From positions 1 to 46,056 of the forward strand of contig NZ_JACJQJ010000068.1 of NCBI RefSeq assembly GCF_014696615.1: DNA of 46,056 nucleotides. The letters run 5' to 3'. Within the stretch, counting starts at the first letter, position 1. Every line of letters begins with the position of its first letter. Made by a program: the position numbers and the translations under genes. The stretch comes from Nostoc linckia FACHB-104 (lineage in GTDB: Bacteria > Cyanobacteriota > Cyanobacteriia > Cyanobacteriales > Nostocaceae). Below are positions 1 through 46,056 of this stretch, in pieces. The notes beneath the pieces were generated by a model. It saw only the letters and a list, made by a program, of their open reading frames with translations, had not been told where the DNA came from and ran no database searches.

Positions 1-60
1 GGTTTGGGGGACGCAACCGTCCCCCAATCGGGGGCTTGGGGGAGAATCCCCCAATTTTGC
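1..60. repeat. GC-rich palindromic spacer repeat
   Basis: Two nested hairpins are visible: GGGGGAC and GTCCCCC around a short loop, then GGGGGA and TCCCCC. Such C/G-run palindromes are common in spacers of filamentous cyanobacteria. The rest of the 327 bases before the first gene holds one more imperfect hairpin near 122-147 (GGGACGCACAA pairing with TTGTGTGTCCC, one mismatch). I see no gene in this stretch. Confidence 0.5.
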
Positions 61-327
61 TATGTGTTTCCACAACTGACAAATCAATCACTAATAATCT
101 GAACTGTATTGATATATGAGTGGGGACGCACAATTGTGTGTCCCTATATTTTCAATTGGTATTATTTACATCAACAAACATTACAAAACTTTATATAATT
201 CGGATTAATCGCACCTACCTAGTTAATCAAACCCAGGGATGATGAGAAATCTGGGCTAAATTGCCATGATTGCACTTGAATAAGTGATATTTCAGTAGTT
301 GCTAGCGATCGCAAAGGATAGGGCGGC

Positions 328-801
328 ATGATTAAATCTTGGATGGTGATAGGGGCTGTAGCTTTTGTAGTCGCTTTAGGTGCTAACTTAATTACGCCTA
401 GCGATCGCAAGTGGTTCCAACGATTGCAAAGACCTCGATGGCTAACTTTTGAGGCTGCAATTCCCATTATTTGGACTGTAATTTTTATTTGTGGTGCTTG
501 GTCTGCTTACATTGTGTGGGAAAGAGACCCAAGAAGCAGCAATACTTGGCTATTGATGGGTATATATCTACTTTTAGAAATTGTTACTATTGCTTACACG
601 CCTGTAATGTTTCGACTGCGTAGCCTCAAAGTTGGTACGATTATCGGCGGTACAGGCTTTATTATTGGTTTACTATTGGCACTTGCAGTTTTAACTGCTT
701 CTAGTTGGGCTGCACTTTTATTAGTTCCTTATTTGCTTTGGAGTCCCATCGGTACTTATACCACTTGGCAAATGCTTCACCTCAATCCGCAAGAAGCATA
801 A
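328..801 (+). CDS. TspO/MBR-family membrane protein, copy 1
   Basis: This 157-residue protein has about five hydrophobic segments, the usual size and topology of the TspO/peripheral benzodiazepine receptor family. Recognisable pieces are RPRW near residues 36-39, a following Trp-rich segment, and the C-terminal block LLLVPYLLWSPIGTYTTW, which corresponds to the family's last helix. TspO proteins bind tetrapyrroles and act in stress or porphyrin handling; that role is known for the family and not shown here. A purine-rich stretch (AAAGGATAGGG) precedes the ATG. A clearly related second copy follows 100 bases downstream in the same direction. The divergence from classical TspO makes the exact function uncertain. 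Confidence 0.75.
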   Translation: MIKSWMVIGAVAFVVALGANLITPSDRKWFQRLQRPRWLTFEAAIPIIWTVIFICGAWSAYIVWERDPRSSNTWLLMGIYLLLEIVTIAYTPVMFRLRSLKVGTIIGGTGFIIGLLLALAVLTASSWAALLLVPYLLWSPIGTYTTWQMLHLNPQEA

Positions 802-902
802 ATCAACATCCAGATCTCACCCGCGACTGATTTCACTCATGCCTGTAATTGCCAAACTTGCATTGTATGGCTTAACAAAATGTACAGGCAAAGGTGAACA
901 CC

Positions 903-1376
903 ATGATTGAATCTTGGATGGTGGTTGGTGCTGTCACATTCTTTATTGCACTTGGTAGTTTCTTGATCACACCACGTGATGTGAAATGGTTCGCGCTGCT
1001 AAGTCGTCCTCGCTGGCTAGTTTTTGAACCACTTATTCCATTTATTTGGACAGCAATTTTTATTTGTGGTGCAGCTTCAGCTAATATTGTGTGGCAACAA
1101 AATCCAGGCAGTTTAATTACCTGGATACTAATGGGTTTGTACCTAGCGCTAGAAATTATTACTGTTGCCTATATTCCTGTAATGTTGAGATTTCGTAGCC
1201 TTAACACTGGGGAAAGTTTGGGTTTAAGTGGTCTAATTGTAAGTGTGATTATCACAATTTTTGTTTTGCCAATTTCTTGGGTAGCAGCGCTTTTACTCGT
1301 TCCTTATCTAGTTTGGAGTCCTATCGGTACATATACTACTGATGAGTTAAAACATCGCAATCCTGAAGATGCTTAG
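903..1376 (+). CDS. TspO/MBR-family membrane protein, copy 2
   Basis: A second TspO-like protein of 157 residues, similar to copy 1 along its whole length (start MIESWMVVGAV against MIKSWMVIGAV, shared RPRW, shared C-terminal LLLVPYL-WSPIGTYTT). A GTG at 894 is also open, but the ATG at 903 gives the same N-terminus as copy 1 and has AAGG eight bases upstream, so 903 is preferred. The pair arose by tandem duplication and has since diverged substantially. Family knowledge suggests tetrapyrrole or lipid-ligand binding in the membrane. A stem-loop with a T-rich tail follows at 1419-1450. Confidence 0.75.
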   Translation: MIESWMVVGAVTFFIALGSFLITPRDVKWFALLSRPRWLVFEPLIPFIWTAIFICGAASANIVWQQNPGSLITWILMGLYLALEIITVAYIPVMLRFRSLNTGESLGLSGLIVSVIITIFVLPISWVAALLLVPYLVWSPIGTYTTDELKHRNPEDA

Positions 1377-1418
1377 ACTATCAAAAAGGAATAATTTGTG
1401 AAAATGTATGATGTTCAG

Positions 1419-1450
1419 ATTCCCCACTTCTTTAATGGGGAATTTAATTT
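1419..1450 (+). terminator. Likely terminator of the TspO-like pair
   Basis: ATTCCCCA (1419-1426) pairs with TGGGGAAT (1436-1443) around a 9-base loop and is followed by TTAATTTTT. It lies 43 bases after the stop of the second TspO-like gene. Confidence 0.55.
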
Positions 1451-1472
1451 TTCACTAATGATTTAGAATATC

Positions 1473-1510
1473 TCAGCTTTGTTGCTGATGCGTTACGCTA
1501 TCGCTAACGC
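1473..1510. repeat. GATGCGTTA hairpin repeat, copy 1
   Basis: GATGCGTTA and TAACGCATC enclose CGCTATCGC. The same hairpin recurs near 4170-4196 (with a different loop) and 18774-18801, always in a spacer. It is an interspersed palindrome of the kind common in Nostocales. Confidence 0.7.
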
Positions 1511-1516
1511 ATCCTA

Positions 1517-1963
1517 CTAGTGTTTATGCTTTGGAAAATTCTTTAATAAATACCAAAATACTCCTAAGTTTACTATTAAAACAATTAATTTTATCGGAGA
1601 TAATCCCCGAATTAATTCATATATTTCTGGAGGTATACTAATACCAACTAGTATCAGCACTAAAATATGTGCCCAACGTTTTTCGTACCATAAACCAATA
1701 GCTTCAATGGCAGTCACAAAAGCATATATTCCTGAAGCAATACCGCTAAATACGAGGGTTTTACGATTATAATTAAGAATTTTCTCCACAACCCAATTAA
1801 TAATGCTGGCTTTACCTTCTAATACGTAATTATCGGAAAATGCTTGTAGGTATTGATGATTTTTTAATGCCAATAATAAAGCTATAGAAGTAACCATTAA
1901 AAGCGAAGCAACAAATGCTTTGTAACAAACAATTGTTACCAATCCCGCAGAACGCTTTGCCAA
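1517..1963 (-). CDS. DUF2127 family membrane protein
   Basis: A 148-residue protein with four hydrophobic segments. The block AIEAIGLWYEKRWAHILVLI followed by G-SIPPEIYEL is the hallmark I associate with DUF2127, a family of small integral membrane proteins of unknown function. The start MAKRSAGLVTIVCYKAF fits the family, which opens with a short basic stretch before the first helix. It converges on the TspO-like pair, with the hairpin repeat and terminator between them. No operon partner is visible. Confidence 0.75.
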   Translation of the reverse strand: MAKRSAGLVTIVCYKAFVASLLMVTSIALLLALKNHQYLQAFSDNYVLEGKASIINWVVEKILNYNRKTLVFSGIASGIYAFVTAIEAIGLWYEKRWAHILVLILVGISIPPEIYELIRGLSPIKLIVLIVNLGVFWYLLKNFPKHKH

Positions 1964-2145
1964 GCAACCTCCTGAGTAGAATAGATATAAAATTTAGTTT
2001 CCTACATTATTTATAATAATTTTTGCCTTAATTTATCTCAAAATATTTAATATTTGCCTAGGATGGATAGATTTAATCAGCACCTAACTAAGCTGATACG
2101 CAGCTAAATCAAATATTCTGGCGTTAGGACTGTCAAGGGTCAAGA

Positions 2146-2275
2146 GGAGCCAGTCACGTGCGGAGGTAACCTCCGTTGAGTGAACTGGCGTTCCAGAGTC
2201 AAAGGCTAGCTTGGACTTTGGACTCTTGAACGCCAGTTGCTTCAAGTCGGCAAAGCCGCCCAACGCACTGGCTCC
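2146..2275. repeat. Composite hairpin repeat (GGAGCCAGT family)
   Basis: GGAGCCAGT at 2146-2154 pairs with ACTGGCTCC at 2267-2275, and inside it AACTGGCGTT pairs with AACGCCAGTT. The left half recurs at 4684-4731 and a related version lies at 36227-36312. The apparent minus-strand reading frame across it is only the repeat translated. The rest of the 1964-2374 spacer is AT-rich with no gene visible. Confidence 0.75.
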
Positions 2276-2374
2276 TTTTGACAACCTGAGTGCGAAATAT
2301 ACAATTTAAATGCGTAACAGCTTACTTGGAAATAGTAGATTTATTGAATATTAATTAAGACTAATTACGATAAC

Positions 2375-3088
2375 TTAATTTATGTGAAAACGCCCATAGC
2401 GGGCTGTAAAAGAATTATCGGAGTGAGATTGATTATTTAACCAAGCCCACATTTGATCCCCATAAGAAAAATGCCACCACTCTCTGGGATTGCGGCAAAA
2501 TCCAGCTTTTAACATCACATCTCGCAATAACTCACGGTGAGTATGATACTGTTTTGCCTCTGGGGACTCACTATTGGCATAGTAATCGGGAAGCGATCGC
2601 TCTGACAATTCATCAATCGGTGAACCCATATCCACAATTTTCCCGGTATCATCTACCAATGTCACATCTACTGCTGCACCAGTACTATGGGGCGGTGGGG
2701 TTTTTTCATCTAAGCTAGGTGCAGCCCAAATTTGATAAACAGCTTCCCAAATTTCTTGGCGTTGATTAGGCGATAACTCTGCCTCAATCAGTCCTCTCTG
2801 CTTCAGTGCTTCGGCAAAGCTGTAATCTACCATAAACTGCTGCACCGCAACGGGGCGATAAGCATCAAAAATTTGGATGTACCATTGAGGATGTTGCGAT
2901 CGCAGATAATTTTGCGCTTGAATTAAACATTCAATGACGCTTTGTCGCAAATAATAAGGAGAATGTTCGCCATAAGGCGCACCCAGTTTTTCATAAGGAT
3001 GGGGAGATTCCACAGCAAATACTTGTAAGGGAATCGCTATTAAAGGTTCACCACATTCTAAAATCGGGATTTGGTGATATGGTCTCAT
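2375..3088 (-). CDS. VanX-type D-Ala-D-Ala dipeptidase (M15D)
   Basis: A 237-residue zinc dipeptidase of the M15D/VanX family, which hydrolyses D-alanyl-D-alanine and related dipeptides from peptidoglycan. The zinc site is readable: H134 and D141 in HSTGAAVDVTL, then E203 and H206 in REWWHFSYGD. R78 in DAYRP matches the catalytic arginine of the family. There is no signal peptide, so it probably acts in the cytoplasm, as VanX does. No vanH or vanA partners are nearby, so a role in cell-wall turnover or nutrition is more likely than glycopeptide resistance; that is inference. Length is slightly above VanX itself (about 200 residues). Confidence 0.9.
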   Translation of the reverse strand: MRPYHQIPILECGEPLIAIPLQVFAVESPHPYEKLGAPYGEHSPYYLRQSVIECLIQAQNYLRSQHPQWYIQIFDAYRPVAVQQFMVDYSFAEALKQRGLIEAELSPNQRQEIWEAVYQIWAAPSLDEKTPPPHSTGAAVDVTLVDDTGKIVDMGSPIDELSERSLPDYYANSESPEAKQYHTHRELLRDVMLKAGFCRNPREWWHFSYGDQMWAWLNNQSHSDNSFTARYGRFHIN

Positions 3089-3131
3089 TGTTGCAGCAGC
3101 TAGAGGCTAAAAAAATATACGGTAGAAATTG

Positions 3132-3368
3132 CTAATCTTTAGTTACTTTTTCTACAACTTCTGGTACTGGATCGTAACCACCAGGATGGAAGGGATGACA
3201 ACGCAAAATCCGGCGAATACCCATCCAAGTACCCCGCAATGCACCGAATTTTTCAATCGCTTCGATAGTATACATTGAACAAGTGGGCTGAAACCGACAA
3301 GTCGGCGGAAACAGTGGCGAAATAAACATTCGGTAGCCTTTAATCAGCCAAATCAATAATAGTTTCAT
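3132..3368 (-). CDS. yidD: YidD membrane protein insertion factor
   Basis: This 78-residue protein belongs to the YidD family, a small membrane-associated factor thought to aid YidC-dependent protein insertion. The diagnostic run is visible: [20 protein letters not shown], then [14 protein letters not shown] near the end. The cysteines at CRFQPTC and RCHP are conserved in the family. It starts 57 bases from the divergent phytol-kinase-like gene. The usual neighbours rnpA, rpmH and yidC are absent here. Confidence 0.93.
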
Positions 3369-3428
3369 CGCAATAACCTAAATCTAATAAAGTAGTAAAT
3401 AAGAGCCAAGTTTTCTACTAGCATTTTG

Positions 3429-4130
3429 GTGATTACAATTCCTGGTTTAGAGTCTATTCCCCCTTTATGGCTACAAATTGCGATCGCAGCGGTTTGGGTG
3501 TTATTTATTTTAGCGATCGCTTGGGGTGTAAATCGCTTTGCCCATAAAGAACCAGAAATCATCCGCAAGATAGTTCACATTGGTACTGGTAATGTGATCT
3601 TACTGGCGTGGTGGTTAAATATTCCCGCAAGTATTGGTATTACAGCTTCAATTTTAGCCAGTGCCGTCACCTTATTGTCTTATCGTTTGCCAATTCTCCC
3701 TGGTATTAATAGTGTCGGTCGTCAAAGTTTAGGGACATTTTTTTACTCTGTGAGTTTCGGCATTTTAATTGCTTGCTTCTGGTATCTGCAACAACCCCAA
3801 TATGCAGCCTTAGGAATTTTGGTGATGACATGGGGTGATGGATTTGCAGCTTTAATTGGTCAGCGCTTTGGTAAACATAAGTATAAAGTTTTTGGTTCGC
3901 AAAAAAGCTGGGAAGGCTCGTTAACAATGGCCTTTGCTAGTTACCTAGTCAGTAGTTTAGTTTTGCTTGGTAGTCAAGGTAATATCTGGCAAACTTGGGT
4001 TTTATCCTTGGTAGTAGCAGTTTTAGCTACAGCTTTAGAAGCTTTTTCGTTTCTAGGAATTGATAATCTCACAGTTCCTTTAGGTAGCGCGGCTTTAGCA
4101 TTTATGTTAATGCAGCTTTTTCCCATATAG
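3429..4130 (+). CDS. VTE5-type phytol/polyprenol kinase family protein
   Basis: An integral membrane protein of about 233 residues with roughly seven hydrophobic segments, in the phytol/dolichol kinase and CDP-diglyceride synthase superfamily. Supporting motifs are EIIRKIVHIGTGN near residue 45 and TWGDGFAALIGQRFGKHK followed by KSWEGS, the CTP-binding region. In cyanobacteria, relatives phosphorylate phytol released from chlorophyll so that it can enter tocopherol synthesis. Whether this copy uses phytol or phytyl-phosphate cannot be decided here. Start is uncertain: GTG at 3429 or TTG at 3426, with no strong ribosome site for either. Confidence 0.75.
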   Translation: MITIPGLESIPPLWLQIAIAAVWVLFILAIAWGVNRFAHKEPEIIRKIVHIGTGNVILLAWWLNIPASIGITASILASAVTLLSYRLPILPGINSVGRQSLGTFFYSVSFGILIACFWYLQQPQYAALGILVMTWGDGFAALIGQRFGKHKYKVFGSQKSWEGSLTMAFASYLVSSLVLLGSQGNIWQTWVLSLVVAVLATALEAFSFLGIDNLTVPLGSAALAFMLMQLFPI

Positions 4131-4164
4131 GAGTCTGATTTAAATTCTGAAAAATCTCATTACC

Positions 4165-4201
4165 ATGTAGGATGCGTTAGCTTCAGCGTAACGCATCACA
4201 C
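4165..4201. repeat. GATGCGTTA hairpin repeat, copy 2
   Basis: GATGCGTTA and TAACGCATC flank a loop (GCTTCAGCG) that differs from the loop in the copies at 1473 and 18771. The conserved arms with a changed loop suggest that structure is what is kept. Confidence 0.65.
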
Positions 4202-4224
4202 GTGAATTTCAAAAATCAAAAATC

Positions 4225-4324
4225 ATACCAATTTTAAAAAAGAATACGACAAATTGTAGGGGAAAGGCACTGCCTTTCCCTCTAGGATATATTGATGTGT
4301 CGCCAACATTATTTGATTTGGTAT
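4225..4324. repeat. 100-bp MITE-like element with palindromic core
   Basis: The ends are inverted repeats, ATACCAA at 4225-4231 and TTGGTAT at 4318-4324. The centre is a perfect 10+1+10 palindrome, GGGAAAGGCA, C, TGCCTTTCCC (4260-4280). A second element of the same design, with a different palindrome sequence, lies at 9911-10016. No coding capacity. Confidence 0.7.
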
Positions 4325-4420
4325 AACTTCTATAAGTTGCATGGGTAATAGCCAATACCGCAGTTAGAAGTTGAAAGATTAGCTGTGATTTATTGACCCA
4401 ATTAATATTAAAAAAAATTT

Positions 4421-4453
4421 AATTCCGACCTCTATAAGAGTCGGAATTTTTGT
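4421..4453. terminator. Strong stem-loop, possible bidirectional terminator
   Basis: AATTCCGAC (4421-4429) pairs with GTCGGAATT (4440-4448) and is followed by TTTTTG; an A-rich run precedes it, so it could work on both strands. It is about 290 bases after the phytol-kinase-like gene, with no gene in between, so it may end a small RNA or a long 3' end. Confidence 0.5.
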
Positions 4454-4641
4454 CATGAAATGATAATAATTGAGCCATTGGATAAATTTTCTAGCTTTAG
4501 GTTTATTTATCCATATAGGTTTCTGTAAAAACAATCACAAAAGTATAACTAAATACAGAATATAACAAAGCTAAATTTATCACCCAAGAGAGATTAGATT
4601 AAAGCTCAAATAATTTTATATAGAACAAAAAAGATTATAGA

Positions 4642-4824
4642 ACTTACGCAAGTGTCACATTTTTTTCGTTGAGGCTGTCAAGGGGAGCCAGTCACGTGCG
4701 GAGGTTCTCTCCGTTGAGTGAACTGGCGTTCAAAAGTCCAAAGTTCAAAAAACCTGAATTTTTGACCCTTGACCCTTGACTGTTGACTCTTAAACCAAAA
4801 GATTGGTGTACCAGTTGCGTAAGC
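4642..4824. repeat. MITE-like element with CTTACGCAA ends, composite
   Basis: CTTACGCAA (4643-4651) and TTGCGTAAG (4815-4823) form a perfect 9-bp terminal inverted repeat. The heptamer GATTATA lies on both sides (4633-4639 and 4829-4835), a possible target duplication. Inside are the left half of the GGAGCCAGT hairpin repeat (4684-4731) and heptamer repeats based on TTGACCC. It looks like one element carrying another. The remainder of the 4131-4859 spacer is covered by the entries at 4165, 4225 and 4421. Confidence 0.55.
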
Positions 4825-4859
4825 CCTGGATTATATTTATTTGGTAAAAAATTTCCATA

Positions 4860-5471
4860 ATGAGTTTTTTTAATTATTCACAACCTCTTTTAGTCCGTAA
4901 ACTGTTAACGATAGAAATTCAAAAACAGTTTGGAATTAGGTATATTAACTGGCAAATCGGTAGCATTAAACTTCATTCTACTTTTTACACCTGCGTCGAT
5001 CAAACTTGCATATTTTGGAGTTTGCTACTACTAACAATATTTGTCAACGCTCAGTTTCTTCCTATTAGTTGGAGTTTGCAAGCTACATTATGGACTATCC
5101 TCAGTTGTATCGGCACAGTAGCAATGGTAAGTTGGGCTACTTACTGGGTAAGCGAACGAAAAGTGAAATGGGTGCTATATTCCTGGGTAATACTAATGCT
5201 GTTTGGAGTGATATTAACAGATTTGAGTGTTTATTTCGGTTGGGGTGAAATACTATCAAATCTCTGTGCATTGTGGTTAGGGTTAAGCGCTATCGGATAC
5301 ATATGTACTGGCTTGGGAGTGCGATCGCGTGCCCTGATTTTCACAGGTATACTGCACCTATTGTTAATCTTTTTATTACCTTATATTGCTCCTTGGCAGT
5401 TTCTCATGACTGGCGCTTTTATGGCTTTTTGCTTATTAATGTTAGCTGAATTCCAGTGGGATGGTTTATAG
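4860..5471 (+). CDS. Unknown multi-pass membrane protein
   Basis: I do not recognise this 203-residue protein. After a soluble stretch of about 55 residues it has five or six hydrophobic segments, roughly at 57-76, 78-98, 105-125, 133-155, 158-175 and 177-198. A conserved-looking motif is the short loop ISWSLQATLW. The overall layout, with a polar N-terminus followed by paired helices, resembles small uncharacterised cyanobacterial membrane proteins. The gene stands alone, with a repeat cluster upstream and the amidase gene 225 bases downstream in the same direction. Codon use looks like that of its neighbours, so transfer is not suspected. No function is proposed. Confidence 0.6.
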   Translation: MSFFNYSQPLLVRKLLTIEIQKQFGIRYINWQIGSIKLHSTFYTCVDQTCIFWSLLLLTIFVNAQFLPISWSLQATLWTILSCIGTVAMVSWATYWVSERKVKWVLYSWVILMLFGVILTDLSVYFGWGEILSNLCALWLGLSAIGYICTGLGVRSRALIFTGILHLLLIFLLPYIAPWQFLMTGAFMAFCLLMLAEFQWDGL

Positions 5472-5696
5472 AGTAATAGCTAAACCTGCATTTCTCTGAA
5501 GCAGCAGACATAGCAAATGTAGATTGGGTTAACCGCAGCGCAACCCAACATGGATACTGAAAAATTATCCATTAATTTCCGAAAAGATTTATAGCCTAAC
5601 AGAAATACTTAGCCAAGACAAGTATACTAATAGTCTATTTTTCTGTAATATTTAGATATTAAAATTAGTAGTAAATTATTTTATTAGTATAAAAAA

Positions 5697-6548
5697 ATGA
5701 GATTTAGAGAATGGGCGACTAAAATAATGCTTATTTTCTTATTGTTCGCCACTCTAATTTTGGCGGTTTTTGCTGGTAAATCAGCAAAAATTGAGAACAA
5801 TAATGCAATATCTAATCCAGAGGTTATAGCTTGGAGTGAGTATCCCCAGGCGCAATTACAATCAGCCAAAAATCCCGAGGCTAAATCTCAGATTCCAATT
5901 AAACCACCTGCCAAAAAGAAAAAGGTTGCAGGATTGTATCGCACTACTCAAGCATTTGCTAGCTATAAACCTCGATATCTCATTACTCATGTAAACCCAA
6001 CCAACTATGGAGAACGTTACGCCAAAGATATTAATGGTGTCACTCTCCAAAATCAGCCAATTATAGTCCTACATGAAACTGGTAATTCTGCTTCTAGCGC
6101 TGTTAATTTTTTTCAAACACCCCATGATAATGAAAATATTCAAGCAAGTTATCACACCTTAATTACCCTAGATGGGACAGTAGTTTATCTGATTTCCCCA
6201 GAAAAACGCGCCTTTGGTGCAGGTAACTCGGTGTTTGATGGCCCTAATGGTGAGGAAACGGTGAAAACAAATCCCAATTTAGCACCTTCTGTTAATAACT
6301 TTGCTTATCACGTTTCTTTAGAAACACCGCCAGAAGCTTGGGGAGATAACACAGCACAATATCACAGTGGCTATACAGAAGCTCAATATCAATCTTTAGC
6401 TTGGTTAATCGCTCAAAGTCAAGTTCCCGATGAGCGGATTACTACCCATAAAGCCGTAGACCGTTCACGCCAAAAAATTGACCCAATAAATTTTGATTTT
6501 GACAAATTCTTTAATTTGCTTCATGGCTATCGCCAACGCTTAGGCTAA
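5697..6548 (+). CDS. Membrane-anchored N-acetylmuramoyl-L-alanine amidase
   Basis: A 283-residue amidase_2/PGRP-fold enzyme that would cleave the bond between muramic acid and the stem peptide of peptidoglycan. Residues 8-26 form a signal anchor or uncleaved signal peptide, placing the enzyme outside the plasma membrane. A Lys/Pro-rich linker (65-80) follows. The catalytic domain spans about 115-275: H126 in IVLHETGN, the SYHTLI segment at 151-156, H251 in TTHKAVD, and D262 in KIDPINFDF at the position of the third zinc ligand in AmpD-like enzymes. K260 is at the usual active-site lysine. The 21-bp repeat array begins just after the stop codon. Confidence 0.85.
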   Translation: MRFREWATKIMLIFLLFATLILAVFAGKSAKIENNNAISNPEVIAWSEYPQAQLQSAKNPEAKSQIPIKPPAKKKKVAGLYRTTQAFASYKPRYLITHVNPTNYGERYAKDINGVTLQNQPIIVLHETGNSASSAVNFFQTPHDNENIQASYHTLITLDGTVVYLISPEKRAFGAGNSVFDGPNGEETVKTNPNLAPSVNNFAYHVSLETPPEAWGDNTAQYHSGYTEAQYQSLAWLIAQSQVPDERITTHKAVDRSRQKIDPINFDFDKFFNLLHGYRQRLG

Positions 6549-6574
6549 ATTCACAAGGGTTTCACCTAGATTTA

Positions 6575-6740
6575 ACAAGCTAACGAATTTGTTTAACAAG
6601 GTCGCGACTTTCTTTAACAAGCTAACGATTTTGTTTAACAAGCTAACGAGTTTCTTTAACAAGACTACGACTTTGTTTAACAAGGTCGCGAGTTTGGTTA
6701 ACAAGACTACGACTTTGGTTAACAAAGCAACGAGTTTCAG
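6575..6740. repeat. 21-bp tandem repeat array (about 8 units)
   Basis: About eight degenerate 21-bp units follow each other, each of the form TTTAACAAGNTNNCGANTTT plus one base; the variable middle alternates among CTAACGA, GTCGCGA and ACTACGA. The minus strand stays open through the array and would encode a strict heptad pattern with LL at each start, but it begins with TTG, has no ribosome site and is better seen as repeat DNA. Related arrays are known from spacers of Nostoc-type genomes. Confidence 0.8.
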
Positions 6741-6782
6741 AGGATGTTTGAAAAGTCCTTAACAATGTAGCAAATACTTTTA

Positions 6783-6860
6783 TATCCCCCTAAATCACCC
6801 TTAAAAAGAGGGAATTTGAGAAGTTTTCCCCCCTTTTTAAGGGTGGCTGGGGGGATCAAC
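6783..6860. repeat. Inverted repeat (TCCCCC...GGGGGGA type)
   Basis: The left arm, containing ATCCCCCTAAATCACCCTTA, pairs with the right arm TAAGGGTGGCTGGGGGGAT; inner AAAAAGAGGG and CCCCCCTTTTT extend the stem imperfectly. It is a long hairpin of a type widespread in cyanobacterial spacers. Confidence 0.7.
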
Positions 6861-6998
6861 CAGTGCTTAAAATCACAACCTACCACTTTTCAAATAACCT
6901 CTCAGCGGGAGAGTTTAATCAACCTCACTGGATTAAGGCTGGACTCTTTTTTGGTACACCCTATGAATTTCCATTCACCACTTCTTTCAATATACAAG

Positions 6999-7099
6999 GG
7001 TGTGTTATGCCGTTAGCTTTTAGCGTTCCCGCAGGGTAGGCTAACGCACCTTTTATTATGGAAAATATTTCGGTGCGTTGCGCTGCGCGACAACACACC
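6999..7099. repeat. MITE-like element with GGTGTGTT ends
   Basis: GGTGTGTT (6999-7006) and AACACACC (7092-7099) bracket 101 bases that contain two further hairpins, including GTTAGC/GCTAAC and GTGCG/CGCGC-type pairs. No coding capacity. Between this and the caspase gene (7100-7232) I see nothing distinct. Confidence 0.55.
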
Positions 7100-7232
7100 T
7101 TACCTTTTTAATTACGAATTATTGGTAAATCACTCATCTAAAAACCTAAAAAAATTTGAGCGCGCCAAGCGCTAGGCATAAGGGAAAAGGAAAAAGCGCA
7201 GAGTGCTAAAGGGTATAAAGAGTAAAGTGCTA

Positions 7233-9347
7233 TTAAGTCCTGCGCCAAACCATCACAACCCGAAAACCCACGCTGAGGTCCCTAAGGTCACGTGCGAGCC
7301 AGTTGCGATTCGCTGAACGGCAATACCCGGGATTGCGGCCCCACGAACCACCACGCAGCAGTTTTTTTTGATTATCATTCTCAACTAACCAAGCAGTGCC
7401 GTCCGCTGGTGCATTATTATAATTTTCGTGCCACTCATCCTGACACCATTCCCATACATTACCATGCATATCAAATAAACCAAAGCGATTGGCAGGAAAT
7501 TGTCCCACATCGGTTGTTTGCTTACGATATCCACCCTTGGGAGCAGAACCGTATGTATAATTTCCATCGTAATTGGCTAAATCAGTTGTAATGGTTTCGC
7601 CAAAATAAAACGGAGTAGTAGTTCCCGCCCGACAAGCATATTCCCATTCTGCTTCACTGGGTAAGCGATAGATTGTCTGTGTCTTGTTCGAGAGTCGAGC
7701 GCAAAATTCAACCGCATTATCCCAAGAAACACGTTCTACAGGTCGATTAGCACCTTTAAAATTAGATGGGTCGGGATTTAAATCAATATTTACCTTATCA
7801 AGAGCAGCAACAGCTTGCCATTGACTTTGAGTCACAGGAAATTTCCCTATGAAAAAGGGTTGAATGGTAACGTTATGCTGTGGACTTTCTGAGTCATATC
7901 CTCCTTCCTCATTCTCTGGTGAACCCATGAGAAATTTACCACCAGGAATTGCCACCATTTCCAAAACTACGCCATTACCCAGATTTTCTGTAAAAAACGC
8001 AGTCGTGGACGCACTGAGTTTAATTTCATAGTTTATTTTTTCCTTTCCAAACCATCCTGTGCTTTTTACCACCGTTAAGGTAGCAGTATTGAACCCAAAA
8101 GTCTGGGTTTGAATATCTGGGGGAGATTTAGGCTCAGAAACAGGTGGAGACCATAGTATTTCTTGTTGTCGTTGAAGTTCTGCCCTTTCTCGTTGTTGGC
8201 GTAATCTTTCGGCTTGCTGTTGTTGAAGTTCTGCTGTTTGTTTTTCTTGGCGTAATCGTTCGGCTTCTTTTGGTGCAAGCACTTGTTGTTTAATTACAGC
8301 TATATCTTCATCCCGAAGATTCAAGATATTTTGTAAGCGTTGCAATCCATTCTGATCTCTTTGACTAATGGGGTATTGCTGTTGTACTATCTGCGATAAA
8401 GCTTGCTCATAGCGTTGCAATTTCTCTTGGCGTTTGCGATAGGGTTCCAGAACCTCAAACTCAATTGTCTCAGCCTCACCTACCGATAATCTCAAATTAT
8501 TACGCAACTCATCTGAATAAAAGCGATTGCCAATTGAAATATCTCCTTCATCTTCAAGGGCAATCTTATCAAATTCCTTACGGTATTTCAGCTTAGGGTC
8601 ATCCTTAGGCGACTTTGCCAGCAAAATCTTATGCCCTTCCTCAACTGGATAGAACTTCGGAGTCATTGCTGGTGAGGCTTCTTGAACTTTTGTACTTGCA
8701 TACTCATGCAGCTCATCGATGGAAATATAACCATCTGTATCTTTATCAGCTGCACCTGTTTCAATACCTTCTACTAAATAACGGGTATAAATTGAGAGTT
8801 CTGAGCCTTCTTGCTCAAAGGAATACTGGGTAGAAGTAGAAGAAGTGAGAATTGCCCGACCCTTACCACCTAGCTGCTCTTGTACATTTACATTACCATC
8901 ATCTTTGACAGTCATCCCTTGGGCGATCGCACCACTAAAACAACAATCTAAAATGATGACTTGTCTTTGAGATCTGCTACGACTGATACTTTCATGAACA
9001 AAACTGGCTGTAACTGCGGATGCACGAATTAAATCTCCTTTTGCAGTTTTGCGTGTGGTACGTGTTGCTAAATAAAGTTTGCCTGTGTCATCCTTAATTC
9101 CATGACCAGAGAAGAAGAAAACTACCAAATCATCCTTTTGACGATCCACAAACAACTTCTCTATTGCTTCTTCCATTTTCTGGCGTTCAGGATTTGCCAA
9201 TACAGTAATATTTTCCTCAGCAAAGTTACCCATTTCTGGGTTTACTAACACTCGCTTAACCGCCTCGATATCGTTGACAGCAGCAGGTAGGGGATTTAAA
9301 CCTGGCTCATATTCACTAATCCCTATCAGCAGTGCTACCTTCACCAT
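7233..9347 (-). CDS. Caspase-like protease with EF-hand and SUMF/FGE domain
   Basis: A 704-residue fusion. Residues 1-245 are a peptidase C14 (caspase/orthocaspase) domain: opening VALLIGISEY, H82 in FFFSGHG, and the cysteine pair C135-C136 in ILDCCFSG, C136 being the likely nucleophile. Residues 201-212 (DKDTDGYISIDE) form a textbook EF-hand loop. Residues 255-400 are charged and helical, ending in a Q/E/R-rich coiled coil. Residues 455-700 are a sulfatase-modifying-factor/FGE-type C-lectin fold: MVAIPGGKFLMGS, RLPSEAEWEYACRAG, FDMHGNVWEWCQDEWH, LRGGSW, SVGFRVV. Only one cysteine (C676) remains where true formylglycine-generating enzymes have a pair, so it is probably a ligand-binding domain. 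Its C-terminus has the codon signature of a retroelement variable region. The start overlaps the upstream EACC1-like gene by 32 bases. It is probably a conflict or cell-death effector; that role is inferred. Confidence 0.9.
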   Translation of the reverse strand: MVKVALLIGISEYEPGLNPLPAAVNDIEAVKRVLVNPEMGNFAEENITVLANPERQKMEEAIEKLFVDRQKDDLVVFFFSGHGIKDDTGKLYLATRTTRKTAKGDLIRASAVTASFVHESISRSRSQRQVIILDCCFSGAIAQGMTVKDDGNVNVQEQLGGKGRAILTSSTSTQYSFEQEGSELSIYTRYLVEGIETGAADKDTDGYISIDELHEYASTKVQEASPAMTPKFYPVEEGHKILLAKSPKDDPKLKYRKEFDKIALEDEGDISIGNRFYSDELRNNLRLSVGEAETIEFEVLEPYRKRQEKLQRYEQALSQIVQQQYPISQRDQNGLQRLQNILNLRDEDIAVIKQQVLAPKEAERLRQEKQTAELQQQQAERLRQQRERAELQRQQEILWSPPVSEPKSPPDIQTQTFGFNTATLTVVKSTGWFGKEKINYEIKLSASTTAFFTENLGNGVVLEMVAIPGGKFLMGSPENEEGGYDSESPQHNVTIQPFFIGKFPVTQSQWQAVAALDKVNIDLNPDPSNFKGANRPVERVSWDNAVEFCARLSNKTQTIYRLPSEAEWEYACRAGTTTPFYFGETITTDLANYDGNYTYGSAPKGGYRKQTTDVGQFPANRFGLFDMHGNVWEWCQDEWHENYNNAPADGTAWLVENDNQKKLLRGGSWGRNPGYCRSANRNWLARDLRDLSVGFRVVMVWRRT
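7260..7350 (-). other. Candidate diversity-generating retroelement variable region
   Basis: Codons 668-696 of the caspase fusion. Nearly every residue departing from the family pattern N/R is explained by changes at adenines of AAC, AAT or AGG codons: GGC, CGC, GGG, TAT, TGG, CTC, CTT, GAC, CTC and AGC. The invariant framework (GGSW, NP, CRSANRN, RD, VGFRVV) uses codons left unchanged. This is how adenine mutagenesis of a template repeat looks in FGE-type targets. No template repeat or reverse transcriptase is in the window. Confidence 0.6.
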
Positions 9348-9750
9348 CTTTGCTGTCTTGCGCCTTATTGGTACTATTCAAAAAATCCTGTGCTTTTTGG
9401 AAAGCAAATTCAAACTCTTCCCGACTGCTGGCTTCAAGGTTGAGTTCTCTACCATCAGTACCTTTGACTACCAGTTTAATGGGTTTGTTGCCGAAGCGAT
9501 CCGTCAGGAATTTAAACAAACCCTTGATATTAGCCGGATTAATTTCTAAATTTAACAAATTCCACAAAAAGCCCCCGAAAGCTTTTGAGCCTTTGGGCGC
9601 GTTTTCTTCAGGTACTAAAGCGGCTTCTTCTACGCCATCTACTTCTCTTAGCTGCGGGAGTAGGTTTTGCACTTCTGCTTGCAAATCTTCGTCATCTAAA
9701 TCCAGCCCAGCCAGAGAAATAGTCACCTGTACGTTAGATATCGTTGTCAT
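9316..9750 (-). CDS. EACC1-like effector-associated protein
   Basis: A 144-residue acidic soluble protein. The layout is an N-terminal strand (VQVTISLAGLDLDDEDL), a helix (QAEVQNLLPQLREV), a strand with Glu/Ala-rich turn, a Gly-rich linker (PKGSKAFGGFLWNLL), a helix (IKGLFKFLTDRFG), then PIKLVVKGTDGRELNLEA and a C-terminal helix. This matches my memory of EACC1, effector-associated constant component 1, a small protein coded beside caspase, trypsin and other effectors in bacterial conflict systems. The stop lies 32 bases inside the caspase gene, in a different frame, so translation is probably coupled. Role by association only; no enzyme motif is seen. The acidic C-terminal tail (DSKDGEGSTADRD) is low-complexity. 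Confidence 0.7.
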   Translation of the reverse strand: MTTISNVQVTISLAGLDLDDEDLQAEVQNLLPQLREVDGVEEAALVPEENAPKGSKAFGGFLWNLLNLEINPANIKGLFKFLTDRFGNKPIKLVVKGTDGRELNLEASSREEFEFAFQKAQDFLNSTNKAQDSKDGEGSTADRD

Positions 9751-9910
9751 GGAATGCCTAAGTATTTTTCATAGTATTTTTTAAAGATTGTAGCGGTTAT
9801 TATTCCAAATCTAGTTAATATCCGCTAGACTAGCAACTCGCCCTTGATGTGATTGACGCTGCGCTGGGTAAAAGGCTGTAAAAGTAAAACCCACGATCAT
9901 CGAATGGGTA

Positions 9911-10016
9911 ATACCATTTCACCTGGATTCAAGATACAAATACAAGAATAGAGGGTTTAGCAATGCTAAACCCCTACGAAAAATCTATCTGTATCAGGAT
10001 TTTTGTGAATTGGTAT
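9911..10016. repeat. 106-bp MITE-like element, second copy of the 4225 type
   Basis: ATACCATTTCAC (9911-9922) and GTGAATTGGTAT (10005-10016) are terminal inverted repeats with one mismatch. The core is a perfect 10+1+10 palindrome, GGGTTTAGCA, A, TGCTAAACCC (9953-9973). The design equals that of 4225-4324, but the palindrome sequence differs on both arms together. Confidence 0.7.
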
Positions 10017-10037
10017 GAGACGTGGGTTTGATTGGAT

Positions 10038-11864
10038 TTAGCTAAAGCTATAGATTTTCTGAGTTTCTAGGCGATCGCAAATTGTCGAAGGTAATGTACC
10101 CGCTTCAAAGGTCTGACGATCTACCTGCACTTGTAAATTAGTCAGCGGATCGCTACCAGGAGAAATCAAGAATTCCAGCTTTTCGATATAAGGCAAAGTT
10201 GCGAGATGATCGAGAATTTGGCAGATGGCTTGCAAATAAGGATGACCTTTCTGCTGATACCAATCGCCATCTGCAACTTTCGGTTGGTCAAAACCCAAGT
10301 GTACTGTTAATGATGGTTTGTCGAAGAGAGCGATCGCTAATGGTCGCGCTTCTTCTTGCAGTAATAGGTGATGATTTTTCGCTAAATGCCGAATTTTTTC
10401 TAGGCGTTCATAGCGTTGTGTTACTAATTGGGGATCATCTTGCCAGTGAATAGCTACTGTGACTAAATAGGTTTGCAGCAGCATATGTCCTAACTTCTTA
10501 GCTTTGGTTGCTAAGTAGTAGGAATTGTAGTCGTTGGCTTCAATCAATAACGGTACGCGATCTACTACTTCTAAGCCATAGCCTTTCACCCCTGCAATTT
10601 TACGGGGATTATTGGTAATCAAACGAATCTGCTTGACTCCTAAATCCATAAGCATTTGTGCGCCCATACCGTAGTCTCGCAAATCGGCAGCGAATCCTAA
10701 GCGCTCGTTGGCTTCTACTGTATCCAAACCCATATCCTGTAAGGAATAGGCTTTGAGTTTGTTAATCAAGCCAATTCCCCGCCCTTCTTGACGTAGGTAA
10801 ACTACAACACCTTGTCCAGCCGCTTCAATCATTTTGAGTGCAGCTTGCAATTGCATCCGACAATCGCAGCGCAAAGAACCTAAAGCGTCACCAGTCAGAC
10901 ATTCCGAGTGCATCCGCACCATGACTGGCTCATCTTTAAAGGTAGCGGGATCGCCCTTAACAATGGCTACGTGTTCGCAATTATCTAAAGTATGGCGGTA
11001 GGCGTAGATTTTGAAATGACCAAACTGAGTGGGTAAATCGGCAATACTTTCGCGAATTACTAAGCGATCGTGTTGCAGACGATAACTAATTAGATCGGCA
11101 ATACTAATAATTTTCAGATTATGACTATGAGCATACTCAATTAGCTGGGGCAACCTTGCCATCGAACCATCGGAGTTTTGAATTTCACAAATTACTCCCG
11201 CTGGGTATAACCCTGCTAATCGAGATAAGTCTACAGCCGCTTCTGTATGTCCCGCCCGTTTGAGCACGCCGCCAGCTTTAGCGCGCAGGGGGAAAATATG
11301 CCCAGGACGACGTAAATCTGAGGGTTGTGTGGCTGGGTTCAGAGTCACCTGGATAGTCCGCGCCCGGTCTTCGGCTGATATCCCCGTACTGACACCCAAA
11401 TGCGGCCCCGCATCAATGCTGACTGTAAAAGCAGTTTGGTTGGTGTCGGTAATATTGCTCACCATTAAAGGTAAGTCTAGTTCATCGAGGCGATCGCCTG
11501 TCATCGCTAGACAAATCAGTCCTCTTGCTTCCACCGCCATAAAATTAATCATGTCGGGTGTTGCGAATTGGGCAGCACAAATCAAGTCACCTTCATTTTC
11601 GCGATTTTCGTCATCTACCACGACGATGACACGGCCAGCTTTTAAATCTGCTAAAGCTGCGTCAATTGAATCAAACTTGAAGGATGAAATTGCAGTGCTA
11701 GCACCATCAGCCGACTCAGGCGACTGCTGAAAGGCTTGCTCTACTTGCGGAGCCACCCCAGTACTCTGTTCACTAGAGTTGAGGGGAGTGGCTTGCGACT
11801 GCCGTTTAGTCTTAGGCTTTGACACAGAGGAATTCCAGCTACCAAAAGTAAATTTTTTTAACAA
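10038..11864 (-). CDS. ribBA: Bifunctional riboflavin enzyme RibBA
   Basis: A 608-residue fusion for two riboflavin steps. Residues 64-262 are 3,4-dihydroxy-2-butanone 4-phosphate synthase: [10 protein letters not shown] at 84-93, THR-rich substrate loop, and [15 protein letters not shown] at 205-219. Residues 268-465 are GTP cyclohydrolase II: zinc cysteines C322, C333 and C335 in [31 protein letters not shown] and the C-terminal [16 protein letters not shown]. About 60 low-complexity residues precede the first domain and about 140 residues follow the second; cyanobacterial RibBA is commonly longer than the roughly 400-residue form of other bacteria. It is divergent from argC. No FMN riboswitch was recognised in the 429-base leader region. 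Confidence 0.95.
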
Positions 11865-12293
11865 TTTCTTCTTTTAGATTGTAACTCCTTTATAAGGCAG
11901 AGAAGTACACTAGCAATGATTTGATAACATGACAAAAAATTTCTGCCCTAAAATTGAGGTTTAATACTCAAGTGTGGCAGTAAGACGCTAAAAGCGAGAG
12001 TATTCTTTCTGGCTCGTTCCTGACCGAAAATGTCAGGAATTGCGTGAATTTGGTATTTTCCCAATGTCTAATTCCCTCTTTACTAAAGAATGTAAACAGC
12101 TGCTTCTGCCCCCTTGGGAGGAAACATCTCAAAAATTAACGTTAGGTGAGAGCATAAAATCTCGCCGCTACTAAGTGCAGAGTCACTAACATCCCGGCTT
12201 CAGTCCGTGGCTGATTGTGCGTTGCGCCTCTGGTCGCTGATATGTTGATAGCTAATAACTCATTAAACAAAAGCTGATAAGGATTTCATCATC
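11865..12293. other. Divergent control region of ribBA and argC
   Basis: 429 bases with no gene visible. The one clear structure is a perfect 8-bp hairpin, TTCCTGAC and GTCAGGAA around CGAAAAT (12017-12039), without a T-run. The stretch 12160-12240 can form further weak stems. It presumably holds both promoters; I cannot place them with confidence. Confidence 0.4.
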
Positions 12294-13352
12294 ATGGGCA
12301 ATAATGGACGCGTACCAGTTGGGATTGTTGGCGCGTCAGGCTATGGCGGAGTGCAGTTAGTTCGGCTACTGATGGATCATCCAGAGGTCGAATTAGTTTA
12401 TTTAGGCGGTGAGAGTAGCGCAGGGAAACCCTTTGCAGATCTCTACCCTCATCTGGCTCATGCAGTTAACCTGCCAATCGAGGCGGTAGATGCAGAAGTC
12501 ATCGCCCAACGCTGTGAAGCAGTGTTTCTCTCTCTACCAAATGGTCTGGCTTGCCAAATTACACCAAAACTAATCGAAAAAGGATGTAAGGTACTAGATC
12601 TGAGTGCCGATTATCGATTTAGTGATTTGGCAACCTATACCACTTGGTACGCCACTGAGCGCAGCGATCAATCAACTGCGGCTACAGCAGTATATGGATT
12701 ACCAGAACTTTATCGCGATCGCATTAGCGAAGCTCAGCTTGTCGGCTGTCCTGGCTGTTATCCTACTGCTAGTCTGCTTGCGCTTTCACCACTCTTAAAA
12801 CAAGGCTTAATTGTCCCCGAAACCGCCATTATCGACGCTAAATCTGGCACCTCTGGTGGGGGACGACAAGCCAAAATCAATATGCTCTTAGCTGAGGCAG
12901 ATAACTCTCTTGCGCCCTACGGAGTTACCCGTCACCGCCATACTCCAGAAATTGAGCAAATTTGTAGCGATCTCGCTGGGCACGAAGTCAAAGTTCAATT
13001 TACACCCCATCTGATCCCGATGGTGCGGGGAATTTTAGCGACAGTTTATGCCACACTGCGCGATCCCGGTCTAGTCAGGGATGATATGGTAACAATTTAC
13101 AATGCTTTTTACCGTAATTGCCCTTGGGTAAGAGTTTGCGACAGTGGAGTTTACCCGCAAACAAAATGGGCTAGTGGCAGCAATCTTTGCTACATAGGTA
13201 TAGAAGTTGACCCGCGCACCGGACGTGTGATTGTGATGTCAGCAATCGATAACCTGATTAAAGGACAAGCGGGTCAAGCCATTCAATGTTTAAACATCAT
13301 GATGGGTTGGGATGAAACTTTGGGATTGCCCAAACTTGGGTTTTATCCGTAA
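12294..13352 (+). CDS. argC: N-acetyl-gamma-glutamyl-phosphate reductase
   Basis: A 352-residue enzyme for the third step of arginine synthesis, the NADPH-dependent reduction of N-acetylglutamyl phosphate to the semialdehyde. The nucleotide-binding start is [18 protein letters not shown] (9-26). The active-site cysteine is C155 in [10 protein letters not shown], and the catalytic histidine lies in RHRHTPEI (213-220). KSGTSGGGR (183-191) is the conserved glycine loop. Length is normal. It converges on eno across an 83-base spacer filled with GGGCAT-type repeats. No other arg gene is adjacent. Confidence 0.97.
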
Positions 13353-13435
13353 ATGGGCATGGGGCATGGGGCATTGGGCATTGTAATATCTTCCCCCTTG
13401 CTCCCTGCCCCCCTGCCTCATCAATGCCCCAATCC
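13353..13435. repeat. GGGCAT-type short repeats between argC and eno
   Basis: Repeated GGGCAT units and, further on, GGGGCATTG pairing at distance with CAATGCCCC. They lie between two converging genes, where the pairing might help end transcription. Similar G-rich units occur near 30430, 39190 and 45740. Confidence 0.5.
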
Positions 13436-15037
<1,602 letters not shown>

Positions 15038-15076
15038 AAAAAAATCTCCCGTTCAGACTTACCTCTGTAACGGGAG
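15038..15076 (-). terminator. Terminator of the pilT-like gene
   Basis: Read on the minus strand, CTCCCGTT pairs with AACGGGAG (15069-15076 with 15046-15053) and a run of Ts follows, corresponding to the A run 15038-15044. It lies 43 bases past the pilT stop. Confidence 0.75.
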
Positions 15077-15118
15077 TTCTCCTAGTCTAGTAGAAATTGG
15101 CTAAACAACTATTTCAGT

Positions 15119-16333
15119 TCAGTTGGAACTATAGTTATAAGCTTTGAAAAAACTACGCCCAGTTGAATGAGATGGGTCTAATCCTTCGTTGCGAGAACGA
15201 CGACGTAAATCACCGATATCTGGTGTATTATTGAAGGCATCTTCAATACTGATTTGACCAGTTAACATCAGTTCGCAAAGTGCATCATTCATTACTTGCA
15301 TACCTTCTTTGCGACTAGCTTCTATCAGTTGATATGCTTCTGTGTCTTCACCCTTTAATAGATAATCTTGCATAGTGGGTGTGTTAACTAAAATTTCCAT
15401 AGGTGCTGTGCGACCACCATCTGTTGTGCTGAGTAAACGTTGAGCAACAACAGCAACTAGGGAATCAACAATTTGTACCCGCATAATTGCCTGTTCATCA
15501 GGATTATAGAGATTGAGGAGGCGATTAATTGCGCCAATTGAATCTTTAGAGTGCAGAGTACCTAATACCAAGTGACCAGTTTGTGCGGCTTTAATGGCAG
15601 TATCAACAGTGATGCGATCGCGCATTTCTCCGACTACAATCACATCTGGATCTTCCCGTAATGCTGACCGCAAAGCATCATGAAATTCGTGGGTGTGTAA
15701 ACCTACTTCCCTTTGACTAATTAAGCTATTTTGGGAAGTATGAACATATTCAATTGGGTCTTCGATTGTGATGATATGTTTTTGTTGAGTTTCATTTAAA
15801 TAGCGGATCATTGCCGCTATGGTAGTAGATTTACCTGAACCAGTTGGCCCGGTAACTAAAATTAATCCTTGTTTTTTATTAACAATATTTTTGAGGATTG
15901 ATGGCAATCCCAAACTATCAATGCTAGGAACATGCAGTGTAATTAACCGCAGCACCATTGCACCACCAGTTAAGGTTTCAAAACAGTTGATGCGACAGCG
16001 TACAAGCCCAGGATAAACAATTGCTGTATCTAATTCTTGGGTTTCGGAAAATCGCTGTTTGGCAGATGGAGAGAGAATTTCATCTAAGTAAGCCTCAAAT
16101 AGTTTGGGTGTGACTACACCTGCTAATTCGTAAACTTCCATCTGTCCGCGAATGCGGAAGCGGGGCAATTCTCCAACACGAATATGTATATCAGTAGCTT
16201 GCTGATTGTAGGCATCATGCACCATCTGTTGAATAGACACCGCCTTTTTTTGTATGGCAAATGGTGGTGGTGGTGGTGCTGGGAGAACTGGAAATTGGGG
16301 AATTAAATATTGTGAGGTAGATTCGCCGTTCAT
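15119..16333 (-). CDS. pilT: PilT-type twitching motility ATPase
   Basis: A 404-residue secretion ATPase of the PilT group, which powers retraction of type IV pili in the cytoplasm. Walker A is GPTGSGKS at 162-169; the Asp box is IITIEDPIEY (187-196); Walker B is IVVGEMRD (232-239); the His box is TGHLVLGTLHS (252-262). The N-terminus has an unusual proline run (PVLPAPPPPPF, 15-25) before the PAS-like N-domain. It stands alone, without pilB or pilC beside it, so it is more likely the second cyanobacterial homologue (PilT2-like), often linked to phototaxis, than the pilB-linked copy. That assignment is inference. Confidence 0.92.
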   Translation of the reverse strand: MNGESTSQYLIPQFPVLPAPPPPPFAIQKKAVSIQQMVHDAYNQQATDIHIRVGELPRFRIRGQMEVYELAGVVTPKLFEAYLDEILSPSAKQRFSETQELDTAIVYPGLVRCRINCFETLTGGAMVLRLITLHVPSIDSLGLPSILKNIVNKKQGLILVTGPTGSGKSTTIAAMIRYLNETQQKHIITIEDPIEYVHTSQNSLISQREVGLHTHEFHDALRSALREDPDVIVVGEMRDRITVDTAIKAAQTGHLVLGTLHSKDSIGAINRLLNLYNPDEQAIMRVQIVDSLVAVVAQRLLSTTDGGRTAPMEILVNTPTMQDYLLKGEDTEAYQLIEASRKEGMQVMNDALCELMLTGQISIEDAFNNTPDIGDLRRRSRNEGLDPSHSTGRSFFKAYNYSSN

Positions 16334-16579
16334 TAGTATTTCCTATAGTAAATATCTGGTTAAAGAGCAGGTTAAAACTTAACTTTGATGCCCAAAGTTA
16401 GCAGTTAATAGAACTTGTAGATTAATCAATTCTTCTGAGGTCAACCGTGGAGTTACTTAGATTTTCAATCTACAACATACTTAGGTAAGATTTTCGTTTT
16501 TACGATGGTCTTTACCAATTCTTTAGTGAAACCATGAATTTCTATGAATTTCATTTATGTTTGGGCTAGAAATGAAATT

Positions 16580-17740
16580 ATGAAAATCATTACACCCACC
16601 ATTAACTGGTTACAAACCCGCGCTTGTGCCCCTGCATACAGCGGTTGTGTTTTAGCAGGAATTGCTATTTGCTTTTTTGGCGCTGCTGTTAATACAATGG
16701 CTGGTTGGCTTTACGCCATCAGTGGAGTTAGTTTTGCTCTGTTAGCCATAGCTGCTATTTTGCCGCCGCGATCGCTTGTTGGTTTATCTGTGAAACGCCG
16801 TCAAATTAAGCCTGTAACAGCCGGAGATGAATTAACGGTAGAAATAGAAATTCACAATCAGACAAAGCAAGCTGTTAACTTGCTACGAGTTGAAGATATG
16901 TTGCCTTTTGTGTTGGGGAAACCAGTAACCAAGTCCATAGAAACTATTCCCCCCCATGAGCATTACCGTTGGGTATACTACCAACAAACCCCACGCCGGG
17001 GTGTTTATCGCTGGCATACAGTCGAACTTGTTAGCGGCGCGCCTTTAGGCTTGTTCTGGTGTCGTCGTCAGCGTGAATGTGCCGCCACAGCGATTGTTTA
17101 TCCTAGCGTGTTACCGCTAACTTACTGCCCGCTAGTGGATGAAATGGGGCAAGACGAAAGCGACATGAGTAACTTTCGTGGCAAAACCTTACAAACAGAG
17201 ACAACCGGACTAGTGCGATCGCTTCGTCCTTATCGTTTAGGTGATCCTACTCGCCTGATTCACTGGCGTACCAGCGCGCGCTACGGGGAATTACGGGTAC
17301 GGGAATTAGAAATAGTTACTAGCGGTCAAGAAATTATTATTGCGCTTGACAGTGCGGTAAATTGGGCAGAAGAGAATTTTGAACAAGCCGTCATCGCTGC
17401 CGCATCACTATATTTTTATGCCCAGCGGCAAAATATCCAAGTCCAACTGTGGACAGCATTCACAGGATTAATTAAAGGCGATCGCATAGTTCAAGAAGCC
17501 TTAGCAGCCACTACCACTCAAGAAGACGCTAACGCACCAACTCCAGAAGGCTATCCTTTAATATGGCTAACTTCCAACCCCCAAAGCCTTTCTTCCTTGC
17601 CTTTAGGTAGCCGCTGGGTTTTATGGGAGAACAATCCTTCTGCCACAGAACCAGTAATAGCTAACCGAGATTATCCGGGTATTGTTATACAAACTGAGCA
17701 AGGATTACAACCACAACTACAAAAATCCTTACACTCATAA
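16580..17740 (+). CDS. DUF58 domain protein, membrane anchored
   Basis: About 386 residues. Two hydrophobic segments near the N-terminus (about residues 22-40 and 44-62) are followed by a beta-rich region and then the DUF58 core: TGLVRSLRPYRLGDPTRLIHWRTSAR and the RVRELE that follows it. DUF58 proteins resemble von Willebrand A domains and usually occur with MoxR-type AAA ATPases and transglutaminase-like proteins; neither is adjacent here. Function unknown. An in-frame ATG at 16544 would add 12 residues, but the start at 16580 (MKIITPTINW) gives the family-like N-terminus. No strong ribosome site favours either. Confidence 0.82.
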   Translation: MKIITPTINWLQTRACAPAYSGCVLAGIAICFFGAAVNTMAGWLYAISGVSFALLAIAAILPPRSLVGLSVKRRQIKPVTAGDELTVEIEIHNQTKQAVNLLRVEDMLPFVLGKPVTKSIETIPPHEHYRWVYYQQTPRRGVYRWHTVELVSGAPLGLFWCRRQRECAATAIVYPSVLPLTYCPLVDEMGQDESDMSNFRGKTLQTETTGLVRSLRPYRLGDPTRLIHWRTSARYGELRVRELEIVTSGQEIIIALDSAVNWAEENFEQAVIAAASLYFYAQRQNIQVQLWTAFTGLIKGDRIVQEALAATTTQEDANAPTPEGYPLIWLTSNPQSLSSLPLGSRWVLWENNPSATEPVIANRDYPGIVIQTEQGLQPQLQKSLHS

Positions 17741-17961
17741 ATTACTGACAATTTTATGTATTGAAAATTTCAATGTCTGCTTTCAAGTTAAGCTTTTCTG
17801 ATGACTCCAAGATTTTTTTGCCGTAGTAACCCAGGTATATCCGCCTTTGGGCAAACCCTATTTAAATTTAGTAACAAAGGTTGGGGAAATCTCCCCAAGA
17901 TTACCGCGATCGGGCTGAGGTACAATGCAAAGAAATGTTTAAATTATGAGCGGCTGATCTA

Positions 17962-18327
17962 ATGATCTCATCAGAAGTGAATACAAAATCCAGCGATAAA
18001 AGCCTAGAGGCAATGCGGCATTTTTCCGAACAATACGCCAAGCGTACTGGAACCTACTTCTGTTCTGAACCTTCGGTTACCGCAGTTGTGATTGAAGGGC
18101 TAGCTAAACATAAAGACGAACTTGGTGCGCCTTTGTGCCCTTGCCGCCACTACGAAGATAAAGAAGCCGAAGTACACGCCACATATTGGAACTGTCCCTG
18201 TGTGCCAATGCGGGAACGTAAGGAGTGCCATTGTATGTTGTTTCTTACCACAGACAACGAGTTTGCTGGAGAACAGCAAGAAATCACTCTCGAAACCATC
18301 AAAGAAGTTCGAGACAGTATGGCATGA
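17962..18327 (+). CDS. ftrC: Ferredoxin-thioredoxin reductase, catalytic chain
   Basis: A 121-residue iron-sulfur subunit that passes electrons from photosynthetic ferredoxin to thioredoxins. The full cysteine pattern is present: CPC at 59-61, CPC at 78-80 and CHC at 89-91. By comparison with the Synechocystis enzyme, C59, C78, C80 and C89 hold the 4Fe-4S cluster while C61 and C91 form the redox disulfide. The variable chain is not in the window. A TACAAT box at 17922-17927 sits suitably upstream as a possible -10 element. The stop overlaps the start of the DUF309 gene (ATGA), so the two are probably translated from one message. Confidence 0.97.
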   Translation: MISSEVNTKSSDKSLEAMRHFSEQYAKRTGTYFCSEPSVTAVVIEGLAKHKDELGAPLCPCRHYEDKEAEVHATYWNCPCVPMRERKECHCMLFLTTDNEFAGEQQEITLETIKEVRDSMA

Positions 18328-18719
18328 GTGAAACCATGCCCCAAGAGTTTTGGCAAGGCGTAGAACAGTTTAATACTGGACAGTTCTATGCCTGTCATGA
18401 CACTTTAGAAGCTTTGTGGATTGAAGCCAGTGAGCCAGAAAAAACCTTTTATCAAGGGATTCTCCAAATTGCGGTAGCACTTTATCATTTGAGTAATCAC
18501 AACTGGCGGGGTGCAGTCATTCTACTAGGAGAAGGCAGTAATCGTCTGCGACGTTACCCATCCATTTACGGTGGCATCGATTTAGAAGCTTTATTAATCC
18601 AGAGTGTGGCATTGTTGCAAGCATTACAAAAAATTAGCCCAGATCAAATTGCTGCTGATGATCTGGGTGAATCTGACACATTACCTTTGCCGAGGATTGA
18701 GTTAGTACAAGAAGGATAA
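18324..18719 (+). CDS. DUF309 family protein
   Basis: A 131-residue helical protein. The signature FWQGVEQFNTGQFYACHDTL, followed by EALWIEA, then FYQGILQIAVALYHLSNHN is the DUF309 pattern; the His and the Glu/Asp residues on these helices suggest a metal or ligand site, but the function is unknown. The start is chosen at the ATG overlapping the ftrC stop in an ATGA junction; the frame extends upstream inside ftrC, but that part is only ftrC read in another frame. The coupling to ftrC is the only functional hint. Confidence 0.85.
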   Translation: MSETMPQEFWQGVEQFNTGQFYACHDTLEALWIEASEPEKTFYQGILQIAVALYHLSNHNWRGAVILLGEGSNRLRRYPSIYGGIDLEALLIQSVALLQALQKISPDQIAADDLGESDTLPLPRIELVQEG

Positions 18720-18770
18720 AGTCTGAAAGCTATATGCTATAGGACTCATATTTGATTTTTGAAGTTCAAG

Positions 18771-18805
18771 TAGGATGCGTTACGCTATCGCTAACGCATC
18801 AGCAC
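18771..18805. repeat. GATGCGTTA hairpin repeat, copy 3
   Basis: Identical in core (GATGCGTTA, CGCTATCGC, TAACGCATC) to the copy at 1473. Around it ATTTGATTTTTGA (about 18751) and TAGAAATCAAAT (about 18822) form imperfect terminal inverted repeats, so the hairpin is probably the centre of a MITE-like element of roughly 85 bases. Confidence 0.6.
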
Positions 18806-18944
18806 CAAAACTGAGATTTTGTCTAGAAATCAAATCGGATTCCGATATGTAAGCTGTTTGCACATTGAGAATCGTAGTTATACTTCCGCCTTCATCTACT
18901 AGTTAATCATGAGACGTAGGCTGTAGGAATATATAGAATTAAAA

Positions 18945-20192
18945 TTATTTAATGCTGAAAAAATGCCCGATTAAATAAAGAGAACCGCATAAAACAACTA
19001 AGTCATCGGGAGAAGCAAAAGCTGCTTCCAAGGCGGAAGTCAAATCGGGGTAAGATTGGCAAAAACTCAATCCTGGACAAATTTCCTCAGCTAGCTTGGC
19101 TAATTCATCGGGAATGGCCGAAGAAGTATCTGGTATAGGTACGAGATATAAATTGTCTCCCTCTCGTAATAAAGCCTGGAAAATGTCGGCATGGTCTTTA
19201 TTTGCCATCATTCCCATCACCCAAGTTATTTTTGGGTTAGCCAATGTATCAACATAATCACGTAAAACTTGAGCGCCAGCTGGATTATGGGCACCATCTA
19301 GCAATAATTTATGCTTTTTCCAAGTTACCCATTGAATACGTCCAGGCCATTTTGTGTTGGCCATGCCATTAATTATGGCTGTTTGAGAAATGTGCCAGCC
19401 TTGTTTTTGCAGAATTTCGATCGCAGCTAAAGCTAAGGCAGAATTTGTTAACTGAATTTGCCCTTGTAAAGCCAGCGGATATTGAATTAATTTGCCATCC
19501 AGAGTTTGATATTCCGCCCATCCTGAAGATACAGAACGCGCAGGCTGGGGTGTAAATATCGGGCATTCTAATTCTTGAATACGCGATCGCACAACCGCTT
19601 CCGCATCTTGAGGTAACGGCCCCACCACAGCCGGACATCCAGGCTTGAGAATTCCGGCTTTTTCGCCAGCAATATGGGCAACAGTCGGCCCTAGCTGCTG
19701 CCAATGTTCCCGACTGATGGAAGTAATAACTGTCACTAAAGGCTGTGAGCAAACATTGGTAGCATCCAAGCGTCCGCCCAATCCTACTTCTACCACTGCT
19801 ATATCTACCTGCTGCTGGGCAAAATATAACCAAGCAGCGGCGGTAATTACTTCAAATTGAGTGGGTGACTCTTCATCATGTGCGATTGCATCTTTAACCT
19901 TTTGTAATAATTTACACAATTCCTCTGCAGCAATTGGCTGTTGATTAACGGAAATACGTTCTGTCCAATCAACTAAATGGGGAGAAGTATAAAGTCCTGT
20001 CCGATAACCAGCTTGAGTGAGAACTGAGGACAGATAGGCACAAACTGAACCTTTACCATTAGTACCAGCAACATGAATTACAGGCACTTGCTGATGGGGA
20101 TTACCAAGATTGTCCAAGAGTTTGACAATCCGTGACAGTCCCAGATTGATACCGAAGTGTTGAAAGGATTGTAATAGAGAGTCAATATCCAC
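18945..20192 (-). CDS. folC: Folylpolyglutamate/dihydrofolate synthase
   Basis: A protein of about 415 residues that adds glutamate to dihydropteroate and folates. The ATP loop is HVAGTNGKGS; SPHLVDWTERI follows, then EVGLGGRLDATNV, TSISREHWQQLG, AGEKAGILKPG and LLLDGAHNPAGA, all family motifs. The frame is open for another 55 codons upstream, but that part is a translated repeat (HSPLSPKG, SPFPIPHSP) and even runs into the psbY terminator, so the GTG at 20192 just before DIDSLLQSFQHFG is preferred. It has no good ribosome site, which is a point against it. The C-terminal region is complete. Confidence 0.92.
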   Translation of the reverse strand: MDIDSLLQSFQHFGINLGLSRIVKLLDNLGNPHQQVPVIHVAGTNGKGSVCAYLSSVLTQAGYRTGLYTSPHLVDWTERISVNQQPIAAEELCKLLQKVKDAIAHDEESPTQFEVITAAAWLYFAQQQVDIAVVEVGLGGRLDATNVCSQPLVTVITSISREHWQQLGPTVAHIAGEKAGILKPGCPAVVGPLPQDAEAVVRSRIQELECPIFTPQPARSVSSGWAEYQTLDGKLIQYPLALQGQIQLTNSALALAAIEILQKQGWHISQTAIINGMANTKWPGRIQWVTWKKHKLLLDGAHNPAGAQVLRDYVDTLANPKITWVMGMMANKDHADIFQALLREGDNLYLVPIPDTSSAIPDELAKLAEEICPGLSFCQSYPDLTSALEAAFASPDDLVVLCGSLYLIGHFFSIK

Positions 20193-20193
20193 G

Positions 20194-20303
20194 ATTGGGG
20201 AATGGGGAATGGGGAATGGGGAACTCGGGGCCCCCTTTGGGGATAAGGGGGAATGGGGAATGGGTGAAATTACTTTCGTACAGACGCGATGAATCGCGTC
20301 TCT
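20194..20303. repeat. GGGGCCCC repeat plus GACGCGATGAATCGCGTC palindrome
   Basis: 20194-20264 is one of three copies of a G-rich repeat containing AACTCGGGGCCCCCT and GGGGATAAG; the others are at 25541-25596 and 39045-39101. Next to it GACGCGATGAATCGCGTC (20283-20300) is a perfect palindrome apart from its centre, and recurs at 20656, 23550 and 29106 with small changes. Confidence 0.75.
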
Positions 20304-20340
20304 GTGACTTGTGACAAACACCAAACACCCTAATACAAAT

Positions 20341-20377
20341 GAACCGACTGCCCCCATAAAAGGGAAACAGTCGGTTC
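20341..20377 (-). terminator. Hairpin ending the psbY transcript
   Basis: GAACCGACTG (20341-20350) pairs perfectly with CAGTCGGTTC (20368-20377); the inner CCC and GGG can pair too. On the minus strand it is followed by ATTTGTATT, a weak T-tract. It lies 25 bases after the psbY stop. Confidence 0.6.
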
Positions 20378-20401
20378 GAGAATGTTAAGTTTGATTAGAG
20401 T

Positions 20402-20527
20402 TTAAGCTTCTCTGTTTAAAAAGTTTTGCACTTGTCGTAAAGCAGCTGCACCAATGTTAAATACAGCCCAACCAGCAGCAACGGCTATTGGTGCTAAAAC
20501 AACGGCTACACGAAAATCAATGTCCAT
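20402..20527 (-). CDS. psbY: Photosystem II protein PsbY
   Basis: A 41-residue single-helix membrane protein: it starts [20 protein letters not shown] and ends [11 protein letters not shown], with the helix at about residues 6-27. The pattern DxRVxVVxxP, AxxWAxxNIGAAAxRQ, then Q..L.RE matches PsbY, a small peripheral subunit of the photosystem II core in the thylakoid membrane. A strong ribosome site (GAGGGG, read from 20535-20540) precedes the ATG by eight bases. The gene is isolated, flanked by a hairpin terminator downstream. It is below common ORF length limits and easily missed. Confidence 0.9.
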
Positions 20528-20717
20528 ATTAGAACCCCTCTGTTAAATAAATTAAACTTTTGTCAACTGCTCTCATTTTTATTGTTAGCTGAAGTGGGCA
20601 AATTTTCCAGCCCCATGTGTAAAGAATATTTACAATTTAGGTCAATAGTCACAGAGACGCGATGAATCGCGTCTGTACAAAAAAGTCTTTATCCCCAATC
20701 CCCAATCCCCAATCCCA

Positions 20718-21245
20718 TTACTTTTGCGTAAACCCGATATCAGTTCCCTTTCCAGCATGAACTAAAGCTAATTTTTGGTAGCGTTCGGCGTGTTCGAGTA
20801 ATTCTTTGGCTTCGGTGTCTGATAATTGGCGCACAACTTTTCCGGGAACGCCGACGACTAATGACAAGGGTGGTACATCCTTTGTGACTACTGAGCCAGC
20901 ACCGATAATGCTACCAGCGCCGACACGTACCCCATTAAGCACGATCGCACCAATCCCAATCAAACTGCCGCGCTCAATGTAGGCAGAATGTATCACAGCA
21001 CGATGTCCTACGGTCACATGATCTTCTAAGATGGTAGGAAAACCAGGATCGCCATGTAGAATAGCTCCATCTTGTATATTCGTGTATTCGCCAATATCAA
21101 TGCGTTCTACATCGCCTCTGACTACTGCCCCATACCAAATGCTCACACCTGCCCTTATGTTTACGGAACCGATCACGCTCGCATTGGCTGCAACAAAGGC
21201 AGCTTGAGAAAAATCAGGAGATGGCCAGTAAGAAGCGATAGACAC
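20718..21245 (-). CDS. Gamma-carbonic-anhydrase-like hexapeptide protein
   Basis: About 175 residues, a left-handed beta-helix of the gamma-class carbonic anhydrase/YrdA group. Numbering from the GTG at 21245, the three zinc histidines are H64 (ILHGD), H81 and H86 (VGHRAVIH); [11 protein letters not shown] and [12 protein letters not shown] are family motifs. Whether it is an active anhydrase or only a metal-binding relative (CcmM N-domain-like proteins are longer) cannot be told. The frame extends upstream to an ATG at 21293; the shorter form begins with [11 protein letters not shown], as in the homologues I recall. Soluble, no partner nearby. Confidence 0.88.
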
Positions 21246-21485
21246 GATAGAATATGAATATGGTACCCAGGAACACTGGAACAACTCCAACATTTCGGGC
21301 TGGTTGCAAAAACCAGAATATCACAGGGTCAAGCTTCTATGCTGAATTAAGACACTAGTGAATGCTGTTCCTGCATCAGTCAGTGACTTTTTAGCAGTGA
21401 GCGGGTAAACCAAAGTGGTGGAGCCGAAGTGTAATATCCAACCCACTGGCGCTGGTGAAGACTAAATTATGTTTCTACGCACTTC

Positions 21486-21998
21486 ATGATGAATCCAGGC
21501 TTGCAGTACCCAATATTTGGCCCAGAAATACAGTGTCCCCACTGTCGCCAAACAATTCCGGCGCTGACACTGACAGATACTTATTTGTGTCCGCGTCATG
21601 GGGCGTTCGAGGCTAATCCCAAAACGGGAGAATTAATTCATTTACAGTCGGGACGACATTGGCGAAAGTGGAATAGTGAATGGTATCGGCAACATACCCA
21701 TCCCGATGGTATTCGGTTTGAAATTCACGAAGCACTAGACAAACTCTATACCCAAGGTTTCCGAGCCACGCGAGTGATTATCGCTCGTCGTTATCAGGAA
21801 TTGATGAGTGGCTATTTAGAACGCAGCACTCCTTGGCGTTCTGGACAGCCAGAAAATTCCTCAGCAAGGCTGTACGGGTTACCTGTGGACTTTAGCCCCG
21901 AAGCCACAGAAGATCCCTGCTGGGAAGTGATTAATTTTGATTTGGAAAAAGAGCCTGGTGTCCCTGTACGCTACCCTTATTTCCGTTTATTTGAGTAA
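21486..21998 (+). CDS. TIGR02652 family protein
   Basis: A 170-residue protein that I match to the cyanobacteria-restricted family TIGR02652. A small zinc-ribbon-like knuckle opens it: C17 and C20 in QCPHCRQ, then C35 and H38 in LCPRHGA. Then come HWRKWNSEWYRQHTHPDGIR, YTQGFRATRVIIARRYQELM and the ending VPVRYPYFRLFE. No enzymatic motif is seen and the function is unknown. Two adjacent ATGs (21486 and 21489) could be the start. The gene stands alone, and the spacer after it carries heptamer repeats. Confidence 0.85.
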   Translation: MMNPGLQYPIFGPEIQCPHCRQTIPALTLTDTYLCPRHGAFEANPKTGELIHLQSGRHWRKWNSEWYRQHTHPDGIRFEIHEALDKLYTQGFRATRVIIARRYQELMSGYLERSTPWRSGQPENSSARLYGLPVDFSPEATEDPCWEVINFDLEKEPGVPVRYPYFRLFE

Positions 21999-22001
21999 AT
22001 T

Positions 22002-22122
22002 GTCATTAGTCATTAGTCATTAGTTATTAGTCAAGAGTTAAAAGTCATAGCTGAGAAGTAAATGACAAAAACCAACGTTAAAGGACAAATGACTAATGAC
22101 CCAAGACAAATGACTAATGACA
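22002..22122. repeat. Heptamer repeats (TCATTAG)n and inverted (CTAATGA)n
   Basis: TCATTAG repeats at 22002-22031 and the complementary CTAATGA motif twice at 22090-22122 lie face to face. These are short tandemly repeated repetitive sequences of the sort known from heterocystous cyanobacteria. The right-hand group is translated in an extended form of the next gene. Confidence 0.65.
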
Positions 22123-22127
22123 AAATT

Positions 22128-22571
22128 ATGCATCACGCTTCTATTCGGACTGCGAATATTCATCGAGCGATCGCCTTTTATGAACAACTGGGGTTTACAG
22201 TTTGTGAACGCTTCACTACAGGCTACACCCTAGCTTGTTGGATGGAAGGACTGAATGGCAGAATTGAACTCATCCAAATTCCCGAACCAAAACCAGCCCC
22301 AGATGCTTTTGCAGACGAGCATTATGTGGGCTACTATCATCTTTCATTTGATTTAACAGAAATTACTCCCGACTTGCCTAGTTGGGTCAACAATTTACAA
22401 GAAAAATTAAAAATAGCAGCCCAAAACCAACCAGAACAATTTCAACCGCTCAAGGTGCTTTTAGAACCTACACAACAACAGATAGGCGATCGCATCTATG
22501 AGGTCACTTTTATTGCAGATTATGATGGATTACCCTTGGAATTCATTCGGATTTTAGCAAAACTCAACTAA
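22128..22571 (+). CDS. Glyoxalase/VOC superfamily protein
   Basis: A 147-residue protein with the vicinal-oxygen-chelate fold. The start MHHASIRTANIHRAIAFYEQ with LGFTVCERF after it is the classic first beta-alpha-beta unit of the glyoxalase family, and YEVTFIADYDGLPLEFIRIL closes the second unit. Likely metal ligands are H3, E48 (RIELIQIP), H70 or H76 and a late E. Substrate unknown. The frame is open 22 codons further upstream, but those residues (QMTNDPRQMTND) are heptamer repeat in translation, so the ATG at 22128 is preferred. Confidence 0.8.
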   Translation: MHHASIRTANIHRAIAFYEQLGFTVCERFTTGYTLACWMEGLNGRIELIQIPEPKPAPDAFADEHYVGYYHLSFDLTEITPDLPSWVNNLQEKLKIAAQNQPEQFQPLKVLLEPTQQQIGDRIYEVTFIADYDGLPLEFIRILAKLN

Positions 22572-22715
22572 TTTCGCTTTTATATTGATTATTTTTGCTG
22601 ATAAAATATCACATCTCTGTAGTTTTGCGTAGGTGTTCAATGAGGCGCAAAGATTAGACTATAGTCATCAATGCTAAAAAATGTAACTTAGTTTACAGGG
22701 TATCAGCAAAAATCA

Positions 22716-25538
22716 ATGTCTGTGTTTTCCACCTTGTATAGATATCGTTTTCCTTTATTACTGTTGACTTTTTCGATGATTGCAGTGTTGTTATTGAGTG
22801 GTAAACCTGCTGATAATCAACATGTGCTTGCGTCCCAACAGATACATCATCAATCAATGGTAAATGCACAAAAACCCACACCTATAAAAGTGACAGACAA
22901 CGTCCGCAAAACTTTGCTAGAAAATGGCCTGACGGTGCTGACAAAAGAAATACACACAGCACCTGTAGTGACTGTGCAGGTGTGGTACAAGGTGGGTTCG
23001 CGTAATGAAGAACCAGGTGTAAATGGCATTGCTCACCAGTTGGAACACATGATGTTTAAAGGCACAAAAAATCGTCCCATTCAATTTGGGCGATTATTTA
23101 GTGCTTTAGGCAGCGACTCAAATGCTTTTACTAGCTACGATCAAACAGCATATTACGGTACTTTAGAACGGAATAAGCTCAAATCACTTTTAATTCTAGA
23201 AGCCGATCGGATGCAAAATGCTGTCATTGATAGCGAACAACTAGGAAGTGAAAAGCGTGTAGTAATTTCTGAGTTACAAGGTTACGAAAATAGCCCCGAA
23301 TATCGCCTCAATCGCGCCGTTATGAGAGCAGCCTTTCCCAATCATGCATACGGTTTACCTGTTGGTGGTACACAGGCTGATGTAGAAAAATTTACAGTCG
23401 CGCAGGTACAAGATTATTACCGCGAATTTTACACTCCCGACAATGCCATTTTGGTGATTGTCGGCGATTTCCAAACTGATTCAACTTTAGAAACAGTAAA
23501 AGAAATCTTTGGTAAATTACCTAAGAGTCAACAGTCAAAAGTTGGGGAGACGCGATCAATCGCGTCTGTACAAGAGTCAACAGTCAACAGTCCCATTGTG
23601 CTGCGAGAACCGGGTGCAGGGAAACTCTTGCAAGTGATTTATCCCCTACCAAATGTGAATCACCCAGATCTACCAGCGCTGCAAGTGATGGATTACATTT
23701 TGACTGAAGGACGAAGTTCGCGCCTTTATCAAGCATTGGTAGAATCAGGGTTAGCTAACGACATCAGTGCTTATGTTTCTAGCTTACGGGAGTCTGGCTG
23801 GTATGAACTGTTAGTTACTGCTGCTCCTAGGCAAAATTTGACAAAAATTGACGCAGTGTTGAATAAGGCGATCGCTAATCTCGTAAAAACAGGAGTAACA
23901 TCTGAGGAAGTTAACAGAGCTAAAACCCAACTCGAAGCATCTGTAATTTTAAGTAACCGCGATCTCACAAACCTGGCAATGCAATTGGGTAATGATGAGA
24001 CTACTACTGGCGATTATCGCTATACAGAACGCTACTTGGATGGTGTCCGCAAAGTGAATCCAGCTGATGTTGTAGCTGTAGTGAATAAATATCTCAAACC
24101 AGAAATACGTACAGTCGGCTGGTTTGAACCCAGCCAAAAGCAGACAAAAGCAGTTGCTAGCAAAATCCAATCCACGCAAACTACAGAAAAATTTTCCCCT
24201 GGTTCACCTTTAGCACCACAGGAAGTAATCAAGTACTTACCGCCTGTGGATGAAGCCACACATCTCAGCACCCGCGAACTACCACAACAATTTACTGTGG
24301 CTAATGGTTTGCAGTTATTACTACTACCTGATAAAAGTACCCCCACAGTTACCCTCAGTGGTTACATCAATGCAGGGATGGAATTTGATCCAGAAGATAA
24401 AGCCGGATTAGCATCGCTGGTAGCAGATAACTTGATGAATGGTACAAAAACCAAGCATTTCTTGGCAATTGCTAAAGCCTTAGAAGACAGAGGTGCGAGT
24501 CTAGATTTTGAAGCATATCGCGAAGGTGTGCGAATTGAGGGTGAAAGTTTAGCTAGCGACTTGCCTATACTGATAAAAACCTTAGCAGATGTAGTTAAAA
24601 ATAGTACATTTCCGGCAACAGAGCTAGAATTAGACCGCCAGCAAGCTTTGACTAATCTCAAACTAGATTTAGATGACCCTGATGAAGTGGCAATTAGAAC
24701 CTTTGTTCAGTCTATTTATCCGAAAAACCATCCATTGCATACTTACCCTACAGAAAAAAGCCTACAGCGGATTAAGCGTCAAGATGTGATTGCTTTTAAG
24801 GCAAAATATTATCGTCCCGATACTACAGTCTTAGCACTGGTAGGAGATTTTGATCCCGTAAAAGTGCGATCGCTCATTGAAGCTGAGTTTGGTAGTTGGA
24901 AAGTTAGCGGTGAACCACCAAGCTTAAAATATCCACCAGTGCCAATGCTGGAAAAGGTAGTACGTGTCAACTCAGTCCTTCCAGGTAAAGCCCAAGCTAT
25001 TACTTATATGGGTTACACAGGCATTAACCGTCAAGATACCCGCTTCTATGCAGCTTTAGTATTGAATCAGATTTTGGGAGGCGACACCTTATCTAGTAGG
25101 CTGGGAGCAGAAGTGCGCGATCGCCAAGGTTTAACCTATGGAATTTATAGCTATTTCAAGGTAGGCAAGAATTCCGGGACATTTTGGATTGAAATACAAA
25201 CTAGCCCAGAAGATACTAGTAAAGCGATCGCCAGTACTCATAATCAATTAAAGCAAATCCATCAGTATGGTGTGAGCGCATCTGAACTGGAAGCAGCAAA
25301 GCAGACTCTGATCAGCAACTACAATGTTTCACTGGCAAACCCAGAAGAATTAGCAAAACAAATTCTCATGAATCAAGTCTATGGACTCGATGAAGTGGAA
25401 CTGCGCTCTTTTACTAATAAAATTCAGCAAGTTACCTTATCTCAAGTTAATCAGGCTGCTCGTGAATTACTCCACCCCGATAAAATTGTCGTGGTCACGG
25501 CCGGGCCTGCTGTTTTAGCGGATCATACTATTCAGTAG
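22716..25538 (+). CDS. Tandem M16 family zinc metallopeptidase
   Basis: A 940-residue protein with two consecutive M16 (pitrilysin/processing-peptidase) halves. Residues 11-28 form a membrane anchor or signal peptide. The first half (about 60-490) has the inverted zinc motif HQLEH at 107-111 and the third ligand E186 in ISELQGYEN. The second half (about 510-930) lacks HxxEH but keeps the fold and the late R/Y motif (LSSRLGAEVRDRQGLTYG), as expected for the non-catalytic partner half. It probably degrades peptides in the periplasm. Residues 270-290 (QSKVGETRSIASVQEST) come from an inserted interspersed repeat that kept the frame. Confidence 0.92.
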   Translation: MSVFSTLYRYRFPLLLLTFSMIAVLLLSGKPADNQHVLASQQIHHQSMVNAQKPTPIKVTDNVRKTLLENGLTVLTKEIHTAPVVTVQVWYKVGSRNEEPGVNGIAHQLEHMMFKGTKNRPIQFGRLFSALGSDSNAFTSYDQTAYYGTLERNKLKSLLILEADRMQNAVIDSEQLGSEKRVVISELQGYENSPEYRLNRAVMRAAFPNHAYGLPVGGTQADVEKFTVAQVQDYYREFYTPDNAILVIVGDFQTDSTLETVKEIFGKLPKSQQSKVGETRSIASVQESTVNSPIVLREPGAGKLLQVIYPLPNVNHPDLPALQVMDYILTEGRSSRLYQALVESGLANDISAYVSSLRESGWYELLVTAAPRQNLTKIDAVLNKAIANLVKTGVTSEEVNRAKTQLEASVILSNRDLTNLAMQLGNDETTTGDYRYTERYLDGVRKVNPADVVAVVNKYLKPEIRTVGWFEPSQKQTKAVASKIQSTQTTEKFSPGSPLAPQEVIKYLPPVDEATHLSTRELPQQFTVANGLQLLLLPDKSTPTVTLSGYINAGMEFDPEDKAGLASLVADNLMNGTKTKHFLAIAKALEDRGASLDFEAYREGVRIEGESLASDLPILIKTLADVVKNSTFPATELELDRQQALTNLKLDLDDPDEVAIRTFVQSIYPKNHPLHTYPTEKSLQRIKRQDVIAFKAKYYRPDTTVLALVGDFDPVKVRSLIEAEFGSWKVSGEPPSLKYPPVPMLEKVVRVNSVLPGKAQAITYMGYTGINRQDTRFYAALVLNQILGGDTLSSRLGAEVRDRQGLTYGIYSYFKVGKNSGTFWIEIQTSPEDTSKAIASTHNQLKQIHQYGVSASELEAAKQTLISNYNVSLANPEELAKQILMNQVYGLDEVELRSFTNKIQQVTLSQVNQAARELLHPDKIVVVTAGPAVLADHTIQ
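23520..23594. repeat. Interspersed repeat inside the M16 peptidase gene
   Basis: AGTCAACAGTCAAAAGTT, GACGCGATCAATCGCGTC and a second AGTCAACAGTCAACAGT occur in a row. The palindrome is the same as that in spacers at 20283 and 20656, and the flanking heptamers are typical of spacers. The reading frame is preserved. Confidence 0.7.
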
Positions 25539-25540
25539 GA

Positions 25541-25596
25541 CTGGGGATTGGGGAACTCGGGGCCCCCTCTGGGGATAAGGGGCAATGGGGACTGGG
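25541..25596. repeat. GGGGCCCC repeat, copy 2
   Basis: Contains GGGGATTGGGGAACTCGGGG, CCCCCTCTGGGG and a trailing GGGGACTGGG. It is nearly identical to 39045-39101, including the flank AAAAGCAA. Confidence 0.75.
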
Positions 25597-25688
25597 TAAA
25601 AGCAATATTTAGGAAGTTACAAAAATTATTCAAAATTTACCGCAGATTGTGATTAAGATGCAGAATTAATATCAACAATTTGCCTGAG

Positions 25689-26147
25689 ATGCAAGTAATT
25701 AAGCGCATTTACTTCATATTCGTATTAATACTAAGCTTTGCTGTTGTAAATACAACTCCAGTTTTAGCAGCAAATATCTCTGGCGATGTCCTCAAACAAG
25801 CTGCTATAGAAATTCCTGTGAGTTTAGGAAATGCAGCTAATGAAATAAAATTTGAGCCAAATACCTTAGAATTTGTAGCCGGAAAACGCTACAATCTCCG
25901 GCTGACAAATCCTAGCCAATTAAAGCATTATTTTACTGCCAAAGACTTTGCCGATGGCATTTGGACGCAAAAAGTTGAAGCAGGCAAAGTAGAAATTAAA
26001 GGAGCTATCCACGAAGTAGAACTGAAACCTGGTGCAATAGCAGAATGGGTATTTGTGCCTCTCAAGCCAGGGAAATATAGCCTGCGTTGCACTGTTCCAG
26101 GACACGCAGAAGCAGGGATGACTGGTGAGATTACTGTTAGCAATTGA
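25689..26147 (+). CDS. Secreted cupredoxin-domain protein
   Basis: A 152-residue blue-copper-like protein. Residues 1-28 are a Sec signal peptide (hydrophobic core, then PVLAA). The cupredoxin fold follows: ligands H80 (LKHYF), C134, H139 and M144 in CTVPGHAEAGM, the type 1 copper pattern with four residues between each of C, H and M. It would bind copper in the periplasm or lumen and pass electrons or store copper; plastocyanin is shorter and differs in sequence, so this is not petE. The ATG at 25689 is used; the TTG at 25680 would only add three residues. Confidence 0.85.
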   Translation: MQVIKRIYFIFVLILSFAVVNTTPVLAANISGDVLKQAAIEIPVSLGNAANEIKFEPNTLEFVAGKRYNLRLTNPSQLKHYFTAKDFADGIWTQKVEAGKVEIKGAIHEVELKPGAIAEWVFVPLKPGKYSLRCTVPGHAEAGMTGEITVSN

Positions 26148-26433
26148 TACTTTTTCAGCTAATAGAATTTGAGTGATTTTAGTGGGATTTAGAACCACGA
26201 TTGAAAAAATCGGGGTTCTGGGTATTGGCATTTGCTTCGTCACGAGCGATCGCATCCACAACCACAAGATAAAAGTATTTTTTAGCTGATTCCCTAGTTG
26301 TAAGCTCACTTTATTCTAGGTAGCAAATTCTAAAGAAAAAAATAAGTTAATTTAAATATAGATATTATTTCTCAACTAAGCTAGAACAAAATTCACCTTC
26401 AGCTACAGAGCATCAAACATTATTTAATCCCAC

Positions 26434-27258
26434 ATGAACATTCTCAGTAACTTACTTTCGCAAACAGTACAGCCGAACCCTCCCAAACAACGCCGAGGTA
26501 TTGAAATTAAATCGCCGCGGGAAATAGATATCATGCGGCAATCAGCAAAAATAGTGGCAACTGTACTTAAAGAAATTTCTGAGCTAGTAGAGCCAGGAAT
26601 GACTACAGCTGATTTGGATGCTCATGCGGAAAAACGTATCCGTGAAATGGGTGCGACACCAAGCTTTAAAGGGTATCACGGTTTCCCAGGTTCTATTTGC
26701 TCGAGTATCAACAATGAAGTTGTACATGGAATTCCTAGCGCTAAGAAAGTCATCCGTATAGGTGATGTATTAAAGGTAGATACGGGTGCTTATTACCAAG
26801 GTTTTCATGGTGACTCTTGCATTACAATTGCCGTTGGTGAAGTTACCCCAGAAGCAGCTAAATTGATTCGCGTAGCTGAAGAAGCTCTTTATAAAGGTAT
26901 TGAACAAGTTAAAGCAGGCGTTTACTTGATGGATATTGCCGGAGCAATTGAAGATCATGTCAAAATGAACGGCTTTACTGTAGTTGAAGAATTCACAGGA
27001 CACGGTGTAGGACGTAACCTACATGAAGAACCATCAGTGTTCAACTACCGCACCCGCGAAATGCCAAATGTAAAACTACGTGCTGGTATGACATTGGCAA
27101 TTGAACCAATTTTAAATGCAGGTTCTAAACATACACGTACTTTAGCCGATCGCTGGACAGCTGTAACTGTTGATAATGCCCTGTCAGCTCAGTTTGAGCA
27201 TACAGTATTAGTCACAGAAACAGGCTATGAAATTTTGACCGATCGCACAAATGTTTAA
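26434..27258 (+). CDS. map: Methionine aminopeptidase, type I
   Basis: A 274-residue enzyme that removes the initiator methionine from new proteins. Metal ligands D116, D127, H190, E224 and E255 are all in place, with H98 (NNEVVHGIP) in the substrate site and [14 protein letters not shown] around H190. About 20 Pro/Gln/Arg-containing residues precede the catalytic core, longer than the E. coli enzyme. Cyanobacteria carry several map copies; which this is cannot be told. It converges on the debranching-enzyme gene. Confidence 0.95.
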
Positions 27259-27269
27259 GTTTGGGGTTA

Positions 27270-27297
27270 GGTAATTGGTAATTGGTAATTGGTAATT
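27270..27297. repeat. (GGTAATT)4 heptamer repeat
   Basis: Four exact copies of GGTAATT in the 88-base spacer between map and the converging debranching-enzyme gene. The same heptamer recurs in spacers near 30470 and 39180. Confidence 0.8.
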
Positions 27298-27346
27298 AGT
27301 GTTTGTAATTTCCTTTCCCCCTTTCCCTTTTTACCTTTCCCCAATC

Positions 27347-29524
27347 TCAACCCAGAGACTTAGGCAAATAGCGAATCACTTCTGCAACTGACCAAGCTTG
27401 TGCGATCGCCCCTTTGGGTATGTGGGGTTCATCGCCATCAAAAATCTCGGAAATTGAGCCTAGACAAGCATCAGATGAGAAGTGTTTCAGCAGGGGTTGC
27501 CAATCAAATGGCGGTGCGGCTTCTGGATAAAAACGTTGCCAAGCACGAATAAACGGGCCAATGAGCCAACTCCAAACAGTACCTTGATGGTAAGCGCGAT
27601 CGCGTTGTTCTGGAGTTCCTTGGTATTTGCCAATATATTGCGGATCGCTGGGAGCAAGGCTCCGCAGTCCATAGGGAGTGAGCAAACTGGAAGCTGCTAG
27701 CGCCAATACCTCACGCCCTTGTTGTTGTGAAAACCCACAATGATGTAAAGACAGTGCCAACACAGCATTCGGTCTAATCTGAGAATTCCGTCCATCATCT
27801 AGCTCAATCGTGTCGTAAAAATAGCTGAGTTTGGGATTCCAAAACTTTTGTAGAGAATTTTTTACCTGTTGTGCTTGCTGGGCGTAACGTTGCGCTTGCT
27901 TCGCCAATCTTTCTGAAGAATTTCCATTTTGAATTTGGCTCAAGCGTTCTGCCCACTGACTCAACCAACATAAGGCAGAGTACCACAGAGCATTAATTTC
28001 CACAGGCTTACCTAGCCGAGGAGTCACAGGTTCGCCGCCGACTACCGCATCCATCCAAGTCAAGGCGACACCACAGGCTTCCCAACCCACTAGCCCATCA
28101 GTAGCATCAACATGGATATTGTAGCGAGTGCCACCGACAAATGCTTTGTGAATTTGCTGCACTACAGGAAATTGCTCTGCCAAAAACTGCCAATCTTGAG
28201 TAGCTTCTAAATATAAACCTAGAGTTTCAATCCACAACAACGCCGCATCAATACTGTTGTAAAAAGGCTCACCACCAACATCAGGAAAGGCATTAGGAAT
28301 TAAACCTTGCCGACAGTAATGCCCAAACGTCCGTAATAGTCCCTTTGCTAGTTCAAAGCGTTTGGTAACTAGTGCCAATCCTGGTAAAGCTAGCAAAGTA
28401 TCCCGCCCCCAGTCATTGAACCAGTGATAACCAGCAATAACAGTAGGGCCAGCTATTGAAGCGCGATAGACAATAAACTGATCGCTAGCTTTTAATAGTT
28501 GTTGCAAAATGGGGAATGGGTAATGGGGAATGGGTAATGGGGAATGGGTAATTGGAATTTCTTCCTCATCCCCCTCATCTCCAACCCCCTCCCGATCCCA
28601 GCCGAAAATCTGGGAAAGTCTTTCTTGTTCTGCCTCAATTGCTTCTATAAAAGTGTCGCTAGTTAGTGGAGCTAATTTTAAATCGGGGAAGCCTAATCTT
28701 ACTTCTAGGGTGACTGAATCTCCGGGTTGGAGAGTTACTGTTAAGTAACCTGGGCTATAAAGGTCTTCGCGATCGCCTAATCCTCGCTTGCTTTCTTCTA
28801 ACAATCGGTAATTCCAGTACCACACTGCGTCAGCGCGGTACTCTCCTTGTGTCCAACGCAAATGCCAAGGTGTACCAAATTGTCCAGCCATGATCGCTTG
28901 CAAGCAAACTTGTTGGGGTAACAGCACTTGTGAGAAGTGTAATTCTGGAGAAGCACTTTGCTGGTAGTGAAAGTCGCGATCGGCAATCAGCAGTCGTAGC
29001 CTTAAAATAGCTACTTCCTGTCCTTCATAGCGATACTGGATTAACAGGCGATGGCATAAGGTGGGGGATGAGGAGGATTGAAGAGAATTTTCCCCCGTGC
29101 TTGTAGAGACGCGATTAATCGCGTCTTTAATCACATCTTTAATCGCGTCTCTACCCTGCCCCCCTGCTTCTATGCTCCTCTGCTCTAAGCCATAGGGCAT
29201 GATGATCTGTCTACTAAGTTGCCAATTATCTTGACCCCAAACCCACTTTGGTACTGGGTTAAGCTCAAAAGAGCGCAGCAGGTGGTAGCCAGTCGGTTCA
29301 ATTCGACCACTGTCCCAATAATTTGTGCCTAATGCGACAACTTTACCTTCTACTTCCAGGCTAGCTTCTAGGTGCGAAAGCAGCAGGGTACGACCGGAAG
29401 GGGGATTTGTCGCGGCAAACAACCAACCATGATAGGTACGTGTACGGATATCCGAAACCGTTCCACTGGCAAAACTACCCAAACCATTAGTCAGTAACCA
29501 TTCTCTTGTATCTAAATTAGCCAT
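27347..29524 (-). CDS. Glycogen debranching enzyme (archaeal/GH133 type)
   Basis: A 725-residue enzyme of the amylo-alpha-1,6-glucosidase type that trims branch points of glycogen. Residues 1-310 are the N-terminal beta domain (REWLLTNGLGSFASGTVSDI, RTYHGWLFA). Residues 340-720 form the helical barrel: GYHWFNDWGRDTLLALPGLA, with the likely catalytic Asp, then NAFPDVGGEPFYNSIDAALL, LRPNA-like IRPNAVLALSL and YHQGTVWSWLIGPFIRAW. Two low-complexity inserts derive from interspersed repeats: residues about 120-143 and 321-340. It is divergent from the peroxiredoxin gene, and glgC lies 4 kb away, both in glycogen metabolism but not one operon. Confidence 0.9.
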   Translation of the reverse strand: MANLDTREWLLTNGLGSFASGTVSDIRTRTYHGWLFAATNPPSGRTLLLSHLEASLEVEGKVVALGTNYWDSGRIEPTGYHLLRSFELNPVPKWVWGQDNWQLSRQIIMPYGLEQRSIEAGGQGRDAIKDVIKDAINRVSTSTGENSLQSSSSPTLCHRLLIQYRYEGQEVAILRLRLLIADRDFHYQQSASPELHFSQVLLPQQVCLQAIMAGQFGTPWHLRWTQGEYRADAVWYWNYRLLEESKRGLGDREDLYSPGYLTVTLQPGDSVTLEVRLGFPDLKLAPLTSDTFIEAIEAEQERLSQIFGWDREGVGDEGDEEEIPITHSPLPIPHYPFPILQQLLKASDQFIVYRASIAGPTVIAGYHWFNDWGRDTLLALPGLALVTKRFELAKGLLRTFGHYCRQGLIPNAFPDVGGEPFYNSIDAALLWIETLGLYLEATQDWQFLAEQFPVVQQIHKAFVGGTRYNIHVDATDGLVGWEACGVALTWMDAVVGGEPVTPRLGKPVEINALWYSALCWLSQWAERLSQIQNGNSSERLAKQAQRYAQQAQQVKNSLQKFWNPKLSYFYDTIELDDGRNSQIRPNAVLALSLHHCGFSQQQGREVLALAASSLLTPYGLRSLAPSDPQYIGKYQGTPEQRDRAYHQGTVWSWLIGPFIRAWQRFYPEAAPPFDWQPLLKHFSSDACLGSISEIFDGDEPHIPKGAIAQAWSVAEVIRYLPKSLG
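28505..28560. repeat. (GGGTAATGGGGAAT) repeat inside the debranching-enzyme gene
   Basis: Alternating GGGGAATGGGTAAT units on the plus strand, the same as in spacers; on the coding strand they give residues PITHSPLPIPHYPFPI. The frame stays open across it. Confidence 0.75.
29095..29165. repeat. GACGCGATTAATCGCGTC palindrome inside the debranching-enzyme gene
   Basis: GAGACGCGATTAATCGCGTC is followed by a partial second copy (TTTAATCGCGTCTC) and a pyrimidine-rich tract. In translation this gives the repeated DAIKDVIKDAI. The frame is kept. Confidence 0.75.
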
Positions 29525-29662
29525 TTGCTACTCAAAATCGTTATGACTATGATATAGTCGTAACAGATCGTAATTAAACTGTGAGAGCGTGGATGGGTGA
29601 GTTTTACCTGACCCGAATTCCAACGCTAGTAAATAAATATAAGTTGAAGGAGAATTAGGTTC

Positions 29663-30274
29663 ATGTCCCTCACTTACGGAACAGAAGGATGGCTCCGCGT
29701 TGGTCAGCAGGCTCCAGACTTTACAGCAACAGCTGTAGTGGATCAAGAATTTAAGACAATCAAGCTTTCCGACTATCGCGGTAAGTATGTAGTTTTATTC
29801 TTTTATCCCTTAGACTTTACCTTTGTTTGCCCCACTGAAATCACAGCATTTAGCGATCGCTACGAAGAATTCAAGAAAATTAACACCGAAATCTTGGGTG
29901 TTTCCGTTGATAGCGAATTCTCTCACTTGGCTTGGATTCAGACTGACCGCAAATCTGGTGGTGTAGGCGACCTGAATTATCCTTTGGTTGCTGACATCAA
30001 AAAAGAGGTAAGTGCTGCTTATAACGTACTAGATCCAGCAGCAGGTATTGCTTTACGCGGTTTATTCATCATTGATAAAGATGGTGTTATCCAGCACGCT
30101 ACCATTAACAACCTAGCTTTTGGTCGTAGCGTTGATGAAACCTTGCGGACATTACAAGCAATTCAGTATGTCCAATCTCACCCTGATGAAGTTTGCCCCG
30201 CTGGTTGGCAACCTGGTGACAAGACTATGAATCCCGATCCTGTGAAATCTAAAGTTTACTTCTCCGCTGTTTAG
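29663..30274 (+). CDS. Typical 2-Cys peroxiredoxin
   Basis: A 203-residue thiol peroxidase that reduces hydrogen peroxide and alkyl hydroperoxides using thioredoxin. Peroxidatic C56 lies in [10 protein letters not shown] and resolving C178 in [20 protein letters not shown] and the terminal YF (199-200) correspond to the GGLG and YF motifs of the overoxidation-sensitive class. It resembles plant chloroplast BAS1. GAAGGAGAA before the ATG is a good ribosome site. It starts 138 bases from the divergent debranching-enzyme gene. A second peroxiredoxin-like gene and a glutathione transferase follow. Confidence 0.97.
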
Positions 30275-30607
30275 ATTTCTCTTGCCAGAAAACTGCTAAG
30301 CAGTATACTGGATTTAAGAGCAGTATCAATTATCACCACAGATAACCACAGATGAACACAGATCAAGATTAATCGGTGTTAACTTCAGTGCCAGTCTGTG
30401 GTTTTTTCATGTTTTAGGATGGAAGTAGGCATGGGTAATGGGTGATTGGGCATAGAGCATTGAGTAATTGGTAATGGGTAATTGGTGTTTGGTGTTTGTC
30501 ATTAATTATTTCTCCCCTGCTCCCTACCCCCTTACTTTTCTAAGTCTCCCTCATCCCTTTTGACCCTTGACCTTTGACTTTTGACTTTAAACTATCAAAA
30601 ATAAAAT
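30275..30607. other. Repeat-filled spacer
   Basis: 333 bases without a gene. They hold ACCACAGATAACCACAGATGAACACAGAT-type direct repeats near 30337-30363, TAATGGGTAATTGG units near 30440-30490, a CTCCCTACCCCC tract and TTGACCTTTGACTTTTGACTTT heptamers near 30560-30590. The block 30481-30535 is the reverse complement of part of 39105-39160. Confidence 0.6.
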
Positions 30608-31141
30608 ATGCTAACTTCAACAGATTTTAGCGGCTTATTCAATGAGCGCTTCTTCCACAATTTTTTGCCAATTCCTCCTATCTATGAACTAAGATTAGAT
30701 GTGGGAACACCAGATTTTCAACTGCCAGATATTACTAATGGCACTTTGGTAAAGCTTTCAAATTACAGAGGCAAACAACCAGTTTTACTGGCGTTCACAA
30801 GAATTTTTACAGAAAAGCAATATTGTCCTTTTTGCTATCCTCACATCAAATCTTTGAATGAAAACTACGAAGAATTTCAAAATCGTGGGATAGAAGTTTT
30901 GATGATTACGAGTACTGATGAAAGGCAGAGCCAAATTGTTGTCAAAGATTTAGGCTTAAAAATGCCCTTATTGAGTGACCCTGCTTGTAAAGTATTTCGG
31001 AGATATCAAGTAGGACAAGCTTTAGGAGCACCTTTGCCCGCACAGTTTGTATTAGATAAAGACGGCAAACTCCGCTATTATCATTTATTCTCTTTTTTGG
31101 ATCATAATGCCAATATAGAAACACTATTAGCTAAATTTTAG
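30608..31141 (+). CDS. Peroxiredoxin-like (AhpC/TSA) protein
   Basis: A 177-residue thioredoxin-fold protein. Residues 30-170 follow the AhpC/TSA layout: VGTPDFQLPDITNG, then LSNYRGKQPVLLAFTRIF, with C73 and C76 in QYCPFCYPH. The CxxC is more like thioredoxin or thiol oxidoreductases than the single-Cys FxxVCP of peroxiredoxins, so it may be a PrxQ-like or disulfide-handling protein. About 25 residues of unknown role (NERFFHNFLPIPPIYEL) precede the fold. No signal peptide. It lies between a 2-Cys peroxiredoxin and a glutathione transferase in the same direction, but with long spacers, so separate transcription is likely. Confidence 0.82.
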   Translation: MLTSTDFSGLFNERFFHNFLPIPPIYELRLDVGTPDFQLPDITNGTLVKLSNYRGKQPVLLAFTRIFTEKQYCPFCYPHIKSLNENYEEFQNRGIEVLMITSTDERQSQIVVKDLGLKMPLLSDPACKVFRRYQVGQALGAPLPAQFVLDKDGKLRYYHLFSFLDHNANIETLLAKF

Positions 31142-31300
31142 CTTTGTAGTAGTTCTATAAAATTTGCCAAAAAATTCCAATCTAACAGTCTAGATAAACT
31201 GTAATTGTCTTAATTACGAATTACGAATTACGAATTAGAAATTGGTGTAAGGTAGAAAATTGGCATTGGTTGCTTTAATAAAAAGTCATGAGGTTTGCTT

Positions 31301-31966
31301 ATGTTGACGCTTTATCATGCGCCGCTGTCTCCTAACTCTCGCCGAGTTTGGATTACACTGATAGAAAAAGGGCTAGAGTTTGAGTTAGTAGAAATCAAAC
31401 TCAATGGAGAGCAGTTTAAACCAGATTTTTTGGCAATTAATCCTTTCCACCATATTCCAGCTTTGGTAGATGGTGACTTTAAAGTAATCGAATCATTGGC
31501 GATTCTGGATTATTTAGAAGCAAAATATCCCAATCCGGTGATGCTACCTCAAGAACCAAAAGATTTAGCGATCGCACGGATGGTACAACTGGTAGCTGTC
31601 AATGAACTTTTGCCACAAATTAGCACGTTTTTACCACAGTTTCTAGGATTACCCCCAGGAGATCCAGAAAAAATCCGGCAGTCAGAGGAAAAAATTTCTG
31701 TAGTACTTAAGTTCTTTGACAGTTTATTAGACGAGCGCCCTTACTTTGGCAGTAACAACCTGACCTTAGCAGAGGTTGTGGCTGGAACTATAGTATCTTT
31801 ATTGCCTAGCGTCGGCATATCTTTAAGTGATTATCCCAAATTGAGTGCTTGGAGCGATCGCTTAACAGCACGTCCATCGTGGCAAGCTACTCAAATTACT
31901 CCAGAGATGATCAAAGATTTTAGAGCTGTTGTAGAGGCAAGAATGGCACAGAAAGCTACAAGCTAG
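31301..31966 (+). CDS. Glutathione S-transferase family protein
   Basis: A 221-residue protein with an N-terminal thioredoxin-like domain (LYHAPLSPNSRRVWITLIEK) and the glutathione-binding turn (NPFHHIPALVDGDFKVIESL, S at ES). The C-terminal helical domain spans about 85-215. It would conjugate glutathione to electrophiles or act as a peroxidase. GAGG seven bases before the ATG at 31301 fixes the start; an in-frame TTG at 31295 is rejected. Confidence 0.88.
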   Translation: MLTLYHAPLSPNSRRVWITLIEKGLEFELVEIKLNGEQFKPDFLAINPFHHIPALVDGDFKVIESLAILDYLEAKYPNPVMLPQEPKDLAIARMVQLVAVNELLPQISTFLPQFLGLPPGDPEKIRQSEEKISVVLKFFDSLLDERPYFGSNNLTLAEVVAGTIVSLLPSVGISLSDYPKLSAWSDRLTARPSWQATQITPEMIKDFRAVVEARMAQKATS

Positions 31967-31978
31967 CACCGCTACGCG

Positions 31979-32012
31979 GAATTCAAAATTCAAAATTCAA
32001 AATTCAAAATTA
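31979..32012. repeat. (AATTCAAA)n octamer repeat
   Basis: Four copies of ATTCAAAA in a row just after the GST gene. The reverse complement unit recurs at 36203-36225 and near 36344. It is typical spacer DNA. Confidence 0.75.
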
Positions 32013-32072
32013 AGTCCGGATAAAACCTTTTATTAATTTTGAATGCTTTTTTTAGTGAAAACTCAATTATTT

Positions 32073-32094
32073 AAAGCCTGCATCAGCAGGCTTT
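32073..32094. terminator. Bidirectional terminator between GST and dnaJ
   Basis: AAAGCCTGC (32073-32081) and GCAGGCTTT (32086-32094) form a perfect 9-bp stem with loop ATCA, between two converging genes. T-rich sequence follows on both sides. Confidence 0.8.
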
Positions 32095-32117
32095 GTTGAT
32101 TTGCCATTTCAGCGAAG

Positions 32118-33113
32118 TTATAGCTTGACTTGCTGCAAATGACTGCGGGGGTTGTAGGTACGTATAGCTCGGATTTTTTCATAATACTCGCGCTCTTGTT
32201 GGCTCATATCTTTTGGTGGAACAATCGCCACCTTCACCAACTGATCGCCACGTCCACCTTTGGCTAGGGGCCAACCTTTACCACGCAACCGCAAGGATTG
32301 GCCAGAACGTACTCCCGCAGGCAGTTTGACATTCACTGAACCATCGGGTGTGGGAACATCAATAGAAGCTCCTAAGGTAGCTTCATCTGGTGTAATGGGA
32401 ACTTCGCAGATAAGATTATCACCTTCAAATTGGAAGAAGGAGTGCGGCTGAAGTTCAACTTTTAGGTACAAATCACCCCGTTGTTGAGTCATGGGATTGA
32501 TTTGACCTTTACCACGCACACGCAAACGCGTACCGACTTTCGCACCAGCAGGTATACGTACATCTATAGTTTCATTACCTAAGCTAAAGCGCTTTTGAAT
32601 CCCAGCAAATGCTTCTGCAAAAGTCAGTGTGATTGTGGCTTCACTATCTTGGCTAGTCCCTGCGCCCATATCTTGGAAACCAAAATCGTTAAAACCGCCA
32701 AAACCACCTGGTCTTCTGGAAGAAGCATTTGTGGAAGTACTATAAGAATAGCTTTGACGGTTACTGCGAGGGCCAGCACCACCAAATAGCTCATTCAGGA
32801 AGTCATTAAAACTACCATACTGGCTGAAGTCAAAACCACCCATATCCACACCAGCACCAGAGGGGAAGCCTTGACCAGCTTGTTTCCAGTATTGACCAAA
32901 TTGGTCATACTTTTTGCGTTTGTCTGGGTCTGACAAAACTTCGTAGGCTTCGTTCACTTCTTTAAAACTCGCCTCTGCCTGTTTATTGCCTGGGTTAACA
33001 TCAGGGTGAAACTTGCGGGCTAATTTACGAAAAGCTTGTTTAATTTCCTCTGGACTGGCAGTCTTACTTACTCCCAAAATTGCGTAATAGTCTTTGAAGT
33101 CGGTTGCAGCCAT
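32118..33113 (-). CDS. dnaJ: DnaJ/Hsp40 co-chaperone without zinc finger
   Basis: A 331-residue type II J-protein. The J domain (about 7-72) carries HPD at 36-38; a Gly/Phe-rich linker with many Ser/Asn (about 75-160) follows, and the C-terminal substrate-binding domains (about 170-320) contain [19 protein letters not shown] and the related [20 protein letters not shown]. The cysteine-rich zinc domain of classical DnaJ is absent, as in CbpA-type proteins. It stimulates DnaK ATPase in the cytoplasm. It stands alone, with no dnaK or grpE nearby. Confidence 0.93.
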
Positions 33114-33234
33114 CTACCAGCCTCCTCTAGAAATTCTTGTTATGTTCTATTTCTAAGATGTTAGATACGTTATTTGCCAGGTATAATGCCCAGCAAATAG
33201 ATTCTGATTTTAAATTAACAAACATCATCAAAAA

Positions 33235-33828
33235 TCAAGTGGGGTTCTCGCTCGTAGGATGAGTGCAATTTCCGTACTCCCGCAATCCTGATAAGCGAAT
33301 TAGCCTATCGAGTCCATCTTCTAAGGTTGGGGGTGCATCTCGTAGCTGACGATGCATTTTGAAGATTATTTCTTCGGGAACCTGGCGATCACGTTTTCGA
33401 TTTCGTGCCAAACACAGCCACACTGGAGTATCTGCCCATAGCCCAGTAATGTGGGTAAAACCGAACCCACGCGCTAGGGCGATAACCTTACGGCGCTGGC
33501 GGCGCTGGGCATTAGTAGCATCGTAAATCACCGTTTTTCCTTGATTTTTAGCTTGGTGTAATTGCCGCCGAATTTCTCGCCAAATCAGCAGCCAATGCCC
33601 TTGAACCGCTTCATTGCCAAACAACTGCCCCCGAATACCATCTGTAGAAATCAGGTGTATCTGGGGGCATTCTGCAAGCAATTGTTTTACCCAAGTTGAC
33701 TTACCGCTACCCGGAAGACCAATCAGTAAAAAAAGTGCTGAGTGCTGAGTCAAAAGTGCTGAGTCGGGAGTGAAGACCGAACAGTGAACAACAGTTTTAC
33801 TTATAACTCCAAACTGACAGATCGGCAC
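33235..33828 (-). CDS. P-loop (AAA_33-type) kinase
   Basis: A P-loop protein of up to 197 residues. Walker A is LIGLPGSGKSTW and the later DATNAQRRQRR matches the polynucleotide/zeta-toxin-like kinase group, in which the Asp-Ala-Thr-Asn block binds substrate; a basic lid (ARNRKRDRQVPEEII) follows. Substrate unknown. The N-terminus is doubtful: residues 19-33 (FTPDSALLTQHSALF) are translated CTCAGCA-type repeats, so a start nearer Walker A, such as TTG at 33753, may be the true one. It is downstream of glgC on the same strand, separated by a 58-base repeat region. Confidence 0.75.
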   Translation of the reverse strand: MPICQFGVISKTVVHCSVFTPDSALLTQHSALFLLIGLPGSGKSTWVKQLLAECPQIHLISTDGIRGQLFGNEAVQGHWLLIWREIRRQLHQAKNQGKTVIYDATNAQRRQRRKVIALARGFGFTHITGLWADTPVWLCLARNRKRDRQVPEEIIFKMHRQLRDAPPTLEDGLDRLIRLSGLREYGNCTHPTSENPT

Positions 33829-33837
33829 TCATAACTC

Positions 33838-33886
33838 AATACTCAAAACTGACAACTCAATACTCAGCACTCAGCACTCAGCACTC
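33838..33886. repeat. (ACTCAGC)n heptamer repeat
   Basis: Three to four tandem ACTCAGC units and degenerate ACTCAAT relatives lie between glgC and the P-loop kinase gene. The same unit in inverse orientation (GCTGAGT) continues at 33735-33765, inside the 5' end of the kinase frame. Confidence 0.8.
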
Positions 33887-35179
33887 CTAAATGATTGTCC
33901 CATCAGGAATGACCGCATTTTTCAACACCACGACAATACCACTGCGGATATAGAAGCCTTGACTTTCGCGATCTGCTTCTTGAACATTGTCTTTGTTGAT
34001 AATTTTGACATCACGACCTATGCGAGCGTTTTTATCAATAATCGCACGGCGCACTATGGTATCTGCACAAATACCTACAGAAATCTCATCAGGGAACAGG
34101 GTGCATTGGCGGCGTTCCATAGCAGACTGGTAATAATCGGCACCCATAATTAGAGATTCTTCGATGATACTACCAGATTCAACCCGCGATCGCACTCCTA
34201 AAACCGAATGTTGAATACGACAATTTTTGAGAATACAGCCTTCACCAATCAGGGATTGCGTAACCTGACAATCTAGCATCTTCGTGGGAGGCAAGTAACG
34301 AGCGCGGGTATAAATTGGCGCTTCTTCATCGTATAAACTAAAGGGCGGTTGAGGTAGTTGAGTCAGGGCTAAGTTAGCATTATAAAACGCTTCAATTGTC
34401 CCAATATCTTCCCAGTAATCATCAAATAAGTAAGCTTGAACGTTGTAATCTTTAGCCGCATCAGGAATAATTTCTTTGCCAAAATCTGTACTTTCTAAAG
34501 ATTCTTTCAATAATTTGATCAAAACATCTTTTTTAAAGACATAAATCCCCATCGAGGCGATGTAGGGTTGGCGTTGGGCTTCTTCTGGACTCAATCCCAG
34601 GACAGTAGTATCAACGCGCATTTGGGTTAAAGCTTCACCCTTGGGTTTTTCGCTAAAGTCAATCACCCTACCTGCTTGATCAATTTTCATCAAGCCAAAA
34701 TCCGAAGCCCGGCGATCGTCAATCGGAATAACTGAGAGAGTAATATCGGCACCCGTTTCTCTATGGCGTTGGACAAACTGGCGGTAATCCATACGGTAGA
34801 GGTGATCACCAGAAAGAATTAGATACTCCTCTGCATCCCATTCTTCCAACAACCAGATGTACTGACGTACAGCATCAGCCGTACCTTGGAACCAGTTGGG
34901 GTTTTCTGGCGTTTGCTGTGCTGCCAACACTTCTACAAAGCCATCACTAAAGCCACTAAAATTGTAGGCACGAGCAATGTGGCGATTCAGAGAAGCTGAG
35001 TTGAATTGTGTCAGGACGTAGATTTTAAATATTTCAGAATTTATGCAGTTGCTGACAGGGATATCGATTAAGCGGTACTTTCCTGCTACTGGTACGGCTG
35101 GTTTAGCACGTAGTTTCGTTAACGGGTAAAGGCGAGTACCTGCACCACCACCGAGAATGATTGCTATAACTTTTTTCAC
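33887..35179 (-). CDS. glgC: ADP-glucose pyrophosphorylase
   Basis: A 430-residue enzyme that makes ADP-glucose for glycogen and is the control point of the pathway. [20 protein letters not shown] (10-29) is the nucleotide loop; [23 protein letters not shown] with the catalytic Asp, and DFSEKPKG with the glucose-phosphate Lys are present. The C-terminal beta-helix (about 300-430) contains the activator site. Plant and cyanobacterial forms are activated by 3-phosphoglycerate; that is family knowledge. Full length. The upstream region 35180-35616 should hold the promoter. Confidence 0.98.
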
Positions 35180-35616
35180 AAAATGTCTCCCGACTGCCTT
35201 TCAACTCTCACCTTAAGTTTAGGACTGTCTGCCACCATAGGTAAGGGGGGATCAAAGATTATCGTTAGTGAATTTTACAGAATGCTGTCGGTGATATATG
35301 TCGCTGCCAATAAATAGAACATCCAAAAGTATGTATTGATTAATACTAGGTTTAAAGATGCGATCGCCAATCAAGTTTGACAACTCGGCAATCTCTCTAT
35401 TTCACAACTTAGCTTTTTTTAACAAAACCCAATTTCTCGGACAGTAAGCCTTACTATGCCCCAGGTTTTACAAAGAACAAAGTAGCTACTTATAGTTTTA
35501 AGAAAAATTGTCAAATTCTGTTCACAATATTTTTGCTTAGCCTTTGCTAACTCTGATGTGCAGTGTTTAACTGTATAGAAACATAGCTAACAAGAGTGCG
35601 ATCGCTAAATAATCAA
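35180..35616. other. Spacer upstream of glgC
   Basis: 437 bases with two HIP1 octamers (near 35361 and 35599) and AT-rich sequence. No gene, strong hairpin or repeat family was recognised. The glgC promoter is expected in the first 200 bases next to the gene. Confidence 0.35.
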
Positions 35617-35916
35617 TTAAACACCCAATTTACGAAAATTTAACCTTGTGTTAACTAAATGCAATTTCTGCGATAACTTGAGATATTGCACCCAGGATTG
35701 TTCAGATAACTGGGCAATAGCATTGGCGGAAAGGGTTGCTGTAAAAGTATCTTTTCCCGGAGTTACGCCAGCCACATTCAAATTTTGCAAAACAGCAGTT
35801 GCGGCCGCATCTAGAACAGGTTCAGTATGAATAAAAACTGTCAAACTGGGTGTTTCTTGGTCTGGTATATCATTAAGGGCTGTGGCTAGGGCAGCATCTA
35901 GCTTCTGATAATTCAT
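35617..35916 (-). CDS. Stand-alone subtilase prodomain-like protein
   Basis: A 99-residue soluble protein. It aligns over its whole length with the N-terminal prodomain of the subtilase at 37240-38967: QKLDAALATALND against EKLSPGLLLAYQD; LTVFIHTEP (25-33) against SIVFLYCEP (46-54); and LSE-x-x-x-VQ-x-LK-x-S-x-KLHL (70-87) against LSEEDVIQRIKPSRKLHL (88-105), with equal spacing. Nothing resembling a protease core follows. Propeptide-type proteins of this kind can inhibit or help fold subtilases in trans; here that is inference. The ATG at 35916 has AAGGA eight bases upstream, better than the ATG ten codons earlier. Confidence 0.7.
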   Translation of the reverse strand: MNYQKLDAALATALNDIPDQETPSLTVFIHTEPVLDAAATAVLQNLNVAGVTPGKDTFTATLSANAIAQLSEQSWVQYLKLSQKLHLVNTRLNFRKLGV

Positions 35917-36202
35917 AAGCAAATCCTTGGTAATTAAGACAGGCAATTTTGATTGTCACCTATCTTATTACCAAGCTATCAAATTTATCGGTTTTAATTA
36001 CCTACCCTTATACAGACGTAATATACACTTGCCTACCTCTAATTACAGATTTTAATTGTGTCGTCTGTACAAAATAAAATGCAGACTTAAGCCCTTGAAA
36101 ACATCTGCTGTAACTCAAGAGAGGAACAGGGGGTTAGAATACTAGTACAAGTCGGCGGAAATAAACCACCCATTCCAAATCAATGAAACGCCTATGCTGT
36201 AT

Positions 36203-36370
36203 TCATTTTGAATTTTGAATTTTGCGGAAAGTTGCGTGCGGGGGTTCCCCCCGTTGAGGAGGCAGTGCGTTGGGCGGGTTCCCCGACTTGTAGCAACTGC
36301 CGTCAAACTTTCCTTGGCGTAGCCTCTCCCTTTGGGAGAAGACGAATTTTGAATTCCGCCTTGCGGTATT
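36203..36370. repeat. Composite repeat: TTTTGAAT units plus GGTTCCCC hairpin repeat
   Basis: ATTTTGAATTTTG units (36205-36224) lead into GTTGCGTGCGGGGGTTCCCC, GAGGCAGTGCGTTGGGCGGG and CTTGTAGCAACTGCCGTC (36230-36307), related to the GGAGCCAGT hairpin family at 2146 and 4684. Then GTAGCCTCTCCCTTTGGGAG forms another hairpin, and a GAATTTTGAATT unit closes it. The remaining parts of the 35917-36590 spacer hold nothing I can name. Confidence 0.7.
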
Positions 36371-36590
36371 AGTCTTTTCGCTAACCTAGTGTCCTAAGTA
36401 TATTGGTAGGCTGTGAAAGCTGCTAATTCACAATCTAGAAGTCATAGGTATTAACCCTGCATCCGAACAACTCCGTCAAAAGAGTGATGGAGTATTCTTT
36501 ACAGTTCATAACATTTAATAAGAGCCTGACAAATGAGTTCAAAGCAGATTGAACTTGGCTAGATTTCTGTTGAAATAGCAGGGAAATATT

Positions 36591-37040
36591 ATGACAAGTC
36601 GAACACAAAAACAGCCATCATTCCTTGAAAAAGTATTAGAACGGAGTAGTTTACAATCGCTCAATGATGCTCAACGGGCAACCAATATAGTGTTCCGAAT
36701 TTTGCGGGACATGATGTTAAATAAAACAAGTGATCAAATTGAAAAGGATCTCAAAGAAAGAACACCTGAATCTGAGCAGGAAGTGATAGACCTATGGCAA
36801 GATCCTAACGTTATGGTTGCTTTTTTCAGCCGAATTAGTCCTGTACAAAAGCTAAATATTAAGCCAGGAACCTTTATGCTGCGCCTACAACAAGAAGGTG
36901 CTTTACCGGATGGGGTGCGTCCAGAGGAAGTTACAAAGGCAGTGTTCTCAGCTACTAGAGAAATTTTATCTCCAGAACGGAACAAAGAAATTGCTGCATT
37001 ACTTTCAGGTGAAATTCGGCAAATTTGGGAGGGTGCTTGA
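36591..37040 (+). CDS. DUF2267 family protein
   Basis: A 149-residue helical protein matching DUF2267, a family of small soluble proteins of unknown function, often stress-related. Typical features are the early NDAQRATNIVFRILRDMML helix, where the standard family has A-rAl-aVL..L, followed by acidic helices, an Arg/Pro turn (DGVRPEEV) and a final amphipathic helix (EIAALLSGEIRQIW). The stretch KDLKERTPESEQEV replaces the family's usual -LP-lr- element. The ribosome site is weak (AGGGAAAT). It lies between the prodomain-like gene and the subtilase, on the opposite strand; no functional tie is evident. Confidence 0.75.
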   Translation: MTSRTQKQPSFLEKVLERSSLQSLNDAQRATNIVFRILRDMMLNKTSDQIEKDLKERTPESEQEVIDLWQDPNVMVAFFSRISPVQKLNIKPGTFMLRLQQEGALPDGVRPEEVTKAVFSATREILSPERNKEIAALLSGEIRQIWEGA

Positions 37041-37134
37041 TTATTTTTAAGTAGCAGATTTAAGCTCAAGCAAGCTCGAAGTTATCTATGTTTTTAAGGT
37101 AGGCGATCGCCTATCCTAAAACCTATGCTTTACT

Positions 37135-37169
37135 TTTTGGATGTCATTGGCTCTCAATGACATCCAAAA
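37135..37169. terminator. 15-bp perfect hairpin after the DUF2267 gene
   Basis: TTTTGGATGTCATTG (37135-37149) and CAATGACATCCAAAA (37155-37169) with a 5-base loop. No T-run follows the stem, so it is terminator-like rather than canonical. It sits between two converging genes. Confidence 0.45.
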
Positions 37170-37184
37170 GGTATTTAGCTAGAT

Positions 37185-37221
37185 AAAAAAATCGAGTTCT
37201 CAAATTGGATCAACTCGATTT
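37185..37221 (-). terminator. Terminator of the subtilase gene
   Basis: On the minus strand, AAATCGAGTT pairs with AACTCGATTT (37212-37221 with 37189-37198) and a run of Ts follows (A run 37185-37191). It starts 19 bases beyond the subtilase stop. Confidence 0.75.
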
Positions 37222-37239
37222 AAGCAAATAATTATTCAA

Positions 37240-38967
37240 CTACAAATTTGCGGCATTAATCACCCCAAAACCCCATTTACTATCAAAAGTTCCTGGGGGT
37301 TTACCAGGGATAGCACTGTTTTTACGTAGTAATTCTTTTACTGTTTTTGGGTCAAGTTTAGGGTCACGTTGTAAGAGTAATGCCACTAAACCAGTAACGA
37401 ATGGTGTCGCCATACTAGTACCAGCCATCGCCACAAATTTAGAATTGAGCATCATGGAGCGATCGAGACTAGCATTAGCAGACAGAGCAGAAACAATCAT
37501 CGCTCCTGGTGCAGCTACATCCGGCTTTTGAGCATCATTACGCAGTGGCCCTTCACTACTGAACTCAGACATGGTATCCAATTCTAAGCCCATGTCTCGC
37601 ACTTGATTATCAATATCTGTGTACTGTACTTTTGTGGTATAAGCTGCAACTGTAATTGCGCTACTAGCAGCGCCAGGAGAGCCAATTTTTACGGCATCCT
37701 TAACACTTTTACCTGTAAAGAAAACTGAAGAATGATCGTCAAGAGTCCATACATCCAAGCGTGTGGCAGTTGCACTGGTATTCCGGACTCGTAACTGCCA
37801 AATACCTCCCATAACTGGCGAAGGGCCATTACCGCGAATTTGCACAAAGAAATTATGGTCGCCGTTGCCTTTATCTGGAGCTGGTGTCACGATTTCTACC
37901 CGCGAATCGGGTAATTGATATTCCTGGGTGGGATTACCGTCAGTGATGATTTTTTGATAAGGGGTGACGAAACCGTTAGGACTCCGTAGCGATATTTCTA
38001 ATTCACTGTCGGCATCATACCAGCCGTTTAACCAGACTATGCCTACTTGATTTAAAGGCACATTAAAGCGCATACTGGCTGACTTTTTCGCAGCTATATT
38101 GGTTTGTCCGTGAATGTTGTCGTTACCTTCGTTACCTGCAGCACAGCAAACAATTCTGCCGGGCCCAGTTTCCGCGTCAATAATTCGAGAAAGGGAGTCG
38201 CTTCCATCATGAGCATCAGCGTGTCCACCCAAGCTCATATTTAACACTACTGGTCGTCCCAAATCGGTTGCTACACGAAAAACATAGCGCACAGCATCGG
38301 CAATGTGGGCATCCTGTAGATCTGACTTCACGATGACTAATTCTGCTTCTGGTGCGACACCTGCAAAAGTTTCATCTGCACCAGCCGCAATTCCAGCAAC
38401 ATGGGTACCATGACCATCAGTATCTTGAGAGACGGTCATTTGTTCGCCTGTAAATTCAGCCCCGTACTCACCTTCTTTGACTCCTGGCCCTGGAAGTGTT
38501 TGATCCCAAATGCGTAAAATCCGCCCAGCAAAGGCGGGATGTTTGGGATCAATGCCACTATCGACAATCCCAATGAGTACTCCCTTACCAGTCAATCCCG
38601 TTTTGTTTTTAAATTCTGGCAATTTCACCTTTCCAGGTGCCACATCCATCCGCAGATGTAGTTTGCGTGAAGGTTTGATGCGCTGAATCACATCTTCTTC
38701 TGATAAAGAATCTAAAGCCTGTAGCGGTAAAAATGCTGTCCGCACACTACCAGAAGACTGATTAACACGAATTCCATATTGTTCTAAATGGCTCAAGTCT
38801 GCATCAGGTTCGCAGTAGAGAAAAACGATACTCTTAGTAGGCTTGACAGAACTTTTATGGGCAATTATGCCAAGCGATCGCTTGTGTGTAGTTAAAGCTT
38901 GTTCTCCTTCATTTTCATAGTCTTGATAAGCCAACAGTAGCCCAGGAGAGAGTTTTTCGTGTCTCAT
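37240..38967 (-). CDS. Cytoplasmic-type subtilase (S8 serine protease)
   Basis: A 575-residue serine protease. Residues 1-110 are an N-terminal prodomain-like region (EKLSPGLLLAYQD, then LSEEDVIQRIKPSRKLHL). The catalytic triad is D136 (IGIVDSGID), H186 (DGHGTHVAG) and S518 (AGTSMATP), with oxyanion N279 (CAAGNEG). About 150 residues between N279 and the Ser region form an inserted beta-rich domain (ASMRFNVPLNQVGIVWLNGW). There is no signal peptide, so it may act in the cytoplasm. GGAG eight bases before the ATG at 38967 decides the start over the ATG at 38997. A stand-alone copy of its prodomain lies 1.3 kb away. Confidence 0.93.
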   Translation of the reverse strand: MRHEKLSPGLLLAYQDYENEGEQALTTHKRSLGIIAHKSSVKPTKSIVFLYCEPDADLSHLEQYGIRVNQSSGSVRTAFLPLQALDSLSEEDVIQRIKPSRKLHLRMDVAPGKVKLPEFKNKTGLTGKGVLIGIVDSGIDPKHPAFAGRILRIWDQTLPGPGVKEGEYGAEFTGEQMTVSQDTDGHGTHVAGIAAGADETFAGVAPEAELVIVKSDLQDAHIADAVRYVFRVATDLGRPVVLNMSLGGHADAHDGSDSLSRIIDAETGPGRIVCCAAGNEGNDNIHGQTNIAAKKSASMRFNVPLNQVGIVWLNGWYDADSELEISLRSPNGFVTPYQKIITDGNPTQEYQLPDSRVEIVTPAPDKGNGDHNFFVQIRGNGPSPVMGGIWQLRVRNTSATATRLDVWTLDDHSSVFFTGKSVKDAVKIGSPGAASSAITVAAYTTKVQYTDIDNQVRDMGLELDTMSEFSSEGPLRNDAQKPDVAAPGAMIVSALSANASLDRSMMLNSKFVAMAGTSMATPFVTGLVALLLQRDPKLDPKTVKELLRKNSAIPGKPPGTFDSKWGFGVINAANL

Positions 38968-39044
38968 TCTTTTCTCCACGTCTATGTGTTTTCCCAAAAA
39001 TTAATGTATGGATTTTAGTAGCCTCAGTTGTTTTAGCATATGCA

Positions 39045-39101
39045 GTGGGGATTGGGGAACTCGGGGCCCCCTCTGGGGATAAGAGGGCAATGGGGACTGG
39101 G
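39045..39101. repeat. GGGGCCCC repeat, copy 3
   Basis: Nearly identical to 25541-25596. It is followed by GGGGCAGGGAGCAGGGAGCA and AATTACCAATGCCCC-type units up to 39230, the reverse complement of a block at 30430-30540. Confidence 0.75.
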
Positions 39102-39225
39102 AAAAGCAACGGGGCAGGGAGCAGGGAGCAGGGGAGAAATAATTAATGACAAACACCAAGCCCCCAATACCAATTACCCATTACTAATTACCAATGCCCC
39201 ATACCCCATTCCCAATGCCCAACAA

Positions 39226-39522
39226 CTAATTCCAATCTTGCTCTTCTTTCTTGCCGCGACTTTTATAAATTCCACCCACATCATGAAGTTGGCGAGTCTT
39301 AGCAAATAATTCAGCTTCGGTCAAACCCCAACGCTGTAGGACTTTATTTAAGTCTTGCTGAATATCTCTAGCACCGGGAAAGCCTTGATACCGTATCCAC
39401 AACCGAGCCAGTTCTGCTAAATTATAATCTGTCGCCTCTTGAGCTAGTAAAATATCAATAGTAGGGCGATCGCGGTTGTGCAGGGGATGCTGTTGATCTT
39501 TACCGCCAGATGATTCAGTCAT
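39226..39522 (-). CDS. DUF3288 family protein
   Basis: A 98-residue protein matching DUF3288, a family I know from cyanobacteria only. The core QQHPLHNRDRPTIDILLAQE, then DYNLAELARLWIRYQGFPGA, RDIQQDLNKVLQRWGLTEAE is typical. It is all helical and soluble; function unknown. The frame extends 42 codons upstream, but the ATG at 39522 matches the family N-terminus. It is divergent from clpC across 289 bases. Confidence 0.85.
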   Translation of the reverse strand: MTESSGGKDQQHPLHNRDRPTIDILLAQEATDYNLAELARLWIRYQGFPGARDIQQDLNKVLQRWGLTEAELFAKTRQLHDVGGIYKSRGKKEEQDWN

Positions 39523-39811
39523 AGTAAATCCTAGTTCTGATTCCTGAGTTTTAAGTCTATCTGAGAGCAAAGGTACAGAAAAGACCTCTAGAAAATCAGC
39601 AAACTCTGTCAAATTTGCTACTAATACCGGAAACCTGACGAAACTCACTATTCCTACTGACGGCTACCACACCTTAACTCTTACGGCTCTCACTACTGTC
39701 ATTCAACTTTAAATAAAGATACATTGTCATTAAGAAAATACATGAAACTTTAGATGAGGGTGATATATTATTTCACCCAAAGTCCAAGCAGCAAGGGAGC
39801 AATAACCCGCT

Positions 39812-42265
39812 ATGTTTGAACACTTCACTTCCGAAGCAATTAAAGTAATTATGCTAGCTCAGGAGGAGGCACGTCGCCTGGGACACAACTTTGTAGGAAC
39901 AGAGCAAATTCTCCTCGGGCTGATGGGAGAAGGAACTGGGGTTGCTGCTAAAGTGCTGACCGAATTGGGCGTTACTCTTAAAGAAGCACGTCGAGAGGTT
40001 GAAAAAATTATTGGTAGGGGTTCTGGGTTTGTACCACCAGAAATTCCTTTTACTCCTAAAGTAAAAAGCCTCTTTGAGCAATCATTTAAAGAAGCCCATA
40101 GTTTGGGGCACAACTACATTAATACAGAACACTTACTTTTAGGTTTAACCGAGGCTGGTGAAGGTGTCGCCGCCAAAGTACTGCAAAATCTGGGGGTTGA
40201 CCTAAAAAGCGTCCGCACTGCTGTAGTTCGCCACTTAGGTGACAACACCACAGTTTTCGCCGCAGGTAATAGTGGTCAAAAGCGCACCCAAACTCTCAGT
40301 CTGGAAGAATTTGGCAGAAATCTAACAAAGTTAGCACAAGAAGGCAGACTTGACCCGATTGTCGGCCGCGATAAAGAAATTGAACGTGCAATTCAAATTC
40401 TCGGACGTAGAACTAAAAGCAATCCTGTCTTGATTGGGGAACCTGGCGTTGGTAAAACTGCGATCGCCGAAGGTCTAGCTCAACGCATTATCAATCAAGA
40501 TGTGCCGGAAGTTCTGCAAGACAAGCAAGTTATCAGCTTAGATATGGGCTTGCTGGTTGCGGGAACTCGCTTCCGTGGCGACTTTGAAGAACGCATCAAG
40601 AAAATTGTCGAAGAAATTCGCTCTGTCGGCAATATCATCCTGGTAATTGATGAAATTCACACCCTAGTTGGTGCTGGGGGTACAGAAGGCGGCTTAGATG
40701 CAGCCAATATCCTCAAACCTGCTTTAGCTAGAGGCGAACTGCAATGTGTGGGCGCAACCACCTTGGATGAATACCGTCAGCACATCGAACGGGATGCAGC
40801 TTTAGAGCGGCGTTTCCAACCGATTATGGTTGGCGAACCGACTGTAGAAGAAACTATCGAAATTCTCTACGGTTTGCGGGGAGCTTACGAGCAACACCAT
40901 AAAGTGACAATTTCCGACGCAGCTGTATTAGCCGCCGCTGAATTGTCAGACCGCTATATTAGCGATCGCTTCCTGCCCGATAAAGCCATAGACTTAATTG
41001 ATGAAGCAGGTTCTCGCGTCCGCTTGCGGAACTCGCAGCTATCTTCTAACAAAGAACTCAAGCGCGAACTCGCTGGCGTAACCAAAGCCAAAGAAGATGC
41101 TGTCAGAGTCCAAGATTTTGACAAAGCAGGTCAGCTACGCGATCAAGAGTTGGAACTGCAAAACAAACTCTACGCTGAGTCAGAAACGGGAACACCAAGA
41201 AAAAGTCCCGTTGTCGATGAAGAAGACATCGCCCAAATCGTCGCTTCCTGGACTGGTGTACCAGTCAACAAGCTCACAGAATCCGAATCCGAGCTACTGT
41301 TGCACTTAGAAGACACCCTTCATCAACGCCTCATCGGTCAAGAACAAGCAGTTACCGCCGTATCTCGCGCCATCCGTCGCGCCAGAGTAGGGTTAAAGAA
41401 CCCCAATCGCCCCATCGCCAGCTTTATCTTCTCCGGCCCCACAGGTGTTGGTAAGACAGAATTAGCTAAAGCCTTAGCCGCTTACTTCTTCGGCTCCGAA
41501 GAATCCATGATTCGTCTAGATATGTCCGAATACATGGAAAGCCATACAGTATCTAAGCTGATTGGTTCACCTCCAGGTTATGTAGGCTACGACGAAGGCG
41601 GACAACTAACAGAAGCCGTGCGGCGCAAACCATACACAGTGCTGCTATTCGACGAAATCGAAAAAGCGCACCCCGATGTATTCAATATGCTGCTGCAACT
41701 CTTGGATGACGGACACCTCACCGATGCAAAAGGTCGGAAAGTGGACTTCAAGAACACCTTAATTATCTTGACCTCTAATATCGGTTCCAAGGTAATTGAA
41801 AAAGGTGGCGGTGGATTAGGCTTTGACTTCGACAATGCAGCCGATGCTAGTTACCAGCGCATTCGCAACTTGGTGAACGAAGAACTCAAAGCTTATTTCC
41901 GTCCAGAGTTCCTCAACCGTCTTGATGAGATTATCGTCTTCACCCAGCTTTCTAAGGGTGAAGTTACGCAAATTGCCGATATCTTATTACGCGAAGTTGC
42001 AGTCCGCTTGACAGAAAAAGGCATGACTTTAGAAGTGAGCGATCGCTTCAAAGAACTGGTAGTACAAGAAGGCTACAACCCCAGCTACGGTGCAAGACCG
42101 TTACGTCGAGCAATTATGCGCCTGTTGGAAGATTCTCTCGCAGAAGCGCTACTGTCTGGTCAAATCACCAATGGCGACACTGCAATTGTGGATGTTGACG
42201 ACGACGGTCAAGTGCAAGTCCGTAAATCTGAACAACGCGAATTACTCTTGGCAAATGTTGGCTAA
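39812..42265 (+). CDS. clpC: ClpC AAA+ chaperone
   Basis: An 817-residue Hsp100 unfoldase that feeds substrates to ClpP protease. Residues 1-145 are the double N-domain ([20 protein letters not shown] and its repeat). AAA1 has Walker A GEPGVGKT at 209-216 and Walker B ending VIDEIH. The UVR-type coiled segment ([19 protein letters not shown]) is near 435-453. AAA2 has Walker A GPTGVGKT at 542-549, and GGGGLGFDF carries the LGF loop expected to contact ClpP. ClpC is essential in cyanobacteria that were tested; family knowledge. The terminator is at 42386. Confidence 0.98.
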
Positions 42266-42349
42266 TATTTATACCATGTCACTTTTGAGGTAAGATAGGA
42301 GAACTATTGCAATCCTGCCTGCCGCAGAGAAAGCAAGAGAGGAGTATTC

Positions 42350-42378
42350 TTGACAAAAATGTAGTGAAATGGTAATAG
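42350..42378 (+). promoter_or_regulatory. Possible promoter just before a terminator
   Basis: TTGACA (42350-42355), a 17-base spacer, then TAATAG (42373-42378). The -35 is perfect and the spacing ideal, but the -10 is weak. A strong terminator begins eight bases downstream, so any product would be very short. Confidence 0.3.
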
Positions 42379-42385
42379 CTCTTTA

Positions 42386-42416
42386 AAACTCTGGTAGCAA
42401 TACCAGGGTTTTTTTT
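42386..42416 (+). terminator. Intrinsic terminator downstream of clpC
   Basis: AAACTCTGGTA (42386-42396) pairs with TACCAGGGTTT (42401-42411) around loop GCAA, one G-U pair included, and eight Ts follow (42409-42416). A canonical intrinsic terminator 120 bases after clpC. Confidence 0.85.
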
Positions 42417-42461
42417 GCGGGAATTTTTGTATGTTTCCCAGAGAAGGTTTCGTAGGGGTAC

Positions 42462-42676
42462 GGCACCAGTCATACGTGTCAACTTAAGCTAAAAGCTATA
42501 TACGGCGCGTGTTGTACAAAAACCCTCGCGCCCTCATCCCCTAACCCCTTCTCCCTCAGGGAGAAGGGGAATTGAATCTCTTGCTCCCATCTCCCTGAGG
42601 GAGATGGGCTGGGGGTGAGGGCAAAACCTTTGCACAAAGCGGGTTTCACGTTAAGTTGACACCAATGGGCACCAGT
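42462..42676. mobile_element. MITE, 197 bp, with 9-bp target-site duplication
   Basis: The element (42471-42667) begins CATACGTGTCAACTTAA and ends with the inverse of CATTGGTGTCAACTTAA, a 17-bp terminal inverted repeat with two mismatches. The 9-mer GGCACCAGT flanks it directly on both sides (42462-42470 and 42668-42676). Inside are nested hairpins, CTTCTCCCTCAGGGAGAAG and CATCTCCCTGAGGGAGATG, and GCCCTCA/TGAGGGC arms. There is no transposase, so it depends on one elsewhere. Confidence 0.85.
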
Positions 42677-42857
42677 AAGATAATTTGATATCCCAAAATA
42701 TTGTGGATGTTCCCTACAAAGAATTTATCTGTTTAACAAACACTTAAATCTTTGCAGCCAGCAATTAACATGAATTTGTGGCAAAGAAATTATAGAAGAA
42801 GCAATTGCGTTAAACTGAGATTTATCTTTTCCTAATAGTTGTAACTCTTAATTTATT

Positions 42858-43547
42858 ATGTCTTCTGCTCAAGATTTCGCCATAATTTCAGAAGACGCAC
42901 CAGAAGATGTTATATTTCCTCCTGGTGACTTATACAGTGATGAACCGCCTTTGGAAACAGAACTACATTTGCGGCAAATACTGCTATTAATTGAGTGTTT
43001 GGAATGGTGCTGGAAAGAGCGTCAAGATTTCTATGCTTGTGGAAATATGACGGTTTATTACAGTCCCCGTCAGCGCAAGTCTGAGCAATTTCGAGGCCCT
43101 GATTTTTTTGTCGTGTTAAATACCGAGCGGAAAACTCGCAAAAGCTGGGTAGTTTGGGAAGAAGAGGGTAAATATCCCAATGTCATTGTCGAGATTCTTT
43201 CTGACAAAACAGCCGCTACTGATAGGGGATTGAAAAAAGAAATTTATCAAGATATTTGGCGGACTCCTGACTATTTTTGGTTCGACCCAGAAAGTTTAGA
43301 ATTTCAAGGTTTTCATTTATTAGATGGACGTTATCAACCACTCCAAGCAAATGAAGCTGGTTTGTTATGGAGTCAGCAATTAGGGTTATATTTGGGAATT
43401 CATGAATCAAAGTTGCGCTTTTTCTCGGCTGATGGAAAACTAATACCTACACCAGCAGAAGCAGCGCAGCAAGCGCAACAGCAACTTGCAGAAATGGAAG
43501 CTATGCTGGCTCGTTATCGAGAAAGGTTTGGTGAGTTACCTGAGTAA
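42858..43547 (+). CDS. Uma2 family (DUF820) putative endonuclease
   Basis: A 229-residue protein of the Uma2 family, large in cyanobacteria, with a PD-(D/E)xK nuclease fold. The acidic site is GPDFFVVL, then VIVEILSDKT with the E and K, and TPDYFWFDPESLEFQGFHL near 137-155. About 40 C-terminal residues form an Ala/Gln-rich coiled coil (AEAAQQAQQQLAEMEAMLAR) often seen in this family. The substrate is unknown, and it is unclear if members cut DNA in the cell. The gene stands alone between the MITE and the kinase. Confidence 0.9.
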   Translation: MSSAQDFAIISEDAPEDVIFPPGDLYSDEPPLETELHLRQILLLIECLEWCWKERQDFYACGNMTVYYSPRQRKSEQFRGPDFFVVLNTERKTRKSWVVWEEEGKYPNVIVEILSDKTAATDRGLKKEIYQDIWRTPDYFWFDPESLEFQGFHLLDGRYQPLQANEAGLLWSQQLGLYLGIHESKLRFFSADGKLIPTPAEAAQQAQQQLAEMEAMLARYRERFGELPE

Positions 43548-43922
43548 TTTGGTTTTGCTTAAACCTACCCTAAGCGTTGAAGCGATCGCACTCTTATTGA
43601 CGAAAAGCAATAATTTATTTGGTAAAATCAAAAGCGATCGCTCATTAAACTTGCTGTCCCCCTCATCCCCAACGCCTCACACGGGGAACTAATTGATACT
43701 GAAACCAGTCTTGCTGGTAAAGTTTTATTAATCATTTTGCGAAAACAACTCCCAGAGCTTGAAGTTATGATTATGTTAAGCTGAACGTAAATCAGTAGAT
43801 ACACATCAGTAATAAAAAATACTCGTATCTGATGATTCTTAGGTAAAGAAATTTGCCATAAGAGAAAGGTTTATTTTGGTTGCCAACTAAAACATTAAAG
43901 TAAGTAGGATGGGTTCCATCAG
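43548..43922. other. Spacer before the Ser/Thr kinase gene
   Basis: 375 bases with two HIP1 octamers near 43582 and 43635 and a weak hairpin (ACCAG/CTGGT near 43703-43717, followed by AAAGTTTT) that might end the Uma2 transcript. No gene is supported. The kinase promoter is expected in the last 150 bases. Confidence 0.35.
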
Positions 43923-45734
43923 ATGACATCCCTACCATCATCAAACTCCTGGCATGGGCGCTTTATAGGTGATAACCAGCGATACCGTTTAGACAAACGG
44001 CTAGCTGGTGGTGGCATGGGAGAAGTATTCCTAGCAACAGATACGCGTGTAGGTCAGCAGGTAGCATTGAAGTTACTCAAAGATACGCTAGTAGCTTCAA
44101 CCGAGATGAGAAAGCGCTTTGAGCGAGAAATATCTGTCTGTGCAGCGCTGCAAAGTGACCATATTGTCAAAATCAGTGATTGTGGAGTCACAGAAGAAGG
44201 TTATCCATTCTATATTATGGAGTATCTGCGCGGGCAAACCTTGCGCCACGTACTGCTCAAAGAAAAGCGGTTATCTGTAGAGCGAACTGTGAGTATTATT
44301 GCTCAAGTTTGTAAAGGACTACAGCTAGCTCATGCGGGAGTGACTTTACAACGGGAAGGTGGCAAAACCTCCGAACATATTCAAGTTATCCATCGGGATT
44401 TAAAACCCGATAATATCTTTCTTGTACCCACAGATTTGGGAGAGTGGGTGAAGATTCTAGATTTTGGGGTGGCGAAAATTCGTCATGAATCTTCAGAACA
44501 AACCAATATCACAAATACATTTATTGGTACATTCCGCTACGCCGCACCAGAACAGATCCAAAGTGATGAAAACCTAGATGCGCGGGCAGATATTTACAGC
44601 TTGGGACTCATCCTCTATGAAATGTTGAGTGGTGCAGATCCCTTTGGTTTAAGCGAGAATGCGAATAATATTAGCGAAGCTTCTTGGGTGTTAGCTCATG
44701 CTTATGAGCCACCAAAGTCATTGCGATCGCAACCTGGTTGTGAGTATTTTTCTATACAGCTAGAAGCTGTGATCCTCAAGTGTTTGCACAAGAATCCTGA
44801 TAACCGCTTTAGTAGCGTTGAAGAACTCAGTCAGGCTTTACAAACCGTTGCTAAATCAGTAGTAGGGTATGTGAGCGCCGAGTATCAAGAAGAGATTGGG
44901 CTACATCCCACTGTACCAAAATCAGTTGGCAAGTCCAAAACCATTGAGCGATCGCAACCGCTTGTAGAACAAACTCGACTAGAGGATACTTTACCTCCGA
45001 CTGTGCCTTTGTATCAGCAAGACCAAGAAGAAACAATTCTGCGCTTTCAACCAGTGCAACATCCAGGTGTAGAAGAACCAACAATTTTGCGTCCCTTGCA
45101 ACCCACAGAAACAAACTGGGGGCAAGAAGAAACGATTCTGCGATCGCAACCAGTGCAACATCCGGGTGCAGAAGAACCGACAATTCTGCGTCCTTTGCAA
45201 CCCACAGAACCAAACTGGGGACAAGAAGAAACGATTCTGCGATCGCAACCAGTGCAACATCCAGGTGCAGAAGAACCAACAATTCTGCGTCCTTTGCAAC
45301 CCACAGAACCAAGCTGGGGACAAGAAGAAACGATTCTGCGTCCGCAACCAGTGCAACATCCAGGTGAAGCAGAGGAAAATACGCCGCCACAAACAGCGAT
45401 CGCATCAAATCAACCAGAGGGGACAATTTTTCAAACAAGGCCTGTAACCCCGCCTACGCCAGAGCGGACAATGTTTCAACGCCGTCCTGTACCCCAGCCT
45501 GAACCAGAAGGGACAATTCAATCCCGTCCTGTATCTTCGCCTAATGGTGAACCAGTGCTACATGGCAGCACAATTTTTCAACGCCGAACCACTAATTCAG
45601 CCCCACAGAAAACTTCTCGCAATTTTTGGTTAATTTTAGGAGTAGCTTTTGCGATCGGATTTGCTTTAGTAACAGCTATCTATATATACCCGCAATTGAA
45701 ATCTCCTCAAACTAACGAGCAGAAAGCTAATTAG
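43923..45734 (+). CDS. Membrane-anchored Ser/Thr protein kinase
   Basis: A 603-residue PknB-type kinase. The kinase domain is at about 20-310: glycine loop LAGGGMGEVF (28-37), K50, catalytic HRDLKPDN (157-164), DFG (180-182), APE (208-210). The linker from 365 to 545 is Pro/Gln/Glu-rich with a 33-residue tandem repeat (four copies) bearing the motif EETILR and EEPTILRP, followed by degenerate EGTIFQ-type units. One helix near 569-590 anchors it, with a short C-terminal tail, so the kinase faces the cytoplasm and little lies outside. No sensor domain follows the membrane. The signal probably comes through the linker or partners. Confidence 0.93.
   Translation: MTSLPSSNSWHGRFIGDNQRYRLDKRLAGGGMGEVFLATDTRVGQQVALKLLKDTLVASTEMRKRFEREISVCAALQSDHIVKISDCGVTEEGYPFYIMEYLRGQTLRHVLLKEKRLSVERTVSIIAQVCKGLQLAHAGVTLQREGGKTSEHIQVIHRDLKPDNIFLVPTDLGEWVKILDFGVAKIRHESSEQTNITNTFIGTFRYAAPEQIQSDENLDARADIYSLGLILYEMLSGADPFGLSENANNISEASWVLAHAYEPPKSLRSQPGCEYFSIQLEAVILKCLHKNPDNRFSSVEELSQALQTVAKSVVGYVSAEYQEEIGLHPTVPKSVGKSKTIERSQPLVEQTRLEDTLPPTVPLYQQDQEETILRFQPVQHPGVEEPTILRPLQPTETNWGQEETILRSQPVQHPGAEEPTILRPLQPTEPNWGQEETILRSQPVQHPGAEEPTILRPLQPTEPSWGQEETILRPQPVQHPGEAEENTPPQTAIASNQPEGTIFQTRPVTPPTPERTMFQRRPVPQPEPEGTIQSRPVSSPNGEPVLHGSTIFQRRTTNSAPQKTSRNFWLILGVAFAIGFALVTAIYIYPQLKSPQTNEQKAN
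45024..45380 (+). repeat. 99-bp tandem repeat within the kinase gene
   Basis: Copies start at 45024, 45123, 45222 and 45321, the last partial, with high identity. Each unit encodes 33 residues around QEETILR, QPVQHPG, EEPTILRP and LQPTE. The period is exact and in frame. Confidence 0.9.
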
Positions 45735-45859
45735 TGAAGGGCATTGGGCATGGGGCATAGGAAATAACGCCTCATGTGAATTCAAGAAGGCAAATGCCTA
45801 TTATCGGAATGCGCTAACATACCATTGTATAAATAACAGTGGTTAAACCGCGTAATTAT

Positions 45860-46056
45860 ATGGATATTGCTTTAATTGTTAAGTTTCTCGCCCCTTGTCT
45901 GCCATTTCTGTTGAATGTGGGTAATAAAGCCATAGAAGGCGCATCGCAGAAAGTTGGTGAGGATGGTTGGAATAAAGCGAAAGCTATTTGGGCTAAGTTA
46001 CTACCCAAGGTAGAGGCGAAGGAAGCAGCAAAGGAAGCGGCGGCGGATGTGGCGCA
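45860..46056 (+). CDS. Unknown protein, cut by the window end
   Basis: A frame opens with ATG at 45860 and stays open for 65 codons to the edge of the window. It starts MDIALIVKFLAPCLPFLLNV, a hydrophobic helix, then continues with GNKAIEGASQKVGEDGWNKA, AIWAKLLPKVEAKEAAKEAA, which is amphipathic and Lys/Glu/Ala-rich. I recall similar starts in uncharacterised cyanobacterial proteins, sometimes beside NACHT or TPR genes, but cannot name a family. The 125-base spacer before it carries GGGCAT units. The C-terminal part is missing, so no function is given. Confidence 0.55.
   Translation, partial: MDIALIVKFLAPCLPFLLNVGNKAIEGASQKVGEDGWNKAKAIWAKLLPKVEAKEAAKEAAADVA

Follow-up and report, generated by a model that had tools for sequence, protein, structure and literature searches.

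Diversity-generating retroelements (DGRs) write a variable region (VR) by error-prone reverse transcription of the RNA of a template repeat (TR), followed by retrohoming. Passages of Vallota-Eastman et al. 2020 (PMC7517822) describe cyanobacterial DGR variable proteins with orthocaspase-like and CLec domains, and report for all3226 of Nostoc PCC 7120 a remnant of TR-VR homology with no reverse transcriptase (RT) nearby. Degenerate DGR loci of Thiohalocapsa PB-PSB1, in which RT or TR is missing and MITE-like repeats are found instead, are described in parts of Dore et al. 2024 (PMC10907252). The gene analyzed here lies in a 46,056-nucleotide stretch of DNA from Nostoc linckia FACHB-104 (the whole stretch is called the window). 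It shares with the published variable proteins the domain architecture and a VR at the 3′ end of the CLec domain, and with the Thiohalocapsa loci the loss of RT and TR with a MITE-like repeat in place. Since caspase-CLec targets and degraded loci with MITE-like replacements are both present in these published passages, the locus is a further case of a known type. However, it differs from the cases in the cited part of PMC7517822 in that an intact cassette and a deletion scar occupy the same site in sister species, and in that the cognate TR is absent from the searched genome. In Thiohalocapsa PB-PSB1, other DGRs may act in trans, according to the same passages of PMC10907252, whereas the genome studied here yielded no cognate template.

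The 704-aa product of the target gene (Table 1) consists of a caspase domain (aa 3-225, PF00656) and a C-terminal FGE-sulfatase domain (aa 463-698, PF03781), both over the Pfam cut-off, and its translation ends in ...LLRGGSWGRNPGYCRSANRNWLARDLRDLSVGFRVVMVWRRT. This translation agrees with an earlier note, made from the letters alone, that had described an invariant framework with interspersed variable codons at the C-terminus; the VR (codons 663-698) is the last conserved block of the FGE domain and lies at the C-terminus of this C-lectin-type domain. The same note had argued for a VR from codons that can be reached from AAC, AAT or AGG by changes of adenine. Such codons are indeed present, but they are weak as an argument, since NNY or NGG codons of this kind make up 383 of the 704 in the gene. 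The caspase also matches NF047832, 'caspase, EACC1-associated type' (176.9 bits against a cut-off of 140). In this caspase type, in its small upstream overlapping gene and in its variable C-terminal domain, the locus resembles the EACC1-caspase two-gene conflict system as presented in passages of Kaur et al. 2020 (PMC7159879); however, that system is placed there mainly in actinobacteria, and the upstream 144-aa protein here has no Pfam or NCBIfam match. In a protein search of eight genomes of the genus, the window's own genome (G000) included, a full-length orthologue of the 704-aa protein was found in G002, at 91% identity. The FGE/C-lectin-type fold of the solved Treponema denticola variable protein (PDB 2y3c) aligns with aa 557-697, so that the VR can be aligned with the C-terminal part of that protein, but the similarity is modest (E 8e-21) and the Treponema match has no caspase domain. 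A structure prediction of the FGE domain from nine sequences had a mean pLDDT of 52.5, with most of the VR below 50, and was not used. Based on the domains and on proposals in passages of PMC10907252 and PMC7159879, the protein may act as a ligand sensor that drives the caspase. A second FGE loop upstream of the VR (~7545-7595, minus strand) has 10 residues more in G002 and 11 fewer in G003.

Table 1. Features of the locus and copies of the structured RNA. Positions without a prefix are those of the window.
Feature	Position	Strand	Evidence
Caspase + FGE-sulfatase/C-lectin-type gene, 704 aa	7233..9347	-	Pfam PF00656, PF03781 over cut-off; translation
Small gene, 144 aa, overlaps start of target	9316..9750	-	144-aa ORF at same place in G003
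Variable region, 108 bases compared with G003 TR	7254..7361	-	Adenine-restricted differences; 7260-7350 inside
avd stub, 20 bases	7118..7137	-	Identical to start of G003 avd (ATG + next codons), then departs from avd
Dispersed repeat between avd stub and template flank	6986..7117	.	BLAST pieces, 94% and 84% identity
Fossil of TR 3′ flank (structured RNA)	6891..7016	-	Covariance model R1, 44.3 bits
Structured RNA copy	L087:2222-2386	-	
Structured RNA copy, C4 locus	L023:7788-7945	+	
RNA directly after VR-like FGE gene end, no RT nearby	G000 C37:9002-9160 (L214:2503-2661)		
RNA directly after VR-like FGE gene end, no RT nearby	G001 C1:567786-567945 (L215)		
RNA directly after VR-like FGE gene end, no RT nearby	G003 C1:4735497-4735600 (L216)		

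A template inferred from the window and G002 was used as a query, and its best match was found in G003, directly behind a DGR-type RT. G003 carries an intact DGR at the same chromosomal site, with caspase-FGE target, avd, RT and TR all on one strand (Avd: NF033474, 141.2 bits); the cassette stands between the same neighbours as the window gene, and the flanking pieces are 87-95% identical. The TR of this cassette is close to the template that the earlier note had imagined from AAC, AAT and AGG codons. Over the 108 aligned bases, the window VR differs from the G003 TR at 16 of 27 adenines and hardly elsewhere, at 2 of 81 other bases (Fisher p=3e-10). At one of these 27 adenines the TR has TCA and all five VRs have TCG; this position may not belong to the rewritten tract, and with it set aside the window has 15/26 changed. 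Of the adenine changes in the window, seven are to G, five to T and four to C, which excludes one-way deamination. The corresponding counts against the same TR are 14/27 adenines and 0/81 others for the adjacent VR of G003, 17/27 and 2/81 for G002, 16/27 and 3/81 for G001 (3.076 Mb), and 17/27 and 5/81 for G006 (C188); the rows 'G006C188TR?' and 'G001_3.0756TR?' are neighbouring VRs found again and were left out. Compared with one another in all ten pairings, the five VRs differ at 14-19 of the 27 TR adenines and at 2-7 of the 81 other bases. Variation concentrated at adenines, as the earlier note had expected, is thus seen between the species of the window and G002, which differ at 16/27 TR-adenine sites and 2/81 others. 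By codon position (1/2/3), differences between these two number 11/13/35 in the 200 codons of the FGE part outside the VR and 10/7/1 in the 36 codons of the VR; third positions dominate the former and are nearly unchanged in the latter.

The framework GGSW..CRSA..GFR is also found in FGE genes with no adenine excess, which would fit ordinary divergence of an FGE domain that had never been a DGR target. However, no bias of the VR kind was observed in eight kinase-FGE-type genes compared with the G003 TR (7-9/27 adenines and 14-22/81 others, p 0.4-1), the type being domain-tested for the C102 gene and assigned by similarity for the other seven. The 28 pairs among these controls differ at 0-2 of the 27 TR adenines and 1-17 of the 81 other bases, and in several pairs TR adenines differ less often than the rest (p 0.02-0.04), which is the reverse of what the VRs show. 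No adenine bias is seen in the remainder of the FGE part either, whether the reference is G003 (22/172 adenines vs 53/392 others, p=0.89) or G002 (16/179 vs 37/418, p=1). Together with the adenine restriction against the G003 TR, these two sets of controls rule out ordinary divergence; the DGR scar behind the gene also speaks against it, and we give it a negligible chance. We conclude that 7254-7361 is very probably a true variable region of a DGR, in a target gene that has since been orphaned, as the earlier note had proposed for most of this stretch. Two other FGE genes showed a weaker adenine excess, at 3.313 Mb in G001 (15/27 vs 16/81, p=0.001) and on C117 in G005 (15/27 vs 21/81, p=0.009); these may be VRs of other templates.

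No DGR-type RT and Avd stand beside the target in the window genome, where the 20-base avd stub is all that remains. Copies related to the dispersed repeat that separates this stub from the template flank are found both inside and behind the intact G003 cassette, and its GGTGTGTT/AACACACC ends suggest, in our reading, a 'MITE-like' element. Positions 6907-6985 match the sequence just behind the G003 TR (BLAST, 79 bp, 89.9% identical), and in the fossil to which they belong many pairs are broken in the 5′ strand of helix 1. As judged from these traces, the cognate core evidently sat directly behind the gene and has since been deleted in this genome. A retroelement located elsewhere, as first supposed, was not borne out; the scar at 6891-7137 places the deleted cognate core next door.

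The same scar is found in G002, in which no RT match was obtained at E<=1e-5, and the avd stub is common to the orthologous site of G000, G002, G004 and G007. G007 (C1:5998500-6004500, L217) keeps the first ~74 target bases, the avd stub and the TR flank, and G004 (C127:36000-39800, L235) keeps a target fragment (~aa 372-530) and the stub. In G001, G005 and G006 the matches to the neighbour genes end ~235, 99 and 113 bases apart, respectively, indicating that the insertion is absent. One site is therefore seen in four states: intact (G003); core lost and sensor kept (G000, G002); sensor decayed (G004, G007); and no insertion (G001, G005, G006). A caspase-FGE-type target followed by a broken TR is found elsewhere in G001 (3.076 Mb) and G006 (C188), two genomes in which no DGR-type RT was detected. 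A tree of the sister species built from ribBA and the amidase gives poor support for the branching order of the five close species and so does not tell how many deletion events took place. Behind the amidase gene, a tandem array of 21-base units occupies 6571-6738, and similar arrays are found at the same site in G002 and G007.

The draft assembly of G000 (9.39 Mb, 181 contigs) contains three RVT_1 matches, one of them in a DGR on contig C4 (L023:1925-7945). This DGR has the parts that diversification of the window VR in trans would call for, namely Avd (NF033474, 123.2 bits, cut-off 80), then RT, then an AAC-rich TR with the full 3′ RNA, and trans activity is reported for Thiohalocapsa in the cited passages of PMC10907252. 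However, a retrohomed VR would carry the non-adenine bases of its template, and the window VR departs from the C4 TR at 22 of its 71 non-adenine positions; this rules out C4 as the writer, and we hold action in trans from this contig to be highly improbable. The copy with A at the variant positions that had been expected elsewhere in the genome was not found: a search of the G000 draft for a cognate TR had no match apart from the VR itself, C102 and the C4 TR, which is non-cognate. On this draft of 181 contigs, present-day diversification of the VR in this strain looks unlikely. The C4 locus is a mirror image of the window locus, a DGR without a VR that matches its TR at <=3 mismatches; at that threshold and with adenines masked, the TR matched nothing in the assembly except itself. 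The seven FGE domains of G000 have 20-38 non-adenine mismatches to the C4 TR in an ungapped comparison, a count inflated in the two C37 domains by an indel. The C4 DGR adjoins trypsin-iSTAND, AAA and VWA/CoxE-type genes. The C4 and G003 RTs, whose nearest named sequences (81-82% identity) are from Nostoc sp. CHAB 5844, CHAB 5715 and Amazonocrinis, are classed as DGR-type by their place beside Avd and TR rather than by a DGR-specific RT model, and in NCBIfam the C4 RT scores best, below cut-off, with group II intron RTs.

The window and G002 have the scar in common and carry different VRs. Therefore, either one or both of the VRs were altered later than the loss of the core, through recombination or in trans, or it was the scar that passed from one species to another. 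Divergence between the window and G002 steps from 1.8% to 10% near codon 360 (~8260 of the window), close to the end of a caspase module common to many paralogues, where their similarity ends. The step indicates separate histories for the two parts of the gene, and a modular exchange of the FGE part is likely. The present VR allele may thus have reached the window or G002 after core loss by recombination with a DGR-bearing gene. In addition to the step, the poorly supported branching of the five sister species is consistent with this history, as are third positions that differ less in the VR (1/36) than in the rest of the domain (35/200, p=0.008). However, no donor allele was identified, and the site flanks of the window and G002 differ by ~4-10%; homogenisation may instead have affected the caspase half. 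We regard such recombination as a real possibility, if short of probable. Alternatively, a cognate DGR with a G003-type TR could have acted from elsewhere after the local core was lost, or could still act from an unassembled piece, as the common scar and the different, adenine-restricted VRs of the window and G002 would allow. Yet beyond the C4 DGR and an RNA copy on C37, no G003-type TR, RT or intact 3′ RNA was found in G000 or G002, and we consider this alternative unlikely.

Cyanobacterial DGRs have a conserved structured RNA behind the TR, with a consensus of 29 pairs, 18 of which have changes on both sides among 40 aligned loci. The alignment comprises 38 loci chosen by hand from 57, together with G003 and C4; the loci left out were 12 from planctomycetes, delta-proteobacteria and the like, and seven others. 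In it, 97.1% of cells pair, compared with 87.8% in shuffles and 28-49% when slid, although the slide control is biased in favour of the structure, which was derived from the same 40 loci. Of 80 DGR RT loci (L114-L193), 63 gave one match each to a covariance model (E<=0.01), 61 of them on the RT strand; 38 of the 80 had been used in building the model. Across the eight genomes, the model found a full copy after each of the two DGR RTs and two more after FGE genes that lack an RT in the vicinity (G001 567786-567945 and G000 C37), as well as weaker relics, including that of the window at 44.3 bits. Where the RNA directly follows a VR-like FGE gene end (Table 1), recombination between VR and TR may have removed avd and RT and joined the TR flank to the target. 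An Rfam search of the window and the G003 locus gave no match at gathering scores, and no description of a cyanobacterial RNA 3′ of the TR was found in literature searches or in passages of PMC12875486, PMC8867640 and PMC8144416. Passages of PMC12875486 describe, for the DGR of a Bordetella phage, a structured spacer that lies behind the TR and recruits RT-Avd; the cyanobacterial RNA may be its counterpart and is a possible RT-Avd recruiting or priming RNA.

These observations provide a model for the history of the gene. We propose that the TR RNA would have been reverse-transcribed by RT-Avd with errors at adenines, and that the cDNA would have overwritten the VR in which the caspase-FGE gene ends, thereby randomising ligand-site residues of the C-lectin fold, with the caspase part as the putative output. 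After deletion of the core, the VR of this strain would have been inherited as a fixed allele, with ordinary mutation and recombination between alleles as the only sources of change from then on. What the sequences display of this series is the adenine-restricted relation to a TR that still lies beside the gene in the sister species, and the core scar here.

A DGR target can thus be recognised with neither RT nor TR surviving nearby, a case that RT-first searches would miss, and the structured RNA serves as a marker for finding DGR relics. The site offers a natural experiment on the fate of a hypervariable, immune-type sensor once its mutator is lost. We tentatively suggest, with more doubt than confidence, that this clade discards the writing machinery and keeps the written sensor, whose VR allele turns over afterwards by recombination or through a passing trans-acting DGR. 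If so, binding sites made by DGRs would be a shared, exchangeable pool of alleles and not the private output of a local mutator.
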